A model generated the notes under the pieces. It was not told where the DNA came from and ran no database searches. It worked only from the letters and a program-made list of their open reading frames with translations. Source: an uncultured Desulfobacterales bacterium (GTDB lineage: Bacteria; Desulfobacterota; Desulfobacteria; Desulfobacterales; SpSt-501). From it: DNA of 64,000 bases. This document shows positions 1-64,000 of the stretch, in pieces. Where the stretch lies: the NCBI GenBank assembly GCA_938048455.1, contig CALIUY010000002.1, positions 1 to 64,000 on the forward strand, read 5' to 3'. The position numbers were made by a program, and so were the translations under genes. Every line of letters starts with the position of its first letter. Within the stretch, counting starts at the first letter, position 1.

Positions 1-169
1 CTTAGAACGCTTGACCCGATTTGAGGGGATTGCGACTTTACAACTGGAAAACTTTTTGCGGAGGCTGCCCCACCGGGGCTGGATGTACAGGTACCAGCAT
101 CAAATACGACTCTGTAGAGTGATCTTGACTCTGGGATCAGAAATTCCTCTCGGGGGAACTGAGGGAGAA

Positions 170-1090
170 ATGGAGCGAGAGCGATCACACACGAGCAGAA
201 GACGATTCGTAGCAAAACGGTGTTTAAAATTTGCGCTGCAGTTTGGCAATGTCTAACAAGCCTGCAGCTTGATGGGCTGAAGAGCGGCAGCTATTACCGG
301 TCAAGGACCTATACAAGGAGGTGGGCAAAGCGATGGAGCAGGCACTGGAGGATTTCCCATCTTGGCAGTCGCCCCGAGCGCAGGTACAGGTGGCCAATGA
401 GCTCTGGAAGCGGGGCTTGTAGCTCTCCCTTGCGTGGGTGCGTTGTGTATGGCAGCAGCACGATCTAAAGAACGCCCCCAAGTTCCCCGGAGCTCCGGAG
501 GCGAGAGCCCTCCAAATGAGTCGGCTTTTAAAAGAGAGCCCGGTGGTGGCCTCTGAGCAGGCCAGGCTGGCCAGGGTGGCCACCGGCGAGTTCGAGAGCG
601 GACATATCGGCGATTGTGGATGAAAAAAAACGCACGTATTCTTCGGGGACCTTCAAAGGAGTGGCCCGAATCTGCCCGAAGGTCTCCACTGACACATATT
701 TCGAGGTGGGCCTTGCCAAGTTCCTCGAGATCCAGCCGCCGCTGACGGTGGCGAAATGGCTCGAACGGCCGGCTGGTCGAGTTCTTTGAGGAACACGAGG
801 TGCCCCTCTTTTTGGGTGTCGACAAATACAGGGGGCGGGAATCGCGGCAACCCCGAGCATCGAGAACACGCGCTAATCTTTGCGGTGCGGAACATCGACT
901 CCTGTGTGACCGGGTCGAAGAGCCTTTAGAACTGCAGGCTCTGCGGGCTATTTCAAAGGCGCTCTTGCACGAGCTTTATCGGGCCCCTTCAGCAAGAAGT
1001 CATACCGCTCTCCCGAGGATACCATGAAGGATAGGGATGCTTGGCTGTGGGAGTCCATCGAGCAGCGGCCGCACCTGGGGGGAAACCCCG
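170..1090 (+). pseudogene. decayed IS481-type transposase
   Basis: Fragments in three frames read, in order, like one DDE transposase of the IS481/rve integrase-core type. They are an N-terminal HTH stretch ending 'ALQFGNV' near 250, 'VANELWKRG' near 390-420, 'VRCVWQQHDL' near 440-470, 'GEFESGHIGDCG' near 590-620, 'GTFKGVARI' near 645-670, 'EFFEEHEVPLF' near 780-810, and 'YRSPEDTMKDRDAWL' followed by 'EQRPHLG' near 1005-1080. The order and spacing match the family as I remember it. The frame is broken by at least two shifts and several stops, for example the tag after 'WKRGL' and the tga at 621-623, so no functional enzyme can be made. The stretch around 112-160 could be part of the left terminal sequence, but I could not pair it with a right end. 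I see no gene in 1-169. Confidence 0.7.
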
Positions 1091-1288
1091 CTGCGGCCGT
1101 TTCTGGGCAACACCCACTTGGCAAGGAAGTAAGAACTTGATCGCATGGAATCCTCGCCGGTGGTGACTTTTCAAGAGGACGTCTCCGAGGCGAACCGCTG
1201 AAGCAGCGGCGCATGGCGGCGGCCATCAACCCTGACCTCCCGGGCGCCAAGGATCCCAACGCACTTTTGTCAGATCAGACATTATCTT

Positions 1289-2029
1289 TCAGTGATCATC
1301 AATACCTCCACACGCTTCCGGTGGAAAGCCTTCCTCGACAAACGCGCGGACCGCACACAAGCGATACCCGCGCGCATGAGCATCGGCCGACAGCCGGAGA
1401 ATCGCCTGCTCGTCTTTCGATTTGATCATCTCCATTGCATAAGGGGCAATGTATTTGACATACGCGTAGGCGAGGATCGGAAGCCTCCAGTGCGGGCCCT
1501 CGTCCGCCTCGTCATGGACATAAAAGCCGTCCCCCACCGGCTTGCTGTAACCGTAGCGCTGCGCCGCACGCACCGCTGACTCCTCGTCGGGGAATACCCC
1601 TAAAGCCAGCGTGTCAGGCGGTTCCTCACGCTCGACCACGCCGGCCGCAAACTGAATATAGAGATCCTGCTTGTTATAATGCATCGCCTCCGGATCGTCG
1701 GTCACCCGCAACCTCAAGCCCCACAAACCCGCCTCCTGCGCATTCTCGAGCGGTGCATAGAGGTAATACGGCGTGTGGGGATCCTTGGGGGGGATGAAGC
1801 AGTCCTCCGGCTTGGGAACCTCGTGCAGCGGCACCTGGAGCTTCGGGTCCATGACCGGTGCGACAACATAGCCGGTCAAAATATACCTCCCCAGCCAGTC
1901 GCCTAGCAGTTTGTTCATCTCCAACAATGCACACAGCACGCACAACCAGCGCGCCCGTCCACCCACCAAGGCGATCAGCGCCTGCGGGTTGCCGCAACAC
2001 TCACACACCGACTCCAAAAATTTCATCAT
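1289..2029 (-). CDS. hypothetical protein with two N-terminal CxxC pairs
   Basis: Not recognised. This is an intact frame of 246 codons lying between two decayed gene remnants. I take the ATG at 2029 rather than the upstream GTG at 2077, because an AGAGGTG-like ribosome site sits about 6 bases before it. The first 30 residues hold 'CECC' and 'CVLC', which could make a small zinc site. A short hydrophobic stretch ('ALIALVGG', 'WLCVLCALLEM') follows, then a mixed, acidic, proline-rich body without a motif I know. No signal peptide is clear. It stands alone, with no operon partner. It may be cargo or a survivor of a transferred segment; its intactness beside dead genes suggests selection or recent arrival. 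Confidence 0.55.
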   Translation of the reverse strand: MMKFLESVCECCGNPQALIALVGGRARWLCVLCALLEMNKLLGDWLGRYILTGYVVAPVMDPKLQVPLHEVPKPEDCFIPPKDPHTPYYLYAPLENAQEAGLWGLRLRVTDDPEAMHYNKQDLYIQFAAGVVEREEPPDTLALGVFPDEESAVRAAQRYGYSKPVGDGFYVHDEADEGPHWRLPILAYAYVKYIAPYAMEMIKSKDEQAILRLSADAHARGYRLCAVRAFVEEGFPPEACGGIDDH

Positions 2030-2873
2030 GCAGCACCTCTCTCGATGAGAAAACGCCTGTTCATAAAAAAGCCGCACTTGGACATAGGGCCCGCCAGCAA
2101 CACTTTGGAATGCAGCTGATTTCCAACAAAGGGTGCAAAACGCGGCCGGTTCTGGAAACAGACCCAGCCCGACACAGCGGAAAAGACGGTCTTTCGCCCA
2201 TGAGCGCAGTGCCGCAACTTACCGGCCATGTGTTTGTCCTCATCGATTTTGCCGTTGATGACTTCCGTCGGACATTCGTGATCCGATGCTGAACGAAAAC
2301 CACGGTGTTGCCGATATGGGTCTTAAGCCTCTGCGTCTTTTTTGATGAGCTTACGCCGCGAATGCGTGGCCCGAATGTGCCACCGTTTGAAGCAGTTGTG
2401 CATAAGCGCCTCGTGCCGGTAACTCCTCAGATGCCGCAGGTTCCGCTTGATTTCGCTTCCCCGCCAGAGATCAAGACCGTGGGATCTCCGAGCGGCGAGG
2501 TCGTTGCGTCGACAAACCGGCAGATACTTCTGGCTACACCGCCGCAGAGACAGGCTTTCTTCCAGCGGAGGCCCGCCGATCTCGGAGTTTGACCGCGGGG
2601 GGTGTACGTGGATTTAAACCTGCACCTGGCAAGTGTTCACGCGCCGGCAAAGTCGCCCCGGCGCATGATCATTGACCACCACCTTACCTCGATCCAATAC
2701 CCGTTTTTCCAAACCACCGTATTTTACTAAACCTGTGAAAATAGAACGGCAGAGGGGCCTCGTTTTTCAAAAAAGGAACTCCTTTACGCAAAGATTATCT
2801 TTAGCCGGATGCGGGAAAAGATTCGATGGCCGGCTGCAGCCGGTTCGAACAGACAACTCAGCCGAGTTTTTAC
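2030..2873. other. non-coding or degenerate stretch
   Basis: No convincing gene in about 840 bases of lower G+C than the core. On the minus strand, codons from about 2610 down to a stop at 2323-2325 stay open. They encode a basic, Cys-containing peptide ('KRNLRHLRSYRHEALMHN') with no proper start codon. It reads like the C-terminal relic of some gene, but I cannot name the family. The plus-strand ORFs listed here have no ribosome sites and look like chance frames. Confidence 0.4.
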
Positions 2874-3253
2874 ATGCAAAAGAGATCCTGGAGCGGGAAG
2901 TCGCGGCTGAGCATTGCGGTGCTGGTCGATGTGGACGGGACGTTGGCAGGGGTCTACCGCAACGGCCGCAGGCCGATCCGTCCCACCGCCGAGGTGGCGC
3001 TGCGCCTGCGTTCGAGCTATGCCCCCGTGTTCTTGGGGTCGATTGCCGGGGAAGAAAACGGGCGTCGGTCATTAAGAAGTACCCCGAGAACCGCCCGTAC
3101 GTTTCAAGCGTTTTCGGGAAAGGGGAGTTTCCGATCGACAAGGTGGGCAGGGCCTACACGATCGATGATGAAGACTGCGACGAGATTCTGGAACGGTGTT
3201 ACTTTCTTGTGCTCATCGACCGCTCAAAGCCGCCTCAAGCATCATCGAGCTAA
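2874..3253 (+). pseudogene. frameshifted HAD-like phosphatase remnant
   Basis: From an ATG at 2874 the frame gives 'LVDVDGTLAGVYRNGRRPI', a HAD motif I (DxDGT), and continues through 'GEENGRR'. There the reading passes into another frame, which gives 'VIKKYPENRPYVSSVFGKG' and then 'AYTIDDEDCDEIL', a plausible motif IV acidic cluster, up to the taa at 3251-3253. The two halves join naturally as one small HAD-like domain of about 125 residues broken by a single frameshift near 3060-3075. No ribosome site is visible. The following 165 bases (3254-3418) hold only a short frame ending at 3380 and no gene I can support. A sequencing error cannot be excluded, but the neighbouring decay favours a true pseudogene. 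Confidence 0.55.
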
Positions 3254-3418
3254 GCCGACGCGACACCTGTTGACGGCTGCTACGGAAGACGTCCTTTTGT
3301 CCAGCCTGAAGATCGGGGTTCAAGCACCCAAGGGTCGCGCTGCGGTGATCGAGAGGTGGAACGGGATCATCGGCGGTTGACCCGCCTCCGGGAGAAACCC
3401 CGCCTGGACTTCCCGCCT

Positions 3419-4132
3419 TCAGCCCAGGCGGAAGGGATTGAAGTCGGCTCCGCGGTCGAAGGGGTCGGCGCCCTCGGCGCGTTTGAGGGCGAAGACGGCG
3501 GCGTAGGTGAGGGGAGTGGCTGCAGCCTCGAAGGCGGATTTAAAGAGCCATTGGGTGACAACGAGGCGGGCGAGGGCGGCGTCGGGGAGAACCCCGGCGA
3601 AGGCGATGGTGATGAAAAGGGCCGAGTCGGCAAGCTGGCCGACAAGCGTCGAGGCGATCGTGCGCAGCCACAGAAAGCGTCCGGCGGTGGCGATCTTGAG
3701 GCGGGCGAGCACGTAGGCGTTTAGAAACTCGCCGGCGAGATAGGCGATGAAAGAGGCGATCAAAAGCCTGGGGGTGAAGCCCAAGATCGCATCCCAGGCG
3801 GCCTGGGCCGCGGCCGGCTCGGCATAGGAACCCGCCGTCCAGAAGGGGGCCGGAGGAAGAAGACCTCCCAAGAAAATCGCCGCCACGGCAAGAAGGTTAC
3901 AGAAAAACCCGGTCCAGATCACGCGCCGCGCTTGGCCATAGCCGTACACCTCGGTCAGAATGTCTCCCAGAATGTAGGAGACGGGAAAGAGGAGCACCGC
4001 GACCGGAAGATAGAGACTGCCCAGGCCGGGGAGACGACCGAAAGAGGCGATCTTGACGGCGATGATGTTCGAGACGACAAGGCAGGTGACGAAGAGCGCG
4101 GTGACGAGCGGCAGGTGGCGGCGGCCTTCCAT
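3419..4132 (-). CDS. yhhQ: queuosine precursor transporter (VUT/YhhQ family)
   Basis: A 237-residue integral membrane protein of the COG1738 family, which imports queuosine precursors such as preQ0/preQ1 across the inner membrane. About six hydrophobic segments are visible. The family-like motif 'SYILGDILTEVYGYGQARR' lies near residues 55-75, and a later segment carries 'IASTLVGQLADSALF', the conserved region of YhhQ proteins. Length is normal for the family. It starts 5 bases after queF ends, on the same strand, so uptake and reduction of preQ0 are probably co-transcribed. Family knowledge supports preQ0/preQ1 transport; the exact substrate cannot be read from the sequence. Confidence 0.88.
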   Translation of the reverse strand: MEGRRHLPLVTALFVTCLVVSNIIAVKIASFGRLPGLGSLYLPVAVLLFPVSYILGDILTEVYGYGQARRVIWTGFFCNLLAVAAIFLGGLLPPAPFWTAGSYAEPAAAQAAWDAILGFTPRLLIASFIAYLAGEFLNAYVLARLKIATAGRFLWLRTIASTLVGQLADSALFITIAFAGVLPDAALARLVVTQWLFKSAFEAAATPLTYAAVFALKRAEGADPFDRGADFNPFRLG

Positions 4133-4137
4133 GAGAT

Positions 4138-4581
4138 TCAGCGCCTTCGGCCGCCGGGGCGACGGGGGGCCGCGGCTTTCTTTTCGTGGGCGGCCTGGAC
4201 GGTGATTGCAATTCCGCCGCGCACGTGAAAGTTGCCGACGACTTCGATCCGCTGCGGGTCGAGCGCCTTGACCAGGTCATCCAAGATCATGTTCACGACA
4301 TGCTCGTGAAAAGCTCCCTGGTCACGGAAAGACCAGAGATAGAGCTTGAGCGACTTCGATTCCAGAATCCAGCGGTCGGGGACGTAGCGGATCGTGAGCT
4401 CGGCGAAATCGGGCTGACCGGTTGCCGGGCACAAACAGGTGAACTCGGCCGTGCGGAGTTCGACCGTGTAGCGCCTGCCGCGGTGGTGGTTGGGGAAGAC
4501 CTCGAGCCTCCGCGAGGGCGCGGCCTTCTTTCCGCCCAGAAGGGAGAGCCCCTTCAGATCCTCCGGCTTCGTGACCGTCAT
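4138..4581 (-). CDS. queF: NADPH-dependent 7-cyano-7-deazaguanine reductase
   Basis: QueF reduces preQ0 to preQ1 with two NADPH, a cytoplasmic step of queuosine tRNA modification. The short (type I, T-fold) form is recognisable. The catalytic Cys lies in 'TCLCPATGQPDFAEL', followed by the substrate-binding 'ESKSLKLYLWSFRDQGAFHE' and the C-terminal 'RGGI' segment. I choose the internal ATG at 4581 (147 residues), because homologues begin close to this point and the ORF-track start is a GTG inside a run with no ribosome site. The last 15 residues are a basic tail. No queC/D/E genes are present here, so together with the transporter the pair fits precursor salvage, or synthesis genes located elsewhere. 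Confidence 0.92.
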   Translation of the reverse strand: MTVTKPEDLKGLSLLGGKKAAPSRRLEVFPNHHRGRRYTVELRTAEFTCLCPATGQPDFAELTIRYVPDRWILESKSLKLYLWSFRDQGAFHEHVVNMILDDLVKALDPQRIEVVGNFHVRGGIAITVQAAHEKKAAAPRRPGGRRR

Positions 4582-4627
4582 GGTGCGATGATCCGGAAAA
4601 ACGCTTTTCCTGTCAACCGCCACCTCT

Positions 4628-5959
4628 TCAGCTCCCCAGAACCGCTTCGAGGGCGGCCTTCAGCCCGGAGATCACCTGCTCGATTTCCTCTTCGGTGATC
4701 ACAAAGGGCGGGGCGACGATCAGCCCGTCGCCTTCGCCCGCTGCCATGCCGACCGACTTGTAGGTGATGACCCCGTGGTCGAAGAGATGCTGCCAGAGCC
4801 GCTCGGTCAGCTTCTCGGAGCGGGGAAAGGGGGTGAGCGTCTGGCGGTCTTTTACGAACTCGATCCCCCACATCATCCCCAGGCCGCGGATGTCGCCCAC
4901 CTGCGGGTGTTCGGAGAGCTCCTCCTTCAGCCGGGCGCCGAGCCTGGTTCCGAGGGCCGATGCGCGCTCGACCAGGCGCTCGCGCTCGAGCAGCCGCACC
5001 GCGGCAAGGCCCGCCGCACTGGCGATCACGTTGTGGCTGAAGGTCCCGCCGTGAGCGAAGTTTCCGGCCGTGCGGCGCACGGCCTCGAGGTGCTCTTCGC
5101 GGACGGCGATCGCTGAAAGCGCCACCGTTCCGCCCGAGAGGCCTTTCCCTAAAACGAGGATGTCGGGGGTCGTCCCGTAATGCTCGGCTGCAAACCACTT
5201 GCCGGTCCGGCCCATGCCGCACATAACCTCGTCCAGAATGAGAAGAACGCCGTAGCGGTCGCAGATCTCGCGCACGAGCGGCCAGTAGCCCGGCGGCGGC
5301 GGCAGGACCGCGATGCTCGCCCCGCCCACGGTCTCGCCGATGAAGGCCGAGACCGCGCCGGCACCCAGGCAGCGGATCGTCTCCTCGATGGCAAGCGCAC
5401 AGCGCAGGCGGCAGGAGGGGAAGGCGAGGCCGTAGGAGCAGCGCAGGCAGTAGGGCGCGGGCAGGTGCACGGCGTCGCGGAGCATGGGATAGAAGGGGAG
5501 CCGGAACGGGGTCCTCCCCGCCGCGGCGAGCGCCCCCATCGTCAGCCCGTGATAGGAGTTCCAGCGGGAAATCAGAAGATGGCGATCGGTGTCGCCGCGG
5601 GCGAGGTGTACCTGGCGGGCGAATTTGATCGCCGTTTCCACCGCCTCGGAACCCGAGCTCATGAAGTAGAAACGGTTCAGCCCCCGCGGGGTGTGGGTGG
5701 AGAGCAGGCGGGCGAGCTCCTCGAGCGGTGGCGAGGTGAACATCGTGGGGTGGACGTAGGTGAGGGTTCCGAGTTGCTCGGCGACGGCCGCGGCGATTTC
5801 CTTGCGGCCGTGGCCGACATTCACCACCACCGCCCCCCCGCTGGCGTCGAGAAAGCGCCTGCCGTCCGCGGTTTCGATCCACACCCCCTGCGAGCGAACC
5901 GCCTGCGGCAGGGGCCGGTCGAGCACGCGGTGAAAGACGTTTCCGGTATCGAGGGTCAT
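4628..5959 (-). CDS. class-III PLP-dependent aminotransferase
   Basis: A 443-residue fold-type I aminotransferase of the acetylornithine/GABA/omega-amino-acid group. Visible features are 'SSGSEAVETAIKFAR' (phosphate-binding turn), 'LILDEVMCGMGRTGKW' (PLP Asp) and 'LVLGKGLSGG', which carries the Schiff-base Lys near residue 279. A cysteine-rich insert, 'YCLRCSYGLAFPSCRLRC', near residue 165 is also seen in some family members. The start has an ideal AAAGGAGGT site 7 bases upstream, and a candidate promoter lies at 5992-6020. It leads the unit with queF and yhhQ, but no queuosine enzyme of this type is known to me. The substrate is unassigned; an omega-amino acid or diamine transaminase is likely. 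Distinct from argD at 13.5 kb. Confidence 0.82.
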   Translation of the reverse strand: MTLDTGNVFHRVLDRPLPQAVRSQGVWIETADGRRFLDASGGAVVVNVGHGRKEIAAAVAEQLGTLTYVHPTMFTSPPLEELARLLSTHTPRGLNRFYFMSSGSEAVETAIKFARQVHLARGDTDRHLLISRWNSYHGLTMGALAAAGRTPFRLPFYPMLRDAVHLPAPYCLRCSYGLAFPSCRLRCALAIEETIRCLGAGAVSAFIGETVGGASIAVLPPPPGYWPLVREICDRYGVLLILDEVMCGMGRTGKWFAAEHYGTTPDILVLGKGLSGGTVALSAIAVREEHLEAVRRTAGNFAHGGTFSHNVIASAAGLAAVRLLERERLVERASALGTRLGARLKEELSEHPQVGDIRGLGMMWGIEFVKDRQTLTPFPRSEKLTERLWQHLFDHGVITYKSVGMAAGEGDGLIVAPPFVITEEEIEQVISGLKAALEAVLGS

Positions 5960-5991
5960 GGAGAGACCTCCTTTAGAGTTGGAAAACTGCC

Positions 5992-6020
5992 CCTATAGTG
6001 GAGAATCGGGCTGCGGACAA
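5992..6020 (-). promoter_or_regulatory. sigma-70-type promoter for the aminotransferase-queF-yhhQ unit
   Basis: On the minus strand TTGTCC and TATAGG are separated by 17 bases, with the start codon about 32 bases downstream of the -10 box. It matches four of six bases in each hexamer. Placement in a short divergent intergenic region supports it. Confidence 0.5.
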
Positions 6021-6073
6021 GGGGTTTCCTGCCCGCCAGCGGCCTGCGCCGAACGGCGGGAGCGCAAAAAGGG

Positions 6074-6102
6074 TTGTCCGCCGGAGCCTTTTCGCATAGG
6101 GT
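6074..6102 (+). promoter_or_regulatory. possible promoter for the lipoprotein operon
   Basis: TTGTCC, a 17-base gap and TAGGGT lie about 77 bases before the lipoprotein start. The -10 box is poor, so this is only a candidate. No other convincing pair was seen between 6020 and 6178. Confidence 0.3.
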
Positions 6103-6178
6103 AAAGACGTTGAGCCAGGGCCTTTCCGGCCTCTCTCAGGCCGGCGAGGCGGTCAGACCGAAAGGAGGGGTTTCGTCC

Positions 6179-6625
6179 ATGAATTCAACCCGTTTTGCGC
6201 TCTTTGCTTGCATCCTTCTTGCCCTCGGCGGCTGCTCCGTATTCGACGGAACGGGGCCTTCCACGACACCCGAGCCGAAGAGGCTTCCCGACCAGCGGGA
6301 ATTCGGCGGAGATGTTCTCATCCCCCGCGAGATGGACATCCAGAAGGAAGCCTCCTACGTCACGCAGCGCGGCGGGATCCAGGCCGGGCTGCTCCGCCTT
6401 TACGGCCGGGTGGATTCCAAGTCGCTTCTGCGTTACTTTCAGAACAACATGACCGCGGAGGGCTGGCGGCTGGTGACGCGCTATCAATCGCCGCATTCGC
6501 TTCTGATTTTCGAGAAGGATAACCGCATGGCGGTGATCGCCGTGGAGGATTCGACCTTCCAGACCTTCGCCGACGTCTGGGTCGTGCCGCGAAACGACAG
6601 CTTTGACTATGAACCCAAGAAATGA
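6179..6625 (+). CDS. small outer-membrane-type lipoprotein, unknown function
   Basis: I start the gene at the ATG at 6179, not at the ORF-track start. An AGGAGGGG site precedes it, and the protein then opens with a clean lipoprotein signal: basic N-terminus, hydrophobic core and lipobox 'LGGC' (Cys near residue 19). The mature part (about 130 residues) has a proline-rich linker and a compact domain containing 'LRLYGRVDSKSLLRYFQNNM' and 'SLLIFEKDNRMAVIAV'. This looks like a small alpha/beta domain of unknown function that I cannot name with certainty. It has Ser at +2 after the lipidated Cys, which would favour outer-membrane sorting by the enterobacterial rule. It overlaps the next gene by 17 bases, so the two are probably translated together. 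Confidence 0.75.
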   Translation: MNSTRFALFACILLALGGCSVFDGTGPSTTPEPKRLPDQREFGGDVLIPREMDIQKEASYVTQRGGIQAGLLRLYGRVDSKSLLRYFQNNMTAEGWRLVTRYQSPHSLLIFEKDNRMAVIAVEDSTFQTFADVWVVPRNDSFDYEPKK

Positions 6626-7337
6626 CGAGGCCCGCCGGGGGCTTGCCCTCTGGCTGGGCGAGTTCGAACGAGCGCTTCTTCAGCTGCGTGAGGCGGGCGT
6701 CGAAGGCGTTTTCTGCCGCCCCAAGACACGCACCGTGCTCGAATCCTGGGTGGAAAAGCCCTCCCCCGGCGGGGATGCGTCTGGAGAGTCGCTGGCGAAG
6801 ATCCGCGCCGACATCGGGGAGTGCACGCGCTGCAAGCTCCACAAAAGCCGCACGAAGATCGTCTTCGGGAGCGGGAATCCCCGCGCCGTGCTTATGTTCG
6901 TGGGGGAGGGCCCCGGTCAGGACGAAGACCGCGCCGGGGAGCCCTTCGTCGGCGCGGCCGGACAGCTTCTGACCCGCATGATCGAGGCGATGCGGCTTTC
7001 CCGCTCCGCGGTATACATCGCCAACGTCGTCAAGTGCCGGCCGCCCGGGAACCGCACTCCCGAGGAGGACGAGATCGCCACCTGCCTTCCGTTTTTGAAG
7101 CGCCAGATCGCGGCCGTCGGGCCGCGGCTGATCTGCACGCTCGGGGCCTGCGCCTCGAAGGCTTTGCTCGAGAGTACCGAGCCCGTCTCGCGGCTTCGGG
7201 GAAAGATCCACGAGCGGCAGGGGGTGAAGATCGTTCCGACGTACCATCCGGCCTATCTGCTGCGGAACCCCGCGAAAAAGCGCGAAGCCTGGGAGGATCT
7301 TCAGCTCCTCATGAAAGACTATCCTTATGAAGCGTAG
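6609..7337 (+). CDS. family 4 uracil-DNA glycosylase (Fe-S)
   Basis: Removes uracil from DNA to start base-excision repair. The 242-residue protein shows the family 4 signature. Cluster cysteines are seen in 'CTRCKLHKSR' (near residues 75-85), 'VVKCRPPGNRTP' and a Cys in 'ATCLPFL'. The active-site loop 'GEGPGQDEDRAGEPFVGAAG' and the DNA-intercalation motif 'HPAYLLRNP' near the end are also present. The first 60 residues are a family-variable N-terminal extension. I take the ATG at 6609, inside the end of the lipoprotein gene; the ORF-track start is a TTG two codons upstream. Its stop overlaps the next start by 11 bases, so the lipoprotein, glycosylase and NfeD genes form one transcript. Confidence 0.9.
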   Translation: MNPRNDEARRGLALWLGEFERALLQLREAGVEGVFCRPKTRTVLESWVEKPSPGGDASGESLAKIRADIGECTRCKLHKSRTKIVFGSGNPRAVLMFVGEGPGQDEDRAGEPFVGAAGQLLTRMIEAMRLSRSAVYIANVVKCRPPGNRTPEEDEIATCLPFLKRQIAAVGPRLICTLGACASKALLESTEPVSRLRGKIHERQGVKIVPTYHPAYLLRNPAKKREAWEDLQLLMKDYPYEA

Positions 7338-8628
7338 CTTCCGTCTTGTCCTGCTCGCCGCCGTCCTGGGGGGGGGGATGCCGTTGACGGCGTCTGCCTC
7401 TGCGGCCGCGGCGGTCCCCGAGGTGGTCCTCGTGCGCGTCGCCGACGCCGTCACCCCGGCGACCGCACGCTTTATCCAGGCGGGGCTGAAAAAGGCCGAA
7501 AGCGAAAAGGCGGCCCTGGTCGTGATCGAGCTCGACACGCCGGGGGGCCTTGCCGACTCGATGCGCCAGATCGTGCAGGACATCCTTGCGAGTCCGGTAC
7601 CGGTTGCGGTCTTCGTCGCCCCCGGGGGGGCGCGGGCGGCCTCGGCCGGGGTGATGATCACGATGGCTGCGGACATCGCGGCCATGGCCCCGGGGACGAA
7701 CATCGGGGCCGCGCATCCCGTCGGCGCGGGCGGCCAGGAAATCGACGGCAAGATGTCGGAAAAGGTCGTCAACGACATGGTCGCCCACGCGCGCAGCGTC
7801 GCCGAGCGGCGCGGGCGCAACGCCGACTGGGTCGAGCGGGCGATCCGCGAGTCGGTATCGGCGACCGAGACCGAAGCGCTGCGCGAGAACATCGTGGACG
7901 TGATCGCCGAGGATGTCGCCGATCTGCTGCGCAAGATCGACGGCCGCGACATCCCGGGCAAGGGCAAGCTCGTGCTTGCCGGGGCCAAGCTCGTCGAGCA
8001 CGAAGAGAACCTCCGTACGCAGATCCTGCGCGCGATCAGCAACCCGAACATCGCCTATCTGCTCTTGATGATCGGGCTGGCGGGCCTTTACTTCGAGTTT
8101 TCCCACCCCGGGGCGATCTTTCCGGGGGTCGTGGGGGCGATCGCGCTCATCCTCGCCTTCTTCGCCCTGCAGACGCTGCCGGTCAATTTCGCCGGGGTGC
8201 TCCTGATCGCGCTCGCCGTCGTCTTTTTCATCCTCGAGATGAAGGTGACGAGCTACGGGCTGCTCTCGATCGCGGCGATCCTCTCGCTCTTTTTGGGCTC
8301 CCTCATGCTCTTCGAAGGCGACGGGCCGGCGGGCCGCGTCTCCTGGGAGGTCCTGCTGCCGACGGTCCTGGTGGTCTCCGCCTTCTTCGCCGGCGTCGCC
8401 TACGTCGTCTTTCGCGCCCAGTTCCATCGGCCGGCCACCGGCGCCCAGGGCATGATCGGCGAGGTGGGCGAGGTGAAGCGGCGACTTGCCCCTGCGGGCA
8501 AGGTCTTCGTCCACGGCGAGCTTTGGAACGCGGTGGCCAGGCAGCCGATCGAGGAAGGCCGTCGCGTGCGCGTGGTCGCCGTGAAGGGGCTGTTGCTCGA
8601 GGTCGAGCCGCTGGACGCTACCGTCTGA
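7327..8628 (+). CDS. nfeD: NfeD-type membrane serine protease (long form)
   Basis: A 433-residue NfeD1b-like protein. It has a signal peptide (residues 1-28) and a ClpP/SppA-fold protease domain (about 35-230) with the Ser nucleophile in '[11 protein letters not shown]' and the probable catalytic Lys in 'KMSEKVVND'. Four or five membrane spans follow (about 240-360), then a soluble C-terminal OB-like NfeD domain (about 375-433, '[16 protein letters not shown]'). Family members cleave the hydrophobic C-terminus of the slipin encoded next door and are thought to act in membrane quality control. The slipin gene begins 50 bases downstream, the usual pairing. Length and domain order are normal. 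Confidence 0.9.
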
Positions 8629-8677
8629 TCCGTTTTCCCCGTGCGCCGGGGCATCCCCCTCGGCAAGGAGGTACCCG

Positions 8678-9478
8678 ATGTACACCTTGATTGCGATTGT
8701 CGTGTTGTTGGCCCTTTTTCTCTCGGCCGCCCTCAAGATCCTCAATGAGTACGAGCGGGGGGTCATCTTCCGGCTCGGCCGCGTGATCGCCGCCAAGGGG
8801 CCGGGGCTGATCATTTTGATCCCGCTGATCGACCGCATGACCAAGGTGAGTCTGCGGCTGGTCGCACTCGACGTCGACCCGCAGGATGTGATCACGCGCG
8901 ACAACGTTTCGGTCAAGGTGAACGCCGTGATTTACTTCCGCGTGATCGACCCGGTGAAGGCGATCATCGAAGTGGAAAGCTACGGTTATGCGATCTCGCA
9001 GCTGGCGCAGACCACGCTCCGCAGCGTCTGCGGCGAGGCGGAGCTGGACGATCTGCTCGCCAACCGCGAGAAAATCAACGCCCAGCTCCAGGAAATTCTC
9101 GACAAGCACACCGACCCTTGGGGGATCAAGGTGACGACGGTCGAGTTGAAGCACATCGATCTGCCGCAGGAGATGCAGCGGGCGATGGCGCGGCAGGCCG
9201 AGGCCGAGCGCGAGCGGCGCGCGAAGGTGATCAACGCCGAGGGCGAATTCCAGGCGGCCGCGAAGCTGGCCGAAGCCTCGGGCATCATCGAAAAGCACCC
9301 CGTGGCGCTCCACCTGCGCTACCTCCAAACGATGCGTGAGATCGCCACCGAGAGCAACTCGACGACGTTCCTTCCGGTCCCACTCGATTTGTTCCGGATT
9401 TTCATGCCCCAGCGGGATGCCGCCGACGCCGAGACGGCCGGGCCCGGCCGCTTGACATCGAAAACGGAATCGGTCTAA
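8678..9478 (+). CDS. slipin, stomatin/SPFH-family membrane protein
   Basis: A 266-residue SPFH (band 7) protein: one N-terminal membrane hairpin (residues 3-20, '[17 protein letters not shown]') and the stomatin core with '[14 protein letters not shown]', '[16 protein letters not shown]' and '[29 protein letters not shown]'-like charged helices (quoted loosely; the window reads '[12 protein letters not shown]'). Slipins oligomerise at the inner membrane and scaffold or protect membrane domains; the neighbouring NfeD protease is the usual partner. An excellent AAGGAGGT site lies 6 bases before the ATG. The C-terminal 20 residues are charged and variable. The assignment is firm; the cellular role is known only in outline. 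Confidence 0.92.
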
Positions 9479-9546
9479 AGAACGGGGCGCTTTCCACGGG
9501 CCACGGACGCGCACCGGTACGCGCGACGGAGGTGCGGATTGTTCAT

Positions 9547-9583
9547 GCGGGCGGGGGCTTTTCGGGCTCCCGCCCGCCTTTTC
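9547..9583 (+). terminator. GC-rich hairpin with short T run after slipin
   Basis: GCGGGCGGGGG and CTCCCGCCCGC form an 11-bp stem with one mismatch around a 9-base loop, followed by CTTTTC. It probably ends the nfeD-slipin transcript, although the T run is short. The next gene starts only 19 bases later, so part of the transcription must read through or start upstream of the hairpin. Confidence 0.55.
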
Positions 9584-9601
9584 GACGGAAAGGATCGATC
9601 G

Positions 9602-9931
9602 ATGAGCGAAAAGGAAATCGAAATCTGGGGCCGCCCGCTCGAAAAGATGACCACCACCGAGCTCCGCGAAGCGGCCAAGGGGATCGAGGGCATCACCGGC
9701 GTCCACGGGATGAAAAAGGAGGAGCTGATCGAGGTTCTGCGCAAGTCCAAGGGCATCGTGGTCGAAAGCGCCCGCCGCGCAAGCGATACGATCCGCTCGC
9801 TGAAAAAGACCATCCGTTCCCTCAAAGTGAAACGCGCCGAGGCGTTGCAAGCGAAAGACCGGAAAGCGGCCGACATCTGCCGCCGCAGGATCGCGCGCCT
9901 GAAGAAGAAGACCCGCCGACTGGCGGCCTGA
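9602..9931 (+). CDS. small basic protein with Rho-N/SAP-like domain
   Basis: I use the ATG at 9602 (109 residues) instead of the ORF-track start, because a GGAAAGGA-type site precedes it and the upstream part runs through a terminator-like hairpin. The N-terminal 45 residues ('LEKMTTTELREAAKGIEGI', 'MKKEELIEVLRKS') resemble the helix-extended-helix Rho-N or SAP fold, which binds nucleic acid or protein. The C-terminal half is a highly charged Arg/Lys-rich helix that could form a coiled coil or bind nucleic acid. Ten bases separate its stop from the HAD gene. Family members are often annotated as Rho termination factor N-terminal domain proteins of unknown role; I see no transcription-termination ATPase part. 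Confidence 0.7.
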   Translation: MSEKEIEIWGRPLEKMTTTELREAAKGIEGITGVHGMKKEELIEVLRKSKGIVVESARRASDTIRSLKKTIRSLKVKRAEALQAKDRKAADICRRRIARLKKKTRRLAA

Positions 9932-9941
9932 ACGAACCGCG

Positions 9942-10559
9942 ATGGCTCCGACCGCCCGTTCCTCGCTTGCCCTCGCCGAGGCCGCACCGCGGATCGATCC
10001 GGAGGCGATCGCCTTCGACGTCGACGGGGTGATCGCCGACACGATGCGGCTTTTTCTGGAAATCGCCGCGGAGGAGTACGGCATCCGCGGCATCCGCTAC
10101 GAGGACATCACCACCTACAACGTCGAGGATTGTCTCGATCTGCCGGGGCAGGTGATCGAGGGGCTGTTGCGCCGCCTGATTTACGGGGGCTATCGCGGGG
10201 ATCTGCGACCCCTTCCCGGCGCTCCGGAGGTGGTGCGGCGGATCGCCGGCCGTGCGGGAAGCGTCCTTTTCGTCACCGCGCGGCCGATCTCCGGGCCGGT
10301 GGAATCGTTTCTGCGCCGAGTGTTCCCCGACGGGGCGGGGGGCTTCGAGTTGGTGGCGACCGGATCCTTTGCGGCGAAAACGGAGATCCTCAAGCGGCGC
10401 GGCATCACCCATTTCGTGGAGGACCGACTCGAGACCTGTTTCGCCGTCGACCGCGAGGGCATCCGACCCGTGGTTTTCGCCCAGCCTTGGAACCGCCAGC
10501 CGCATCCCTTTCTGGAAGTGCAAAGCTGGCGGGAGATCGAAGAGCTGATCCAATGGTGA
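9942..10559 (+). CDS. HAD-family hydrolase, 5'(3')-nucleotidase-like
   Basis: A 205-residue HAD phosphatase. Motif I is 'AFDVDGVIADT' (residues 24-34), motif II 'LFVTARP' (near 105), the Lys of motif III is in 'GSFAAKTEIL', and motif IV is 'HFVEDRLETC'. The inserted helical cap between motifs I and II is of the NT5C/5'-nucleotidase type, so a deoxyribonucleotidase-like role is possible, but the substrate is not proven. It sits directly before xerC, whose ATG overlaps the HAD stop (ATGGTGA), so translation is coupled. All four motifs appear intact, in contrast to the broken HAD remnant near 2.9 kb. Confidence 0.82.
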   Translation: MAPTARSSLALAEAAPRIDPEAIAFDVDGVIADTMRLFLEIAAEEYGIRGIRYEDITTYNVEDCLDLPGQVIEGLLRRLIYGGYRGDLRPLPGAPEVVRRIAGRAGSVLFVTARPISGPVESFLRRVFPDGAGGFELVATGSFAAKTEILKRRGITHFVEDRLETCFAVDREGIRPVVFAQPWNRQPHPFLEVQSWREIEELIQW

Positions 10560-11509
10560 GCGCTCCCTCTGAACCGACGCCCTTCCCCCTGCGGGAGGCG
10601 GTGCGCTCTTTTCTTGAAGCGCTTCCTTCCGAGAAAGGCTATTCCGTCCATACCTGCCGCGCCTACGCCCACGATCTCGAGGAGTTCCTCGCGTTTCTCG
10701 AGGAGTCGGGCCTGCCGCCTGCCGGAAACGGCGCCGGAGTCGAGGCCCCCCGGCCTCAGGAAATCACGGCGGTCGCGATCCGGGGGTATCTCGCCAGGCT
10801 CCATCGCAAAAACCAGAAATCGAGCATCGCGCGCAAGCTTTCGACGCTGCGAAGCTTTTTCAAGTTCCTGGTGAAAAAAGGCGTTCTCGAGAAGAGCCCC
10901 GTCGAGGGCGTTCTCACCCCGAAGCGCGGCCGGGCGCTCCCCTCGGTGTTGACGGTGGATGCGGTCTTCGGTCTTCTCGAGACGATCGAGCCGGATACGG
11001 TTCTCGCCGCGCGGAACCGGGCGATGTTCGAAACCCTCTACTCCTGCGGTCTGCGGGTCTCCGAACTGACGGGACTGAACGTGGGGGACGTCGACGCCGC
11101 GGGAGGCACCGTGCGCGTGCGCGGCAAGGGCGCTCGCGAGCGAGTGGTCCCGATCGGGAGAAAGGCGATCGAGGCGATCGCCGCCTACCGCGGGATGCTC
11201 GTGGAAAGGGAGGCGTTTCGGCGCGAGTCCTCGGCGCCGCTTTTTCTGAACCGCCGGGGGGGGAGACTGACCGGCCGTTCGGTCGCTCGGATTCTCAAGA
11301 AACTGGCCGAGCTCTGCGGTATCCCCACGCCGATTTCGCCGCACACGCTGCGGCATACTTTCGCCACGCACATGCTCGATGCCGGGACCGATCTGCGCGG
11401 CGTGCAGGAGATGCTCGGCCACAAAAGCCTTTCCACCACGCAGAAATACACCCACGTGAGCATCGACCGCCTGATGGAAACCTACGACCGCGCCCACCCG
11501 CGGAAATAG
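10553..11509 (+). CDS. xerC: tyrosine recombinase XerC
   Basis: A 318-residue site-specific recombinase that resolves chromosome dimers at dif, normally with XerD. The start is the ATG at 10553, overlapping the HAD stop; the ORF-track start 423 bases upstream is a shadow of that gene. The N-terminal SAM-like core-binding domain (about 10-115) contains '[18 protein letters not shown]'. The catalytic domain has the first Arg in '[11 protein letters not shown]', Lys in '[14 protein letters not shown]', His-x-x-Arg in '[12 protein letters not shown]', the second His in '[15 protein letters not shown]' and the Tyr nucleophile in the same segment. Followed 12 bases later by hslV, as in many deltaproteobacteria. 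XerC versus XerD is assigned mainly from the hslVU context. Confidence 0.9.
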
Positions 11510-11521
11510 AGACCCTTTGCC

Positions 11522-12088
11522 ATGAACGACGGATTTCAGGCGCCCCCGGGCATGATGCGTATGCACGGTACGACGGTGCTCGCCGTGAGGCACCGCGGCC
11601 GCACCGCGGTCGCCGGCGACGGCCAGGTGACGCTGCACGACCGGGTGATCAAGCAGCGCGCGCGGAAAGTTCGGCGCATCTATCACGACCGCATTCTCGT
11701 CGGCTTCGCCGGCGCGACCGCCGACGCCCTGAGCCTCTCCGAGCGGTTGCAGGAAAAGCTCGAGCGTTACAACGGGAATTTGCCGCGGGCCGCCGCCGAG
11801 CTCGCCCGCGACTGGCGGACGGACAAAGTCCTCCGGCGCCTCGAGGCCGTGATGGTCGCGGCCGACGAGGCTCATCTCTACGTCCTCTCGGGGAGCGGGG
11901 ATGTGATCGAGCCCGACGAGGGAGTGATCGGGATCGGCTCCGGCGGAGCCGCCGCCCATGCCGCGGCCGTCGCTCTCCTGCGGCACTCGGACCTCGCGGC
12001 GCGCGAAATCGCCGAGGAGGCGGTGCGCATCGCCGCCGGGATCTGCATCTACACGAACGATTCCGTGACCGTGGAGGAGATCGGCTGA
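11522..12088 (+). CDS. hslV: ATP-dependent protease proteolytic subunit HslV
   Basis: Peptidase of the HslUV (ClpQY) proteasome-like complex in the cytoplasm. The N-terminal threonine nucleophile is exposed after processing at 'HGTTVLAVR'. Downstream '[10 protein letters not shown]', '[10 protein letters not shown]' and 'AIGSGG'-type segments ('[14 protein letters not shown]') are characteristic. The annotated ATG at 11522 gives about 15 residues ahead of the TT pair, longer than usual. An internal ATG at 11561 ('MHGTTVL') would give the normal very short propeptide, so that start is a real alternative. The stop overlaps the hslU ATG (TGATG). The body length from the TT, about 170 residues, is normal. 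Confidence 0.93.
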
Positions 12089-13497
12089 TGGCGAACCCGC
12101 CCGTCGCCGGACCCCTCGTCGCCGCCCGCGCCCTCAAGCCCGCGGAAATCGTCGCCGCGCTCGATGCCTACATCGTCGGGCAGGAGCGGGCCAAGCGCGC
12201 CGTCGCCGTCGCCCTGCGCAACCGCTACCGGCGCCAGCAGGTGCCCCCCGAGCTGCGCGAGGAGATCGCCCCGAAGAACATCATTCTCATCGGACCGACC
12301 GGCGTGGGAAAGACCGAGATCGCCCGACGCCTCTCGATGTTGACCGACTCGCCCTTCCACAAGGTCGAGGCCTCCAAGTTCACCGAAGTGGGCTATGTGG
12401 GCCGTGATGTGGAATCCATGGTGCGCGAACTCGTCGACTTGACGATCGGCGCTTTCCGCGCCCGCGAGCAGGAGACCGTACGCGACAAGGCGCGGCTGCT
12501 CGCCGAAGAGCGGCTGCTCGACCTGCTGCTCCCCGCCACGGGGCCGCGGGGCTTCGGGCGGGCTCCGGCGGCGGCGCCGCATGCGGTCGAGGAGACGGCC
12601 GCCCACGCCGAGGCCACCTCCACACGGGAGAAGCTGCGCGGGATGCTCCGCGAAGGGAAGTTGGATGAGCGCATCGTCGAGGTGGAAACGGCCGACACTC
12701 CGGTACCGCTCGTCGAGGTCTTTTCGAATACGGGTTTCGAGGAGCTGGGCATCCAGTTCAAGGACATGCTCGGCAACCTCTTTCCCCGCTCGGTGAAAAA
12801 GCGGCGCCTCAAGGTGCCCGAGGCGCTCGAGGTGCTGACCCAGCAGGAGTCCCAGCGGCTGATCGACCAGGACCGGGTCGTGCGCCGGGCGATCGAGCGT
12901 GTCGAGCAGGCCGGGATTCTCTTCATCGACGAGATCGACAAGATCGTCTCCCGCGGAGGCGGAGGCCACGGACCGGAGGTCTCCCGCGAGGGGGTGCAGC
13001 GGGATCTCTTGCCGATCGTCGAGGGCTGCACCGTGAACACGAAGTACGGTCCGGTCAAGACCGACCACATCCTCTTCATCGCCGCCGGCGCCTTCCACAC
13101 GGTGAAACCCGCGGATCTCATCCCCGAGCTCCAGGGCCGTTTCCCGATCCGGGTCGAGCTCTCTGCGCTGGGCCAAGAGGAGTTCGTGCGCATCCTGACC
13201 GAGCCGCGCAACGCGCTTCTCCTCCAGTACCGTGCCCTGCTCGCCACCGAGGGGATCGAGCTCGAGATTCTGCCCGAGGCGGTCGAGGAGATCGCGCGCA
13301 TCGCCCACGAGGTGAACGCGCGCACCGAAAACATCGGCGCCCGGCGGCTGCACACGATTCTCGAGCGGCTCCTCGAGGATGTCCTCTTCGACGCCCCCGA
13401 CCTTTCCGAAAAGCGCGTGGTGGTCGACCGCGCCTTCGTCGCGGGACGATTGAAAGACGTGGCCGAAAACGAGGATCTCAGCCGCTACATTCTTTGA
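12088..13497 (+). CDS. hslU: ATP-dependent protease ATPase subunit HslU
   Basis: AAA+ unfoldase that feeds substrates to HslV. The 469-residue protein shows the N-terminal '[18 protein letters not shown]' segment, Walker A '[13 protein letters not shown]' (near residues 70-82), the pore-like '[11 protein letters not shown]', an inserted I-domain (about 115-245), Walker B '[10 protein letters not shown]' (near 275), the sensor and arginine-finger region '[13 protein letters not shown]', and the C-terminal 'LSRYIL' that docks into HslV. Length is normal. It is translationally coupled to hslV, and argD follows 17 bases after its stop. The I-domain contains an alanine- and proline-rich stretch that is less conserved. 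Confidence 0.95.
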
Positions 13498-13514
13498 GGG
13501 GAAGGGAAACTGCG

Positions 13515-14720
13515 ATGGCCTCCGCGACCCTGGAGCGCGCCGAACGCTTTATCGCCCATACGTACAAGCGCATTCCGCTCGTGTTCACGCGCGGCAGCGG
13601 CGCGAGCCTTTGGGACGAGACGGGTCGGCGCTACACCGATTTCGTGGCCGGGATCGCCGTTTGCAACCTTGGCCATGCCCACCCCCGGATCGTCCGGGCG
13701 CTCGGCGAACAGGCCGAGCTTCTCTGGCACGTCTCCAATCTTTACTACACCCGGCCGCAGATCGAGCTCGCCGCCTGGCTCGTCGAGCACAGCTTCGCCG
13801 ACCGGGTCTTCTTCTGCAACAGCGGGGCCGAGGCGAACGAGGCGGCGATCAAGCTCGCGCGCAAATATTTCAAGGACAAGGGCGAGCCCGGCCGCTACCG
13901 CATCGTCTCCATGGAACTCTCTTTCCACGGCCGCACGATGGCGACTCTCTCGGCGACCGGGCAGGAGAAGGTGAAGCACGGCTTCGATCCGCTGCTCGAG
14001 GGCTTCGATTTCGTGCCCTTCGGCGATGTCGAGGCGCTGCGCCGCGCGATCGGCAAGCAGACCGCCGCCGTCCTGCTCGAGCCCATCCAGGGCGAGGGCG
14101 GTGTGCGCCGGCCGGAGCCCGGATATCTTGCGGCCGTGCGCGCGCTCTGCGATGAGGCGGGGGTGCTGCTCCTCTTCGACGAGATCCAGACGGGGATGGG
14201 AAGGACGGGAACCCTCTTCGCCTACGAGCAGTTTGGCGTCACCCCCGACATCATGACGCTGGCCAAGGCGCTTGCCAACGGTCTGCCCATGGGGGCGATG
14301 CTCGCCCGCGAGGAAATAGCTGCGGCCTTCGGCCCCGGGGCCCACGCCTCGACCTTCGGGGGGACCCCGATCGTCTCCGCCGCCGCCCTCGAGGTCTGCC
14401 GCATTCTGGGCGAGGGCGAAATCCTCGCCCACGCCCGCAAGGTTTCCGCGCATTTCCGCGCCCGGCTCGAGGCGTTGCAAGCCCGGCACCCGCTCGTCGA
14501 GGAGGTGCGCGGGCTGGGGCTGCTTCTGGGCCTCAAGCTTGCCGTCGACGGCGAGCCTTTCGTCCAGGGCTGTCGCGAGGCGGGCTTCCTGATCAATTGT
14601 GTGCAGGGAAACGTGTTGCGCTTCGTTCCCCCGCTCCTCATCGCCGCCGAGGAGATCGACGCGCTCATCGCCTGTCTGGACGGGCTTTTCGAGCGGGCGG
14701 AGCGGGAAAAGAGATCTTGA
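13515..14720 (+). CDS. argD: acetylornithine aminotransferase
   Basis: PLP enzyme converting N-acetylglutamate semialdehyde to N-acetylornithine in arginine synthesis; many also serve as the succinyl-diaminopimelate aminotransferase of lysine synthesis. I start at the ATG at 13515 (401 residues), which follows a GGGGAAGGGAA stretch; the ORF-track start is an in-frame GTG/ATG-like codon seven residues earlier. Visible motifs are 'FCNSGAEANEAAIKLARKYF', 'LLFDEIQTGMGRTGTLF' and 'MTLAKALANGLPMGAML' with the Schiff-base Lys. The position between hslU and argH, as in other deltaproteobacteria, supports ArgD over other class-III aminotransferases. argB and argF, often found here, are missing. Confidence 0.92.
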   Translation: MASATLERAERFIAHTYKRIPLVFTRGSGASLWDETGRRYTDFVAGIAVCNLGHAHPRIVRALGEQAELLWHVSNLYYTRPQIELAAWLVEHSFADRVFFCNSGAEANEAAIKLARKYFKDKGEPGRYRIVSMELSFHGRTMATLSATGQEKVKHGFDPLLEGFDFVPFGDVEALRRAIGKQTAAVLLEPIQGEGGVRRPEPGYLAAVRALCDEAGVLLLFDEIQTGMGRTGTLFAYEQFGVTPDIMTLAKALANGLPMGAMLAREEIAAAFGPGAHASTFGGTPIVSAAALEVCRILGEGEILAHARKVSAHFRARLEALQARHPLVEEVRGLGLLLGLKLAVDGEPFVQGCREAGFLINCVQGNVLRFVPPLLIAAEEIDALIACLDGLFERAEREKRS

Positions 14721-14726
14721 AACGCC

Positions 14727-16124
14727 ATGGCCGAGAAACTCTGGAAAGGACGCTTCAGTGAGAAAACGGCTCCGGTGGTCGAGCGGTTTACCTCCTCGAT
14801 CGACTTTGACCGCCGGCTCTACCGCTACGACATCGAGGGGAGCATCGCTCACTGCCGGTTGCTCGCCCGCGCCGGGATCCTGACCCCCGAGGAGGAGGAG
14901 GCGCTGATCGACGGGCTGAACCGGGTACGCCGCGAAATCGAAAACGGGACCCTCGCCTTCGACGACACCCTCGAGGACATCCACACCCACGTCGAGGCCC
15001 GCCTGACCGAGCTCGTGGGCAAGGCCTCGCCGAAGCTTCACACCGGCCGCAGCCGCAACGATCAGGTGGCGCTCGATCTGCGCCTCTATCTTCGGGATGT
15101 CGTGGACGAAGCCGTGAGGCGGCTGGAGGATCTGCAGCGGGTGCTCGTGCGCCTGGCGCGCGAGCACTTCGAGGTGCTCCTTCCCGGCTATACGCATCTG
15201 CAGCGGGCGCAGCCGGTCAGGCTCGCGCACCATTTTCTCGCCTACGTCGAGATGTTTGCGCGCGATGTCGCGCGGCTGCTCGCCTGCCGCGGGCGGGTGA
15301 ACGTGCTCCCCTTGGGTGCCGCGGCGCTCGCGGGAACGGCCTACCCCCTCGACCGCGCTTATGCCGCGGAGCTTCTGGGTTTTGAGGGGATTTCCGCGAA
15401 CAGCCTCGATGCCGTCTCCGACCGCGACTTCGTGATCGAGTTTCTGGCGGCGGCCTCGATCTGCATGATGCACTTGAGCCGCTTTTCCGAGGAACTCGTG
15501 CTCTGGTCCTCGAGCGAGTTTCACTTCATCGAGCTTCCCGATGCCTTTGCGACCGGAAGCAGCATCATGCCGCAGAAGAAGAACCCCGATGTGCCCGAGC
15601 TCGTGCGCGGCAAGACCGGACGCGTCTACGGGCACCTCCTTGCCCAGCTCACGATGATGAAGGGACTGCCCTTGTCCTACAACCGCGATCTCCAGGAGGA
15701 CAAGCCGGCCCTCTTCGATGCGGCCGACACGCTGCTTTCCTGCCTTGAGGTCTTCGGCCAGATGCTCCCCGGGCTGCGCATCCGGCGCGAGCGGATGGAG
15801 GCGGCGCTGCGCTCGGGGTATCTCAACGCGACCGAGATGGCCGACTACCTCGTGCGCAAGGGGCTTGCCTTCCGTGAGGCCCATCACGTCACGGGCGAGG
15901 CCGTGCGCCTGGCGATCGAGAAGGGCTGCGAGCTGAACGAGCTGCCGCTGGCCGAGCTGCGGCGTTTCTCCAAGCTGATCGAGGAGGATCTCTTCGCCTG
16001 CCTCGAGCCGCGAAGCGCGGTCGAGCGGCGGGCGGTCGTCGGCGGCACGGCGGGGCCGGCGGTCCAGTCGGCGCTCGAGGCCGCCGAGAGACGGCTCGGC
16101 ATGGCCGGGGAAGGCGATGGGTGA
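14727..16124 (+). CDS. argH: argininosuccinate lyase
   Basis: Final enzyme of arginine synthesis; cleaves argininosuccinate to arginine and fumarate. The 465-residue protein carries the fumarase/aspartase-superfamily signature 'GSSIMPQKKNPDVPELVRGK' with the catalytic flexible loop. It also shows 'HTGRSRNDQVALDLRLYLRD' near residue 107 and 'LPGYTHLQRAQPVRLAHH' near residue 155, which holds the His/Thr active-site region. It starts six bases after argD, and its end overlaps the following lipoprotein gene by 8 bases. argG is not in the window. Length and motifs are entirely typical. Confidence 0.96.
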   Translation: MAEKLWKGRFSEKTAPVVERFTSSIDFDRRLYRYDIEGSIAHCRLLARAGILTPEEEEALIDGLNRVRREIENGTLAFDDTLEDIHTHVEARLTELVGKASPKLHTGRSRNDQVALDLRLYLRDVVDEAVRRLEDLQRVLVRLAREHFEVLLPGYTHLQRAQPVRLAHHFLAYVEMFARDVARLLACRGRVNVLPLGAAALAGTAYPLDRAYAAELLGFEGISANSLDAVSDRDFVIEFLAAASICMMHLSRFSEELVLWSSSEFHFIELPDAFATGSSIMPQKKNPDVPELVRGKTGRVYGHLLAQLTMMKGLPLSYNRDLQEDKPALFDAADTLLSCLEVFGQMLPGLRIRRERMEAALRSGYLNATEMADYLVRKGLAFREAHHVTGEAVRLAIEKGCELNELPLAELRRFSKLIEEDLFACLEPRSAVERRAVVGGTAGPAVQSALEAAERRLGMAGEGDG

Positions 16125-16572
16125 GTTGAGCGGCGGAAGAGGGCTTTGCCTCCTCCTTGCGGGCCTGCTCCTGCTCAGTCCGGCCGCGGCCGGCTGCGGG
16201 CGCAAGATGCTTCCTATCCGTCCCGGCTCCTACCCTCCGCCGGCGGTGGTCAACTTCGGGTATACATGGGGCGAGGGCGAGAGCCTGGTTCTCTTTTGGG
16301 AGGCGCCCGCTCCCCGAAACGAAAAGGAGAGCCCGGCCGCGGGCTTCCGGGTGCTGCGGGCCCGTCTGCGATACGAGGAGGAGAGCTGCCGCGGCTGCTC
16401 CGTGCGCTTCGAGGTGGTCGGGCAGGTGAGGGCGGAGAGCCGAGAAGCGGACGGAGGCTTCCGTTTCGTCGACCGGCCCGAGCCCGGATTTCTCTATCGC
16501 TACAAGATCATCGCTCACTCGGCCGAGGGTTTGGCTTCCCGGGAATCGGCCGTGCTGCAACCCCGGCGTTGA
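16117..16572 (+). CDS. predicted lipoprotein with fibronectin-III-like domain
   Basis: A 151-residue protein with a lipoprotein signal ending in lipobox 'AAGC' (Cys near residue 28), followed by 'GRKMLPIRPGSYPPPAVV'. This resembles the short proline-rich start of LptM/YifL-type lipoproteins ('CGxKgP'), often found between argH and lysine genes in deltaproteobacteria. The rest (about 50-150) looks like a beta-sandwich, with 'AAGFRVLRARLRYEEESCRGC' and 'GFLYRYKIIAHSAEGLASRES' typical of a fibronectin-III-like fold. It overlaps the argH end (ATGGGTGA). The exact role is unknown; the LptM relation is my inference from the N-terminus and position only. Confidence 0.75.
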   Translation: MGELSGGRGLCLLLAGLLLLSPAAAGCGRKMLPIRPGSYPPPAVVNFGYTWGEGESLVLFWEAPAPRNEKESPAAGFRVLRARLRYEEESCRGCSVRFEVVGQVRAESREADGGFRFVDRPEPGFLYRYKIIAHSAEGLASRESAVLQPRR

Positions 16573-16601
16573 ACGCCAGCCTTCCCGCCCGGCAGGTTTC
16601 C

Positions 16602-17441
16602 ATGGACGAGATCTCCTTTGCCAAAATGAGCGGCAGCGGAAACGATTTCATCCTGATCGACCACCGCGCCCCCTTCCTGCCCGAGGGCGGGCTTGCCGGA
16701 TTCGTACGCGCCGTCTGCCGCAGGCGCATCTCCATCGGTGCGGACGGAGTGATCCTGATCGAGCCCTCCGAACGCGCGGACTTCCGCTGGCGCTTTTTCA
16801 ACGCCGACGGCAGCAGCGCCGCCATGTGCGGAAACGGGGCCCGCTGTGCGGCGCGCTTCGCCGTCCTCTGCGGCATCGGGGGGCCGGAGGTCTGTTTCGA
16901 GACCGAGGCAGGGACGATCGAGGGGCGGGTCGAGGGGCGCCGCGTGCGGATTCGCCTGACCGACCCCGGGCCGGTCGAGGAAGAGGTGACGCTCGAGCTT
17001 TCCGCAGGGCGATTTCCGGCGCGGCGGATCGACACCGGGGTTCCCCATGCGGTGGTGATCCATCCCGCCGTGGAGGCGCTCGAGGTGGAGAAGCTCGGGG
17101 CCGAGATCCGGAGGCACCCGGCTTTTTCCCCGGAGGGGGTGAACGCCGATTTCATCCGACCCGACGGCCGGGGCGGAATCGTCATCCGGACCTACGAGCG
17201 CGGCGTCGAAGGCGAGACGCTCGCCTGCGGCACGGGGGCCGTGGCCGGGGCGCTCGTCGCCGCGAAAACCCTGAATCTTCGCTCTCCGGTCGAAGCCTTG
17301 ACGCGGGGCGGGGAACGGCTGCGGGTTTTCTTCGAGCAAGCGGGGGGAAGCTTTCACAACGTCTTTCTCGAGGGCGAGGCGAGGCTGATCTACCGCGGCG
17401 TCATGACCCCGGAGGCCTGGGAGCCGGGACCTTCACCGTGA
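16602..17441 (+). CDS. dapF: diaminopimelate epimerase
   Basis: Interconverts LL- and meso-diaminopimelate for lysine and peptidoglycan, cofactor-independent, using two cysteines. The first is in 'MCGNGARCAARF' (near residue 73) and the second in 'ETLACGTGAVAGAL' (near residue 210). 'FAKMSGSGNDFILIDHR' is the usual N-terminus, so I start at the ATG at 16602 (279 residues), not at the ORF-track start inside the lipoprotein gene. No strong ribosome site is visible, only a GGCAGG stretch. Its stop overlaps the GTG start of folK (GTGA). Other dap genes are absent here. The assignment is firm. Confidence 0.95.
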   Translation: MDEISFAKMSGSGNDFILIDHRAPFLPEGGLAGFVRAVCRRRISIGADGVILIEPSERADFRWRFFNADGSSAAMCGNGARCAARFAVLCGIGGPEVCFETEAGTIEGRVEGRRVRIRLTDPGPVEEEVTLELSAGRFPARRIDTGVPHAVVIHPAVEALEVEKLGAEIRRHPAFSPEGVNADFIRPDGRGGIVIRTYERGVEGETLACGTGAVAGALVAAKTLNLRSPVEALTRGGERLRVFFEQAGGSFHNVFLEGEARLIYRGVMTPEAWEPGPSP

Positions 17442-17941
17442 ACGGCGGCCACAGGATCTTCGTCGGCCTGGGATCCAACCTGGGCGACAAGGTAGAAAAC
17501 GTCTTCTTCGGGATCCGCGCGCTCGAGGAGGGGGAGAGGATCCGCATCACCGGCCGTTCGCGCCTGTACCGCAGCGAACCGGTCGGCTACCTGGAGCAGG
17601 ACTGGTTTGTGAACGCCGTGGTACGGGGCGAGACCGGTCTTTCGCCCGAGGGGGTATTGGCTCGTATGCGAGAGATCGAGCGGCGGGCGGGCAGGACCGA
17701 AGGCGGGGTCCGGTTCGGTCCCCGGATCCTCGATCTCGACCTTCTCTTTTACGACGACCTCGTCGTCGACTTTCCGGGTCTCGTGTTGCCCCACCCGCGG
17801 CTTGCCGAGAGACGGTTTGTTTTGCGGCCGTTGTGTGATATAGACGCCGACATCCGGCATCCTGTGCTCGGCGAAACCGCCCGGGAGCTGCTCCGCCGGC
17901 TTGAGGAAAGCGGCCAGCGGGTGGAAGAGATCCCCTCATGA
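17438..17941 (+). CDS. folK: 6-hydroxymethyl-7,8-dihydropterin pyrophosphokinase
   Basis: Transfers pyrophosphate from ATP to 6-hydroxymethyl-dihydropterin in folate synthesis. The 167-residue HPPK domain shows 'FVGLGSNLGDKVENV' at the N-terminus, 'LYRSEPVGYLEQDWFVNAVV' and the signature 'RFGPRILDLDLLFYDD' (residues about 91-106), which holds the Mg/ATP aspartates. It ends with 'LPHPRLAERRFVLRPL'. The start is the GTG at 17438, which overlaps the dapF stop; the long upstream ORF is a dapF shadow. Its stop overlaps the ATG of the next small gene. Length is normal for a stand-alone HPPK. Confidence 0.93.
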   Translation: MNGGHRIFVGLGSNLGDKVENVFFGIRALEEGERIRITGRSRLYRSEPVGYLEQDWFVNAVVRGETGLSPEGVLARMREIERRAGRTEGGVRFGPRILDLDLLFYDDLVVDFPGLVLPHPRLAERRFVLRPLCDIDADIRHPVLGETARELLRRLEESGQRVEEIPS

Positions 17942-18204
17942 TCCGCACCATCGTCATCCTGCTTGCCTGCTATCTTGCCTGGCGGCTGATTCGCGGCTAT
18001 CTCCGGAAGAAACAACCGACCCGAAGCATGCCCGAGGGGCCGCGCGGACGGATCGACGACGTCATGGTGAAGGATCCGCAGTGCGGCACCTACGTCGCCC
18101 GGCGCGACGGGATCGTGGCGAAGACCCCGGAAGGAGAACTCGTCTTCTGCAGTCCCGAATGCCGGGACAAGTACCTCTCCGAGCACGGGCGTTCGGAAGG
18201 CTGA
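17938..18204 (+). CDS. PP0621-family small membrane protein
   Basis: An 88-residue protein with one N-terminal membrane span (residues 3-17, 'RTIVILLACYLAWRL') and a small soluble part. That part has a treble-clef/TRASH-like pattern: 'DPQCGTYV' and 'VFCSPECRDKYLSE' give four cysteines that could bind zinc. This layout matches the PP0621 family, whose function is unknown, although a metal- or thiol-related role is often guessed. It overlaps folK by 4 bases (ATGA) and precedes pgsA by 14 bases, so it belongs to the same operon. Confidence 0.8.
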   Translation: MIRTIVILLACYLAWRLIRGYLRKKQPTRSMPEGPRGRIDDVMVKDPQCGTYVARRDGIVAKTPEGELVFCSPECRDKYLSEHGRSEG

Positions 18205-18218
18205 AGCGGTCATCGGCG

Positions 18219-18884
18219 ATGGACTCCTCGAACCTCACCTCCGCACACGCCTCGGCCGGCGATCCTTCCGAGTCGCGGGCGCAGGGGGTGGATGCCTCCG
18301 TATCGGCGGCCCCGCTTCAAAACGGCGTCTGGCAGCGCCTGCTCAGCACCGCCAACCACCCGAACGGCCTCACCCTGATCCGCATCGCGCTCATTCCCTT
18401 CATTATCCTCTTCTTTTCGTTTCCGGAGGTCCCCTTCCTTTGCCTGACGGCGGCGATCGTCTTTGCGATCGCCGCCCTGACCGACTGGTATGACGGGTTC
18501 CTCGCCCGGCGGCAGGGGAAGATCACTTTCATGGGGATCGCCCTCGACCCGGTTGCGGACAAGCTGCTCACCTGCTCGGCCTTCATCATGCTCGCCTCTC
18601 ACGGCTGGGTCCCCGCCTGGATGGTCTGCCTGATCGTGGGCCGCGAGCTTGCGGTCACCGGGCTGCGAAGCGTTCTTGCCGGACGGAGCCTGGACATCTC
18701 GGCCTCACATCTGGGCAAGCTCAAAACCGGCTTCCAGATCGCCGCCATCATCCCCCTGATGATCCATTACCCCTTTCTTGGGCTCGACACGCAGCTGATC
18801 GGCTGGAGCCTTCTCTGGCCCGCTCTGGGGTTTACGGTTTGGTCGGGGGCCGACTACTACCTGAAGTTCAAGCGCATGATCTGA
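18219..18884 (+). CDS. pgsA: CDP-diacylglycerol-glycerol-3-phosphate 3-phosphatidyltransferase
   Basis: Inner-membrane CDP-alcohol phosphatidyltransferase making phosphatidylglycerophosphate, the first step toward phosphatidylglycerol. The motif D-x2-D-G-x2-A-R-x8-G-x3-D-x3-D is complete in 'TDWYDGFLARRQGKITF' plus 'MGIALDPVADK'. About five to six hydrophobic segments follow. The product from the ATG at 18219 is 221 residues. Its first 40 residues are polar, Ala/Ser-rich and not typical, so translation could also begin later, near 'NGLTLIRIALIP'. It closes the long plus-strand operon; the tRNA promoter begins 7 bases after its stop. Confidence 0.9.
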   Translation: MDSSNLTSAHASAGDPSESRAQGVDASVSAAPLQNGVWQRLLSTANHPNGLTLIRIALIPFIILFFSFPEVPFLCLTAAIVFAIAALTDWYDGFLARRQGKITFMGIALDPVADKLLTCSAFIMLASHGWVPAWMVCLIVGRELAVTGLRSVLAGRSLDISASHLGKLKTGFQIAAIIPLMIHYPFLGLDTQLIGWSLLWPALGFTVWSGADYYLKFKRMI

Positions 18885-18890
18885 ATCCTG

Positions 18891-18919
18891 TTGACAAACC
18901 CCGTGGGAGAGGATATCAA
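18891..18919 (+). promoter_or_regulatory. sigma-70 promoter of the tRNA-Gly/tRNA-Cys unit
   Basis: Consensus TTGACA, a 17-base spacer and TATCAA, with the tRNA-Gly 5' end 16 bases after the -10 box. Position and quality make this one of the best promoters in the window. Confidence 0.8.
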
Positions 18920-18934
18920 AACAGGCTGTTTCGA

Positions 18935-19009
18935 GCGGGAATAACTCAGTGGTAGAGTGCGACCTTGCCAAGGTCGAAGTCGCGGGTTCAAATCCCGTTT
19001 CCCGCTCCA
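18935..19009 (+). tRNA. tRNA-Gly (GCC)
   Basis: A complete cloverleaf: acceptor GCGGGAA pairs with TTCCCGC, the anticodon stem CGACC/GGTCG frames the loop TTGCCAA with anticodon GCC, and the T arm carries GGGTTCAAATCCC. The discriminator T and an encoded CCA end are present. It is the first gene of a two-tRNA unit. Confidence 0.97.
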
Positions 19010-19018
19010 TTTTTTTTA

Positions 19019-19093
19019 GGCGGCATAGCCAAGTGGGAAGGCAGTGGTCTGCAAAACCACTATTCCCCGGTTCGAATCCGGGTGCCGCCTCCA
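19019..19093 (+). tRNA. tRNA-Cys (GCA)
   Basis: Acceptor GGCGGCA pairs with TGCCGCC, the anticodon stem GTGGT/ACCAC encloses CTGCAAA with anticodon GCA, and the T arm has CGGTTCGAATCCG. The CCA end is encoded. It lies 9 bases after tRNA-Gly and is surely co-transcribed with it. Confidence 0.97.
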
Positions 19094-19106
19094 CACCTAT
19101 GCCCGG

Positions 19107-19187
19107 AATTCGGCAAAGCGAGATCCGTGAAGCGCGGAAGAGGAAGGCCAAGCGCGGATCGGGAAAACGGTGTGCCGAATTTTTTTT
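19107..19187 (+). terminator. possible terminator of the tRNA unit
   Basis: AATTCGGCA at 19107 can pair with TGCCGAATT at 19173, immediately followed by a run of T. The enclosed loop is long (57 bases), so this is weaker than a simple intrinsic terminator, but the sharp T8 tract right after the tRNA genes supports it. Confidence 0.4.
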
Positions 19188-19197
19188 GCCCCTCCCG

Positions 19198-20652
19198 TCA
19201 CGAACTCTCCATCGCCTCGGCCGATGACGCCTTCGGGCCTCCGAGCGCAAGCGATTTGCCGCGCGTGCGCTTCATGCGTTCGATGGCGATGCGGATCGAT
19301 TCCTGCATGCGGCCGATGGCGGCGGCAAGCTCGCCGATTTCGTTCTTGGAGCGAACCGCGATGCGTACCTCCAGGTCTCCCGTCGAGATCCGCTCCGCAG
19401 CCTCCGTGAGTTCCCGGATCGGCCTGACGATCGCCCGGCTCGAAAGCACGGCGACCAGGAGCACCAGCGCCACCGTGGCGGCCAGGAGGGCGGCGGCGAA
19501 GATCATCGCCTCACGAATGAGGGCGAACACCTCCTCTTCATCCTGCTGGATGGCGACCTTCCAGCTCAGGCGGGTGGCCTGAACGAAGCCCACTTTTTCC
19601 GATCCGTTCTCTTGAAAACGGATCATGCCCGGTCCTTCCGTCTGGAAACGAGCGATGAGCGGGTGGCCGGAGAGGTTCTTCTCGGAGCGGGTCAAGCTTT
19701 CGTCCTGGTGGGCGACGACCTTGCCCGTCTGGTCCACCAGGAAGGCCAAGCCGCTTTTCCCTTTTCGCCATTTGGCGATCTGATCGGAGATCGCCTCGAC
19801 ATGCATCGCCGAGCAGAGCGCGCCGATCACTCGCTCGCCATCGCGGATGGGCACGGCGAGGATGAGGGCGGGCTTGCCGGAGGTGCGGCCGATGAGGGTC
19901 TGCCAGGAGAACGGTTTTTTCTCGCGCACCACGTCCTTGTAGTATTGACGGTCGGAGTAATCCGTCAGCGGTTTGCCGTCGCTTCGCGAAATGTTCCTCC
20001 CGGCTTCGTCGACCGTGAACACGAGATATTTCCAAGGGTAGTTCGCCTGAATGCTCTTGAGAAGCGGCTCCTGGTTCGCCGGCGCCATGGACCGCATGGC
20101 CTCCAGATCCGCCGCGGTCTGAAGGATGCGCAAGTTTTTGTCCACCCACTCGTCCACCTGGGCGGTGAGGCCCGAGACGATCTGCCGGCCCGTGTGATCG
20201 GTTTCGGCTTCCATTCGCTGCATGGTCTCAAAATGGACGACGACCGCATAGATGGACAGGGGAAGCAGACTCGCCAAAAGCATGAAGAGGGCCACCTTGC
20301 CGGTCAACCCCGAGAAGGCGGACCTGCGGCGCGGGGTTTCCTCGGGCAATAGATCTTCGACCGCTGCCACATTTGCCGGGGCGTCAAGGAGCTGCGGTTT
20401 CTTCGGGGGAAGAGAAGCCGCCTCCGGGGGCGCTTTGGGCTTTCTCTCGACGGCGGCCACTTCCCCCACGGCGCTCGGGCCGAGGGCGCGGGTGGCGAAG
20501 AACGAGGCCCAGCTCTGGCCGGGCTTTTTGGTGAGCGGTTCCTTGTAGCCGCAGGCCGAGCACTTGAAGGCGATCTTGTCGCGGGCGTCGCTCAGGGTTT
20601 CAGGATCGACGATTTTGAAATCCTTGCCGCATTTCGTGCACCGGATGTTCAT
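19198..20652 (-). CDS. membrane sensor: zinc ribbon, dCache and HAMP, no output domain
   Basis: A 484-residue protein; I use the ATG at 20652, preceded by AAAGGAG. Residues 1-40 form a MJ0042-type zinc ribbon ('CTKCGKDF', 'CSACGYKEP'), followed by a proline-rich linker to about 115. A membrane span (near 120-145) precedes a periplasmic double-Cache domain (about 150-385) with 'YSDRQYYKDVV' and 'AVPIRDGERVIGALC'. A second span (about 388-415) and a HAMP domain follow ('RPIRELTEAAERISTGDLEV'), and then the protein stops after about 25 residues. No methyl-accepting, kinase or cyclase module is present. It looks like a chemoreceptor-type sensor that must signal through HAMP contacts or the cytoplasmic zinc ribbon. 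It is downstream of two other signalling genes on the same strand. Confidence 0.8.
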   Translation of the reverse strand: MNIRCTKCGKDFKIVDPETLSDARDKIAFKCSACGYKEPLTKKPGQSWASFFATRALGPSAVGEVAAVERKPKAPPEAASLPPKKPQLLDAPANVAAVEDLLPEETPRRRSAFSGLTGKVALFMLLASLLPLSIYAVVVHFETMQRMEAETDHTGRQIVSGLTAQVDEWVDKNLRILQTAADLEAMRSMAPANQEPLLKSIQANYPWKYLVFTVDEAGRNISRSDGKPLTDYSDRQYYKDVVREKKPFSWQTLIGRTSGKPALILAVPIRDGERVIGALCSAMHVEAISDQIAKWRKGKSGLAFLVDQTGKVVAHQDESLTRSEKNLSGHPLIARFQTEGPGMIRFQENGSEKVGFVQATRLSWKVAIQQDEEEVFALIREAMIFAAALLAATVALVLLVAVLSSRAIVRPIRELTEAAERISTGDLEVRIAVRSKNEIGELAAAIGRMQESIRIAIERMKRTRGKSLALGGPKASSAEAMESS

Positions 20653-20686
20653 GGCGCCGGGCTCCTTTTCAATCAAAGGCTTTTCT

Positions 20687-21154
20687 TCAGGCCGCCGACG
20701 GATTCAAGGTTTGCATCAGTTCGGACATGCGACGGCGGAAGGCTTGGGCCATTTCGGGGTTCTTGATTTCCGCGCAGAGATCGTCGGTCAGGGCGGGAAA
20801 GAGCCGCACGGGGAAATCCTCGGCGGCATGGCCCATGGCCTCGATCTTCTCGATCAAAACGAATTCGCCCAAGGGGCCGAGGATCTTGATCATCCACCCC
20901 TGGATCCGCTGCAAGAGCTCCAGCGGCACCCGCGGCTCGAAGAGGGCGACGAGTTCCTGTTTTTCGAGTTCCTTGACGGCCTTGGCGACTTCATCGAGCC
21001 GCATCCCCAGACGCCGGCCGATTTCCTCGAGGGTGCGCCTGCCGTCGATTTCCAGCAGCACCCGCAGCGACGCCCCCGAAAGCAGCTTGACATCGCTTTC
21101 ACTGAAATTCGTTGTGCGGCGATAGACACTATCGTCGGCGAGGGGCTGTCCCAT
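20687..21154 (-). CDS. winged-helix protein with uncharacterised C-terminal domain
   Basis: A 155-residue protein. Residues about 15-75 ('SLRVLLEIDGRRTLEEIGRR', then 'RLDEVAKAVKELEKQELV') look like a small winged helix of the kind found beside PATAN/DUF4388 signalling proteins. The second half ('LEDFPVRLFPAL'-like, here 'AAEDFPVRLFPALTDDLCAE') is helical and may be the DUF8082-type domain seen in deltaproteobacterial gliding and pilus operons; that name is from memory. No DNA-binding specificity can be read. It lies between the PATAN gene and the Cache-HAMP gene, 34 bases upstream of the latter, so all three may share the sigma-28-type promoter. Confidence 0.65.
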   Translation of the reverse strand: MGQPLADDSVYRRTTNFSESDVKLLSGASLRVLLEIDGRRTLEEIGRRLGMRLDEVAKAVKELEKQELVALFEPRVPLELLQRIQGWMIKILGPLGEFVLIEKIEAMGHAAEDFPVRLFPALTDDLCAEIKNPEMAQAFRRRMSELMQTLNPSAA

Positions 21155-21292
21155 GGATCCTCTCCCGCTTTCCGCCGGATGCCGCTGAACGCCCCCCTCT
21201 GCCGCAGCATGGGCGGGGTGCCCGCGACACGGGGATGACCTCTCCGCAGCGGCGGTGTCCCGAGAGTGCCGGACGTTGGGATCCGCTCTTGA

Positions 21293-22348
21293 TCAAGAGC
21301 CGAAAGTCGGGCCTCGGGGATCCTTCCGGAATCCCAGACCGTTCAACAAGGCGGCATGGCCGGCGAACCATGCCGCCGCTTTTTCCTGAAACGGACCCTT
21401 CAAACCCAAAGAAGCGACGACCGTCTGCACGCAATCGAGTATCCCGGCGGCGAGCAAGCGATCCTCGACCGGGATCTCGAGGTGTATTCTCCCTTCCGCA
21501 TAATGGAACTCCTTGGCGAAGGGGTCGAGGAACCCATACCGGTCCGCCGCCTGGAGAGCGGCTTTGCGCCACAGGGCCCCGAAATCGGCGGCTTTGCGCT
21601 GCTCCCGGCAAAGCGATTCGACAAGTTGCAAAAGCTCCTCCAGCGCCGCAATCAACCCCCGGCCGTTTTCTGCGGATTGCCTCCGGGAATCGAGGGGCTT
21701 GCGGTTTTTTTCCCCTCGAAGGGGGGTCCCGTCGATCGGGATCGTCCGGCTTTCCTCCGGAACCGAAACGGTGCTGACCTGAAAGGATCCGCCTTTGGCC
21801 TTGATCTCCTCGGACAGACGGCTGCGCACGGAGGCGATCGATTGCGGGGACTCGCTCGAGTCAAGGCGGGCATGGACGATTTCGCCGGCTTGGAAGAAAA
21901 GAATCCCGGAGATCGATCCGTCGTGGGATGCCGCCTCGATGAAGCCGTTGAGCCGTTCGCGGGACATCTTCGTGATCAGGCGATCCAGATCCGTGATGTC
22001 GCTGGTGAGGTCGCGGTGCAGGGGACGGGCGTTGATCGCCTGGGCCCAGAAACGGACCAGCGCGGGATCGATTTCGTATACGCTGACCTGGAAATTCTGC
22101 CGTTCGGATGCCTCGAGAAGCAAGGCGGCGGCCTGCTCATCCTGCAGGGTCTTCTGACCGCTTACGCAGAAGGCCCCGATGCATTCGCCGGAATCGAGAT
22201 AAAATACCCCCTCGGTGGTCGCCGCTTTCAGGTGAATCGCGCAGGCGGAGGATTCGTTCCGATGGTGATCGATAAATTTCGGCAGGTGGAGATAATACGA
22301 TTGCAGACCCTTCAGGATGGGCTTTTCCACCGGGATGACAAGCCTCAT
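21293..22348 (-). CDS. PATAN/DUF4388-type signalling protein
   Basis: A 351-residue soluble protein. The first half contains two repeats of the effector-region fold known from cyanobacterial PatA and from DUF4388 proteins. One is around 'TTEGVFYLDSGECIGAFCV' (residues about 45-65), the other around 'NGFIEAASHDGSISGILFF' plus 'GEIVHARLDSSES' (about 135-170). After a polar linker (about 195-230), the C-terminal part is alpha-helical and unrecognised. Family members act in surface motility and pilus control, usually behind receiver domains; here no receiver is present. A near-consensus sigma-28 promoter lies 46 bases upstream, tying expression to the flagellar/chemotaxis regulon. The ATG has GAGGAG close before it. 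Confidence 0.7.
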   Translation of the reverse strand: MRLVIPVEKPILKGLQSYYLHLPKFIDHHRNESSACAIHLKAATTEGVFYLDSGECIGAFCVSGQKTLQDEQAAALLLEASERQNFQVSVYEIDPALVRFWAQAINARPLHRDLTSDITDLDRLITKMSRERLNGFIEAASHDGSISGILFFQAGEIVHARLDSSESPQSIASVRSRLSEEIKAKGGSFQVSTVSVPEESRTIPIDGTPLRGEKNRKPLDSRRQSAENGRGLIAALEELLQLVESLCREQRKAADFGALWRKAALQAADRYGFLDPFAKEFHYAEGRIHLEIPVEDRLLAAGILDCVQTVVASLGLKGPFQEKAAAWFAGHAALLNGLGFRKDPRGPTFGS

Positions 22349-22393
22349 GTCTCCTCGCTGCGCTCGATGATCCTCAGTCCAGGCTATTGGCCC

Positions 22394-22420
22394 TTATCGG
22401 TCGGCGGCGGGAAAACTTTA
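22394..22420 (-). promoter_or_regulatory. near-consensus sigma-28 (FliA) promoter
   Basis: On the minus strand TAAAGTTT, 11 bases and ACCGATAA match the sigma-28 consensus TAAAGTTT-N11-GCCGATAA at 15 of 16 positions with the exact spacer. It lies 46 bases before the ATG of the PATAN gene. This is the clearest alternative-sigma promoter in the window. Confidence 0.75.
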
Positions 22421-22527
22421 GTGGGATTCTCTCCACCCATTTTAGGGGACGTCCATTGATATATTGGTTGCGTTTGCCGACAGGGTTGTTCTTCTGTCCT
22501 GCGCGTGAAAAGGGATGCGGGGGAGGG

Positions 22528-25416
22528 CTATCCGTTCCCCGAAGTTTCGCTGCGGGTGATTTTCCGGAGTGCTTGAGCGAGGTCGTTCATGGTGAGGGGC
22601 TTGTAGAGGAAGGCCTGGATCCCGCAGCCGCGGGCTTTTTCTTCGTTGGTCTTATCGGAAAAGCCGGTGCAGAGGACGATGGGGGTGTGGGGCCGGATTT
22701 GGAGGATTTCTTTGGCCAGGCTCATCCCGTTCATGTGGGGCATGGTCATGTCGGTGACGACGGCGGTGAATTTTTCCGGGTTGGCGCGAAAGGCGGCCAA
22801 GGCCTCCAGCGGAGAGGTCCGGGGCTCGGGGGTGTAGCCCAGATGCGCGAGCATGTGGCGGCCGAGCTCCACCAAGGCGGGTTCGTCGTCGACGAAGAGC
22901 ACGGTGCCTGAGCCGCGGGGAATTTCCCGGGCGGCGGGCGTGAGGGGTTCGGTGGAGGGAAGGGTTTCGGCGGCGGGGAGAAAGATGTGCATTTCGGTCC
23001 CTTTTTCGGGTTCGCTGTAGACGCGAAGGAAGCCGCCGTGGTTTTTGACGATGCCGTGGACGACGGCCAAGCCGAGGCCGGTTCCCTTGCCGGCGGGTTT
23101 GGTGGTGAAGTAGGGGTCGAAGATGCGGTTCAGGTGTTCGGGGGGGATGCCGCAGCCGGTGTCGGCGACGGTGAGGTGGAGGAAGGTGCCGGGTTCGGTG
23201 TCGGGCTGGAAGCGGAGGTCTTCGGCGGAAAGCTGGGCGGTTTCGAGACGGATTTCGATGGTGCCGCCGTCCTGGTCTTCCATGGCGTGGGCGGCGTTGG
23301 TGCAGAGGTTCATGAGGACCTGCTGCATCTGGGTGGGATCGGCCAGGAGGGCGGGAAGGTGGGCCTCGATGTGTTGTCGGACCTCGATGGAGGCGGGCAG
23401 GGTGGATTTGAGGAACTGCCAGGTTTCCTTGACGACGGGTTTGAGGTTGAGCAGGATTTTCTCCTGGGTGCCGCGGCGGCTGAAGGCGAGGATCTGCTTG
23501 ATGAGCTCCTTGGCGCGGCCGGAGGCGGCCAGGAGCTGTCGAAGGCAGGCGCGGTCGGCCTCGGAGAGGCCCTCGGAGAGCTCCAGAAGGTTGGCGTTGC
23601 CGATGATGACGGCGAGGATGTTGTTGAAGTCGTGGGCCACCCCGCCGGCCAGCGTGCCGATCGCCTCGATCTTTTGCGCCTGCTGGAGCTGCAGTTCCAG
23701 CTTGCGCCGCTCCTGCTCGGCCTGGACCCGGCCGCTCATGTCGGTCACGAAGGCGTAGGCAATCCCCTCGCCCTCGTGAAAGAAAAAGCTGACGGTGATT
23801 TCGACGGGAAAGAGGGTACCGTCCTTGCGGCGAAGCCTTCGCTGGATGACCGCCGAATGGGTTTGGCGAAGCAGCTTTCGGAATTCCCGAAAGCTCTCCC
23901 AAGTATAGTCCGGATCCACATCGAGAACCGTCCTCTGCAGAAGTTCTTCCCGGTTGTAGCCCAGCATGCGGCAGGCATGCTCGTTGACCTCCAGGAAACG
24001 GGCGTCATCGGCGATGCGGAAAATCCCCATCGCCGCATTGTCGATGCAGAAGCGGGCCAGCCGCAGCTCATCCTCGGCCTTCCGGCGCTGGGTGATGTTC
24101 TGGATGAGCGAGACGAAGTGCAGTGCTTGCCCTTCGGGGTTGCGGGCCAGGTGAATGTGGAAGATCGTCCAGACGACGCTTCCGTCGCGATGCAAAAGCC
24201 GCCGCTCGTGGTGCCCATACTGAATGCGGCCGCTTAAAAGGTCCTCCAAGATCCTTCTGCGTTCCTCGCGGTCCTCGGGGTGAACGAAACGTTCGACCGC
24301 CTGGCCGATCAACCGGCTGGGCTCGTAGCCGATCATGGCCGCAAGCGTCCGGTTCACCTCGAGAAAGACGCCCTCCGGGGAGACGATGCTCATGCCGATC
24401 GAGGCCTCTTCGAAGGCCCGGCGGTAACGCGCTTCGCTGCGGGCAAGCTCCAGCCGGGCCCGATTCATGTCTGCGATCTGACGGTGGATCTGTTCTCCCA
24501 TCTTCTCGTAGGTGCGGGCGAGCTTGCCGATCTCGTCGTCCCGTTCCCGCACCGCGGTCGTTTCAGGTGTGGAGGAAGGATCGGCCCCAAAGCGCTCCAC
24601 CGCTTGGGCGAGATCATGAATGGGCTGGATGAGGGTCTGGACGGTTCGTCGGTTGAGAAAATAAAGCGTCAAGAGCGTCACCCCCAAAACGAGGCCCAAC
24701 GCCAGGAGGATCTGGTGAATTTTCGCCTCGGTGTAGTGGGTGAGTTCGCGCTCGACCGCGCGTCCCAGATCGCTGGCAATTCGGGCGGCCCCCATGAACT
24801 CTTCCAGGTAGGTGGTGGCCGCGGCCATGAGGGTACGGCCGGAGACGGGGACCTGCACGGGGCAGACCGCCATGTATTTGCGGGTCCGGAATTGGTCCGG
24901 TTCGATCCACTCGTAAAAGCCCGCATCTTCCTTGCCCTCCGGCGGAGCGTTGTAGATGTTCCACCAATCGGGGAGCGTTTCGGCGAGTCCCGCCAGGGAA
25001 CGGTCGATCAGGTCGGGATTGGGGTGGAAGCGCATGATGCCCGTTCCGGCCTCGTAGAGCGCCGTGTACCCCGTGATGCCGACGCGCTGGATGGCGATGC
25101 GGGAGAAGACCTCGCTTCGGCGGAGCTCTTCGATCGTCACGTCCGGGTGTTCGCGGAGGTAGGCCTCGACTTGCCCGGCGACATCCTTGGCGCGGGCCAT
25201 GATCTGAAGGCCGCCGTCGCCGGAGACCATGAGTTCGATCATCGATTCCAGGCGCTGGAGCGACCCCGTGATCAACTGCGTCACGTGGTGCCGGGCGGCC
25301 AAGGCCCCTGCGGCCAGGACGAGAAAAAAGACGAGCAGCGGGGCCACCGACAGCGCAAGCATGTTGCGTCGGAGGCTGTCGGCCAGCGATCGACGCGGAA
25401 TCAACGGCTCCGCCAT
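22528..25416 (-). CDS. membrane-bound hybrid histidine kinase (Cache-HAMP-PAS-PAS-HK-REC)
   Basis: A 962-residue sensor kinase starting at the ATG at 25416, which has AAGGAGGG 6 bases upstream; the ORF-track start is 37 codons earlier. Order: membrane span 19-40, periplasmic Cache-like sensor about 45-232 ('TGYTALYEAGTGIMRFHP'), span about 235-254, HAMP about 255-310, two PAS domains (about 340-450 and 465-580), HisKA with phospho-His in 'AHDFNNILAVIIGNANLLE', HATPase with 'DTGCGIPPEHL' and 'GKGTGLGLAVVHGI', and a C-terminal receiver with 'FVDDEPAL', the phospho-acceptor Asp in 'VVTDMTMPHMNG' and Lys in 'FLYKPL'. No separate output protein lies nearby. It is paralogous to the kinase encoded upstream on the same strand. 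Confidence 0.93.
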   Translation of the reverse strand: MAEPLIPRRSLADSLRRNMLALSVAPLLVFFLVLAAGALAARHHVTQLITGSLQRLESMIELMVSGDGGLQIMARAKDVAGQVEAYLREHPDVTIEELRRSEVFSRIAIQRVGITGYTALYEAGTGIMRFHPNPDLIDRSLAGLAETLPDWWNIYNAPPEGKEDAGFYEWIEPDQFRTRKYMAVCPVQVPVSGRTLMAAATTYLEEFMGAARIASDLGRAVERELTHYTEAKIHQILLALGLVLGVTLLTLYFLNRRTVQTLIQPIHDLAQAVERFGADPSSTPETTAVRERDDEIGKLARTYEKMGEQIHRQIADMNRARLELARSEARYRRAFEEASIGMSIVSPEGVFLEVNRTLAAMIGYEPSRLIGQAVERFVHPEDREERRRILEDLLSGRIQYGHHERRLLHRDGSVVWTIFHIHLARNPEGQALHFVSLIQNITQRRKAEDELRLARFCIDNAAMGIFRIADDARFLEVNEHACRMLGYNREELLQRTVLDVDPDYTWESFREFRKLLRQTHSAVIQRRLRRKDGTLFPVEITVSFFFHEGEGIAYAFVTDMSGRVQAEQERRKLELQLQQAQKIEAIGTLAGGVAHDFNNILAVIIGNANLLELSEGLSEADRACLRQLLAASGRAKELIKQILAFSRRGTQEKILLNLKPVVKETWQFLKSTLPASIEVRQHIEAHLPALLADPTQMQQVLMNLCTNAAHAMEDQDGGTIEIRLETAQLSAEDLRFQPDTEPGTFLHLTVADTGCGIPPEHLNRIFDPYFTTKPAGKGTGLGLAVVHGIVKNHGGFLRVYSEPEKGTEMHIFLPAAETLPSTEPLTPAAREIPRGSGTVLFVDDEPALVELGRHMLAHLGYTPEPRTSPLEALAAFRANPEKFTAVVTDMTMPHMNGMSLAKEILQIRPHTPIVLCTGFSDKTNEEKARGCGIQAFLYKPLTMNDLAQALRKITRSETSGNG

Positions 25417-25531
25417 CGGAACCCTCCTTCCTGTCTTGTTCTCCCTGCCCTGAAGGTGCGCCCGCGGAGTGATGCCGCCGAGTTTCCTCGTTATGCCTTT
25501 CGATCCCGCTGCAGAATCCCTTTGCAAAGGG

Positions 25532-25559
25532 GTATCGTTACATCACCCGTCGGACTTTA
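25532..25559 (-). promoter_or_regulatory. weak sigma-28-like site before the membrane hybrid kinase
   Basis: TAAAGTCC, 12 bases and AACGATAC on the minus strand, about 115 bases before the ATG at 25416. Only the TAAAG and CGATA cores fit. It sits in the 243-base gap that separates the two kinase genes; I see no better promoter there. Confidence 0.3.
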
Positions 25560-25659
25560 GAGCGTAGGGAGGGTTTGCCGCCCGCCGCCGCTCCGCTGCG
25601 GGCCACGCGGCGGAGCGATCGTTCGGGGCCTTTGTCCGCGGGCAATGCCTGAAAAAGCC

Positions 25660-28356
25660 TCACGGCGTTCCTCGAGGGAGAGCGCCGGAAACGACCCTTT
25701 GCAACGCGTCGGCCAGCTCGGCCAGGGTAAGCGGTTTGTAGAGAAAGGCGCGGACACCGGCGGCGCGGGCCTTCTCCTCTACGCCCTGGTCGCTGAAGCC
25801 GGTGCAGAGAATCACGGGAATTGCGGGATGGATTTCCAACAATCGTCTGGCCAGCTGCACGCCGTTCATTTGAGGCATGGTGAGGTCGGTGACGACCGCC
25901 CGATAGCGAAGGGGATGGCTGCGGAAGGCTTCCAGGGCTTCGATCGGGCTGGTTCGGGTTTCCGGGCTGTAGCCGAGGCGGGCGAGCATCTGGCGTCCCA
26001 TTTCGGCGAGCGCCGGCTCGTCGTCCACGAACAGGACTCCCCCCTCGCCCCGCGGGATCGTCGTTGGGGAAGGCGGGGGTGGCGCCTCGGCCGTGAGCGG
26101 TGTCGCCGCGGGCAGGTAGACCTGGATTTCGGTTCTGAGGCCGAGCCGGCTTTCGACGTGGATGAATCCTCCGTGCTGACTCACGATGCCGTGAACGACC
26201 GAGAGACCGAGCCCCGTTCCTTTGCCGGGCGGTTTGGTGGTGAAGTAAGGATCGAAGATGCGATCGCGAATGCGCGGATCGATGCCACAGCCGGTGTCGG
26301 CGACGGCGATGCGGACAAAGCGGCCGGCCTCGATCCCGGTTTGATAGCGCGCCTCCTCCTCGGAGAGCTCTACCGGCTCGAGGCGGATCTCCATCCGCTG
26401 CCGCTCGGAGTTTTCCATGGCATGGGCGGCGTTGGTGCAGAGGTTCATGAGCACTTGCTGGATCTGGGTGGGGTCGGCCAGAACCGGCGGCAACTCGCTC
26501 GGAATGAACGCATGGATCTCGATCGAGGAGGGAATCGTCGATTTGAGGAATTGCACGGTCTCCTGGACGAGCGGCTTGAGGTTGAGCAGGATTTTTTCCT
26601 GGAAGCCGCGGCGGCTGAAGGCCAGCACCTGCTTGACGAGCCCGCGGGCCCGGCCGGCGGCGGCCAGGATCTGCTGCAGGCTTGCTCGTTCGCCTGCGGA
26701 AAGCGATCCGGAAAGTTCGAGAAGATTGGCGTTGCCGATGATGACGGCGAGGATGTTGTTGAAATCGTGGGCCACCCCGCCGGCGAGCGTCCCGATCGCC
26801 TCCATCTTCTGGGCCTGCTGAAGCTGCATCTCCAGGCGTTTTCTTTCCTCTTCGGCCTGCCGGATCTCGGTCAGATCGATCACCACGCCGCGCAGGCCGA
26901 CCGGCATTTCGTCTTTCAGGATCTTTCCCGCCAGGATCCGCACCGGAAAGGAGCTTCCGTCCTTGCGCAGCGCCATGTATTCGGGAGAATCGATCTTCTT
27001 CCCGTCGAGGATCCCGCGAATGTCTCGGGCGATGCGCTCCCGGTCTTGCGGCGCGAAGGCATCGAGCACATGGAAGCCGGAGGCGAGGTCTTCCGGCCGG
27101 TACCCGAAGAGGGTGTGCCCTTTCTGGTTGAGATAGATCAGGTGGCCCTCGGCATCGATTTCGAAGATCCCCTGCGGCAGGAACTCGGCGAGCTCGCGGT
27201 ACTTGCGCTCGGCCTCCTGGAGCTGGCGGTCGATCTCGCGCATGCGGGTGATGTCGCGGGTGATCGAGAGGATCACCTTTTCGCCCTGAAGCTCGAGCAC
27301 CCGGGCGGACATGAGGCCGATCCCGGTCTTTCCGGATTTACGGCGGAAACGCGCCTCCAGGTTTTCGACATGCCCTCCCTGTTGCAATCCCTCGATCAGA
27401 CGCTCGCGGTCGCGGGGGTCGTCCCAGATGTCGAGCTCAAAGGAGGTTCTGCCGATCGTCTCCTCCCGCGTGTAGCCGGTCAGGCGCGAAAAGCCCTCGT
27501 TGATGTCGAGAAAGAGGCCGTCGGCGAGGCGGTTCAGGTTGATCGCATCGGGGCTCGTGTGGAAGGCGAGCCGGAATTTTTCCTCGCTCTGCCGCAATGC
27601 CTCCTCGAATTTGCGGCGTTCAGTGACATCGGTGATGAACCCCTCGATCGCCAGACATTCGCCTGAGGGCGCGAAGACCCCCTGGCCCGCCTCCCAGACC
27701 CATTTTTCTTCACCCGTTGCGGTCCGCAGGCGATAGCTGAGCTGAAACCGGCTGCGACGGCCGAGGGCCTCCTGGACGCCCGCCCAGACGGCGCGCCGAT
27801 CCTCGGGGTGGATGAGACGAGCGTAAGAGACCTCCCGGTTCCCGATGAGATGCTCCGGGGGATAGCCGGTCAGCTCAAGGCAACCCTCGCTCACATATTC
27901 CATGGTCCAGGAAGGATCGTTGCGGCAGCGGTAGGCCATGCCCGGCAGGTTGGCCCGGAGGGTGGCGAGGCGACGCTCGCTTTCGGCGAGGCGGGCTTCG
28001 GCCAGGGCGCGGTCCCCGGCATCGTGGACGAACGCACAAACCAAGTCCTGTCCTCTCCAGGCGAACGGGGAGGCGGCCACCTCTACGGTGACTGCCGAGC
28101 CGTCGGCCCGAAGGTGGCGATCGATCCAGATCCTGCCCGGGGACGGCCCGGTCTCGTTCGCGGGATCCCTCTGTGCCGGATCGGCGCTCAGCTGCCCGAA
28201 GGTCATCGCCTGCAGCTCTTCGGCGCGCCGGCCATAGAAACGGCAGGCCGCGGCGTTCGCCGCCAGGATCTTTCCCGTTTCCCGCTCCAACAGCAGGATC
28301 GAAACCGGCGCCTCCTCGAAGAAGCGCTCGAAAACCTCCGACCGTGTTTTCTCCAT
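25660..28356 (-). CDS. soluble multi-PAS hybrid histidine kinase
   Basis: An 898-residue cytoplasmic kinase with no membrane span. Four PAS domains follow one another (about 5-115, 130-240, 250-370 and 375-500), the second with the PAC-like 'SYRLRTATGEEKWVWEAG'. HisKA then carries the phospho-His in 'AHDFNNILAVIIGNANLLE', the HATPase has 'DTGCGIDPRIRDRIFDPYF' and 'GTGLGLSVVHGI', and a C-terminal receiver shows 'FVDDEPAL', 'VVTDLTMPQMNG' and 'FLYKPLTL'. From HisKA to the end it is closely similar to the neighbouring kinase, even in DNA, so the pair arose by tandem duplication with different sensor halves. Its ATG lies 18 bases after the flavin reductase stop, suggesting co-transcription. Confidence 0.92.
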   Translation of the reverse strand: MEKTRSEVFERFFEEAPVSILLLERETGKILAANAAACRFYGRRAEELQAMTFGQLSADPAQRDPANETGPSPGRIWIDRHLRADGSAVTVEVAASPFAWRGQDLVCAFVHDAGDRALAEARLAESERRLATLRANLPGMAYRCRNDPSWTMEYVSEGCLELTGYPPEHLIGNREVSYARLIHPEDRRAVWAGVQEALGRRSRFQLSYRLRTATGEEKWVWEAGQGVFAPSGECLAIEGFITDVTERRKFEEALRQSEEKFRLAFHTSPDAINLNRLADGLFLDINEGFSRLTGYTREETIGRTSFELDIWDDPRDRERLIEGLQQGGHVENLEARFRRKSGKTGIGLMSARVLELQGEKVILSITRDITRMREIDRQLQEAERKYRELAEFLPQGIFEIDAEGHLIYLNQKGHTLFGYRPEDLASGFHVLDAFAPQDRERIARDIRGILDGKKIDSPEYMALRKDGSSFPVRILAGKILKDEMPVGLRGVVIDLTEIRQAEEERKRLEMQLQQAQKMEAIGTLAGGVAHDFNNILAVIIGNANLLELSGSLSAGERASLQQILAAAGRARGLVKQVLAFSRRGFQEKILLNLKPLVQETVQFLKSTIPSSIEIHAFIPSELPPVLADPTQIQQVLMNLCTNAAHAMENSERQRMEIRLEPVELSEEEARYQTGIEAGRFVRIAVADTGCGIDPRIRDRIFDPYFTTKPPGKGTGLGLSVVHGIVSQHGGFIHVESRLGLRTEIQVYLPAATPLTAEAPPPPSPTTIPRGEGGVLFVDDEPALAEMGRQMLARLGYSPETRTSPIEALEAFRSHPLRYRAVVTDLTMPQMNGVQLARRLLEIHPAIPVILCTGFSDQGVEEKARAAGVRAFLYKPLTLAELADALQRVVSGALPRGTP

Positions 28357-28374
28357 AAACGGCTCCGCGGGGTC

Positions 28375-29025
28375 TCAGCTCCTCCGGGGTTTTCCGCCGC
28401 GGCGCTTGCGCACCGAAAAGCCGAAGCGGCCGATCGTTTGACCCAGAGCGGCGTAATCGCCGTGGAGGTAGGCGATGAGGCCGGCTTTTTCCAGGGCGAG
28501 GCGTCCTTTGCCGTCCAGAAGGGAGGCGCTCACCTGAACGGCCACAATTTCGGCGAGAAACAGGGTGTGCGAGCCCAAGGGAATCGTTTTCGTGGTGCGG
28601 CACTCGAGATTCACCGGGCACTCGGCCACAATCGGACAGGAGACCCGACTCCCGGGAAGGGGGGTCAGCCCGGTTGCGGCGAACTTGTCGACGTCGCGGC
28701 CGGATTTCACGCCGCACCAGTCCACGTGGCGTGCGAGATCGGCGCTCGGCAGGTTGACGACGAACTGGCCGGTTTTTTTGAGCATGGGGAAGGAAAAACG
28801 CTCGGGCCGCACGGCGATCGAAACCATGGGCGGCTCGGAGCAGACCGTGCCGACCCAGGCAATCGTGATCAGATTCGGCGGAAAGCCCCGGAAGCCGCCG
28901 CAGCTTACGAGCACCACCGGCACCGGAGCGAGGAGGTTTCCCGGCTTCCAGGCGCGTTTCGGGGGCGGCGAGGCTTTCCGACCGCCGGTGCGGCGGAGAG
29001 GAGGGGATAAGCTTTTGGAAGTCAT
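28375..29025 (-). CDS. flavin reductase-like FMN-binding protein
   Basis: A 216-residue protein of the split-barrel flavin reductase domain family. The core from about residue 30 has 'APVPVVLVSCGG', 'PNLITIAWVGTVCSEPPMV', 'SIAVRPERFSFPMLKKTGQF' and 'VNLPSADLARHVDWCGVKSG', the FMN-phosphate-binding pattern. Members reduce flavin with NAD(P)H or bind FMN in small redox proteins; the partner is unknown. The first 28 residues are basic and proline-rich, an unusual extension. The start overlaps the stop of the YihY gene (ATGA), so they are translationally coupled. The similar DIM6/NTAB family in archaea and anaerobes is the best comparison. Confidence 0.85.
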   Translation of the reverse strand: MTSKSLSPPLRRTGGRKASPPPKRAWKPGNLLAPVPVVLVSCGGFRGFPPNLITIAWVGTVCSEPPMVSIAVRPERFSFPMLKKTGQFVVNLPSADLARHVDWCGVKSGRDVDKFAATGLTPLPGSRVSCPIVAECPVNLECRTTKTIPLGSHTLFLAEIVAVQVSASLLDGKGRLALEKAGLIAYLHGDYAALGQTIGRFGFSVRKRRGGKPRRS

Positions 29026-30395
29026 CGAATGTCTCCCGTGGTTTCCGCCGCCGGCCTTTCGATGGCCACAAGCGGCAGGTTTTCCGGAAGGCCGGCCGCG
29101 GCCAAGCGGAAGCGCTCGAGCGCCCTTCGGAGGGTTTCGATCTCCATGGACGGGGCCGTCGCCTCCGGGGCAGCCGCGCCTAACCGGTCGAGGGCGGTGC
29201 AGACCCGCTCGAGGGTCAGCAGGCGGGGATCCAACGCCGGAAGAAAAAGCGGGACTTTCCCGGAAGACGCAGGGATCTCGCAGAGAATTCCCGCGGCGAC
29301 GAGGGCGGCGGCGGCCTCCCGAGCCGCCCGCACCGGCATTCCCGACTCACGGGCGAGCTTCCGAATGTCCCCCGCCCCTTCCCCGGCCTGGAAACGCCGC
29401 GCCGCCGCGCGGGCAAGACCGCAGGCGGCGATTTTCCGGTCCTCGGCGCTGAATAGCCGCCCGCCGCGGGCGATGCCGCCTCCTTCGCTGTGCTCCCAGG
29501 CGATGGACAGTTCCGCGCCGAAGAGAAAGATCATCCAGCTTGTCTGCATCCAGACGAGAAAGAGCGGGATGGCGGCGAAACTGCCGTAAATCGCGTTTTT
29601 CTCGGCCGCCCCGACCTGGAGATCGACGATGATCCACTGGACGGCGAGGTAGAGAACCGCCGCGACGGCGGCGCCGAAAGAAGCCGCCGCCAGGCTGACG
29701 GGGGCGTTGGGCATCGCCTTGTAGAAGAGGGCGAAGAGCGCCCACATGAGGAGCAGGGGCACGAGTTTCAATGCGGCCTGAACGAGGGGGCCGATCGCCT
29801 GCAGGAGCTCGAAGCGCGCCGCAAGCAGCGCAAACTGGTTGCCCGCGAAAACGCTAGCGCTGCCGGCGACGAGAAAGAGAATCGGGGCGCAAAGCAGCAC
29901 GGCCAGATAGTCGGCGAAGCGCCGGGCGAGGTTCCGCGGGGTCTTCACCTCCCACATGGCGTTCAGGGCGGACTCGATCTGCTTCATCACCTTGACCGCC
30001 GACCAGAACATCACCAGAACCCCCACGCCCGCGATCACCCCCCCGCGGGCGTTTTCCAGCAGGTTGCGGGAGAAGGTGAGGATACGCTCGAGCAGCGCCT
30101 CCTGGCCGGCCATCTGTTCGATGAGCCGGCGCTCGAGCATTTTTTCCAGGCCGAAACCCTTGGCGATGCCGAAGAGCACGGCAACAAGGGGCACGATCGA
30201 GAGCAGGGTGTAAAAGGTGAGCGCCGAGGCGCGCAGCATGGCCTGGTCGGCGAAGAACTCCCGGACGGCGGTCGTCGCAATCCGCAGCGCACGCAAGAGG
30301 GCGGCACGCCGCCGCGGGAGATCCTCGAGTCTCGGACGCCAGATCTCCTCCGCCAAAAAATTTCTTCCCCGCGAGAGCAGCCGTCGAAAGGACAA
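29022..30395 (-). CDS. YihY/BrkB inner-membrane protein with C-terminal winged-helix extension
   Basis: A 457-residue protein. Residues about 25-290 are the YihY/BrkB membrane domain with six spans; 'ASALTFYTLLSIVPLVAVLFG' (near residue 55) is the family hallmark. The role of the family is unsettled; a transporter is often proposed and RNase BN is a disproved older name. About 160 residues follow, with a helix-turn-helix-like segment ('IRKLARESGMPVRAAREAAA', 'LVAAGILCEI') resembling the Rrf2-type winged helix of long-form YihY proteins. The start is a TTG at 30395 with AGGAGG 4 bases ahead; no ATG lies near. It is coupled to the flavin reductase and 19 bases behind the DsrE gene. Confidence 0.87.
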   Translation of the reverse strand: MSFRRLLSRGRNFLAEEIWRPRLEDLPRRRAALLRALRIATTAVREFFADQAMLRASALTFYTLLSIVPLVAVLFGIAKGFGLEKMLERRLIEQMAGQEALLERILTFSRNLLENARGGVIAGVGVLVMFWSAVKVMKQIESALNAMWEVKTPRNLARRFADYLAVLLCAPILFLVAGSASVFAGNQFALLAARFELLQAIGPLVQAALKLVPLLLMWALFALFYKAMPNAPVSLAAASFGAAVAAVLYLAVQWIIVDLQVGAAEKNAIYGSFAAIPLFLVWMQTSWMIFLFGAELSIAWEHSEGGGIARGGRLFSAEDRKIAACGLARAAARRFQAGEGAGDIRKLARESGMPVRAAREAAAALVAAGILCEIPASSGKVPLFLPALDPRLLTLERVCTALDRLGAAAPEATAPSMEIETLRRALERFRLAAAGLPENLPLVAIERPAAETTGDIR

Positions 30396-30414
30396 GACGC
30401 CTCCTGCTGGAAAA

Positions 30415-30774
30415 TCAAAAACTGAGGACGGTACTGTCGAGGGCGAGCTCGATCAGCTCCTCCCCTTTGGCCATGCGGGCGCCGGAAATGAGATCCTCGG
30501 GGGCGATCTGCCGCGTGACCGCGCAAGGCGTGCAGACGAGAAGCGGCACTTCATATTCCTGGAGGTAGAGCAGGTGGTCGGCGGCGGAATCCCCCGTCGC
30601 CGCCTGGAGGTGGTCGGCGATGCCGCGCTTGGCGATGTAAACTCCTTCGTCGAGCAAAAAGACCGCGCAGTCCGCCCCTTTCTTTTTCGCCGTCATGGCG
30701 AAGAAGAGGGCGCGGGTGGCGCGATTGGGGTTGTCGGTGCCGCAGGAGAGAACAACAAGAATGCGCTGGTTCAT
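30415..30774 (-). CDS. DsrE-like sulfur-relay family protein
   Basis: A 119-residue protein with the DsrE/TusD fold: 'ILVVLSCGTDNPNRATRALFFA' at the N-terminus, 'GADCAVFLLDEGVYI' and 'VPLLVCTPCAVTR' with two cysteines near residue 80, the position where catalytic Cys occurs in some relatives. I choose the second Met (30774), because the ORF-track start is a TTG too close to the AAGGAGG site. Family members transfer sulfur or bind small molecules, but lone copies beside unrelated genes are common and unassigned. It heads a probable minus-strand operon with YihY, the flavin reductase and the soluble kinase. Confidence 0.82.
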   Translation of the reverse strand: MNQRILVVLSCGTDNPNRATRALFFAMTAKKKGADCAVFLLDEGVYIAKRGIADHLQAATGDSAADHLLYLQEYEVPLLVCTPCAVTRQIAPEDLISGARMAKGEELIELALDSTVLSF

Positions 30775-30865
30775 CAAGGGTCCTCCTTCAAAACCGGCGG
30801 TGGGCTCCGGGGGGCAACGACGGCATCACAGCAGAAAGACAAAAAAAGCGCAAGCAGGCGGCGGA

Positions 30866-32848
30866 TTACCAGCCCCCTCCACCCCCGCCTCCTCCGCCGC
30901 CGCCCGAGGAGCCGCCCCCGCCGCCGCCCGATCCGGAACCCGGGGCGCTGGCCGAGGAGGAGATCGCCCCGCCCAGCGAGGAGCCCAGAGAATCGGCGAA
31001 ATCCACAGCCGCCGAGGGGCTCCAGGAGGGGCCCGAATACCAGGAGGGGTGATAGGCCCCCTCTCCCGGCGCCCGGCCGGCGGCGGCCAGGACGTCGGCG
31101 AATTTCTCCGCCCAGCGCTGTTCCACGCCCAGGGCGACGGCGTAGGGGAGATACTTTTCGAAAAGGGCGGGTGTGCGCCCCTCGGGGGCGAGCCGCGCGA
31201 GACGATCGGCCTCGGTGGCGACGAGAAAGGTGCGGAAGCCCTCGATCTGGTCGAGGAGGCGGCGTCCGAGCAGGGTCGGGGCTTTGAGCAGGTGATAAAA
31301 CAAGAGGTTCATGGCCGCCGCCAGGACGGGAAAGGCCGCCAGCGCAGCGGAGTGGGAGGCGATCAGCGCCAGGGCGAAAATTTCGCCGCCCAGAAACGGA
31401 AGCGAAAACAGGGTCATGAAAAGCGCCTGGAGGAGATCCCCGATCGAACGGCCGAGGCGCTTGGGGGAGGCGAAGAGTTGCCTCCAGAGGTTCAGCGTCC
31501 GTTGCAGCAGAAAAAAGACCCCGACACTCCAGCCGGTGATCCAAACCCCCAGGAAGATCACCTCGGGATGCGAGACCGCGGTGAGAAAAGCGGCGGCCGC
31601 GGAGGCAAGCGAAAGGGCCGCCCCGGCGAGAAAAGCGCTGCGGTTCAATACAAAGTGGGTTTTCTCGAAGGCGAGCTGGAGAGAGGATTTCAGGGCGCTT
31701 CTTGCCGCACCGATGACCTCGTGGTTCCGGCTTTCCAGATCCAAGGTGGAGGTTTTTTTGCCGAAGAGGCGGGAGAGCACGATCGCCTCGTCGGCACTGG
31801 GGGGTTGTTTCCCTCCGGCTTGGCGGATGAGGCGGAAAGTGCCCTTCCGCTTTTCCTCGATGGCGAGAAAGCCCTTGACCGCAAGATGGAGCAAGGCCGC
31901 GGCGAAGGCTTTTTCGTCCCAGCGCATGCGGGAAAGAAAACGCACCGCCGCGGGGGAGAGATCCGCGGGCGGAGTGTAGCGCGGCACGATGACCCCTTTT
32001 TGCGGGTCCTTTCCTACGGCGCGCCAGACGAACACGTAATAGAGCAGAATCGCGGCCAGCCCGACCGCGGAGACCGGGACCTCGAGGTTGTCCCGGAGCA
32101 GGCGAAGCGTTTGCTCCGGCCGAGAGGGCTCGCGGACATGACCCTTCGGCCAGCCGACCACGATCGTCAGGCCTTCGCCGGGGCCGAGGAGCCGAGTGGT
32201 TTGGAAATAGGCCTCCCCGCGGCCGGTGACTCCTGCTTTGTAGTTTCCGCCCTTTGCCCCGGCAGGGCCCGTGTAGGCTTCGAGAAGAAGAATCTCCGGA
32301 ACCGTCGCCGGCAGGGCGACTCGGGCGGCGGCCCGGTCGATGGGAAACGCCCAGCCGTTTCCGGTGACGTTCCAGTAGAGTTCGTCGTGCCGCTCGAAAA
32401 ACCCGAGCTGCCGGTCGGTGCGGTAGACCAGGCGATAGGTGTGCTCGCCGGGGGTGAGCAGGCGGTCCTTTTGACCCATATAGACACGCACGCCGTTGGC
32501 AAGCCTCTCGCTGTGCCAGTCTTCGGCCGCTCCGTCGCGGGAGATCTCGAGCACCTCGAAGTCGACTCGGTAGCGGCGCCCGGCATGGTCGCGGTAATCG
32601 GTCGGAAAATCGCGAAAGATGCCGCGGCGGATTTTTTCCCCCGTCGAGCGCACGCGGATCGTCTCGGCCACGATCATGCCGCCTCCGGTATCGACGGTGA
32701 TGTGGCTTTCGAAAAAAAGGATCCGTTCGTCCTGCGCGAAAGCCGGGAGCGCAAGAAAGAGGGCAATAAGGATTCCCGCCAGTCCCCGGGCGGCGAGCCC
32801 CCCCGGGGAGTGCGTGAAGAACGGGCCGGTTGCGGCGCGGCGGTTCAT
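30866..32848 (-). CDS. DUF2207 membrane protein with Gly-rich tail
   Basis: A 660-residue protein. A signal peptide (residues about 20-40, 'AGILIALFLALPAFAQ') is followed by an extracytoplasmic DUF2207 beta-sandwich (about 45-240) with 'RGIFRDFPTDYRDHAGRRYR' and 'HDELYWNVTGNGWAFPI'. A membrane span ('AVGLAAILLYYVFVWRAVG'), a soluble cytoplasmic insert and two or more spans (about 405-510) come next. The end is a Ser/Gly tract ('GSGSGGGGGGSSGGG') closing with Trp. This is the usual build of DUF2207 proteins and their glycine tails. It is 13 bases behind lemA, its classical partner; the pair may form an envelope stress or signalling system of unknown mechanism. AAGGAG lies 9 bases before the ATG. 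Confidence 0.87.
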   Translation of the reverse strand: MNRRAATGPFFTHSPGGLAARGLAGILIALFLALPAFAQDERILFFESHITVDTGGGMIVAETIRVRSTGEKIRRGIFRDFPTDYRDHAGRRYRVDFEVLEISRDGAAEDWHSERLANGVRVYMGQKDRLLTPGEHTYRLVYRTDRQLGFFERHDELYWNVTGNGWAFPIDRAAARVALPATVPEILLLEAYTGPAGAKGGNYKAGVTGRGEAYFQTTRLLGPGEGLTIVVGWPKGHVREPSRPEQTLRLLRDNLEVPVSAVGLAAILLYYVFVWRAVGKDPQKGVIVPRYTPPADLSPAAVRFLSRMRWDEKAFAAALLHLAVKGFLAIEEKRKGTFRLIRQAGGKQPPSADEAIVLSRLFGKKTSTLDLESRNHEVIGAARSALKSSLQLAFEKTHFVLNRSAFLAGAALSLASAAAAFLTAVSHPEVIFLGVWITGWSVGVFFLLQRTLNLWRQLFASPKRLGRSIGDLLQALFMTLFSLPFLGGEIFALALIASHSAALAAFPVLAAAMNLLFYHLLKAPTLLGRRLLDQIEGFRTFLVATEADRLARLAPEGRTPALFEKYLPYAVALGVEQRWAEKFADVLAAAGRAPGEGAYHPSWYSGPSWSPSAAVDFADSLGSSLGGAISSSASAPGSGSGGGGGGSSGGGGGGGGGGGW

Positions 32849-32861
32849 CGCCGGAGTCTCC

Positions 32862-33419
32862 TTAGAATTCGACGGCGACCGGTTTTCGCTCCTCGGCCGG
32901 GGCCTCGAGTTCGAAGAACTCGCGACGGGTGAAACCCAACCGCTTCGCGAGAAGGTTCGCCGGGAATTGCTCGATCGCGGTGTTCAGGTCGCGCACGACG
33001 GCGTTGTAGTAGCGGCGGGCGGCTTCGATCCCGTCCTCGATTCCCTGCAGCTGTTTCTGCAGCTCGAGAAAATTCCGGTTCGCCTTGAGTTCGGGATAGG
33101 ATTCGGCGACGGCGAAAAGGCTCTTCAGGCTGCGGGTGAGTTCGCTCTCCGCGGGGCCGGCCTCGGCCGGTCCGGCGGCCTGCGCCGCGCGCGCGCGCGC
33201 GGCGGTCAGCTTTTCGAGGAGCGCGCGCTCGTGGGCGGCATATCCCTTCACCGTCTCGACCAGGTTGGGCACCAGATCGCGCCGCTTCTTCAGGTGCACG
33301 TCGATGTCGGCCCAGGCCGCGTCCCCCGTGTTCCGCAGGCGGACCAGGCGGTTGTACAGCGTAATCGCGTAGAGAACGACCGCGGCGAGAACCGCGCCGA
33401 CGAGGATCAACGAAAGCAT
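32862..33419 (-). CDS. lemA: LemA family protein
   Basis: A 185-residue protein with one N-terminal membrane span (residues 2-22) and a helical-bundle LemA domain: 'YNRLVRLRNTGDAAWADIDV', 'HLKKRRDLVPNLVETVKGYA', 'YPELKANRNFLELQKQLQGI' and 'ARRYYNAVVRDLN'. The ORF-track start lies 72 codons upstream; I use the ATG at 33419, which has AAGGAGGAGGG just ahead and gives the normal length. LemA proteins face the outside or periplasm and nearly always accompany DUF2207/TPM proteins, as here. The name derives from a Listeria peptide antigen; the biochemical role is unknown. Confidence 0.93.
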   Translation of the reverse strand: MLSLILVGAVLAAVVLYAITLYNRLVRLRNTGDAAWADIDVHLKKRRDLVPNLVETVKGYAAHERALLEKLTAARARAAQAAGPAEAGPAESELTRSLKSLFAVAESYPELKANRNFLELQKQLQGIEDGIEAARRYYNAVVRDLNTAIEQFPANLLAKRLGFTRREFFELEAPAEERKPVAVEF

Positions 33420-33583
33420 CCCTCCTCCTTCTTTCCCGTTTTTCTCCCTATCGGTCGGATGGCTTCTGCGCTGAAGAGCGATTTTCTGCGACCGGGAATA
33501 CTTCAGCGGGCCGAAAAAGAAAAGCTCCCGGCGGCAGGCCACAGGCCGTCTGCGGTCCTCCGGATCGGCGCCCCCTTTTCTCC

Positions 33584-33611
33584 TCAAGGCCGGATCAAAA
33601 TCTGCCGATCG
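33584..33611 (+). promoter_or_regulatory. sigma-28-like promoter candidate for the chemoreceptor
   Basis: TCAAGGCC, 12 bases and GCCGATCG, ending about 60 bases before the chemoreceptor ATG. The AAG and GCCGAT cores fit sigma-28, though the -35 box and spacer are off consensus. The rest of 33420-33672 shows nothing else clear. Confidence 0.4.
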
Positions 33612-33672
33612 AATAGCCGAAGAAGCGACGATCAAAGAAAAAATCGGCTGCGGCCGTCAGGGGAGGAACCTC

Positions 33673-35559
33673 ATGAAACTCTCGCTGTCCCAACGGGTCA
33701 TCGCGGCGGTTCTGGTATCGGCATTGATCGGAAGCAGCGCCGCGGTCATTTCTTCGTTCATGCTGCTGCGCGGCTTCGAGCGGCAGGCGCAGATGGATGT
33801 CCAGAAATTTTCGACCGCCGCTCAGGATCTGATGGATATGCAACGGGAACGTTGCCGCGAGGCGGCCTTCCAGTTCGCCTCCCGGCCGGATGTCGCGGAG
33901 GCCGTGAAACAGGGTGACGGCGAAGCCTTGCAGAAGATCGCCAAGGCCTTTCTCGCCTCCGGAGCCGTCAATGTCCTCACCGTGGCGGGGCCGGACGGCA
34001 AGGTCCTGGCGCGGGGCCATGCCGACAAAAGGGGGGATTCGGTCCTCAATCAGTTGAACGTCAAGAAGGCCCTTTCCGGCGAGGCGGCCGCGGGGATCGA
34101 GGAAGGCACAGTCGTCAAGTTTTCCATGCGCGCCGGGCAGCCGATCCGCAACGGCGAATCCGTCGTCGGCTCGGTGACTACGGGAATCGACCTCTCGGGA
34201 GACACGCGCTTCGTCGATCGCGTGAAAGAGGTGCTGGGGGTGGAGTGCACCCTGTTCCACGGCGACACGAGGGTTTCCACGACCCTGGTTCGCGAGGGCA
34301 AACGCGCGGTCGGAACGCGCATGGACAATCCGGCGGTGATCGAAACGGTGCTTCGCCAGGGAAAGAGCTACCAGACGACGAACCGCATCCTGGACCGCGA
34401 ATACAACACGAGCTACTGGCCGATCCGTGACCTCGAAGGGAAGATCCTGGGGATGTTTTTCATCGGCAAGGACCGCGATGCCGTCGTCCAGGCGCAACAG
34501 GAAATGATTCTGACCGTCGCCGCGGTGGTCGCCGGGGTGATCGCTCTGATGGCGATCGGCGCCTTTTTCATCGCCCGCTCGATCGCCGGTCCCATCCAGC
34601 GCGTGAGCGGAGGCTTATCCGAGAGCACGGGTCGGGTGACGAGCGTTTCCGCCCAGGTTTCGGCAACGAGCCAAATGCTCTCCGACGGCGCCTCGGAGCA
34701 GGCCGCCGCGATCGAGGAGACCTCCTCCTCGCTCGAGGAGATGGCCTCCATGACGAAGCACAACGCGGAGAACGCCTCCCAGGCCGACGGGCTGATGAAG
34801 CAGGTGGCGCAGCTCGTCGGCGAGGCGAACGGGTCCATGGAGAAGCTCTCCGGCTCGATGGAGGAGATCCGGAAGGCGAGCGAGGAGACGCAGAAGATCG
34901 TCAAGACGATCGATGAGATCGCTTTCCAGACGAACCTTCTCGCCTTGAATGCGGCCGTCGAGGCGGCCCGGGCCGGGGAGGCGGGCGCGGGCTTCGCCGT
35001 CGTCGCCGACGAGGTGCGCAACCTCGCCATGCGGGCCGCCGATTCGGCGCGGAACACCGCCGCCCTGATTGAGGGCACGGTGAGCAAGGTGAAGGGCGGC
35101 GCCGGGCTGATGAAGGAGACCCGCGAGTCCTTCGCGCGGGTCGTCCAGAGTGCCGGCAAAGTCGCCGACCTTCTGGCCGAAATCGCCGCCGCCTCGCGGG
35201 AGCAGTCCCAGGGGATCGACCAGATCAACAAGGCCGTCGGCGAGATGGACAAGGTGACGCAGCAGAACGCCGCTCACGCCGAAGAGTCCGCCGCGGCGGC
35301 CGTCGAGCTCTCCTCCCAGGCCGGCCGGATGCAGGAGATGGTCGGCCGGCTGCTGAATCTGATCGGCGGGAAAGGGGGCGAGCTGAAGGGCGAAAATGAG
35401 ACTCCGAGCGCTTCCGCCGGGCCCGCCCCCGGCAAGCTTCCTGCGGCGGTCAATCCGACCCCCCCCGGAAAGACGCCCCAGGCGGTGGCGGCGAAAACCG
35501 CCCCCCGCAGGGCGGAGCGGATCCTTCCGCTCGCGAACGAGGAATTCAAGGACTTCTGA
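33673..35559 (+). CDS. methyl-accepting chemotaxis protein
   Basis: A 628-residue transmembrane chemoreceptor. Membrane span about 9-31, periplasmic Cache-type ligand-binding region about 35-270 ('[20 protein letters not shown]', '[20 protein letters not shown]', '[20 protein letters not shown]'), second span about 277-298, and a HAMP-like stretch of unusual, short form. The cytoplasmic coiled coil has its tip at '[20 protein letters not shown]', followed by '[20 protein letters not shown]', the CheA/CheW-binding hairpin. The last residues, 'NEEFKDF', after a proline-rich linker resemble the terminal peptides that tether CheR/CheB. GGGGAGGAA precedes the ATG, and an excellent terminator follows. 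No che genes are in the window. Confidence 0.94.
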
Positions 35560-35576
35560 AAACCGATACGCGGAAG

Positions 35577-35612
35577 GGGCCCGCCTGGCTTCAGGCGGGC
35601 CCTTCTTTTTTT
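35577..35612 (+). terminator. intrinsic terminator of the chemoreceptor gene
   Basis: GGGCCCGCCTG and CAGGCGGGCCC form a perfect 11-bp stem with loop GCTT, followed by TTCTTTTTTT. The stem overlaps the last codons of the convergent flippase-like gene, whose stop lies inside the loop region. Confidence 0.93.
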
Positions 35613-36595
35613 GCGGCCGAAAGAAGAGCGACCCCTTCGCGTTGGGCGCAAAGAAGGCCGAGCCCGAGGACCGGGACGATGTTGACGAGATGGGCGACGA
35701 CGGCGAAGGAGAGCGCCTCGGAGGGGGGGATGCCGAAGAAAGCGAGCGCCAGCTGGCAGAGCAAGTGGTAGGTCCCCACGTAGCCCGGAGTCGAGGGGAT
35801 GACCACGGCGATCGTGGTGAAGACGAGGACCACCGGCCCGACGGTCCAGGGCAGGTGATAGGGATCGACCAGGCCGAAAGCCTCGAGGCAGGCATGGTTC
35901 ATCGCCGCATAGCCCACCCAGAGGGCGATCGAGAGCCCGGCGGCGGCGAAGTAGCCGGAGGCCGATCCCAGCGGGGCGATGCCGGAGAGAAAGCGGTGCA
36001 CCGCCCTCTCGAGCTTTTGCCGCCAGGTGCCGGGAAGGGGGCGAAGGAATCGCCCGAGCAGGACGGCGGTGCGGGTCTCGTAGCGTTTGCCCAGAAGCAG
36101 CGCTCCCGAGAGCACCGCCGCGCCCGCAAGCAGGATCCAGCCGCTCGTCAGCAACCAGTCGGGGAAGGGATGGACGATGACGATCGCCGCCAACAGGGCG
36201 ATCAGAAAGAGGACATCGAGGATCCGCTCCACGACGATCGTCGCGAAGGCGGCCGAAGTCGAAAGCCCGGGATTTTTGCGGGAGGCGACAAAGGCCCGCA
36301 GAAACTCGCCCAGGTGCGCGGGCAGTACGCTGTTGGCCGCGTAACCGATCAGCAGGGCGGAGAGGAGTCCCCCCAGGCGGGCCTGGCACATCGGCGCGAG
36401 CAGAATCCGCCAGCGCACGGCGCGCAGGAGGTGGGCGAGAAGCAGCGCGGCGGTCGAAGCCGCGATCCAGCGCCAGTCGACCAGCGCCCAGGCGGCGCGC
36501 ATGCGTTCGAAATCCACCCCCCGCAAGGCGAAGACGAGGCAGCCTCCCGCGATCAGCGATCCGAGAACGGTCTGGATGAGGTTGCGACGGCTCAT
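35591..36595 (-). CDS. lysylphosphatidylglycerol synthetase-type membrane (flippase-like) protein
   Basis: A 334-residue polytopic protein of the UPF0104/LPG_synthase_TM family, the membrane part of MprF and of AglD-like proteins. About eight spans are seen. Family features include 'RGVDFERMRAAWALVDWRWI' at the N-terminus, 'LLSALLIGYAANSVLPAHLGEFLRA' near residue 80 (shown here in part), 'VVERILDVLFL' and 'IPSTPGYVGTYH' near residue 240. It lacks the aminoacyl-transferase half of MprF, so it probably helps move or synthesise a lipid or glycolipid; the substrate is unknown. It follows the RecA-fold ATPase gene by 71 bases on the same strand. Confidence 0.85.
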   Translation of the reverse strand: MSRRNLIQTVLGSLIAGGCLVFALRGVDFERMRAAWALVDWRWIAASTAALLLAHLLRAVRWRILLAPMCQARLGGLLSALLIGYAANSVLPAHLGEFLRAFVASRKNPGLSTSAAFATIVVERILDVLFLIALLAAIVIVHPFPDWLLTSGWILLAGAAVLSGALLLGKRYETRTAVLLGRFLRPLPGTWRQKLERAVHRFLSGIAPLGSASGYFAAAGLSIALWVGYAAMNHACLEAFGLVDPYHLPWTVGPVVLVFTTIAVVIPSTPGYVGTYHLLCQLALAFFGIPPSEALSFAVVAHLVNIVPVLGLGLLCAQREGVALLSAAKKEGPA

Positions 36596-36666
36596 GGGCG
36601 GAGGCCTCGGCCGAAAAGGACGACCCCCCTTTGCCGGAGGCGGTTGCCGGCGTCGGGAGCCCTTCG

Positions 36667-37371
36667 TCAGGGGATGCGGCTTTTGACCAGCATCGTGGCG
36701 GGGTCGAGGGCGAGATGGGCGTGCTCGGGCGGAAGCGTGATCCCTTTCAGCACGTTCACGTGAATCTCCTCGCCTGCGGGCACGAGGCTGAGGGCCACCT
36801 CGAAAAGGTCCTCCACGTCGAGGAGCTGTCGGGGCAGCCCGCCGGGGCCCGGCTCCTCGTGGCGGTGGGTGCGGATCGAGAACCAGACGCCGAGCTCGTT
36901 CAACCGGGCGTAGTGCTTCAGGCCGGCCAGGGCTTCCCGCTGCGGTTCATCGAAGGAGAGCCCGTCGATGATCAGCAGCCGCGGCAGGAAGATTTTCTGC
37001 TCGATCAAGTCCGTAAGGCGCTCCTCGAGCTTGGGGACGCTGAAGCCCTCGGTGCGAAAGGTCATGATGAAGCGGTGGGGCAGGATTTCTTCCCACAGGG
37101 CTTCCGCCCGTTCGATCCGCATCTGTCGGGCGATGTCGCCGAAGATCTCCCGGTACCAGAGATTGGTGCGCGTGACGGGCTGGTTCAGGCTCACGTGCAG
37201 GACATTGCGTCCGTTCAGCATGGCATGAAGCGCGATCTGGACGATGAGCGCGGTTTTGCCCACTCCGGCCCGGGCGAGGATCCCGCCGAAATGGCCGGCG
37301 CGAAGGATGGACTCCGATTCGCCGGCGAGCGATTGCACCGGGTTGCGCAGGATCAACTCGCGCTTCAGCAT
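36667..37371 (-). CDS. RecA/KaiC-fold ATPase, unknown function
   Basis: A P-loop ATPase. I prefer the ATG at 37371 (234 residues), which has AAGGA 8 bases upstream; ATGs at 37380 and further up are possible but give a proline-rich, non-conserved head. Walker A is 'ARAGVGKTAL' (near residue 34). Walker B is probably 'RLLIIDGLSF' (near residue 133), followed by 'LGVWFSIRTHRHEE' as sensor-like strand. The fold resembles KaiC/RadA/DnaB-type RecA domains, without the second domain or zinc finger of those proteins. It follows fusA by 115 bases. I cannot assign a process; the association with an EF-G gene may be only transcriptional. Confidence 0.7.
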   Translation of the reverse strand: MLKRELILRNPVQSLAGESESILRAGHFGGILARAGVGKTALIVQIALHAMLNGRNVLHVSLNQPVTRTNLWYREIFGDIARQMRIERAEALWEEILPHRFIMTFRTEGFSVPKLEERLTDLIEQKIFLPRLLIIDGLSFDEPQREALAGLKHYARLNELGVWFSIRTHRHEEPGPGGLPRQLLDVEDLFEVALSLVPAGEEIHVNVLKGITLPPEHAHLALDPATMLVKSRIP

Positions 37372-37486
37372 GGACCACATCCTTTCTTGGAGGCGGATCA
37401 GGCGGGCCGACGGCCGGGTTCGCGGTCGACCCTCCGGCGGGTCTTTCGCCGGTCCTCTGGGATGGCCTTCCGGGTGCATCCGGAAA

Positions 37487-39574
37487 TCAGGCGACGTTTT
37501 TCTTTTGTGCGGCGGCTTTCTTCTCGAGCTCTTCGGCGATCGCCTGCGGCACCTGGCGATAGGCCAGGAACTCCATCGTGAACTGCGCCTGGCCCTGGGT
37601 GAGCGAGCGCAGGACCGTCGAATAGCCGAACATTTCGGCCAGGGGAACCTGGGCTTCGATCACGCAGAAGTTTCCTTCGTCCTGGGAGCCGACGATCATC
37701 CCCCGGCGCTGGTTGAGGGAGCCCATGACGGCGCCCTGAAAGCCGGTCGGCGTTTCGACCACGACCTTCATGATCGGCTCCTGGATGACGGGTTTGGCCT
37801 TGAAATAGGCCTGCAGGAAGGCGCCGCGGGCGGCTTGCTGGAAGGCCAGGTCGGAGGAGTCCACCGGGTGGCTCGCCCCGTCGTTCACGACGACCCGGAC
37901 CCCGGTTACGGGGAACTCCATCTTCGGCCCCTTGGCCAGACACTCGCGGAAGCCTTTCTCGCAGGCCGGAATGAACGCCGTGGGGATCGCTCCGCCCACG
38001 ACCTGGTTTTCGAATTCGAAATCCCCCTCGGCCAAGGGCTCCAGCCACCCGGCCACCCGGCCGTACTGGCCGGAGCCGCCGGTCTGCTTTTTGTGCAGGT
38101 AGTCGAACTCGGCCCGCTGGGTGATGGTCTCGCGGTAGGCGACGCGCGGCGCGCCCACGGTGACCTCCGCGCCGTACTCGCGTTGAATGCGCTCGACGTA
38201 GACCTCGAGATGCAGCTCGCCCATGCCCGAAATGATGGTCTCGCCGGTTTCGGGGTTGGTGTGCGTGCGGAAGGTCGGGTCTTCCTTGGTGAAGCGGTTC
38301 AGGGCTTTGGAAAGTCCGATCTCGGACTTGTGGTTCCGAGGACTGATGGCGAGCGAAATGACCGGCGTGGGAACGAACATCGAAGTCATCGTCAGGCTAA
38401 GCCCCGGGGAGACGAAGGTGTCGCCCGAGGCGCATTCGATGCCGAAGAGAGCGCCGATGTAGCCGGCCGGGATGGCGTCGATTTCCTCCATCTGGTCGGA
38501 GTGCATGCGCACGACGCGTCCGATCTTGATCTTGCGGCCCGTGCGCACGTTGACGACCGTGTCCCCCTTGGCGAGGGTGCCCTGGTAGACGCGCACGTAG
38601 GTGAGCTGGCCGTAGCTGCGGTCCTCGAGCTTGAAGGCGAGCGCCACGAGCGGTTCGTCGGGGTGACTCGACAGACGCACGGGAGCCTCGCCCCGATCCA
38701 TATCCAGGGCCTCGTTGACGACGTCCTCGGGGCAGGGGAGCAGGGCGCAGACGGCATCGAGCAGCGGCTGGACCCCCTTGTTCTTGTAGGCGGAGCCGAA
38801 AAGGACCGGGGTGATGCGCCGCTCGAGCGTGCCGCGACGCAGGGCGGAAAAGAGCATTTCCTCGGAGACGGGACGCTCCTCGAGAATCGTTTCGGTCAGT
38901 TCGTCGGAAAAGAGGGAGGCGGCGTCGATCAGCGCCTCGCGCCGGGCGCGCGCCTCCTCGAGGAGGCCTGCGGGGATCTCCTCCACCCGTACCGTCTGGC
39001 CCTTGTCCCCGTCGAAGTAGAGGGCCTTCATGCGGATCAGGTCGACCACCCCCTGGAAATCGGCTTCCAGGCCGATCGGCAGCTGCAAGGGGACCGGGGT
39101 ATGCCCCAGGCGCTCGCGCAGCTGGTCGAGAACCCGTTGCGGGTTCGCCCCCGAACGGTCGAGCTTGTTGACGAAGGCCAGGCAAGGAACCCGGTAGCGC
39201 CGCATCTGCTGGTCGACCGTGATCGACTGGGACTGCACTCCGCCTACGGCGCAGAGAACGAGGATCGCGCCGTCCAGAACACGCAGCGAGCGCTCCACCT
39301 CGATGGTGAAGTCGACGTGGCCCGGGGTATCGATGATGTTGATCTCGTGAGCTTTCCACTCGCAGAAGGTCGCCGCCGAGGCGATGGTGATACCCCGCTC
39401 GCGCTCGAGCTCCATGCTGTCCATGAAAGCCCCCACCCCGTCTTTGCCTTTCACGTCGTGCATGGCGTGGATGCGCTGGGTGTAGAACAGAATGCGCTCG
39501 GTGAGGGTGGTTTTGCCCGAGTCGATGTGCGCGCTGATGCCGATGTTGCGTACGAAGCGAATGTCCTTTTTCAT
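37487..39574 (-). CDS. fusA: elongation factor G, spdEFG1 (mitochondrial EFG1-like) type
   Basis: A 695-residue translational GTPase. G1 is 'AHIDSGKT' (residues 15-22), switch I is around '[15 protein letters not shown]', G3 is 'DTPGHVDF', G4 is 'NKLD', and domains II-V are complete to the C-terminus. The segment '[19 protein letters not shown]' and '[18 protein letters not shown]' follow mitochondrial EFG1 rather than the bacterial EF-G I pattern ('HKIGEVHDGAATMDWME'). This places it in spdEFG1, known from some deltaproteobacteria, planctomycetes and spirochaetes, where it works in translocation. No str operon genes (rpsL, rpsG, tuf) are beside it. Its leader contains an intrinsic terminator. 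Confidence 0.93.
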
Positions 39575-39607
39575 GGTTCCTGCCCGGGATGAAAGCTTGC
39601 GCTTGCG

Positions 39608-39630
39608 AAAAAAAAACCGCCTCGGGCGGT
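39608..39630 (-). terminator. intrinsic terminator in the fusA leader (possible attenuator)
   Basis: On the minus strand ACCGCC-CGA-GGCGGT forms a 6-bp hairpin followed by nine T (the first is the last base of the stem). It lies between the promoter at 39675-39702 and the fusA start at 39574, so transcripts from that promoter must pass it to reach fusA. It could also serve the upstream Smr gene, which ends at 39709. Confidence 0.75.
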
Positions 39631-39674
39631 CCGAAACGGGTCGGGGGTTTCAGCGAAGTTGACCGTAATCAGTC

Positions 39675-39702
39675 AGTATAATCGAAAAATATCGAAAGTC
39701 AA
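39675..39702 (-). promoter_or_regulatory. sigma-70-type promoter for fusA
   Basis: On the minus strand TTGACT, 16 bases and TATACT in a short AT-rich island just after the Smr stop. Transcription would start near 39668, giving a leader of about 95 bases that carries the terminator hairpin at 39608-39630. Confidence 0.7.
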
Positions 39703-39708
39703 GCTATG

Positions 39709-40419
39709 TTACCGCAGATGCCTTGAAGGACCCGAGGGGCGACCGCGGCGGACCGGATTCCGGCGCAGGAGAACTACGGTCGCACCGGCCCCCCCGTCGC
39801 AGAGGCGGGCGCTGGCGTAGGCGAGCACCCAGCGGCGCCAGGGGGCCGTGTTCAGCCAGCGGAGAAGCTCGGTTTTGAGCACGGGCTCGCCGGGGGAGGA
39901 AAGCCCGCGGCCGTGGATGATCAGGACCCCCTGCTTGCCATGGCGCACCGCCTCGCGCATGAAGCCGTCGAAGCGGAGGCGCGCCCGCTCGAGGACGAAG
40001 CCGTGAAGATCGAGATGGTCCTGAATGGCGAAGGCGCCGCGGTGCAGCCGTTCGATCAGCCACTCCGGCGCCCCGTCCGGCGGGCCGGCGATGAATTCGG
40101 AGGTAAAACGGACCTCGAAGCCCTTTCCCTTTTCGACCAGCCGCCGCAGGGCGGCGGTCTCGTCCTCGGGGACGGGATCGGAGGTCCCGCGGCGGGCAAG
40201 CGGAAGGTCATCCCCGGGAAGGCGGTTCCAGTGTAGAGGGCGGATGTCGGCCGTGGCCCGGCGGAAAAGCTCCTCTTCCGGAAGCTCCTCCTCCGCCGCC
40301 GTCGAAGAGGGCGCCTCGGCCGGCGGCGGCGCCGGGAACGAGGGCATCGGCTGTTTGCGCAACCGCTCCGCCAGTCCGGCGAAAGGGCGGTGAAACCCGT
40401 CGTGATCCCGACGCTTCAT
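39709..40419 (-). CDS. Smr-domain (MutS2 C-terminal type) protein
   Basis: A 236-residue protein. The N-terminal 140 residues are poorly conserved, with an Ala/Pro/Glu-rich stretch (about 20-50). The C-terminal Smr domain (about 140-225) shows the two hallmark motifs, 'HLDLHGFVLERARLRFDGFM' and 'VLIIHGRGLSSPGEPVLK', of a nicking or RNA-cleaving endonuclease fold. Stand-alone Smr proteins act in ribosome rescue or DNA repair in different bacteria; the role here is not known. Its adjacency to an EF-G gene mildly supports a ribosome-linked role, by inference only. No strong ribosome site; a TCAGGAGAAG stretch lies before the ATG. Confidence 0.85.
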   Translation of the reverse strand: MKRRDHDGFHRPFAGLAERLRKQPMPSFPAPPPAEAPSSTAAEEELPEEELFRRATADIRPLHWNRLPGDDLPLARRGTSDPVPEDETAALRRLVEKGKGFEVRFTSEFIAGPPDGAPEWLIERLHRGAFAIQDHLDLHGFVLERARLRFDGFMREAVRHGKQGVLIIHGRGLSSPGEPVLKTELLRWLNTAPWRRWVLAYASARLCDGGAGATVVLLRRNPVRRGRPSGPSRHLR

Positions 40420-40566
40420 CGAACTTCTCCTGAAGGAGAGGCCATCCTACCGGCAGGCCTCTTTCCCCGTCAACCGGCTCTCGCCAGGAAGCGTCTTTCC
40501 TGATATAGAGCTTACCCACTTCGCCCCGGAGCCGGGCTTCCGCCCAGCGGAAAAGGAACCCAAGGC

Positions 40567-42486
40567 ATGGACGACTGGACACGAACCTACGCCTCCAAGA
40601 TTCTCAACGCCGCCCAGGCGGTTTCCCACATCAAACGCGGCAGCCGGGTCTTCATCGGCACCGGCTGCGGCGAGCCCCAGCACCTGATCCGGGCCATGGC
40701 GGCCGACTGGAACCTGCAGGACATTTTGATCTACCAGATGCTCTCCTTCACGCTGGCGAAGTTCATCGAGGACGAGCAGTTTCTCAAGCGATTTTCCATC
40801 AAGAACTTTTTCATCAGCCGCCTGATGCGCAAGGCCGCCTTCGAAGGCAAGATCGATTACATCCCCGCCTATCTCTCCCAGATTCCCGGTCTCTTCGAAA
40901 GCCACCGCATCGGGCTCGACATCGCCCTCGTCCAGGTGAGTCCCCCCGACAAATACGGCTACTGCAGCCTGGGAATCTCGGTCGACATTACCCGGGCGGG
41001 ACTCGAACAGGCGCGCCTGGTGATCGCCCAGGTGAACCCGCGGATGCCGCGCACCTGGGGCGACAGCTTCGTGCACACCGACGAGATCGACATTCTTGTG
41101 CCCTACGAGGAGCCGCTCGTCGAATCCTTCCCCAGCCTGCCCGACAACGAGGTGACGCGCCGCATCGGCCACTACATCTCCCAGCTCGTCGACGACGGCT
41201 CGACCCTCCAGGTCGGCTTCGGCAACCTCCCCTACCACATCATCAAGCACCTGGAAGGAAAGAAGGATCTGGGTCTGCACACCCAGGTGCTGACCGACGG
41301 CTTTCTGCCGCTCTTCGAAAAGAAAGTGATCACCAACAAGCGCAAGACCCTTCTGCCGGACCGCACCGTCGCCTCCTTTTGCATGGGCTCGCGCCGGCTC
41401 TACGATTTCGTGGACAACAACCCCGCCTTCTACTTCCGCTCCTCCGAGTTCGTGAACGACCCCCTCGTGATCGCGCGCAATGACCGGCTGATTTCGATCA
41501 GCGCCGCGCTCGAGGTGGATCTGACCGGTCAGGTCTGCTCGGATTCGATCGGCAACATGTTCTTCAGCGGCATCGGCGACCAGGTCGATTTCCTGCGCGG
41601 CAGCGCGATGTCGAAGGGGGGCTTCTCGATCATCGCGCTTCCCTCCACGGCCCACGGGGGCAAGCTCTCGCGCATCGTTCCGGTGCTGAGCGAGGGGGCC
41701 GGAGTGGCGACCACCCGAGGGGATGTCAATTTCGTGGTCACCGAGTACGGAATCGCCGAGCTCGCCGGCAAGAGCATCTACCAGCGGGTCATGGAGCTCG
41801 CCCAGATCGCGCATCCCAAGTTCCGCGAGGAATTGATCGAGATCGCCCGGCAACGGCATTACATCTTCGCCGATCAGCTGCCGCCCTCCAGCGACGACCT
41901 CATCTTCATCGAGGCCTACAAAAGCTCCTTCGTCACCCGCAACGGCAAGACGATCGAATTCCGACCGCTTCTGCCCTCCGACGAGTTCGCCTACCGCAAT
42001 TTCTTCTACTCGCTGCAAGACAAGACGATCTACATGCGTTTCTTCTACAAGATGCGCAACTTCACCCACGAGGTCGTTCAGAAACAGTGGGCAAGCCAGG
42101 ATTACCGCCAAAACATCTCGATCATCGGGCTGGCGCAAAAGGGCGGCTACAAAGAGATCGTCGCCATCGGCTCCTACGCCAAAGAAGACGAGGAACGCGC
42201 CGAGGTCGCGCTCGTCGTGCGCGAGGATTACCAGGGGATGGGAGTCGGCTCCTTTCTGCTCGGCTGGCTGGAATACGTCGCCCGCTTGAACGGATTCAAG
42301 GGCTTTTCGGCGACCGTGCTCAAGGAAAACACGGCCATGCTGCAGGTTTTCCGCAAGCGTTACCCGAACTGTGAAGTGCGCTTCGGCGGCGGAAGCGAGG
42401 TGCTCGTGCGTATGAACTTCGCCGACGCCCGCCCCGAGGAGAAGGGAGCCGCCCCCGCCTCCGCCGTCCGAGGCTCCGGCTCCTGA
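40567..42486 (+). CDS. acetyl-CoA hydrolase/transferase fused to GNAT acetyltransferase
   Basis: A 639-residue two-domain protein. Residues about 10-460 form a class I CoA-transferase/acetyl-CoA hydrolase with 'GTGCGEPQHLIRAM' near residue 35, the catalytic Glu in 'SSEFVNDP' (near residue 297), and 'GAGVATTRGDVNFVVTEYGI', the CoA-binding loop. Residues about 465-620 form a GNAT N-acetyltransferase with 'AEVALVVREDYQGMGVGSFL' as the acetyl-CoA P-loop. Such fusions are known in Geobacter-like and other anaerobes. They may couple acyl-CoA handling to protein or small-molecule acetylation, though substrates are unproven. A GGAACCCAAGGC stretch precedes the ATG. The gene ends 90 bases before the roadblock-MglA operon. 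Confidence 0.9.
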   Translation: MDDWTRTYASKILNAAQAVSHIKRGSRVFIGTGCGEPQHLIRAMAADWNLQDILIYQMLSFTLAKFIEDEQFLKRFSIKNFFISRLMRKAAFEGKIDYIPAYLSQIPGLFESHRIGLDIALVQVSPPDKYGYCSLGISVDITRAGLEQARLVIAQVNPRMPRTWGDSFVHTDEIDILVPYEEPLVESFPSLPDNEVTRRIGHYISQLVDDGSTLQVGFGNLPYHIIKHLEGKKDLGLHTQVLTDGFLPLFEKKVITNKRKTLLPDRTVASFCMGSRRLYDFVDNNPAFYFRSSEFVNDPLVIARNDRLISISAALEVDLTGQVCSDSIGNMFFSGIGDQVDFLRGSAMSKGGFSIIALPSTAHGGKLSRIVPVLSEGAGVATTRGDVNFVVTEYGIAELAGKSIYQRVMELAQIAHPKFREELIEIARQRHYIFADQLPPSSDDLIFIEAYKSSFVTRNGKTIEFRPLLPSDEFAYRNFFYSLQDKTIYMRFFYKMRNFTHEVVQKQWASQDYRQNISIIGLAQKGGYKEIVAIGSYAKEDEERAEVALVVREDYQGMGVGSFLLGWLEYVARLNGFKGFSATVLKENTAMLQVFRKRYPNCEVRFGGGSEVLVRMNFADARPEEKGAAPASAVRGSGS

Positions 42487-42504
42487 TCCTCGGATCCCCT
42501 TCGC

Positions 42505-42532
42505 TCAAGCTTTTCGCTTCGTTCGCCGAAAA
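42505..42532 (+). promoter_or_regulatory. sigma-28-like promoter candidate for the MglA operon
   Basis: TCAAGCTT, 12 bases and GCCGAAAA, the -10 box differing from GCCGATAA by one base. It ends 47 bases before the GTG of the first operon gene. It shares the AAG-N14/15-GCCGA layout with the chemoreceptor candidate at 33584-33611. Confidence 0.4.
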
Positions 42533-42579
42533 TACCGTATTGAAAGGATTGCCAACTCTTTTGAGGGAGGGCCCAAGCC

Positions 42580-42993
42580 GTGTCCTATACCCTGGACCAG
42601 AGGCAGCTCGACCGCATCGAGGACATCCTCAAGGCCGACCTGGTCGACAACGGCGTGCGCTGCGTGTTCCTGATCGACATGGCCGGGAACATCATCACCC
42701 ATCTGGACAACGGGGAGAAGCAGCACGACATCTACTCCCTGGCGGCGCTCGCGGCGGGAAACTTCGGGGCGGTCAGCGCCATGGCCAAGATCATCGGGGA
42801 GAACGAATTTTCGCTGCTCTTCCACAAAGGGAAAAAGGAGAACATCCATTTCAACAAGATTTCCTCCGAATTCCTGCTGATCACGATTTTCGGCAACGAA
42901 ATCTCGCTCGGTTTTCTGCGGATGAAGGTGGCCGAGTCGGTCGAGCAGTTGAAAGAGGTCCTCGCACCGCTCGTTCCCGCGACCGACGGCTGA
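42580..42993 (+). CDS. roadblock/LC7-domain protein (MglB-like)
   Basis: A 137-residue protein with a single roadblock fold: 'GVRCVFLIDMAGNIITHLDN' (residues about 25-45), 'LAALAAGNFGAVSAMAKIIGE' and 'LLFHKGKKENIHF'. In Myxococcus and Thermus, MglB of this type is the GTPase-activating partner of MglA; here mglA follows 47 bases later, so this gene is a likely MglA regulator. The start is a GTG at 42580, and the GGGAGGG upstream is about 9 bases away. It differs from MglB in length and surface residues, so GAP activity is inferred, not shown. First gene of the signalling operon. Confidence 0.85.
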   Translation: MSYTLDQRQLDRIEDILKADLVDNGVRCVFLIDMAGNIITHLDNGEKQHDIYSLAALAAGNFGAVSAMAKIIGENEFSLLFHKGKKENIHFNKISSEFLLITIFGNEISLGFLRMKVAESVEQLKEVLAPLVPATDG

Positions 42994-43040
42994 ACGCTCT
43001 TTTGCAGGCCGGAAAAAACGAGGGCGACAGAATCGGGGCG

Positions 43041-43646
43041 ATGGCGTTTATCAACCTCAAAAACAAGATCATCCAGGTGAAGATCGTCTACTACGGCCCG
43101 GGCCGGGGCGGGAAGACGACCAATCTGGAATACATCCATCGCCGTTTTCAGGAACGGATCCACGCCGAGATGGTGACCGTGAAGACCCATGGCGACCGCA
43201 CGCTCTTTTTCGATTTTTTGCCCTTCGACATCGGCTTGATCCACGGCTACCGGATCAAGGTGCAACTCTATACCGTCCCGGGGCAGCCGAAATACAACGC
43301 GACCCGCAAGCTCGTGCTCCGCGGCGTGGACGGGATCGTGTTCGTGGCCGACTCGATGGCGATCTGCCGGGAAAGCAACATGCAATCGCTCAAGAATCTG
43401 CAGGAGAATCTGGCCGCCTACCGCAAAAGCCTGGAAAGCGTGCCCTGGGTGCTGCAGTACAACAAGATCGATCTCGCCGAACAGGGCATCCCGGTGCTCT
43501 CCGTCGAGCAGCTCGAACGGGACCTGAACCGCGGCTACGGCAGACCCTCGTTTCCGGCGAGCGCCCTGAAAGGGGTGAACGTGGCGGCGACGCTGAAGAA
43601 GATCCTCTCGCTCGCCGTCACTTCGATCCGCGACGAGATGATGTAG
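43041..43646 (+). CDS. mglA: MglA-type small Ras-like GTPase
   Basis: A 201-residue bacterial Ras-like GTPase that sets cell polarity and controls pili or gliding. Walker A is 'YYGPGRGGKTTNLEYIH' (residues about 17-33); the switch II strand has 'YTVPGQPKYNATRKLVLRG', with the MglA-specific Thr-Val-Pro-Gly-Gln instead of the Ras Asp-Thr-Ala-Gly; G4 is 'QYNKIDL'; and G5 is near 'FPASALKG'. Start at the ATG at 43041; the longer ORF lies over the roadblock gene. A roadblock gene just upstream and the pilus-type ATPase downstream support a role in controlling type IV pili or a related machine. Confidence 0.92.
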   Translation: MAFINLKNKIIQVKIVYYGPGRGGKTTNLEYIHRRFQERIHAEMVTVKTHGDRTLFFDFLPFDIGLIHGYRIKVQLYTVPGQPKYNATRKLVLRGVDGIVFVADSMAICRESNMQSLKNLQENLAAYRKSLESVPWVLQYNKIDLAEQGIPVLSVEQLERDLNRGYGRPSFPASALKGVNVAATLKKILSLAVTSIRDEMM

Positions 43647-43659
43647 AAGGAGGCCGCCC

Positions 43660-44301
43660 ATGGCCGACGCGATGCCCAGCGACGCCCTGGAAAGCGAGCT
43701 CGAACGCCGCTTGGAGCAGCTCTTCCCCGAAGAGGGGGCGGGGCCGGAGACGAACTCCGCGCCCCGGCGGGAACCGGACCGGGCGTTGCTGTCCGAGTTG
43801 AAAAAGGTTGTGCTGGCGATCGACTGGGAGATCACCCCCGAGGCGGTCGCCTCTTTCCTCGACCAGGTGCGCCTGCTGCGCGAGGCCTTGCGGGAAGACC
43901 GCGTGGCCGGCGTGCTGCTGAACATGCTGGGAGCCCTCGGCTACTACATCCAGTCGAGTCGCAGCCAGGTGCACCCCTGGACCTTCCCGGTGTTGAACGC
44001 CGTTTTCGCCCGGCTCGAGGAGGTGGTCGCCCTGACCGACAAGCCCGAAGCCGAGCGCCGCCGTCGCATCCAGCCGGAAATCAACGCCTACCAGCAGTTG
44101 CGCACCAAGATCGCCCAGGGACGGCCGCGTCGTCCCGCCGAAGCGCCCAGGGAGTCGGCGCCCCCGGCGGACGGAGGGGAACGGGAACGGCCCCTCACCG
44201 CCGAGGCTCTCGCCCGCGCGCTCGCCGAGCTGCGCGAGCAGCTGCTCGCCGAAATCCGTTCGCTTCGCCTGCTGCTCGAAGCGAAGGAGGCCGGTCGATG
44301 A
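43660..44301 (+). CDS. helical protein of the MglA operon, unknown
   Basis: A 213-residue protein I do not recognise. Residues about 40-140 are predicted helical ('ALLSELKKVVLAIDWEITPE', 'VAGVLLNMLGALGYYIQSSR', 'WTFPVLNAVFARLEEV'). A Pro/Ala/Arg-rich linker (about 145-180) and a C-terminal coiled-coil helix ('LAELREQLLAEIRSLRLLLE') follow. No membrane span or signal peptide. GAAGGAGG lies 6 bases before the ATG, and the stop overlaps the next gene (ATGA). Its fixed place between mglA and a receiver-PATAN protein suggests an adaptor or scaffold of the GTPase pathway; that is inference. Confidence 0.8.
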   Translation: MADAMPSDALESELERRLEQLFPEEGAGPETNSAPRREPDRALLSELKKVVLAIDWEITPEAVASFLDQVRLLREALREDRVAGVLLNMLGALGYYIQSSRSQVHPWTFPVLNAVFARLEEVVALTDKPEAERRRRIQPEINAYQQLRTKIAQGRPRRPAEAPRESAPPADGGERERPLTAEALARALAELREQLLAEIRSLRLLLEAKEAGR

Positions 44302-45320
44302 CCGCCGAAGCCCTCGTCGGGGATCCTCGAGTCTGTATTCTCCTTGTGGACGACGACCGGGAGATGCTGCGCGAGCTGGGCCAAGTCCTTGGCCGGCGGC
44401 TGGGAGAGGATGCGGCCGCGATCCTGTTCGCCGAGGAAGGCGGGGAAGCGCTGGAAATCCTGCAACGGGAGCCGGTCGGCGTGTTGGTCAGCGATCTCAA
44501 GATGGTCGGAATGGACGGCTGGGAGCTGCTGCAGCGCGCGACGTGCGAATTTCCCGATGTCCCGGTGATGGTGATGACGGGGTATGCGACCCCCGAGACC
44601 GTCGCGCGGCTGCACGAGCAGGGGGCTTGCGCGGTTTTGGCTAAGCCTTTTCTCGTCTCCGAGCTTGCCGGGCGGATCCGGGAAATCCTTGCGCGGCAGA
44701 CCGATGGAGGGCTGATCCGCGGAATCTCCCCCTCGCTTTTTCTGCAGGTCGTGGAAATGGAAGAAAAGACCTGCACCATCCGCCTGAGCGGAACAGGCGA
44801 GCGACGCCGGGGCGTTCTTTTTTTCCGGGGGGGGAAACTCTTCGATGCCCGGTTGGGAGCGACGCGCGGGGAAAGCGCGGCCCGGGAGATCCTCGCCTGG
44901 GATCAGGCCGTCCTGGCGATCGAGAACGCCTGCCCCCTGCGCGACCGGAGGATCCGGCGCGATCTTCACGGGCTGATGATCGATGCCGCATGCCGTCGCG
45001 ACGAGCGGACGGAGGCCGAAGGCGCAGGGGGGAAGGAGCAGGACCCGCAAGTTGAGTTGGAGGCGGTTCGGCGCGCCCTCGAGCAGGCCCTGGGAGGCGA
45101 AGGGGGGGTCGGGGCGGTGCGACGGGACCCGCAGTGGGCCGAGCGCGCCCGGCGTCTTGCCCGCGCGGGAGAACGCGTGGGTCTCGGCGGGATGATCGCG
45201 GCCTTTCTTGACCGGGGGCAGGAGGGCGATTTTCTCCTCCCCGGGGGAAACGACCCCTGGGTGGCGGAGCTCCGCAAAGGAATCCCGCGGGACGCCCTGC
45301 TCGGGGTGCCGGGCGGTTGA
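44298..45320 (+). CDS. response regulator with PATAN/DUF4388 output
   Basis: A 340-residue protein. The receiver domain (about 12-130) has the acidic pair 'LVDDDREML', the phospho-acceptor Asp in 'VLVSDLKMVGMDG', Thr in 'VMVMTGYA' and Lys in 'VLAKPFLVSEL'. A PATAN/DUF4388 domain follows (about 135-230), with 'GISPSLFLQVVEMEEKTCTI' and 'RRGVLFFRGGKLFDARLGAT'. The C-terminal 100 residues are helical and Arg/Ala-rich. PATAN response regulators govern phototactic or surface motility in cyanobacteria and myxobacteria by talking to pilus motors. Position between mglA and a pilus-type ATPase suggests the same here. Coupled to the preceding gene by ATGA. Confidence 0.88.
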   Translation: MTAEALVGDPRVCILLVDDDREMLRELGQVLGRRLGEDAAAILFAEEGGEALEILQREPVGVLVSDLKMVGMDGWELLQRATCEFPDVPVMVMTGYATPETVARLHEQGACAVLAKPFLVSELAGRIREILARQTDGGLIRGISPSLFLQVVEMEEKTCTIRLSGTGERRRGVLFFRGGKLFDARLGATRGESAAREILAWDQAVLAIENACPLRDRRIRRDLHGLMIDAACRRDERTEAEGAGGKEQDPQVELEAVRRALEQALGGEGGVGAVRRDPQWAERARRLARAGERVGLGGMIAAFLDRGQEGDFLLPGGNDPWVAELRKGIPRDALLGVPGG

Positions 45321-45336
45321 TGGAGGCGAAACGACG

Positions 45337-45744
45337 ATGCCCGATCCGCTTGCGGCCCTGCTTTCCGTGGAAGGCGTGCGCGGGGTTTTTCTTTACCGCT
45401 CCGGAGGCGATCTGCTGTTCCGAAAAACAGCCGTCACCCTGAACGGCGCATCTCCGGCGGACTGGTTCGCCCTGGCGCTGGCGCTCGGCAACGCCCGGGA
45501 GGCCGAGATCCTTTTTGAGCGCGGCCGGGTTTACGTGCTTCGCTCCGCCGGCGCCGTGCTCGTGGTCGCCGCGGGGCTTTTCGCCCCCTCGGCCGTGATC
45601 CGCATGAGCGGCGCCGTCTTGCTGGCCGAGGTGGAAGGAGCGCTGGGGACCCAGCGTGGGGGCAGGGAGGGGGACTCCGCCCATCGTCCGGGGGGGAGCG
45701 GGGTCCTCCAGCCCCGCGAATTCGCGAAAGGCGTGTCGCCATGA
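45337..45744 (+). CDS. second roadblock/LC7-like protein
   Basis: A 135-residue protein started at the ATG at 45337, which has TGGAGGCG about 8 bases before it. The core 'LLSVEGVRGVFLYRSGGDLL', then 'EILFERGRVYVLRSAGAVLVV' and 'FAPSAVIRMSGAVLLAEVEG', has the alternating helix and strand order of roadblock domains, although it is divergent. The C-terminal 30 residues are Gly/Arg-rich and disordered-looking. It could pair with the first roadblock protein or with the ATPase that follows, whose ATG overlaps its stop (ATGA). Assignment to the fold is moderate; function is inferred from the operon. Confidence 0.65.
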   Translation: MPDPLAALLSVEGVRGVFLYRSGGDLLFRKTAVTLNGASPADWFALALALGNAREAEILFERGRVYVLRSAGAVLVVAAGLFAPSAVIRMSGAVLLAEVEGALGTQRGGREGDSAHRPGGSGVLQPREFAKGVSP

Positions 45745-48104
45745 TGAAGACGGACATTGAGAGCCGGATCAACGAGGCCGAAGTTTGCCGTTCCATGGGC
45801 TTGTTTCACGAGTCGCTGGCGATCTACGAGAAGGTCCTGCCCTTGGTCACCCCCGAGGCGGGCGACCTCCAGGAGCGCATCCGCAGCCGCATCGACTTGC
45901 TGCGCCAGGAGATCGCCAAGGAAGAAGCGGGGAGCGGAGGTGCGGTCTCCGCCGAGGAGATCTCCTGGATCCGCGAAGCCATTTCCGCCGCCGATGACGA
46001 GGCGGCGCTTCTCGACAGCGCCTCGGCGTTTCAAGAAATGGGGCTTTTCGCCGAGGCGCTGAACGAATACACGAAAGCCCTGGCCGAGCCCGCGCTTCAC
46101 GAGAAGGCCGTCCCGGGGGTGGTCGCCTGTCTGCTGCGGCTGCATCCGCTGTCGCGGTTCATTGCCGAGCTCGAGGCCATCCTCGAAAAGGCCGTTTCCG
46201 ACCCGGCCGTTGCCGGCCGCATCCGGTTCTTGGCCGGAATCGAGATGGAAAAACGGGAGCACCGCGGCCAGGCGCACGATCTCTACCGGGCGGCCGCGGA
46301 ACGGCTGCCGCAGGACCCCGAGGTCCGCAAACGCCTCGAGGAGATCGCCGCGAGCTTCGCCTCCGGCTCCAAGTACGACTATCTCCTGCGCGAGAAGCTG
46401 CTGACCGCCGATCAGCTGCAGAAGGCCTTCGGCCTGGCGCGCAAGTCCAACCGCAGCGTGGAGCAGATCCTGATCGACAGCTTCCAGGTCCCCAAGGAAG
46501 CGATCGGCAAATCCTTCTCGCTGCACTACGGCTGCCGCTTCCTTGCCTTCGACCCCACGCTCCCGGCGCCGGTCGAGCTTTTGCAGAACCTGAAAAAAGC
46601 CTTTCTGCTGAACGAGCTCTGGGTGCCGATCGGCTGGAGCAAGGACGGCATCGAGGTCCTGGTCGACGACCCGCGGAACCTGAACAAGACCGACAACATC
46701 AAGGCCCTGTTGAAGACCTCGAAGATCCTCGTGTCGGTGGCGATCCGCGAGGACATCCAGGCCTTCATCCATCTCTTTTTCGATCCGGGAAAACAGCAGG
46801 AGACCGGCACGCCGACGGAGGAAATCACCGACGACATCGATATCCCCGACATCACCTTCGAGGAGGAGCGCGAGGAAATCCACACCGAGGAAGTCGACGA
46901 GAGCTCCAGCCAGGTCGTCAAGCTCGTCGACCAGGTGATCATCGCCGCCTACCGCAAGAACGCCTCCGACATCCACATCGAGCCCTCGGTGGTCACCAAG
47001 GCGACGTCGATCCGCTTCCGGCTGGACGGCGTCTGCCAGGAGTACATGAAAATCCCCAACGCCATGGTGCGCGCCGTGGTTTCGCGCATCAAGATCATGG
47101 CCAACCTCGATATCGCCGAGCGGCGGCTGCCCCAGGACGGCAAGATCAAGTTCCGGCGCAAAGGGGTGCCGGCCTTCGAAATGCGGGTGGCCACGCTGCC
47201 CACGGCGGGAGGCTTCGAGGACGTGGTGCTGCGCATCCTCGCCTCCTCGGGGGCGATGAAGATCGACGAGATGGGGCTGACCGAACGCAACCTGAAGATC
47301 ATCCAGAAGATCGTTCTCAAACCCTATGGGCTGATCCTGGCCGTCGGCCCGACCGGCTCGGGCAAGACGACCACGCTGCACGCCCTGCTCGGCTACATCA
47401 ACAAGCCGGGGATCAAGATCTGGACCGCGGAGGACCCGATCGAGATCACCCAGCAGGGGCTGCGTCAGGTGGAGGTGAAACCCAAGATCGGGCTCGATTT
47501 CGCCCGCGTCATGCGTGCCTTTCTGCGGGCCGACCCCGACGTCATCATGATCGGGGAAATGCGCGACGAGGAGACGGCCTCGATTGCGATCGAAGCCTCC
47601 CTCACCGGGCACCTCGTCTTCTCCACGCTGCACACGAACAGCGCTCCGGAAACCGTGACCCGCCTGCTGGATATGGGCTTGAATGCGCTGAATTTTTCGG
47701 ACGCGTTTTTAGGCGTCCTCGCCCAGCGTCTGACCCGCAGGCTTTGCACCAACTGCCGCAAGGAGTATTTTCTCGGCAAAGACGAGTTCGAAGAGCTGCG
47801 ACAAGATTACGGGGCTTCGTGGTTCGATCGCACGGGGATCGAATACAGCGAGACCCTCAAGCTCTACCGGCCGATCGGCTGCGATGCCTGCTCGAAGACC
47901 GGCTACCGCGGCCGGATGGGGATCCATGAGCTGATGGAGGGAACTCCCGAAATCAAGCTCATGATCAAGAAGCAGGCGAACACCGAGGAGATCTTCCAGA
48001 TGGCGATGCGGCAGGGGATGAGCACCCTCAAACAGGACGGGATCCTGAAAGTCTTCCAAGGCGAAACCGACATCTCCGAAGTGCGCCGCGTCTGCATCAA
48101 CTGA
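45741..48104 (+). CDS. PilB/GspE-type secretion ATPase with N-terminal TPR-like domain
   Basis: A 787-residue ATPase. Residues about 5-205 are a TPR-like helical repeat ('CRSMGLFHESLAIYEKVLPL', 'FQEMGLFAEALNEYTKALAE'). About 210-335 is a MshEN/GspE-N domain ('LREKLLTADQLQKAF'), which in relatives can bind c-di-GMP. The motor follows: Asp box 'YRKNASDIHIEPS', Walker A 'VGPTGSGKTTTLHALLG' (near 535), Walker B-type 'DPDVIMIGEMRDEETA', His box 'GHLVFSTLHTNSAPE', and a zinc tetracysteine with 'CTNCRKEY' and 'CDACSKTGYRGRMG'. These ATPases polymerise type IV pili or drive type II secretion. No other pil or gsp gene is nearby. The TPR head and MglA context suggest a regulated, perhaps polar, motor. 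Confidence 0.9.
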   Translation: MMKTDIESRINEAEVCRSMGLFHESLAIYEKVLPLVTPEAGDLQERIRSRIDLLRQEIAKEEAGSGGAVSAEEISWIREAISAADDEAALLDSASAFQEMGLFAEALNEYTKALAEPALHEKAVPGVVACLLRLHPLSRFIAELEAILEKAVSDPAVAGRIRFLAGIEMEKREHRGQAHDLYRAAAERLPQDPEVRKRLEEIAASFASGSKYDYLLREKLLTADQLQKAFGLARKSNRSVEQILIDSFQVPKEAIGKSFSLHYGCRFLAFDPTLPAPVELLQNLKKAFLLNELWVPIGWSKDGIEVLVDDPRNLNKTDNIKALLKTSKILVSVAIREDIQAFIHLFFDPGKQQETGTPTEEITDDIDIPDITFEEEREEIHTEEVDESSSQVVKLVDQVIIAAYRKNASDIHIEPSVVTKATSIRFRLDGVCQEYMKIPNAMVRAVVSRIKIMANLDIAERRLPQDGKIKFRRKGVPAFEMRVATLPTAGGFEDVVLRILASSGAMKIDEMGLTERNLKIIQKIVLKPYGLILAVGPTGSGKTTTLHALLGYINKPGIKIWTAEDPIEITQQGLRQVEVKPKIGLDFARVMRAFLRADPDVIMIGEMRDEETASIAIEASLTGHLVFSTLHTNSAPETVTRLLDMGLNALNFSDAFLGVLAQRLTRRLCTNCRKEYFLGKDEFEELRQDYGASWFDRTGIEYSETLKLYRPIGCDACSKTGYRGRMGIHELMEGTPEIKLMIKKQANTEEIFQMAMRQGMSTLKQDGILKVFQGETDISEVRRVCIN

Positions 48105-48108
48105 AGCG

Positions 48109-48825
48109 ATGGAACTCGGCTCCGAAGCCTGGCGGCGAAGCATCCGCGAAGGGGCCTCCGCCTGGGGGCTCGCCCTCGAGGAGCGCGGGCTCGACCTCTT
48201 CGCCCGACACGCGCAGGAGATGCTGCGCTGGAACGCGGTCACCAACCTGACCGCGATCACCGAGCCCGCGGCCGTCGCCCGGGATCACTTCCTGGATTCG
48301 CTCGCCGCCGCCCGCTGGATCCCCCCCGGGGCACGTCTGCTGGATGTCGGCAGCGGCGCGGGATTTCCGGGGGTGCCGTTGCACATCGCTCTGCCGGGGC
48401 TGGAGACGGTGCTGCTCGAGGCCGCGCGCAAGAAGGTGAGCTTTCTTCGACACCTGCTGCGGACGCTGGCGCTCACGGGCATCCGTGCCGAGCAGGAGCG
48501 GCTCGAGCGTTTCGCCGTCCGGCAGGAAAACTTCGGGGCCTTCGACGTCGTGATCTGCCGGGCCCTGACCGGTCTGGAGCGCTTCGTGCCCGCGGCACTC
48601 GGGCTGGTGGGCGCCGGAGGCCGCCTGATCGCTTTGAAAGGCACCGGCGCGGAGGTGGAGATCGCACGTCTTCAGCAGGAGCTGGCGAAGGTTTCCGGGG
48701 GGGAAATCTGGCGGGCCGAGCGGCATGCGTACCGCCTCCCGGGGCTGCGGGCCGAGCGCGCGGTATGCGTCGTCACTCGATGCGTCCCTCGGCCGGAGGA
48801 ACAAGGCTTTCAATCGGGGAGGTAG
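48109..48825 (+). CDS. rsmG: 16S rRNA (guanine527-N7)-methyltransferase
   Basis: RsmG (GidB) methylates G527 of 16S rRNA with SAM. The 238-residue protein shows 'EMLRWNAVTNLTAITEPAAV' near residue 40, the SAM-binding 'LLDVGSGAGFPGVPLHIALP' near residue 80, and 'VICRALTGLERFVPAALGL', all typical. It begins 4 bases after the ATPase stop, so it may read from the same transcript. In many bacteria rsmG lies beside mnmG and parAB near the origin; those genes are absent, but a parS-like palindrome is about 650 bases away. Its last 16 bases overlap the convergent phosphoesterase gene. Confidence 0.93.
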   Translation: MELGSEAWRRSIREGASAWGLALEERGLDLFARHAQEMLRWNAVTNLTAITEPAAVARDHFLDSLAAARWIPPGARLLDVGSGAGFPGVPLHIALPGLETVLLEAARKKVSFLRHLLRTLALTGIRAEQERLERFAVRQENFGAFDVVICRALTGLERFVPAALGLVGAGGRLIALKGTGAEVEIARLQQELAKVSGGEIWRAERHAYRLPGLRAERAVCVVTRCVPRPEEQGFQSGR

Positions 48826-49304
48826 ATCAGCTCCGCTTCGACCTTCCCGGCGGCGATGCGCAGCAATCCCAAGCTCGCCGGCTCCCCCCGGCGGGGAAAG
48901 CCCGCACTGCCCGGATTGAGGTACAAAACGCCCCCGGCCTCCTCGATCTCCGGCCGGTGCGTGTGCCCGCTCACCACGACCTGCGCCCGGGGCGGGTGGT
49001 TGGCGCCTCTGAGATCCTGCCGGTCATGAATCAGAAGGACGCGCACCGTCCCCGCCTCGAGAAACGCCGTTGGCGGCAGTTCGCGGGCCCAGGGGCCGAA
49101 GTCCATGTTGCCGCGAACGGCGAGAACCGGGGCGATGGCGCAAAGCGTGTCGAGCAACGCGCCCTCCCCGACATCCCCCGCGTGCAAAATGGCATCGACG
49201 CCGGAAAACCGTCCGGCCAGCCCGGAGGGCAGCACGCCGTGGGTGTCGGAGATCACCCCGATGCGAAAGGCGGCTTTGAGAGGCAGAACGAGAGATGAGG
49301 CCAT
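48810..49304 (-). CDS. YfcE/MJ0936-family metallophosphoesterase
   Basis: A 164-residue calcineurin-like phosphoesterase from the ATG at 49304; the longer ORF runs into the regulatory region and lacks a start signal. Metal-binding motifs are 'IGVISDTHG' (residues about 14-22), 'ILHAGDVGE', 'VRGNMDF', 'LIHDRQDL' and 'VVSGHTHRPEI', in the right order. The family hydrolyses small phosphodiesters; natural substrates are often unknown. In 'LIHDRQDL' the usual 'HG' following the motif is replaced by 'HD', a minor deviation. It overlaps the rsmG end tail to tail. Confidence 0.88.
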   Translation of the reverse strand: MASSLVLPLKAAFRIGVISDTHGVLPSGLAGRFSGVDAILHAGDVGEGALLDTLCAIAPVLAVRGNMDFGPWARELPPTAFLEAGTVRVLLIHDRQDLRGANHPPRAQVVVSGHTHRPEIEEAGGVLYLNPGSAGFPRRGEPASLGLLRIAAGKVEAELIYLPD

Positions 49305-49382
49305 CGGCCGGGGTCTCCGCGGACAAAAGCTCTTTTGGAAGCGGGGCCCGGCTTCGGCCCCGCGACGTCCACCGTGCGGGCA

Positions 49383-49412
49383 ACGGTAGGCCGGAAAGGC
49401 GGAAGCTGTCAA
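49383..49412 (-). promoter_or_regulatory. possible promoter for the phosphoesterase
   Basis: On the minus strand TTGACA, 18 bases and TACCGT, about 80 bases before the ATG at 49304. The -35 box is perfect but the -10 box weak. Confidence 0.4.
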
Positions 49413-49457
49413 GCGGGAGCCGGCGCCACGGAAGCACAACCCGAGAGGATCCTTTTG

Positions 49458-49473
49458 CGTTTCACGTGAAAAC
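49458..49473. other. parS-like palindrome
   Basis: CGTTTCACGTGAAAAC contains the perfect 12-base palindrome TTTCACGTGAAA and matches the widespread ParB site TGTTTCACGTGAAACA at 13 of 16 positions. It lies in the 351-base non-coding gap between the divergent phosphoesterase and uspA genes, less than 1 kb from rsmG. parA and parB are not in the window. The rest of the gap (49305-49655) holds the two promoter candidates and nothing else I can name. Confidence 0.6.
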
Positions 49474-49556
49474 ACCATGGCTTGCGACGTCGTTGCGCCG
49501 GCTCCGCTATCGCTCGTAGATCCATCCGACTTGAGAGATCAACCTCGGCTGTGGAT

Positions 49557-49584
49557 TTGACAGCGGCCGCGGTTCTGGTAGAGT
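49557..49584 (+). promoter_or_regulatory. promoter candidate for uspA
   Basis: TTGACA, 16 bases and TAGAGT, about 70 bases ahead of the UspA start. The -35 box is perfect, the -10 box fits at four positions. Confidence 0.5.
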
Positions 49585-49655
49585 AGCCTCGCCGCGGCGG
49601 CGGTCGGCGCACTCCCGGGTTTTCTTCCTTCCCCAAAACTTCGAAGGAGCAAACG

Positions 49656-50048
49656 ATGAAGATCCTGGTCGGCTATGACGGCAGCAATTCCGCCAAGCAG
49701 GCTCTGCAGACGGCCGTGAAGCATGCCCGTGCCTTCGGCGCGTCGGTCGACGTAGTAACCTCCATGGAAAAAGGCTCCGAAAGTGACCAGAAGGCCATCG
49801 CCGAGGCCGAACGGGCCCTCGAATGGGCGAAAAGCGTCTTCTCGGAGCAGAGGGTCGACTGCCATACCCATCTGCTGATCCGCGGGCTGACTCCCGGGGA
49901 AGACCTGGTCGATTTCGCCCGCGAGCACCAGAGCGATGAGATCATCGTGGGTATCGAACGGCGCTCCAAAGTCAGCAAGCTCCTGCTCGGCTCGACGGCC
50001 CAGTTCGTCATTCTGAACGCCCCCTGCCCGGTGGTGACGGTCAAGTGA
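49656..50048 (+). CDS. universal stress protein UspA family
   Basis: A 130-residue single-domain Usp. The N-terminal strand 'MKILVGYDGSNSAKQALQTA' and the C-terminal ATP-binding pattern G-x2-G-x9-G-(S/T), here in relaxed form as 'GIERRSKVSKLLLGSTAQFV' and 'APCPVVTV', are both clear. The first glycine pair of the motif is altered ('GIERRS'), so ATP binding is probable but not certain. These cytoplasmic dimers respond to stress and growth arrest. GAAGGAGC lies 6 bases before the ATG. It ends 8 bases past the convergent sugar kinase stop, so the two overlap. Confidence 0.92.
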   Translation: MKILVGYDGSNSAKQALQTAVKHARAFGASVDVVTSMEKGSESDQKAIAEAERALEWAKSVFSEQRVDCHTHLLIRGLTPGEDLVDFAREHQSDEIIVGIERRSKVSKLLLGSTAQFVILNAPCPVVTVK

Positions 50049-50970
50049 GATCCGAGGAAAGGCAAATCGGAAGGGGCGTGGAAAAGAGTGGCCGCGCATC
50101 GGGCAGCGCCAAAAAAGCGCCCGAAACCTGCCGGGCGGCGAGTTCGGCCGCCCGGGGGGCGGCCGCCCGGGGGGGCATGCCGTCCCGCAGCCGGAAGGTG
50201 AGGTAGGCCGCGAAAAAGACATCCCCCGCTCCGGTCGGATCGGCCACGCGAGTCGCCGCAGGGGAGGGGAAGCGCAGGCGGCCGCCGCCGGCGAGATGGA
50301 TTCTTCCCCCTTCCGCCCCCGCCGTCACGACCCATTCCGCGATCCGGAACCGCGCGAGCAGCCGTTCCGGCGCCAGCCCCAGATGCCCGCAGGCGATTTC
50401 GTACTCTTCCAGGTCGGACTTGACGATCGCCGCCGTCTCCAGCGCCTGGGTGAGGTGCGGGCAAGCCTGCGCGGTAATGCAGCCGCCCTCCACACGCCTG
50501 ACCAGTCCCTGGATGTCGAGCGCGACCAACCCGGGAAACGAGTGCGCCTGACGATAGAAGGCCGGATCGATATCGTGAGGGTGCAAGGGGCCGGCGTGCA
50601 GGAGTTGCGCTCCGCGGGCCGCCTCCAGAATCTCCCGGGGCGAAAGCGGCGCGGCGAGCGAAGGGACCCGCTGGAGGCGGCGGGTTTGCCGGGGAAGATT
50701 GATGAAGACGGTGGTGGTTTCGCTCGGGCTCGAGAAACAGTCGATCCCCGCGGCCGCAAGAGGCGCTAGCAGACCGCCGTCGCGCGGGGCGAGCCGGGTG
50801 ACCGCGCCGACGGCGAGGCCCAGGCGGCGATAGGTGAGGCCGGCGTAACAGGGAACCCCGCCCGGCTTGAAAAACCGATCCGCCCCCGGCAAGTTGATGT
50901 CCAGGCTGATCGATCCCGCGACCACGACGCGCTTGAGCCGCGTCGCGGCGGGCGGAGAAGGGCGGACCAT
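50041..50970 (-). CDS. PfkB-family carbohydrate kinase
   Basis: A 309-residue ribokinase-type sugar kinase starting at the ATG at 50970; the very long ORF above it is a shadow of the dus gene. The N-terminal 'RVVVAGSISLDINLPG' and 'FKPGGVPCYAGLTYRRLGL' are as in the family, and the second PfkB signature 'RVADPTGAGDVFFAAYL' (near residue 245) carries the catalytic Asp and the anion hole. The substrate is unassigned: a sugar, nucleoside or similar alcohol. Twenty bases upstream is the end of a small coiled-coil gene, likely the same transcript. There is no ROK or transporter neighbour to hint at a substrate. Confidence 0.88.
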   Translation of the reverse strand: MVRPSPPAATRLKRVVVAGSISLDINLPGADRFFKPGGVPCYAGLTYRRLGLAVGAVTRLAPRDGGLLAPLAAAGIDCFSSPSETTTVFINLPRQTRRLQRVPSLAAPLSPREILEAARGAQLLHAGPLHPHDIDPAFYRQAHSFPGLVALDIQGLVRRVEGGCITAQACPHLTQALETAAIVKSDLEEYEIACGHLGLAPERLLARFRIAEWVVTAGAEGGRIHLAGGGRLRFPSPAATRVADPTGAGDVFFAAYLTFRLRDGMPPRAAAPRAAELAARQVSGAFLALPDARPLFSTPLPICLSSDLT

Positions 50971-50990
50971 GGATGCCTCGCCGGCGTTTT

Positions 50991-51179
50991 TCAGGGTGCG
51001 GAGCGGTCCTTTTTTGCCTCGAGCGCGGCGCGCAGCCGGTCGCGCTCGGCTTCGGCGCTGCGGAGACGGGCCTCGAGCGCGGTCCGCTGTTGCGGAGTGG
51101 CCCCCTCGATCTCGCGGCGCAGCCGTTCGATCTCCTGTTGCCGCCGGTAGAGTTCGCGGGCCAGCAGACGGATGGACAC
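50991..51179 (-). CDS. small coiled-coil peptide
   Basis: A 62-residue frame beginning with GTG at 51179. Almost the whole peptide is a charged amphipathic helix ('REIEGATPQQRTALEARLRS', '[16 protein letters not shown]') with heptad-like spacing of Leu, Ile and Ala, so a coiled coil is likely. A GAGGGAAAAC stretch precedes it. It ends 20 bases before the PfkB gene. It may be a real small gene in the same operon, but a G+C-rich genome often produces such frames by chance, so the call is only moderate. Confidence 0.5.
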   Translation of the reverse strand: MSIRLLARELYRRQQEIERLRREIEGATPQQRTALEARLRSAEAERDRLRAALEAKKDRSAP

Positions 51180-51303
51180 GGAGGTTTTCCCTCAAACGGG
51201 CAGGATGGTTGCACCGGGCCGACTCCGCGTATACCATGACCGGGCAGCCGGATCCAGTGCGCGCCGGTGGCGTGACCCGGAAAATGAGGCATCTCGATTG
51301 AGC

Positions 51304-52368
51304 ATGGAGCCGCAGCCGAAACCGCCGCTTGAGCCGTCCCCAACCGCCGGGGATCTCCCCGCCCTTCTTTCGCGCGAGCTCGACATCGGGGGGCGGACGA
51401 TCCCGGGACGGCTCGTCTTCGCCTCGATGAGTCTTCTCGGCCATGTCGCCTTTCGCGAGCTTCTTGACGAGTTCGGCGGCTGCGCACTGCTGTTTTCGGA
51501 GATGTGCAGCGCGGCGACCATCCCCACCGAAAACCCGAGGATTTCGAAACACTTCCGTTGGCGCCCCGAGGAGCTGCCGCGGCTGGTCTGCCAGATCATG
51601 GGATCGGATGCGGCGAGGATGGCTCGGGCCGCCGTGCGCATCGAGGCCGAGGGGTTCTTCGGGGTGGATCTCAATTTCAGCTGTGCGGCGGCCATGATCT
51701 GCCGGCGGGGTTGCGGTGCGGATCTCCTGCGCCGTCCCGCGGATGCCCTGAGGATTCTCGAGTGCGTCCGGCGGGCCGTGCGCATTCCCGTCACGGTGAA
51801 GTTTCGCGTGGGCTGGCAAGACGACGGCGATCGGGCGGTCGAAATGGCACGGGCCTTCGAGGCCGCCGGGGCCGATGCGCTCACCTTTCACCCGCGGGTG
51901 GCGCCGGACCGCCGCGCGCGTCCGCCCCGCTGGGAATACATCGGCCGGGTGAAGCAGGCGGTGCGCATCCCGGTCTTCGGCAACGGCGGGGTCCTCGACG
52001 CCGCGGGCTGCCTGCGCATGTTGCAGGAGACCGGCTGTGACGGGGTCGCCCTGGGGCGGATCGCCGTCGCCCGGCCGTGGGTTTTCGCTCTCTGGAGCGG
52101 AGAGAATGCAGCGGAGAATGACGACCTTTGCCGTTACACGGCTTTTCGGCTGTACGATCTTCTCTTGCGCCATTTTCCTCCCCCGGATGCGCTCATCCGC
52201 CTGCGGCGCTTCGTGTTTTACTTCGCCTCCAACTTCCGCTTCGGCCACGAGCTCTACCGCAAGGTCCGGGCCGCAGCCGACATGGAGGCGGCGCGGACGG
52301 CGCTCCAATCCTTCTTCGCCGTGCCGCAGGAGCGTTGCCCGTTGCCCAACCTGAATTACTTTCAATGA
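51304..52368 (+). CDS. tRNA-dihydrouridine synthase family protein
   Basis: A 354-residue flavin enzyme of the Dus family, which reduces uridines in the D loop of tRNA. TIM-barrel marks: 'LVFASMSLLGHVAFRELLDE' near residue 40, 'FSEMCSAATIPTENP' (substrate loop), 'VCQIMGSDAARMARAAVRIE', 'GVDLNFSCAA' with the near-standard Cys region ('AMICRRGCGADLLRRP'), and 'VTVKFRVGW' and 'VFGNGGVLDAAGC' for FMN phosphate binding. The C-terminal 60 residues are helical. I use the ATG at 51304; the ORF-track start lies in the divergent promoter region. The subtype (DusA, B or C) is unclear. The usual Cys-Pro pair reads 'CAAAMICRRGCG', a deviation worth noting. Confidence 0.85.
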   Translation: MEPQPKPPLEPSPTAGDLPALLSRELDIGGRTIPGRLVFASMSLLGHVAFRELLDEFGGCALLFSEMCSAATIPTENPRISKHFRWRPEELPRLVCQIMGSDAARMARAAVRIEAEGFFGVDLNFSCAAAMICRRGCGADLLRRPADALRILECVRRAVRIPVTVKFRVGWQDDGDRAVEMARAFEAAGADALTFHPRVAPDRRARPPRWEYIGRVKQAVRIPVFGNGGVLDAAGCLRMLQETGCDGVALGRIAVARPWVFALWSGENAAENDDLCRYTAFRLYDLLLRHFPPPDALIRLRRFVFYFASNFRFGHELYRKVRAAADMEAARTALQSFFAVPQERCPLPNLNYFQ

Positions 52369-52410
52369 CCGGGTGCCGGAAACCCCCCGGGCACGAAAGG
52401 AGCAGGGATC

Positions 52411-52986
52411 ATGGCCAGAGGGTGGAAGCGAACGTTCATCGGCAGACTCGGTCTTGGCGGGGTTCTGCTCGCCCTTTTCTTCGTTGCGGCGCCGCCGCCG
52501 GCGGCGGCGAAAAGCGCCGGCGAGATCCAGGCCGCGGTGCAGGCCTGTCTGGAGCGCTTCTACCAACAGGTGAAAGGCGCTCGGGAACTCGCGCAGCAGG
52601 CGAAAGGCCTCCTTGTCATGCCGGGCGTGGTCAAGGCGGGTTTCATCATCGGCGGCGAATACGGCGAGGGTGCTCTGCGGGTGGGAGGAAAAACCGCGGG
52701 GTATTACCGGCTCGCCTCGGGGTCGATCGGGCTGCAGATCGGCGGTCAGGCGAAGGACATCGTCATCCTTTTCATGACCGAAGAGGCCCTGCGAGGTTTC
52801 CGGGCGAGCGAGGGCTGGGAGGTCGGCATCGACGGCAACGTCGCCCTCATCAATCTGGGAGGCGGAGAGCGCGTCGATTTTACGAGGATGAAGGAGCCGA
52901 TCGTCGGCTTCGTCTTCGACGTCAAGGGGCTGATGGCCGACATTTCGCTCAAGGGGGCGAAGTTCAGCCGTTTTCAGCCCAGCTGA
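52411..52986 (+). CDS. Ysc84-like lipid-binding domain protein (secreted)
   Basis: A 191-residue protein with a signal peptide (about 1-33, 'LGLGGVLLALFFVAAPPPAAA'). A Ysc84/SYLF domain of about 150 residues follows, with 'QAKGLLVMPGVVKAGFIIGG' and 'LRVGGKTAGYYRLASGSIGL'. SYLF domains bind membrane phosphoinositides in eukaryotes; bacterial versions are periplasmic or lipid-associated with unknown role. GAAAGGAGC precedes the ATG by about 10 bases. Its end overlaps the convergent methyltransferase gene by 23 bases. No operon partner is evident; dus ends 42 bases upstream. Confidence 0.88.
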   Translation: MARGWKRTFIGRLGLGGVLLALFFVAAPPPAAAKSAGEIQAAVQACLERFYQQVKGARELAQQAKGLLVMPGVVKAGFIIGGEYGEGALRVGGKTAGYYRLASGSIGLQIGGQAKDIVILFMTEEALRGFRASEGWEVGIDGNVALINLGGGERVDFTRMKEPIVGFVFDVKGLMADISLKGAKFSRFQPS

Positions 52987-54106
52987 AGGCCAAACGACCT
53001 TGTCCTCTGCCGGCGGCGGGTGCGGCCGGTCCCTCGCCCGGGGTGATTCCGTATTCCGCGGGCGTCAGAACCCGGTGGATCACCGCGAGGGTTTCCTTTG
53101 CCGTGGCTTGGATGCCCTCGGGGAGGAAAAGTTCGAGGTCGATCTCTTGGCGCGTCATCACCGGGTAGCCGTAGCGGCGGTGCGCGTGGCGCAAGGGTTC
53201 GCCTGCGGCGCGTCGGGCTTCGATGAAGGCGAAATGCCCGGCCAGCCGATTCTCGACGCGCCGGGCGGCTTCCCCGATCCACGTCGCCGGAGCGGAGAGA
53301 ATCTCCTCGCGCAGCGCCCGATCGATTTCGCAGCCGATGCTGTGGCGCCCGGCCGCGGCCGCCGCGCGCAGGGTCGTCCCCGTGCCGAGAAAGGGATCGA
53401 GCACGGTGTCGCCGCGGATCGAGTACATGCAGACGAGGCGGAAGGCGAGCTCGAAGGGAAAGGCCCCGCTTCGGGTGCGTCCCTGCCGGCCGAATCGCTC
53501 CTGACGCGTCCCCTTCAGGTCCATCCACACATCGGAATACCAGCGGTTGCGCTCTTCCCAGAAAAGGGCGCTTTCCCGGCGTCGTCGTTTTTCCTCACTC
53601 GACGGAAACTCCCGGGGTCCGCCCTTGCGCGCGATCAAAATGTGTTCGTGTTCGAGCGTGACATAGGCTCCTGCAGGATACATGCCCGAGCCCATGAACT
53701 TCGTGGGCGCGTTGGTCTGTTTGCGCCACAGGATCGAGGGCAGGGGGGTGAAGCCGATTTCGAGCAGCGCCTGGAGAATCCGCATATGGTTGGGGTACAG
53801 GACGAAGCGGCCTCTCAGGCTGCGCACGGCGTCGCCGATGACCAGGCAGGCGAAACCGCCCGGGCGGAGCACGCGGTGGACCTCGCGCCAGGTGCGATCC
53901 AGCGCTTCGTGCATCCAACGGAAAGCCGTCCAGCCGTCCCCCCTCTCCAGGGCCGCGGCGATCTTTCGGTTTCCGCGACGGAAGCTCTCGTCCCACATGG
54001 CGATCATGGGATAGGGGGGGGAGGTGAGGACGAGCTCCACGCTCGCCGCCGGAATCGGGGAGAGATCCGCAGCGTCCTGGAAATAGACGCGGTGTTGAGT
54101 TCGCAT
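52964..54106 (-). CDS. orphan DNA methyltransferase (SPPY type)
   Basis: A 380-residue beta-class amino-methyltransferase. The catalytic motif IV is 'LVLTSPPYPMIAMW' near residue 30, and the SAM-binding FxGxG-type motif I is 'VLDPFLGTGTTLRAA' near residue 233. A central region (about 130-210) is the probable target-recognition domain, and 'KFMGSGMYPAGAYVTLEHEH' is a conserved segment between the two. SPPY suggests N4-cytosine methylation, though some adenine enzymes share it. No restriction enzyme lies near, so this is a solitary methyltransferase, possibly regulatory. Its end overlaps the Ysc84 gene. The start ATG sits in a divergent gap with pgk. Confidence 0.87.
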   Translation of the reverse strand: MRTQHRVYFQDAADLSPIPAASVELVLTSPPYPMIAMWDESFRRGNRKIAAALERGDGWTAFRWMHEALDRTWREVHRVLRPGGFACLVIGDAVRSLRGRFVLYPNHMRILQALLEIGFTPLPSILWRKQTNAPTKFMGSGMYPAGAYVTLEHEHILIARKGGPREFPSSEEKRRRRESALFWEERNRWYSDVWMDLKGTRQERFGRQGRTRSGAFPFELAFRLVCMYSIRGDTVLDPFLGTGTTLRAAAAAGRHSIGCEIDRALREEILSAPATWIGEAARRVENRLAGHFAFIEARRAAGEPLRHAHRRYGYPVMTRQEIDLELFLPEGIQATAKETLAVIHRVLTPAEYGITPGEGPAAPAAGRGQGRLAFSWAENG

Positions 54107-54154
54107 GGGAGGGTTTCAACACGGAGCGCGGGCGAAGTCAACGCCGGAAGGCTC

Positions 54155-54184
54155 TTGTCATCGCCGCCCTGCGGGGCCTACAAT
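54155..54184 (+). promoter_or_regulatory. sigma-70-type promoter for pgk
   Basis: TTGTCA, 18 bases and TACAAT, about 60 bases before the pgk start. Five of six bases agree in each box; the spacer is one base longer than ideal. Confidence 0.65.
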
Positions 54185-54244
54185 GGCCTAGATTTCTTTC
54201 TTCCCCACCGCGGATTGTCTTCTTGACCCCACGGGAGGCAGGCG

Positions 54245-55441
54245 ATGCGAAAACTCACGATCGAAGACCTGGAGGTGCGCGGCCGTCGGGTGCTGGTCCG
54301 CGTGGATTACAACGTCCCCCTCAAGAACGGCCGGGTCGCCGATGACACCCGCATCCGGGCGACCCTGCCCACGCTGCGGCGGCTGCTCGATCGCGGGGCG
54401 CGGCTCGTCCTCATGTCGCATCTGGGGCGGCCGAAGGGGAAAGCCTCCCCGGAGTTTTCCCTGCGGCCCTGCGCCGACGCGCTCGCCGCCCATCTCGGAC
54501 GCCCGGTCCGCTTCGCCGCCGACTGCGTGGGCCCGGAGGCCGAGGCGAAGGCGACGGCGCTCGAAGACGGCGAGGTGCTCTTGCTCGAGAACCTGCGGTT
54601 TCACCCGGAAGAGGAGGCCAACGATCCGGAATTCGCGCGAAGGCTTGCGCGCTTGGGCGAGCTCTATGTCAACGACGCTTTCGGGGCCGCTCACCGCGCG
54701 CACGCTTCGACCGAGGGGGTGACGCGTTTTTTCAAACAGTGCGCCGCCGGGCTGCTCCTGAAAAAGGAACTCGACTACCTCGGGGCCGTGCTCGAGAACC
54801 CCGTGCGGCCTTTTGCGGCCGTACTCGGGGGGGCGAAGATCTCGGGCAAGATCGAGGTCATTTCCCGCCTCCTGCCCCGGGTGGAGCGCCTGATCGTCGG
54901 GGGCGGAATGGCCTTCACCTTCTACAAGGCCCTCGGCCTCGAGGTGGGCGGCTCGCTGGTCGAGGAAGACCGGATCGAGCTCGCCCGGAAGCTGCTCGAG
55001 GAGGGCGGGGAAAAGCTGCTGCTTCCCGCGGACGTGGTCGTCACCGACCGGCTCGATCTCAAGGGGGGAACCTTGGGGACGATCCAAACCGTCCCTTGCC
55101 GGGAAATCCCCGCGGGATGGATCGGGGTGGACATCGGGCCGCAGAGCGTCGAGCGTTTCGGGACCGTCTTGAAAGAGGCCAAGACCGTCCTCTGGAACGG
55201 TCCGATGGGGATCTTCGAAATCGAAGCCGCCTCCCGGGGTACGGCCGCGATCGCCCGAACGCTCGCCGAGGCGACGGCGGCGGGGGCGACGACCATCGTC
55301 GGCGGGGGCGATTCGGCGGCGGCGCTCGAGCGCGCGGGACTTGCCGCGAAGGTCACCCATGTGTCGACCGGCGGAGGGGCCTCGCTCGAGTTCCTCGAGG
55401 GCAAGGTGCTCCCCGGGGTCGCTGCGCTGACCGATCGGTAG
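54245..55441 (+). CDS. pgk: phosphoglycerate kinase
   Basis: Glycolytic/gluconeogenic enzyme that exchanges phosphate between 1,3-bisphosphoglycerate and ATP in the cytoplasm. The 398-residue protein shows 'RVLVRVDYNVPLKNGRVADD' near residue 15, 'LVLMSHLGRPKG', 'LLLENLRFHPEEEANDPEFA', and the C-terminal nucleotide-binding 'WNGPMGIFE' and 'TIVGGGDSAAALE', with the conserved 'STGGGASLEFLEGK' near the end. GGGAGGCAGG precedes the ATG. It is followed by a HAD phosphatase and the shikimate genes, an unusual neighbour set; gap and tpi are not here. Length is normal. Confidence 0.96.
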   Translation: MRKLTIEDLEVRGRRVLVRVDYNVPLKNGRVADDTRIRATLPTLRRLLDRGARLVLMSHLGRPKGKASPEFSLRPCADALAAHLGRPVRFAADCVGPEAEAKATALEDGEVLLLENLRFHPEEEANDPEFARRLARLGELYVNDAFGAAHRAHASTEGVTRFFKQCAAGLLLKKELDYLGAVLENPVRPFAAVLGGAKISGKIEVISRLLPRVERLIVGGGMAFTFYKALGLEVGGSLVEEDRIELARKLLEEGGEKLLLPADVVVTDRLDLKGGTLGTIQTVPCREIPAGWIGVDIGPQSVERFGTVLKEAKTVLWNGPMGIFEIEAASRGTAAIARTLAEATAAGATTIVGGGDSAAALERAGLAAKVTHVSTGGGASLEFLEGKVLPGVAALTDR

Positions 55442-55447
55442 GGCGCC

Positions 55448-56107
55448 GTGCGCATCGAGGCCGTCGTTTTCGACTACAACGGCACCCTGGTGAACGACCT
55501 TCCGCTCGTCGTCGCCTCTTACCATCGGGCGATCCGGGAGGCGGGCTTTGCGGTGGCGCGAGAGGAGATCGTGCGGGCGGTCTCGCTTCCGCCTTCGGCA
55601 AAACGGCGGGTCCTTCTCGGGGATGCCGTATCCGTGGCGCAGTGGGAAAAGATCCTCGACCGCCGCCGTCGGCTCTACCGCGATCTTGTCGCCCAGGGCC
55701 TCCCTCTCTTTCCGGATACGGCGCCGGTGCTGCGGGAACTTGCGCGGAAATTCCGCCTGGGGCTCGTTTCCAACACCTTCCGCGAGCTTTTCGAAGCCGG
55801 TTTTCCCCCGGAACTCGCCGGGCTCTTCGAATCCAGCCTCTTTTTCGGGGAGGCTCCTCAGCCCAAACCCTCGCCGCAGGCGCTGCGGGTGCTCCTCGGC
55901 CGGATGGAGGTCGCCGCGGAACGCTCCGTCTTCATCGGCGATGCGGCGGAGGACATGGCCATGGCCCGGGCGGCGGGGGCCTGCGGGATCGGCCTGACCA
56001 CCGGATTCTGCACCGAAGCGGAGCTTCGCACCGCCGGCGCAACCGCCGTGGAAAGAAGCCTTTCCGCTTGCGCCCGCAGGCTGCGGGCCGAGCGGGAAAA
56101 GACTTGA
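55448..56107 (+). CDS. HAD-family hydrolase with DxN motif I
   Basis: A 219-residue HAD superfamily protein resembling phosphoglycolate phosphatases. Motif I is 'VVFDYNGTLVNDL', with Asn where the second catalytic Asp normally stands. Motif II is 'LGLVSNTFREL', the Lys of motif III is in 'GEAPQPKPSPQAL', and motif IV is 'VFIGDAAEDMAMA', all as expected. DxN variants are known, and some remain active or act as binding proteins. The start is a GTG at 55448, 6 bases after pgk; an AGGGC stretch precedes it. It belongs to the pgk-aro transcript; the substrate is unknown. Confidence 0.8.
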   Translation: MRIEAVVFDYNGTLVNDLPLVVASYHRAIREAGFAVAREEIVRAVSLPPSAKRRVLLGDAVSVAQWEKILDRRRRLYRDLVAQGLPLFPDTAPVLRELARKFRLGLVSNTFRELFEAGFPPELAGLFESSLFFGEAPQPKPSPQALRVLLGRMEVAAERSVFIGDAAEDMAMARAAGACGIGLTTGFCTEAELRTAGATAVERSLSACARRLRAEREKT

Positions 56108-56222
56108 CAGCCGCGCGGGGGATGGGGAAGAAGCTGTCGATCGAGGAGGGAATCCGGCCGCGGGCGCAAGGGCACAGCCCCCCGCGGCTTTTCGTCCGTC
56201 GCCGCGGCGGAGAGCGGACCCG

Positions 56223-57287
56223 ATGAAAGAACGCATTCTCCACGGCTCCGGAGGCTCCTGCCGCCTCGTGATCGGAGGGCGGCTCGAGGATCTGGCCGGC
56301 CTCACGCCGGGAGCACACCGGGTGGCCTTTGCCGACGAAAGGGTTCTTCGCCTTTACGGGGAGCGCCTCCCGCCGGATCCGCTCGTCGTGGTGGGCGCGG
56401 GGGAAGAGGCCAAATCGCTTGCCAACGTGGCCCGCCTCTACGAGGAGCTTCTTCGGCTGGAGGCCGACCGCGATACCTTTCTGGTGGGAATCGGCGGCGG
56501 GGTCGTCTGCGACGTGACCGGCTTCGTCGCCGCGACCTACCTGAGGGGGCTTCGCGTGGGGTTGGTGCCGACGACGCTTCTCGCCCAGGTGGATGCCGCG
56601 CTCGGCGGCAAAAACGGCGTCAACCTGCACGGCTACAAAAATCTCGTCGGCACCATCCGTCAGCCGGACTTCGTTCTTTGCGATCTCGGCTTGCTCGGAA
56701 CTCTTCCCCCGGTCGAGAGAAAAAACGGCTTGGCCGAAGTGGTGAAACACGCCCTCATCGCCGACGACGGGCTGTTCGCCTACCTCGAGGAGAACGCCTC
56801 GGCGGCGGCCGCTCTCGACCCCCGGGTGATCTCACGGCTGGTCGAGGACTCGATCGCCGTCAAGGCGGCGATCGTCGCGAGGGACGAGTTCGAGACCGGA
56901 GAACGGCGGCTGCTCAACTTCGGGCACACCTTCGGCCACGCCCTCGAGAAGGCGACCGGTGCGCCTCACGGCGAGGCGGTGAGCGTCGGCATGGCGGTCG
57001 CCACCGGCCTCTCGGTCGCCGGCGGCATGCTCGCCCCGCAAGAGGCCGAACGGGTTCTCCGGCTGCTCGACGCTTTGGGGCTTCCCCGAAGCACGAAGGC
57101 CGACCCCGCCGGCGTCTTCGAGGGGCTGCGCCGGGACAAGAAGCGGGCGGCGGACCGCATCCGCTTCGTTTTTCTCGAGCGCATCGGGAAGGCGGCCGCC
57201 GTCGAAACGGGGCTGGAGGAGCTGCGGGAGCTTTTCCTTTCCTGGCGAAGCTCGCCGGAGGGGCAGGAGGTATGGCCAAAACGGTGA
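56223..57287 (+). CDS. aroB: 3-dehydroquinate synthase
   Basis: Second enzyme of the shikimate pathway, turning DAHP into 3-dehydroquinate with NAD+ and zinc. The 354-residue protein shows 'DTFLVGIGGGVVCDVTGFVA' (NAD-binding Gly loop, near residue 85), 'VPTTLLAQVDAALGGKNGVN', the zinc ligand region 'NGLAEVVKHALI' (Glu), and 'LNFGHTFGHALEKATG' plus 'PHGEAVSVGMAV' with the two metal histidines. All catalytic motifs are present. It starts 115 bases after the HAD gene with no clear ribosome site (GAGAGCGGACCCG), so expression may depend on the upstream transcript. Its end overlaps the next gene by 16 bases. Confidence 0.95.
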   Translation: MKERILHGSGGSCRLVIGGRLEDLAGLTPGAHRVAFADERVLRLYGERLPPDPLVVVGAGEEAKSLANVARLYEELLRLEADRDTFLVGIGGGVVCDVTGFVAATYLRGLRVGLVPTTLLAQVDAALGGKNGVNLHGYKNLVGTIRQPDFVLCDLGLLGTLPPVERKNGLAEVVKHALIADDGLFAYLEENASAAAALDPRVISRLVEDSIAVKAAIVARDEFETGERRLLNFGHTFGHALEKATGAPHGEAVSVGMAVATGLSVAGGMLAPQEAERVLRLLDALGLPRSTKADPAGVFEGLRRDKKRAADRIRFVFLERIGKAAAVETGLEELRELFLSWRSSPEGQEVWPKR

Positions 57288-58429
57288 AGGAGAAGGAAAC
57301 GCCCGCGGATCCGGCGGCGGAGCGCGCAGACGAAGAAAAGCGTCTGGCCGAACTCCGCCGGGTCATCGACCGGCTGGACGCCGAGATCCTGCGGCTGTTC
57401 AACGAGCGCCTGGAGGCGGCACGCGCCGTGGGGGAGGTGAAACGGCGACTCGGGCTTCCGGTGCGCGACACCCGCCGCGAAGCGGAGATCTTCCGGCGGC
57501 TCGCGGGCTTGAACCGCGGCAGCCTGCTCGCCGATCGGTACCTCGTGCAGGTCTTCGCCGCCCTGATGGCCGCGGCGCGCGAGGTCCAGTCCGGCAGCCC
57601 CCACGCGGCCGACGGTTTCGGCACGCCTTCTCTCTTCGCCGTGTTCGGAAACCCCGTGGTGCACAGCTTAAGCCCGGTCATGCACAACGCGGCCTTCGCG
57701 GCGACGGGCTTTCCCGGCATCTACGCCGCGATCCGGGCGGCGGACATCCGGCCGACCATGGCCGGAGTCCGGGCGCTCGGCTTCCGGGGGGCGAGCATTA
57801 CGATCCCGCACAAGGAGGCCGTCCTTTCCTGCTTGGATTACATCGATCCCCAAGCCCGGCGCATCGGCGCCGTGAACACCGTCCTCAACGAGGCCGGGGT
57901 TCTCAAGGGCTACAACACCGACGGGGAGGGAATCGTGCGGGCCCTCGGGGAACGGGTGGAAATCGCCGGCAAACGGGTCGCCGTGCTCGGAGCGGGCGGG
58001 GCGGCGCGTGCGGCCGCATTCGGCACCCGGCGCGAAGGCGCCGCGGTCACCGTCTACAACCGCACGCGGCCGAAGGCGGAAGCCCTGGCCGCGGCGCTGG
58101 AAGTCTCTTTCCGGCCGATCGAAGAATTCGACCCTTCCGACGCCGACATCCTCATCCACGCCACCCCCGTCGGCATGAGTCCGAACGCAGGAGAAACCCC
58201 GCTCTGCCGGGACCGGCTGCGGCCGGGGCTTGTCGTCATGGACATCGTCTACACCCCGCTGCGCACGAGACTGCTCGCCGAAGCCGAGGCCGCCGGCTGC
58301 GTGACCGTGGACGGGCTTTCGATGTTCGTCTACCAGGGAGCGCGGCAGTTCGAACTCTGGACCGGGATCGAAGCCCCCCTGGACATCATGCGCCTGGCCG
58401 TCGAAACCGAGCTTGCCGCACGCGGCTGA
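57272..58429 (+). CDS. aroE: chorismate mutase-shikimate dehydrogenase fusion
   Basis: A 385-residue two-domain protein beginning at the ATG at 57272 (GGCAGGAGGT just ahead). Residues about 20-110 are an AroQ-type helical chorismate mutase ('LRRVIDRLDAEILRLFNERL', then 'EVKRRLGLPVRDTRREAEIF'). Residues about 115-385 are shikimate dehydrogenase: 'VFGNPVVHSLSPVMHNAAF' (shikimate-binding Ser-x-Ser), the catalytic Lys in 'SITIPHKEAVL', 'GAVNTVLNEAGVLKGYNTDG', and NADP-binding 'VLGAGGAARAAAF'. The protein thus joins a middle and a post-chorismate step of aromatic synthesis. It overlaps aroB by 16 bases and precedes aroA. AroQ could feed prephenate into phenylalanine or tyrosine synthesis. Confidence 0.92.
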   Translation: MAKTVKEKETPADPAAERADEEKRLAELRRVIDRLDAEILRLFNERLEAARAVGEVKRRLGLPVRDTRREAEIFRRLAGLNRGSLLADRYLVQVFAALMAAAREVQSGSPHAADGFGTPSLFAVFGNPVVHSLSPVMHNAAFAATGFPGIYAAIRAADIRPTMAGVRALGFRGASITIPHKEAVLSCLDYIDPQARRIGAVNTVLNEAGVLKGYNTDGEGIVRALGERVEIAGKRVAVLGAGGAARAAAFGTRREGAAVTVYNRTRPKAEALAAALEVSFRPIEEFDPSDADILIHATPVGMSPNAGETPLCRDRLRPGLVVMDIVYTPLRTRLLAEAEAAGCVTVDGLSMFVYQGARQFELWTGIEAPLDIMRLAVETELAARG

Positions 58430-58449
58430 AAAAACGAAGGGGGCTGTTC

Positions 58450-59709
58450 ATGCGCGAGATCCGGCCGCTTGCTCCCCGGGAAACCATGGTGCGCGTCCCG
58501 GGATCCAAAAGCTACACCCACCGCGCTTTCATCGCGGCGGCCCTGGCCGCGGGCACCTCACGGATCGAGGGAGCCCTCGCCAGCCAGGACACCGATCTCA
58601 CCCGTGAAGCGCTCCGCAACTGGGGCGCGGGGTTTGCCGAGGAGAGCGGCTTGTGGACCGTCCAGGGCACCGCCGGTCGCCTGGTCCCGTCGGCCGCTCC
58701 GATCGATCTCGGAAACTCCGGCACCTCCATGCGGCTTCTTTCCGCCGTGGCCGCTCTCGTCCCCGGTGCAAGCCTGCTCGGCGGCAGACCGCGGCTTGAA
58801 GCGCGGCCCGTCGGCGCTCTCGTCTCCGCGCTCGGCGCCCTCGGGGTCCAAGCCGAGTGCGTGCGCGGAAACGGCTGTCCGCCGGTCCGCGTGATCGGCG
58901 GCCGTCTTCGCGGGGGGCGCCTGCCGCTCGATTGCTCGCGGAGCAGCCAGTTTCTCTCCGCCCTGCTTCTCGTCTCGCCTTACAGCGAGGAAGGCGTCGA
59001 GATCGAGGTCGTCGGCGGGCCGGTTTCGCGGCCCTACATCGACATCACCGTTGAAGTGATGGGACGCTTCGGCGTCCGGGTCGAGCGCGAGGGCTACGCC
59101 CGCTTCCGGGTCGCCGGGGGGACCGGCTTCCGGGCATGCCGTTTTGAGGTCGAGGCCGACTGCTCGCAGGCGGGGTATTTCTGGGCGGCGGCGGCGATCA
59201 CCGGTTCGGCCGTGACCGTGCGCGGCATCCGCCGGCGCTCGCTGCAGGGGGACGTGCGGTTGCTCGAGGTGCTCGAGGCCATGGGCTGCCGGGTCGAGGA
59301 AAACGATGCCGGGATCCGCGTCACCGGAGGGGAGCTTCGCGCCGTGGAGGCGGATCTCGGCGATCTGCCCGATGCCGTGCCGACGCTCGCCGTCCTCGCC
59401 GCTCACGCGCGGGGGGAGAGCCGGATCCGCAACGTGGGTCACCTGCGGGAGAAGGAGAGCGATCGGCTGGCCGCGGTTGGCGAAGGGCTTTCGCGCATGG
59501 GGATCGCCGCGCGCGTGGAAGGCGCCGATCTCTGCATCGTCGGCGGGCGGACGCACGGAGCCGCGATCGACTGCCACGACGACCATCGCATCGCCATGAG
59601 CTTCGCCGTCGCCGGGTTGAAGACCCCGGGGGTGCGCATCCTGGACGAGGCGTGTGTCGCCAAGTCTTTTCCCGGCTTCTGGGAGGTTTTCGAAGAACTC
59701 TACAAGTGA
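58450..59709 (+). CDS. aroA: 3-phosphoshikimate 1-carboxyvinyltransferase
   Basis: EPSP synthase, adding phosphoenolpyruvate to shikimate-3-phosphate. The 419-residue protein shows 'RVPGSKSYTHRAFIAAALAA' at the N-terminus (Lys of PEP binding), 'LGNSGTSMRLLSAVAAL' near residue 90, 'CSRSSQFLSALLL', 'VPTLAVLAAHARGES' and 'LREKESDRLAAVGEGL', then 'CHDDHRIAMSFAVAGL', all diagnostic. The N-terminal segment reads 'SKSYTHR' and the PEP-loop region 'LGNSGTSMR'. The latter lacks the 'GNAGTAMRP' form of the common enzyme and resembles class II types; I cannot judge inhibitor sensitivity. Final gene of the shikimate operon. Confidence 0.95.
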   Translation: MREIRPLAPRETMVRVPGSKSYTHRAFIAAALAAGTSRIEGALASQDTDLTREALRNWGAGFAEESGLWTVQGTAGRLVPSAAPIDLGNSGTSMRLLSAVAALVPGASLLGGRPRLEARPVGALVSALGALGVQAECVRGNGCPPVRVIGGRLRGGRLPLDCSRSSQFLSALLLVSPYSEEGVEIEVVGGPVSRPYIDITVEVMGRFGVRVEREGYARFRVAGGTGFRACRFEVEADCSQAGYFWAAAAITGSAVTVRGIRRRSLQGDVRLLEVLEAMGCRVEENDAGIRVTGGELRAVEADLGDLPDAVPTLAVLAAHARGESRIRNVGHLREKESDRLAAVGEGLSRMGIAARVEGADLCIVGGRTHGAAIDCHDDHRIAMSFAVAGLKTPGVRILDEACVAKSFPGFWEVFEELYK

Positions 59710-59727
59710 TCCCCGAACGGGCGCCGT

Positions 59728-59759
59728 CTCCTCCGGCTTCGGCTTTGCTCCCGGAGGAG
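59728..59759. terminator. hairpin between convergent aroA and pdxT
   Basis: CTCCTCCGG and CCGGAGGAG form a perfect 9-bp stem around a 14-base loop in the 73-base gap between the two converging genes. No T run follows on either strand, so if it ends transcription it may act in both directions or need Rho. Confidence 0.4.
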
Positions 59760-59782
59760 CCCTGCGGCAGGGGCGAAACCCA

Positions 59783-60367
59783 TCAGGGGCGTCGCCGGCG
59801 AACCAGATCGGCGAAAAAGGCGTGAAAACGCAGATCGGGGGTCAGCTCCGGATGGAACGCCGTGGTTAGAAGCCGCCCCTGACGCGCCGCGACCGGCGTT
59901 CCGTCCGCGAGCCGGGCGAGGATGTGGACGCCTTCGCCGACGGCGGTGATCCGCGGGGCGCGGATGAAAACCCCGGGAAAAGGGGCCTCCAGGCCGTCTT
60001 CGATCTCCGCGACGGAAAGCGGCTCCTCGAAGCTTTCGATCTGGCGGCCGAAGGCGTTTCTCTCGACGGCGATGTCCAGGAGCGCAAGCAATGGCCGGCC
60101 GCCCGAGACCTCGCGCGCCATGAGGATCATGCCGGCGCAGGTCCCCCAGACGGCATGATCCCGCGCGAAGGCACGAAGCGGCTCGACCCAATCCCCCGCC
60201 GTGAGCAGGCGGCCGATCGCCGTGCTCTCGCCGCCCGGGACGATGAGCCCCTGAAGACCTTCGAGCTCCGAAACGGTGCGCACCTCGCGGGCGTCGATGG
60301 CCAGGCGCCGCAGGTGCGCAAGATGCTCCCGCACCCCGCCCTGAAGGGCCAGCACCCCGATCCGCAT
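59783..60367 (-). CDS. pdxT: pyridoxal 5'-phosphate synthase glutaminase subunit
   Basis: Class I glutamine amidotransferase subunit that supplies ammonia to PdxS for PLP synthesis. The 194-residue protein shows 'GVLALQGGVREHLAHLRRL' at the N-terminus, 'LIVPGGESTAIGRLL' (oxyanion strand), the catalytic Cys in 'WGTCAGMILMA' and the His/Glu pair in 'LTTAFHPELTPDLRFH'. Length is typical. It begins 12 bases after the pdxS stop and is surely co-transcribed with it; expression is probably under the divergent PdxR-type regulator. The DXP-independent PLP route is thus present. Confidence 0.95.
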   Translation of the reverse strand: MRIGVLALQGGVREHLAHLRRLAIDAREVRTVSELEGLQGLIVPGGESTAIGRLLTAGDWVEPLRAFARDHAVWGTCAGMILMAREVSGGRPLLALLDIAVERNAFGRQIESFEEPLSVAEIEDGLEAPFPGVFIRAPRITAVGEGVHILARLADGTPVAARQGRLLTTAFHPELTPDLRFHAFFADLVRRRRP

Positions 60368-60379
60368 GGCTTTCCCCCG

Positions 60380-61288
60380 TCAGCGGCCGCGCGCGGCCAG
60401 GCGCTCCGCCGGGCCGAGCGAGCCGGCGCTGACCCCGCTCATCGCCTCCCCCAGCCCCGTGCTCACCTCGGCCAGACGCCGCGGGTCGTTGAAGTGGGCG
60501 ACGGCCAGCACGATCGCTTGGGCGCGGCGGGCGGGGTCGGCGCTCTTGAAGATGCCCGAGCCCACGAAAACGCCGTCCAGCCCGAGCTGCATCATCAGCG
60601 CCGCGTCCGCCGGGGTGGCGATGCCGCCGGCGGCGAAGTTGACCACCGGCAGGCGCCCCAGCTCGCGGGTTTGCCGCACGAGTTCCGGCGGGACGCGCAT
60701 TTGGGCCGCGGTGGCTTCCAGCTCGGCCTCGGAGAGCGCCTCGAGCGCCCGGATCTCTTCGATCACGGTCCGCGCGTGGCGCACGGCTTCCACGATATCG
60801 CCGGTCCCGGCTTCGCCCTTCGTCCGGATCATCGCCGCTCCCTCGGCGATGCGGCGCAGGGCTTCGCCCAAATCGCGGCAGCCGCAGACGAAGGGCACGC
60901 CGAAGGCATGCTTGTCGACATGGCGGGATTCGTCGGCGGGGGTGAGCACTTCGCTTTCATCCACGTAGTCCACGCCGATCGCTTCGAGAATCTGCGCCTC
61001 CGCGAAGTGCCCGATGCGGCACTTGGCCATCACCGGGATGCTGACCGCCTCCATGATCTCCCGGATCCGCCGCGGGTCGGCCATCCGGGCGACTCCTCCC
61101 TGGGCGCGGATGTCGGCCGGGACCCGCTCGAGAGCCATCACGGCCACGGCCCCGGCCTCCTCGGCGATCCGCGCCTGCTCGGTGGAAACGACATCCAGGA
61201 TCACCCCGCCCTGGAGCATGCGGGCGAGGCCGGCCTTGACGGTGAAACTCCCCGATCGTTTCGGGGTTCTGACGGGTCGGGTTTCCAC
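60380..61288 (-). CDS. pdxS: pyridoxal 5'-phosphate synthase lyase subunit
   Basis: Forms PLP from ribose 5-phosphate, glyceraldehyde 3-phosphate and ammonia, as a large ring with PdxT. The 302-residue TIM barrel has '[20 protein letters not shown]' at the N-terminus, the lysine of the first covalent adduct in '[15 protein letters not shown]', '[17 protein letters not shown]' and '[20 protein letters not shown]', as well as '[20 protein letters not shown]'. The two catalytic lysines are placed as usual (near residues 89 and 157). AAGGAGGG lies 6 bases ahead of the start, which by position is a GTG. The divergent gap with pdxR carries the probable operator. Confidence 0.95.
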
Positions 61289-61358
61289 GGGAGCCCTCCT
61301 TGGGATCGGCAGTCGAATCCTCGAAGCTCCCCGGTTGCATAGCAGGCTGGTTTGGTGA

Positions 61359-61398
61359 ATAACAGATACAGATTTTCGCCAAAACGGCCATAACAGAT
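61359..61398. promoter_or_regulatory. candidate PdxR operator: ATAACAGAT direct repeats
   Basis: ATAACAGAT occurs at 61359-61367 and again at 61390-61398, 31 bases apart (about three helical turns), and a third ACAGAT follows the first at 61368-61373. They lie in the 111-base gap between divergent pdxS and the MocR-type regulator, the usual place for PdxR sites, which are often direct repeats. The second copy abuts the regulator's ATG. Confidence 0.6.
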
Positions 61399-61399
61399 C

Positions 61400-62863
61400 A
61401 TGGATCCCTTACCCGCGGAGACTCCTCCGGAGCGACGCTTCCGCTACCGGCGGCTTGCCGCCGATCTCGAGCGGCGCATCCGCGCAGGCGATTTCCGACC
61501 GGGGGACCGGCTGCCCTCGATCCGCCGCCTTCACCGCGCCACGGGCCTGAGCGTCAGCACCGTCTACCGCGCCTTTCTTGAGCTCGAGGAGGCCGGACTC
61601 GTTGAAGCCCATCCGCGCTCCGGCTACCGGGTGCAGCCGGCGCTATGGCCGCCGCCTCCTTCCCTCACGCACCGGCGCGTCAAACCCGCTCCGCAGCCGA
61701 TCCGCCTGGCCGCCGAGCTTTCCTCGGTCATCGCCGCGACGAGCGACCCCGAATTCGTCCCCCTGGGAAACACGGGGATGGACGCCGCCCACGTCCCCGC
61801 AAAGGCTTTCGCGCGGATGGTGCGGGAGATGAACCGCTTCGAGTGGCGCTCGCGGCTCGGCTACAGCCCTCCGGAGGGCTTGCCCGAACTGCGGCGCGAG
61901 ATCGCCCTTCGGGACGTCGGCCTCCCCGGCGGCTTCCGCGCCGAGGAGATCGTCGTGACCAGCGGCTGCACGGAGGCGATCGCGCTCGCGTTGCAGGCCG
62001 TCGCGCGGCCCGGCGATACGATCGCGGTGGAGTCGCCCACCCATTTCGCCGTCCTGCAGCTCTTGAAGGAACAGGGGATGCTTGCGGCCGAGGTGGTTGT
62101 GGATCCACGAGAAGGGATCCTTCTCGCGGACCTCGAGCACTGCCTCGAAAAACATCCGGTGCGCGCCTGTTTTCTCATGCCGCACTTCCAGAACCCGACC
62201 GGCGCGCTCATGCCGGCGCAAAAGAAAAAGCGGCTTCTCGAGATCCTTTCCCGCCGAGGGATCCCGGTCATCGTGGACGACATCAGCGCGCCGCTTCATT
62301 TTACGGGAAACCGCCCGCTTCCGCTGACGGCTTGGGACCGGCAGGGGCTGGTGATCCAGTGCTCTTCCTTTTCCAAGACCCTCGCCCCGGGACTGCGGAT
62401 CGGCTGGGTCGCCGCCCGCGGCGAGCGGCTGGAGAAGATCCGGCGGCTCAAAGCCGCGACCTCCATCTGCACCTCGAGCCTCGACCAGGCGATCGTGGCC
62501 CGGTTTCTCGCCTCCGGAGCCTACGACCGGCACCTTCTGCGGTTGCGCGTCGCCGTCGGCCGGCAGCGGTTGTTGACGGCGGACCTCGTCCGCCGCCACT
62601 TCCCGGAAGGGACCCGTTTCGCCCTGCCGCAGGGCGGAACCCTCCTTTGGATCGAATTGCCGCAAGGGATCGACGGACTCGAGCTCTACCGCCGCGCCTA
62701 TGCGCGGAAGATCGCCATCGTTCCCGGAGCGATCTGCGCGAACTCCCCCCGATTTCGGAATTTCATCCTGCTCAGCTGCGCAGGACCCGTCGATCCCCGC
62801 GTGTCCGCGGCGATCGTGACCCTGGGGGAGATCGCCCGCCGGGTGCAAGACCAAAGGTTTTGA
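61400..62863 (+). CDS. pdxR: MocR-family (GntR-aminotransferase) regulator, probable PdxR
   Basis: A 487-residue transcription factor. The N-terminal GntR winged helix (about 15-80) has '[20 protein letters not shown]' and '[20 protein letters not shown]'. A fold-type I aminotransferase-like domain (about 115-480) follows, with '[20 protein letters not shown]', '[20 protein letters not shown]' and the PLP-binding Lys in '[15 protein letters not shown]' (near residue 322). MocR proteins sense PLP and regulate pdxST, which is divergent here. No ribosome site is seen before the ATG; a -10-like CATAAC is only 6 bases upstream, so the mRNA may be leaderless. The next plausible start would cut the helix-turn-helix. 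Confidence 0.9.
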
Positions 62864-63331
62864 TCAGGTGCGTTTGCGGCCGCGGCGAGGGCTTTTCCGT
62901 GCCGCGGGAGCCGCGGCGATCGCGTAGGTGGCCAGCGCCCGGGCGACGGCCCGGCCGGAGCCGTCGGAGACGGTCGCCTCGCCCACGGCGATTCGGCGTC
63001 CGCAGTGGAGGATCCGGGCGCGGGCGAGGAGATCCTCGCCGTCGACGGGGCGGAGAAAGTTGATCTTGAGCTCGATGGTCGCAATCGGGGCGCGGTTTTC
63101 GATCAGGCCGAGAAGCGCGATCGCGATCGCCGAATCGGCTGCGGCGAAGACGACCCCGCCGTGGACCACACCGTTGGCGTTCAGCAGCCCCGCATCGTAG
63201 GGGACGCGGATGGAGGCTTCGCCGGGGGAGGCTTCCTCGACCCGCATGCCGACGCGCTTCCAGAAGGGGACCTTCAGGCTCCGGTAGCGGGAGAGCCAGG
63301 AGGCGGCGCGACGATCGGCGGGGGCGCTCAT
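62864..63331 (-). CDS. PaaI-type hotdog thioesterase family protein
   Basis: A 155-residue hotdog-fold protein starting at the ATG at 63331. The family signature 'GLLNANGVVHGGVVFAAADS' (residues about 48-67) carries the conserved Asn/His-Gly-Gly and the acidic residue. 'TIELKINFLRPVDGEDLLA' forms the following strand, and 'VATVSD'-like 'GEATVSDGSGRAVARAL' the last. Such enzymes hydrolyse acyl-CoA or aryl-CoA thioesters in the cytoplasm; the substrate is open. The C-terminus is Ala/Arg/Lys-rich. It overlaps the stop of the regulator upstream by 4 bases (ATGA) and abuts the convergent pdxR stop. Confidence 0.88.
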   Translation of the reverse strand: MSAPADRRAASWLSRYRSLKVPFWKRVGMRVEEASPGEASIRVPYDAGLLNANGVVHGGVVFAAADSAIAIALLGLIENRAPIATIELKINFLRPVDGEDLLARARILHCGRRIAVGEATVSDGSGRAVARALATYAIAAAPAARKSPRRGRKRT

Positions 63332-64000
63332 CGGCGGGTTTCCTTCCGGGCGGCGCGGTCCGGTCTTGCGGCCGGACGGGCGCGGAGGCGTGCGAATTCC
63401 TCGCGCACGAGCTTGCGGTAGAGGTGGTAGAAGAAAAGGCTCATGATCTCGACGAACTGCGCGCCTTTCTCCGCGAGGTCGTCCGTGGGAAGCGCGGTGA
63501 GGCGCTTTTCGTAGTAGGCGCGGTGGGAAGTGCGAACGAAGCGCCGCAGGAAGTCGGCCACCCGTTTCAGCTCGCGGGGGTTGTAGCCGTCCTTGGGGCC
63601 GAAGCCGAGGCGGTCCATGTCCACGATCAGCCGCGCGAGGATCACATCGTCGGCGGAATAGGCGGGGCGGCCGCCGCGGGATTCCGCGGCAAGGACCCCC
63701 CAGTCTTCCATCACCTCGAGCCATTTGCGGCCCAAGCCGGTGGCCTCACAAAAGGCCCGGCGGCCGACGACCTCGCGGGAGAGCAGCCGGTCGAGGGGAC
63801 GGAAATAGCGGTTGTGGAATGCCGACACCGCCCGATCGGAGCGGGACTGGCGGCGGTTCTGCCGCAGGATCTTCTTGATCTCGGGAATGGGGAGGAAGAA
63901 CTCCTCGCGGAGCTCACGGATCCAGAGCACGCGCCGCAGGTGCGCCTCGGAGTAATCCGGCAGGCGTCCTTGGGCCCTCCGGGGGCGGGGCAGAAGCCCC
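63328..64000 (-). CDS. MerR-like transcription regulator, N-terminus cut by the window end
   Basis: The frame stays open to the last base, so the ORF-track start (a GTG at 63930) is internal. The visible 223 codons begin 'GLLPRPRRAQGRLPDYSEAH', the wing of a MerR-type winged helix, followed by 'LRELREEFFLPIPEIKKIL'-like helix ('IRELREEFFLPIPEIKKILR'). A second helical segment, 'GLGRKWLEVMEDWGVLAAES' with 'RPAYSADDVILARLIVDMDR', looks like another MerR-type DNA-binding unit. The C-terminal part is helical. The first helices of the regulator lie outside. It is coupled to the thioesterase gene and may control it; its ligand is unknown. Confidence 0.75.
   Translation of the reverse strand, partial: GLLPRPRRAQGRLPDYSEAHLRRVLWIRELREEFFLPIPEIKKILRQNRRQSRSDRAVSAFHNRYFRPLDRLLSREVVGRRAFCEATGLGRKWLEVMEDWGVLAAESRGGRPAYSADDVILARLIVDMDRLGFGPKDGYNPRELKRVADFLRRFVRTSHRAYYEKRLTALPTDDLAEKGAQFVEIMSLFFYHLYRKLVREEFARLRARPAARPDRAARKETRR

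Follow-up and report, generated by a model that had tools for sequence, protein, structure and literature searches.

The gap between the divergent pdxS and pdxR-like genes of the window (the whole 64-kb stretch of DNA that was analyzed) carries repeats that are almost certainly the operator of the neighboring MocR/PdxR-type regulator, and it is likely that this regulator, when free of PLP, would act through the MocR-type operator as an activator of pdxST and a repressor of pdxR, both effects being relieved by PLP. The operator, its spacing and conservation, the divergent arrangement of the genes, the phasing with the -10 element and the family of the regulator are shown by the sequence and its comparison with relatives.

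Table 1. Coordinates of the genes, operator boxes and putative promoter elements of the pdxST-pdxR region, numbered along the window
Feature	Position	Strand	Basis
pdxT, glutaminase subunit of PLP synthase	59783..60367	-	TIGR03800, 199 bits (cut-off 105.6)
pdxS, lyase subunit of PLP synthase	60380..61288	-	TIGR00343, 476 bits, above cut-off
weak putative pdxR -35, TTGCAT	61335..61340	+	sequence only; 17 bp before AATAAC
putative pdxS -10, TATGCA	61336..61341	-	conserved register, -26 from box A
weak putative pdxR -10, AATAAC	61358..61363	+	inference from the sequence only; overlaps box A
operator box A (ATAACAGAT)	61359..61367	+	sequence, shuffles, relatives
operator box B (ACAGAT)	61368..61373	+	[AG]CAG[AT] kept in relatives
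operator box C (ATAACAGAT)	61390..61398	+	sequence, shuffles, relatives
pdxR-like MocR regulator	61400..62863	+	PF00392, PF00155, NCBIfam PLP_TF_PdxR (sub-threshold)

The two genes that share the gap are pdxS, on the minus strand, whose GTG start codon (61288) follows an AGGAGG, and the regulator gene on the plus strand (Table 1). The regulator contains a GntR winged-helix domain (PF00392, at 16-78) and a class-I aminotransferase-like domain (PF00155, at 142-453), both above the respective cut-offs, and the lysine that forms the Schiff base with PLP, K326 in the SSFSKT motif, is invariant among 13 aligned sequences; by this GntR/aminotransferase fusion and the Schiff-base lysine, the protein belongs to the MocR subfamily. 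The best NCBIfam model for the regulator is PLP_TF_PdxR (NF052282), with a score of 260 bits that is under the cut-off of 320. The PdxR name, as applied here, is based on the linkage to pdxST and on this best-scoring, sub-threshold model; with such a score, belonging to the family does not ensure a response to PLP. The wider neighborhood includes a chorismate mutase-shikimate dehydrogenase fusion gene (CM_2 and AroE domains; 57200-58426, plus strand) followed by an aroA-like frame (58450-59709) that is convergent with pdxT. Beyond the regulator gene and convergent with it, there is an open reading frame whose C-terminal end carries a 4HBT thioesterase domain (62864-63724, minus strand), and a similar sequence is also located beyond the regulator gene in the sister genome (L002). 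A further minus-strand frame (63331-63930) reads as a MerR-type regulator-like protein, yet has no Pfam match.

The initial annotation had noticed, between pdxS and pdxR, two copies of ATAACAGAT 31 bases apart and a tandem ACAGAT, and these elements are indeed found where it placed them: ACAGAT recurs at +6 (box B) and +31 (box C) relative to the ACAGAT of box A, the latter distance corresponding to three helical turns. The second copy had been described as touching the ATG of the regulator; it is adjacent to ATG 61400 but not in contact with it, with a single base (C) in between. The two copies are the only ones within 64 kb (0.06 expected), and the composite site (17 fixed bases, at most 3 of them mismatched) has a single match in the 3.38-Mb genome, the reversed control pattern yielding no match in the same search. 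The possibility that the repeats arose by chance or represent a low-complexity AT stretch, rather than a protein site, has next to no likelihood. GC content is lower in the gap (53%) than in the GC-rich window (65%), but two copies of the motif were present in 0 of 100 dinucleotide shuffles, and both sequence and spacing are kept across phyla while the spacer varies, a conservation that already refutes a chance origin.

In the corresponding gaps of Desulfobacterales orthologs, the site mostly has the form AACAGATACAGAT-N17-TAACAGAT in the identical register, and of the 15 other relatives that were compared, most have the three-box site (0/+6/+31). A position-weight model derived from 13 training sites was used to scan the DNA upstream of 79 named MocR loci and of the window regulator. 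At a cut-off of 11 bits (the best of 1,580 shuffles reached 10.7 bits), sites were detected upstream of 53 of the 80 MocR loci, in Desulfobacterota, Gamma- and Betaproteobacteria, Chloroflexi, Cyanobacteria and others. Because some training genomes are represented again in the scanned set of 79 (L002 and L061, for example, are one locus), the scan is an incompletely independent test for Desulfobacterales, whereas it is independent for the more distant phyla. Many of the compared records are MAGs. The spacing between boxes A and C is 31 bp in 48 of the 53 sites and 30 bp in the other 5, a count that is slightly biased by the 3 bits with which the scan favored 31 bp; spacings from 25 to 37 were admitted, and none other than 30 or 31 won. 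At the 31-bp loci, box A always has ACAG and box C always has AG, and the spacer between the boxes is AT-rich and variable among relatives. The search of orthologous gaps that the initial annotation proposed recovered the three-box site, and its reading of the repeats as a regulator site is borne out by this conservation and by the surrounding putative promoter elements (see below). In low-GC relatives, most genome-wide matches with 3 mismatches are background, the controls often giving as many, so that a wider regulon was not inferred.

Some loci depart from the common layout. Two full three-box operators are found in tandem, 39 bp apart, ahead of a single MocR gene (L011:409-490). An inverted-looking TGTAAC is located between the direct boxes in L101, L103, L106, L113, L120, L123 and L124 (TGTTAC in L098); this extra box, which occurs, for example, in loci from Geobacteraceae and Chloroflexi and is absent from most Desulfobacterales sites, including that in the window, suggests the existence of two operator subtypes.

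In a tree of 81 MocR proteins, one clade (SH-aLRT 99) unites the window regulator with six further proteins whose genes are divergent from pdxST, as determined by tblastn, and in every member of this clade, the divergent neighbor is pdxST. These Desulfobacterota-type sequences are nested among MocR proteins with other neighbors. Most of the other operator-bearing MocR proteins have no pdxST within reach, so that their ligands may be amino-acid-derived. The operator-bearing proteins of nearby branches face genes for aminotransferases (L070, L076), an AzlC-like protein (L069) and an EamA-like protein (L096), and further neighbors in these branches are PhzF-like (L085, with a site below the cut-off) and aspartate-racemase-like (L119); these names were read from the sequences and not from profile searches. 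Given that the same operator faces other genes in nearby branches, control of pdxST looks like a single capture by an older operator-regulator pair. More tentatively, and at somewhat less than an even chance, a single operator code (ACAGATACAG with another ACAG at 31 bp) might have been kept by a large, multi-phylum MocR lineage in register with the -10 element of the opposite gene, with different genes coming under its control in turn (aminotransferase, transporter, racemase) and a single capture of pdxST, in Desulfobacterota. MocR sites have been described as highly variable and lacking a common motif (PMC4944035, PMC5320631).

The promoters around the operator were assigned from sequence and comparison throughout. 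In 34 of 48 loci, a TANNNT hexamer oriented toward the divergent gene is located at -26/-25 from box A (the mean is 1.2 per offset), and this conserved element is most simply interpreted as the -10 of the divergent promoter; with a 17-bp spacer, the divergent -35 would fall on box A. The TATGCA of the window retains the TA of this hexamer, but not the final T, and the position of the pdxS -35 is occupied by TGTTAT (minus strand), that is, by box A itself. On the pdxS side, this is the layout of a putative activator that overlaps a weak -35 and has its other half-site another three turns upstream. Across the 48 loci, the operator is in a near-fixed register with the divergent -10 and not with the regulator start codon, the regulator ATG lying anywhere from -2 to +288 nt from box C among relatives; activation of the divergent operon appears to be the main conserved function.

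Upstream of box A, 14 of the 48 loci have TTG at -33/-32 and 17 have TA at -10/-9, both directed toward the regulator, with the clearest regulator promoters in L067 (TTGACA-17-TATAAA) and L073 (TTGACA-17-TATATA). The TTG and TA are candidate elements of the regulator's own promoter just upstream of box A, which would make the operator span the first ~35 transcribed bases, a location that suits autorepression. The hexamers of both promoters are degenerate in the window, where the best pdxR reading, TTGCAT-17-AATAAC, has a -35 register displaced by 6 bp relative to the relatives and predicts a pdxR transcript start near 61370. The register of operator and promoters fits activation of pdxST combined with repression of pdxR at the pdxR promoter.

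The mechanism that we propose takes the sign of the PLP response, by analogy, from characterized PdxR proteins, which bind DNA as apo-proteins and in this form activate pdxST and repress pdxR, PLP being an anti-activator (PMC5320631). A head-to-tail dimer of the regulator would touch two direct half-sites, A/B and C, three helical turns apart; we infer binding as well as both regulatory effects. At low PLP, the regulator bound over the weak leftward -35 would recruit RNA polymerase to pdxST and would also occupy the rightward pdxR promoter at its start region, holding pdxR down. At high PLP, the PLP-bound regulator would release the operator or alter its contacts, such that pdxST goes down and pdxR goes up. 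Published MocR operators consist of direct or mixed repeats with whole-turn spacing (Suvorova and Rodionov, PMC5320631), the direct repeats being two or three turns apart (PMC5320631), and apart from the sub-threshold family score, the window fits the PdxR scheme in the features that a sequence can show. The initial annotation had envisaged PLP-dependent autorepression; because the published PdxR proteins act without PLP, which antagonizes them, this proposal is probably reversed in sign.

The same annotation viewed pdxR as leaderless. Indeed, no Shine-Dalgarno sequence was found before ATG 61400, as it had noted, a feature that is not rare here: of 32 crude gene calls made for the window, 14 likewise had none. 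An in-frame TAA is located inside box C (61391-61393), and no alternative start codon is found in frame from this TAA to the conserved FRYR motif, so that ATG 61400 is the sole credible start. A leaderless pdxR mRNA, with box C overlapping the start and PLP-bound PdxR repressing from box C, would be in line with the missing Shine-Dalgarno sequence, with the position of the ATG 1 nt past box C, and with CATAAC (61389-61394), which could act as a -10 five bases ahead of the ATG. A few distant MocR relatives (L072, L108, L139) are similar in that the nearest in-frame ATG, also lacking a Shine-Dalgarno sequence, overlaps box C or is at most 4 nt away. We nevertheless consider this arrangement very unlikely. 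Box C is conserved equally at loci whose ATG follows 12 to 188 nt downstream, so that its likeness to a -10 follows from the operator, and box C was rejected as a leaderless -10 although the sequence allows it. In five pdxST-linked relatives, box C lies 38, 26, 28, 188 and 87 nt ahead of an ATG with a Shine-Dalgarno sequence; the sister species, whose regulator is 77% identical, combines a strong Shine-Dalgarno sequence with a 38-nt gap, and leaderlessness is thus not conserved among the relatives. The action of known PdxR proteins without PLP (PMC5320631) also argues against this arrangement. With the regulator promoter upstream of box A, as in the relatives, the pdxR mRNA of the window is predicted to have a leader of ~30 nt.

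A different doubt concerns the ligand. The operator would still belong to the regulator, but the regulator, in a GabR-like fashion, would respond not to PLP alone but to an amino acid or amine that forms an aldimine with bound PLP, with pdxST expression following that signal. Such a response would agree with the aminotransferases and the AzlC-, EamA-, PhzF- and racemase-like proteins adjoining the relatives with the same operator, with the distant relationship of the regulator to GabR and with its score below the PdxR cut-off. It is, however, unlikely, considering that pdxST is always the neighbor within the clade of the window and that the characterized pdxST-linked MocR proteins respond to PLP itself (PMC5320631). 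The favored interpretation remains activation of pdxST and repression of pdxR by the PLP-free regulator.

The PdxR-pdxST divergons of Corynebacterium glutamicum, Listeria monocytogenes, Bacillus clausii and streptococci (PMC5320631) similarly combine a MocR gene divergent from pdxST or other B6 genes with an operator in the common gap and, in several cases, direct repeats at a distance of two or three helical turns. Unlike these, the window has a regulator below the NCBIfam PdxR cut-off, an operator of three direct ACAGAT boxes at 0/+6/+31 and a pdxST-linked clade nested among MocR proteins with other neighbors. GabR of Bacillus subtilis (PDB 4N0B, 4MGR) shares the two-domain layout with the window regulator, binds direct repeats, activates its target operon and represses itself (PMC5320631), but is distant in sequence (phmmer, 89 bits over 13-394) and answers GABA plus PLP, in contrast to the PLP response proposed here. 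Compared solely by the rules of box orientation and helical spacing, the window agrees with the MocR motif class with three direct boxes (PMC5320631, Table 2). MpaR of Pseudomonas, considered as a motif match, uses a different motif, and the matches listed in a literature search for the literal motif all dealt with unrelated subjects.

The window system is a well-supported instance of an already known MocR/PdxR operator type, and the mechanism itself is already established in other systems. We know of no study of the layout of vitamin B6 control in these anaerobes, and the present analysis provides a precise operator and promoter layout for such control in a group of them, together with a wide set of natural variants that bears on how MocR proteins read DNA.
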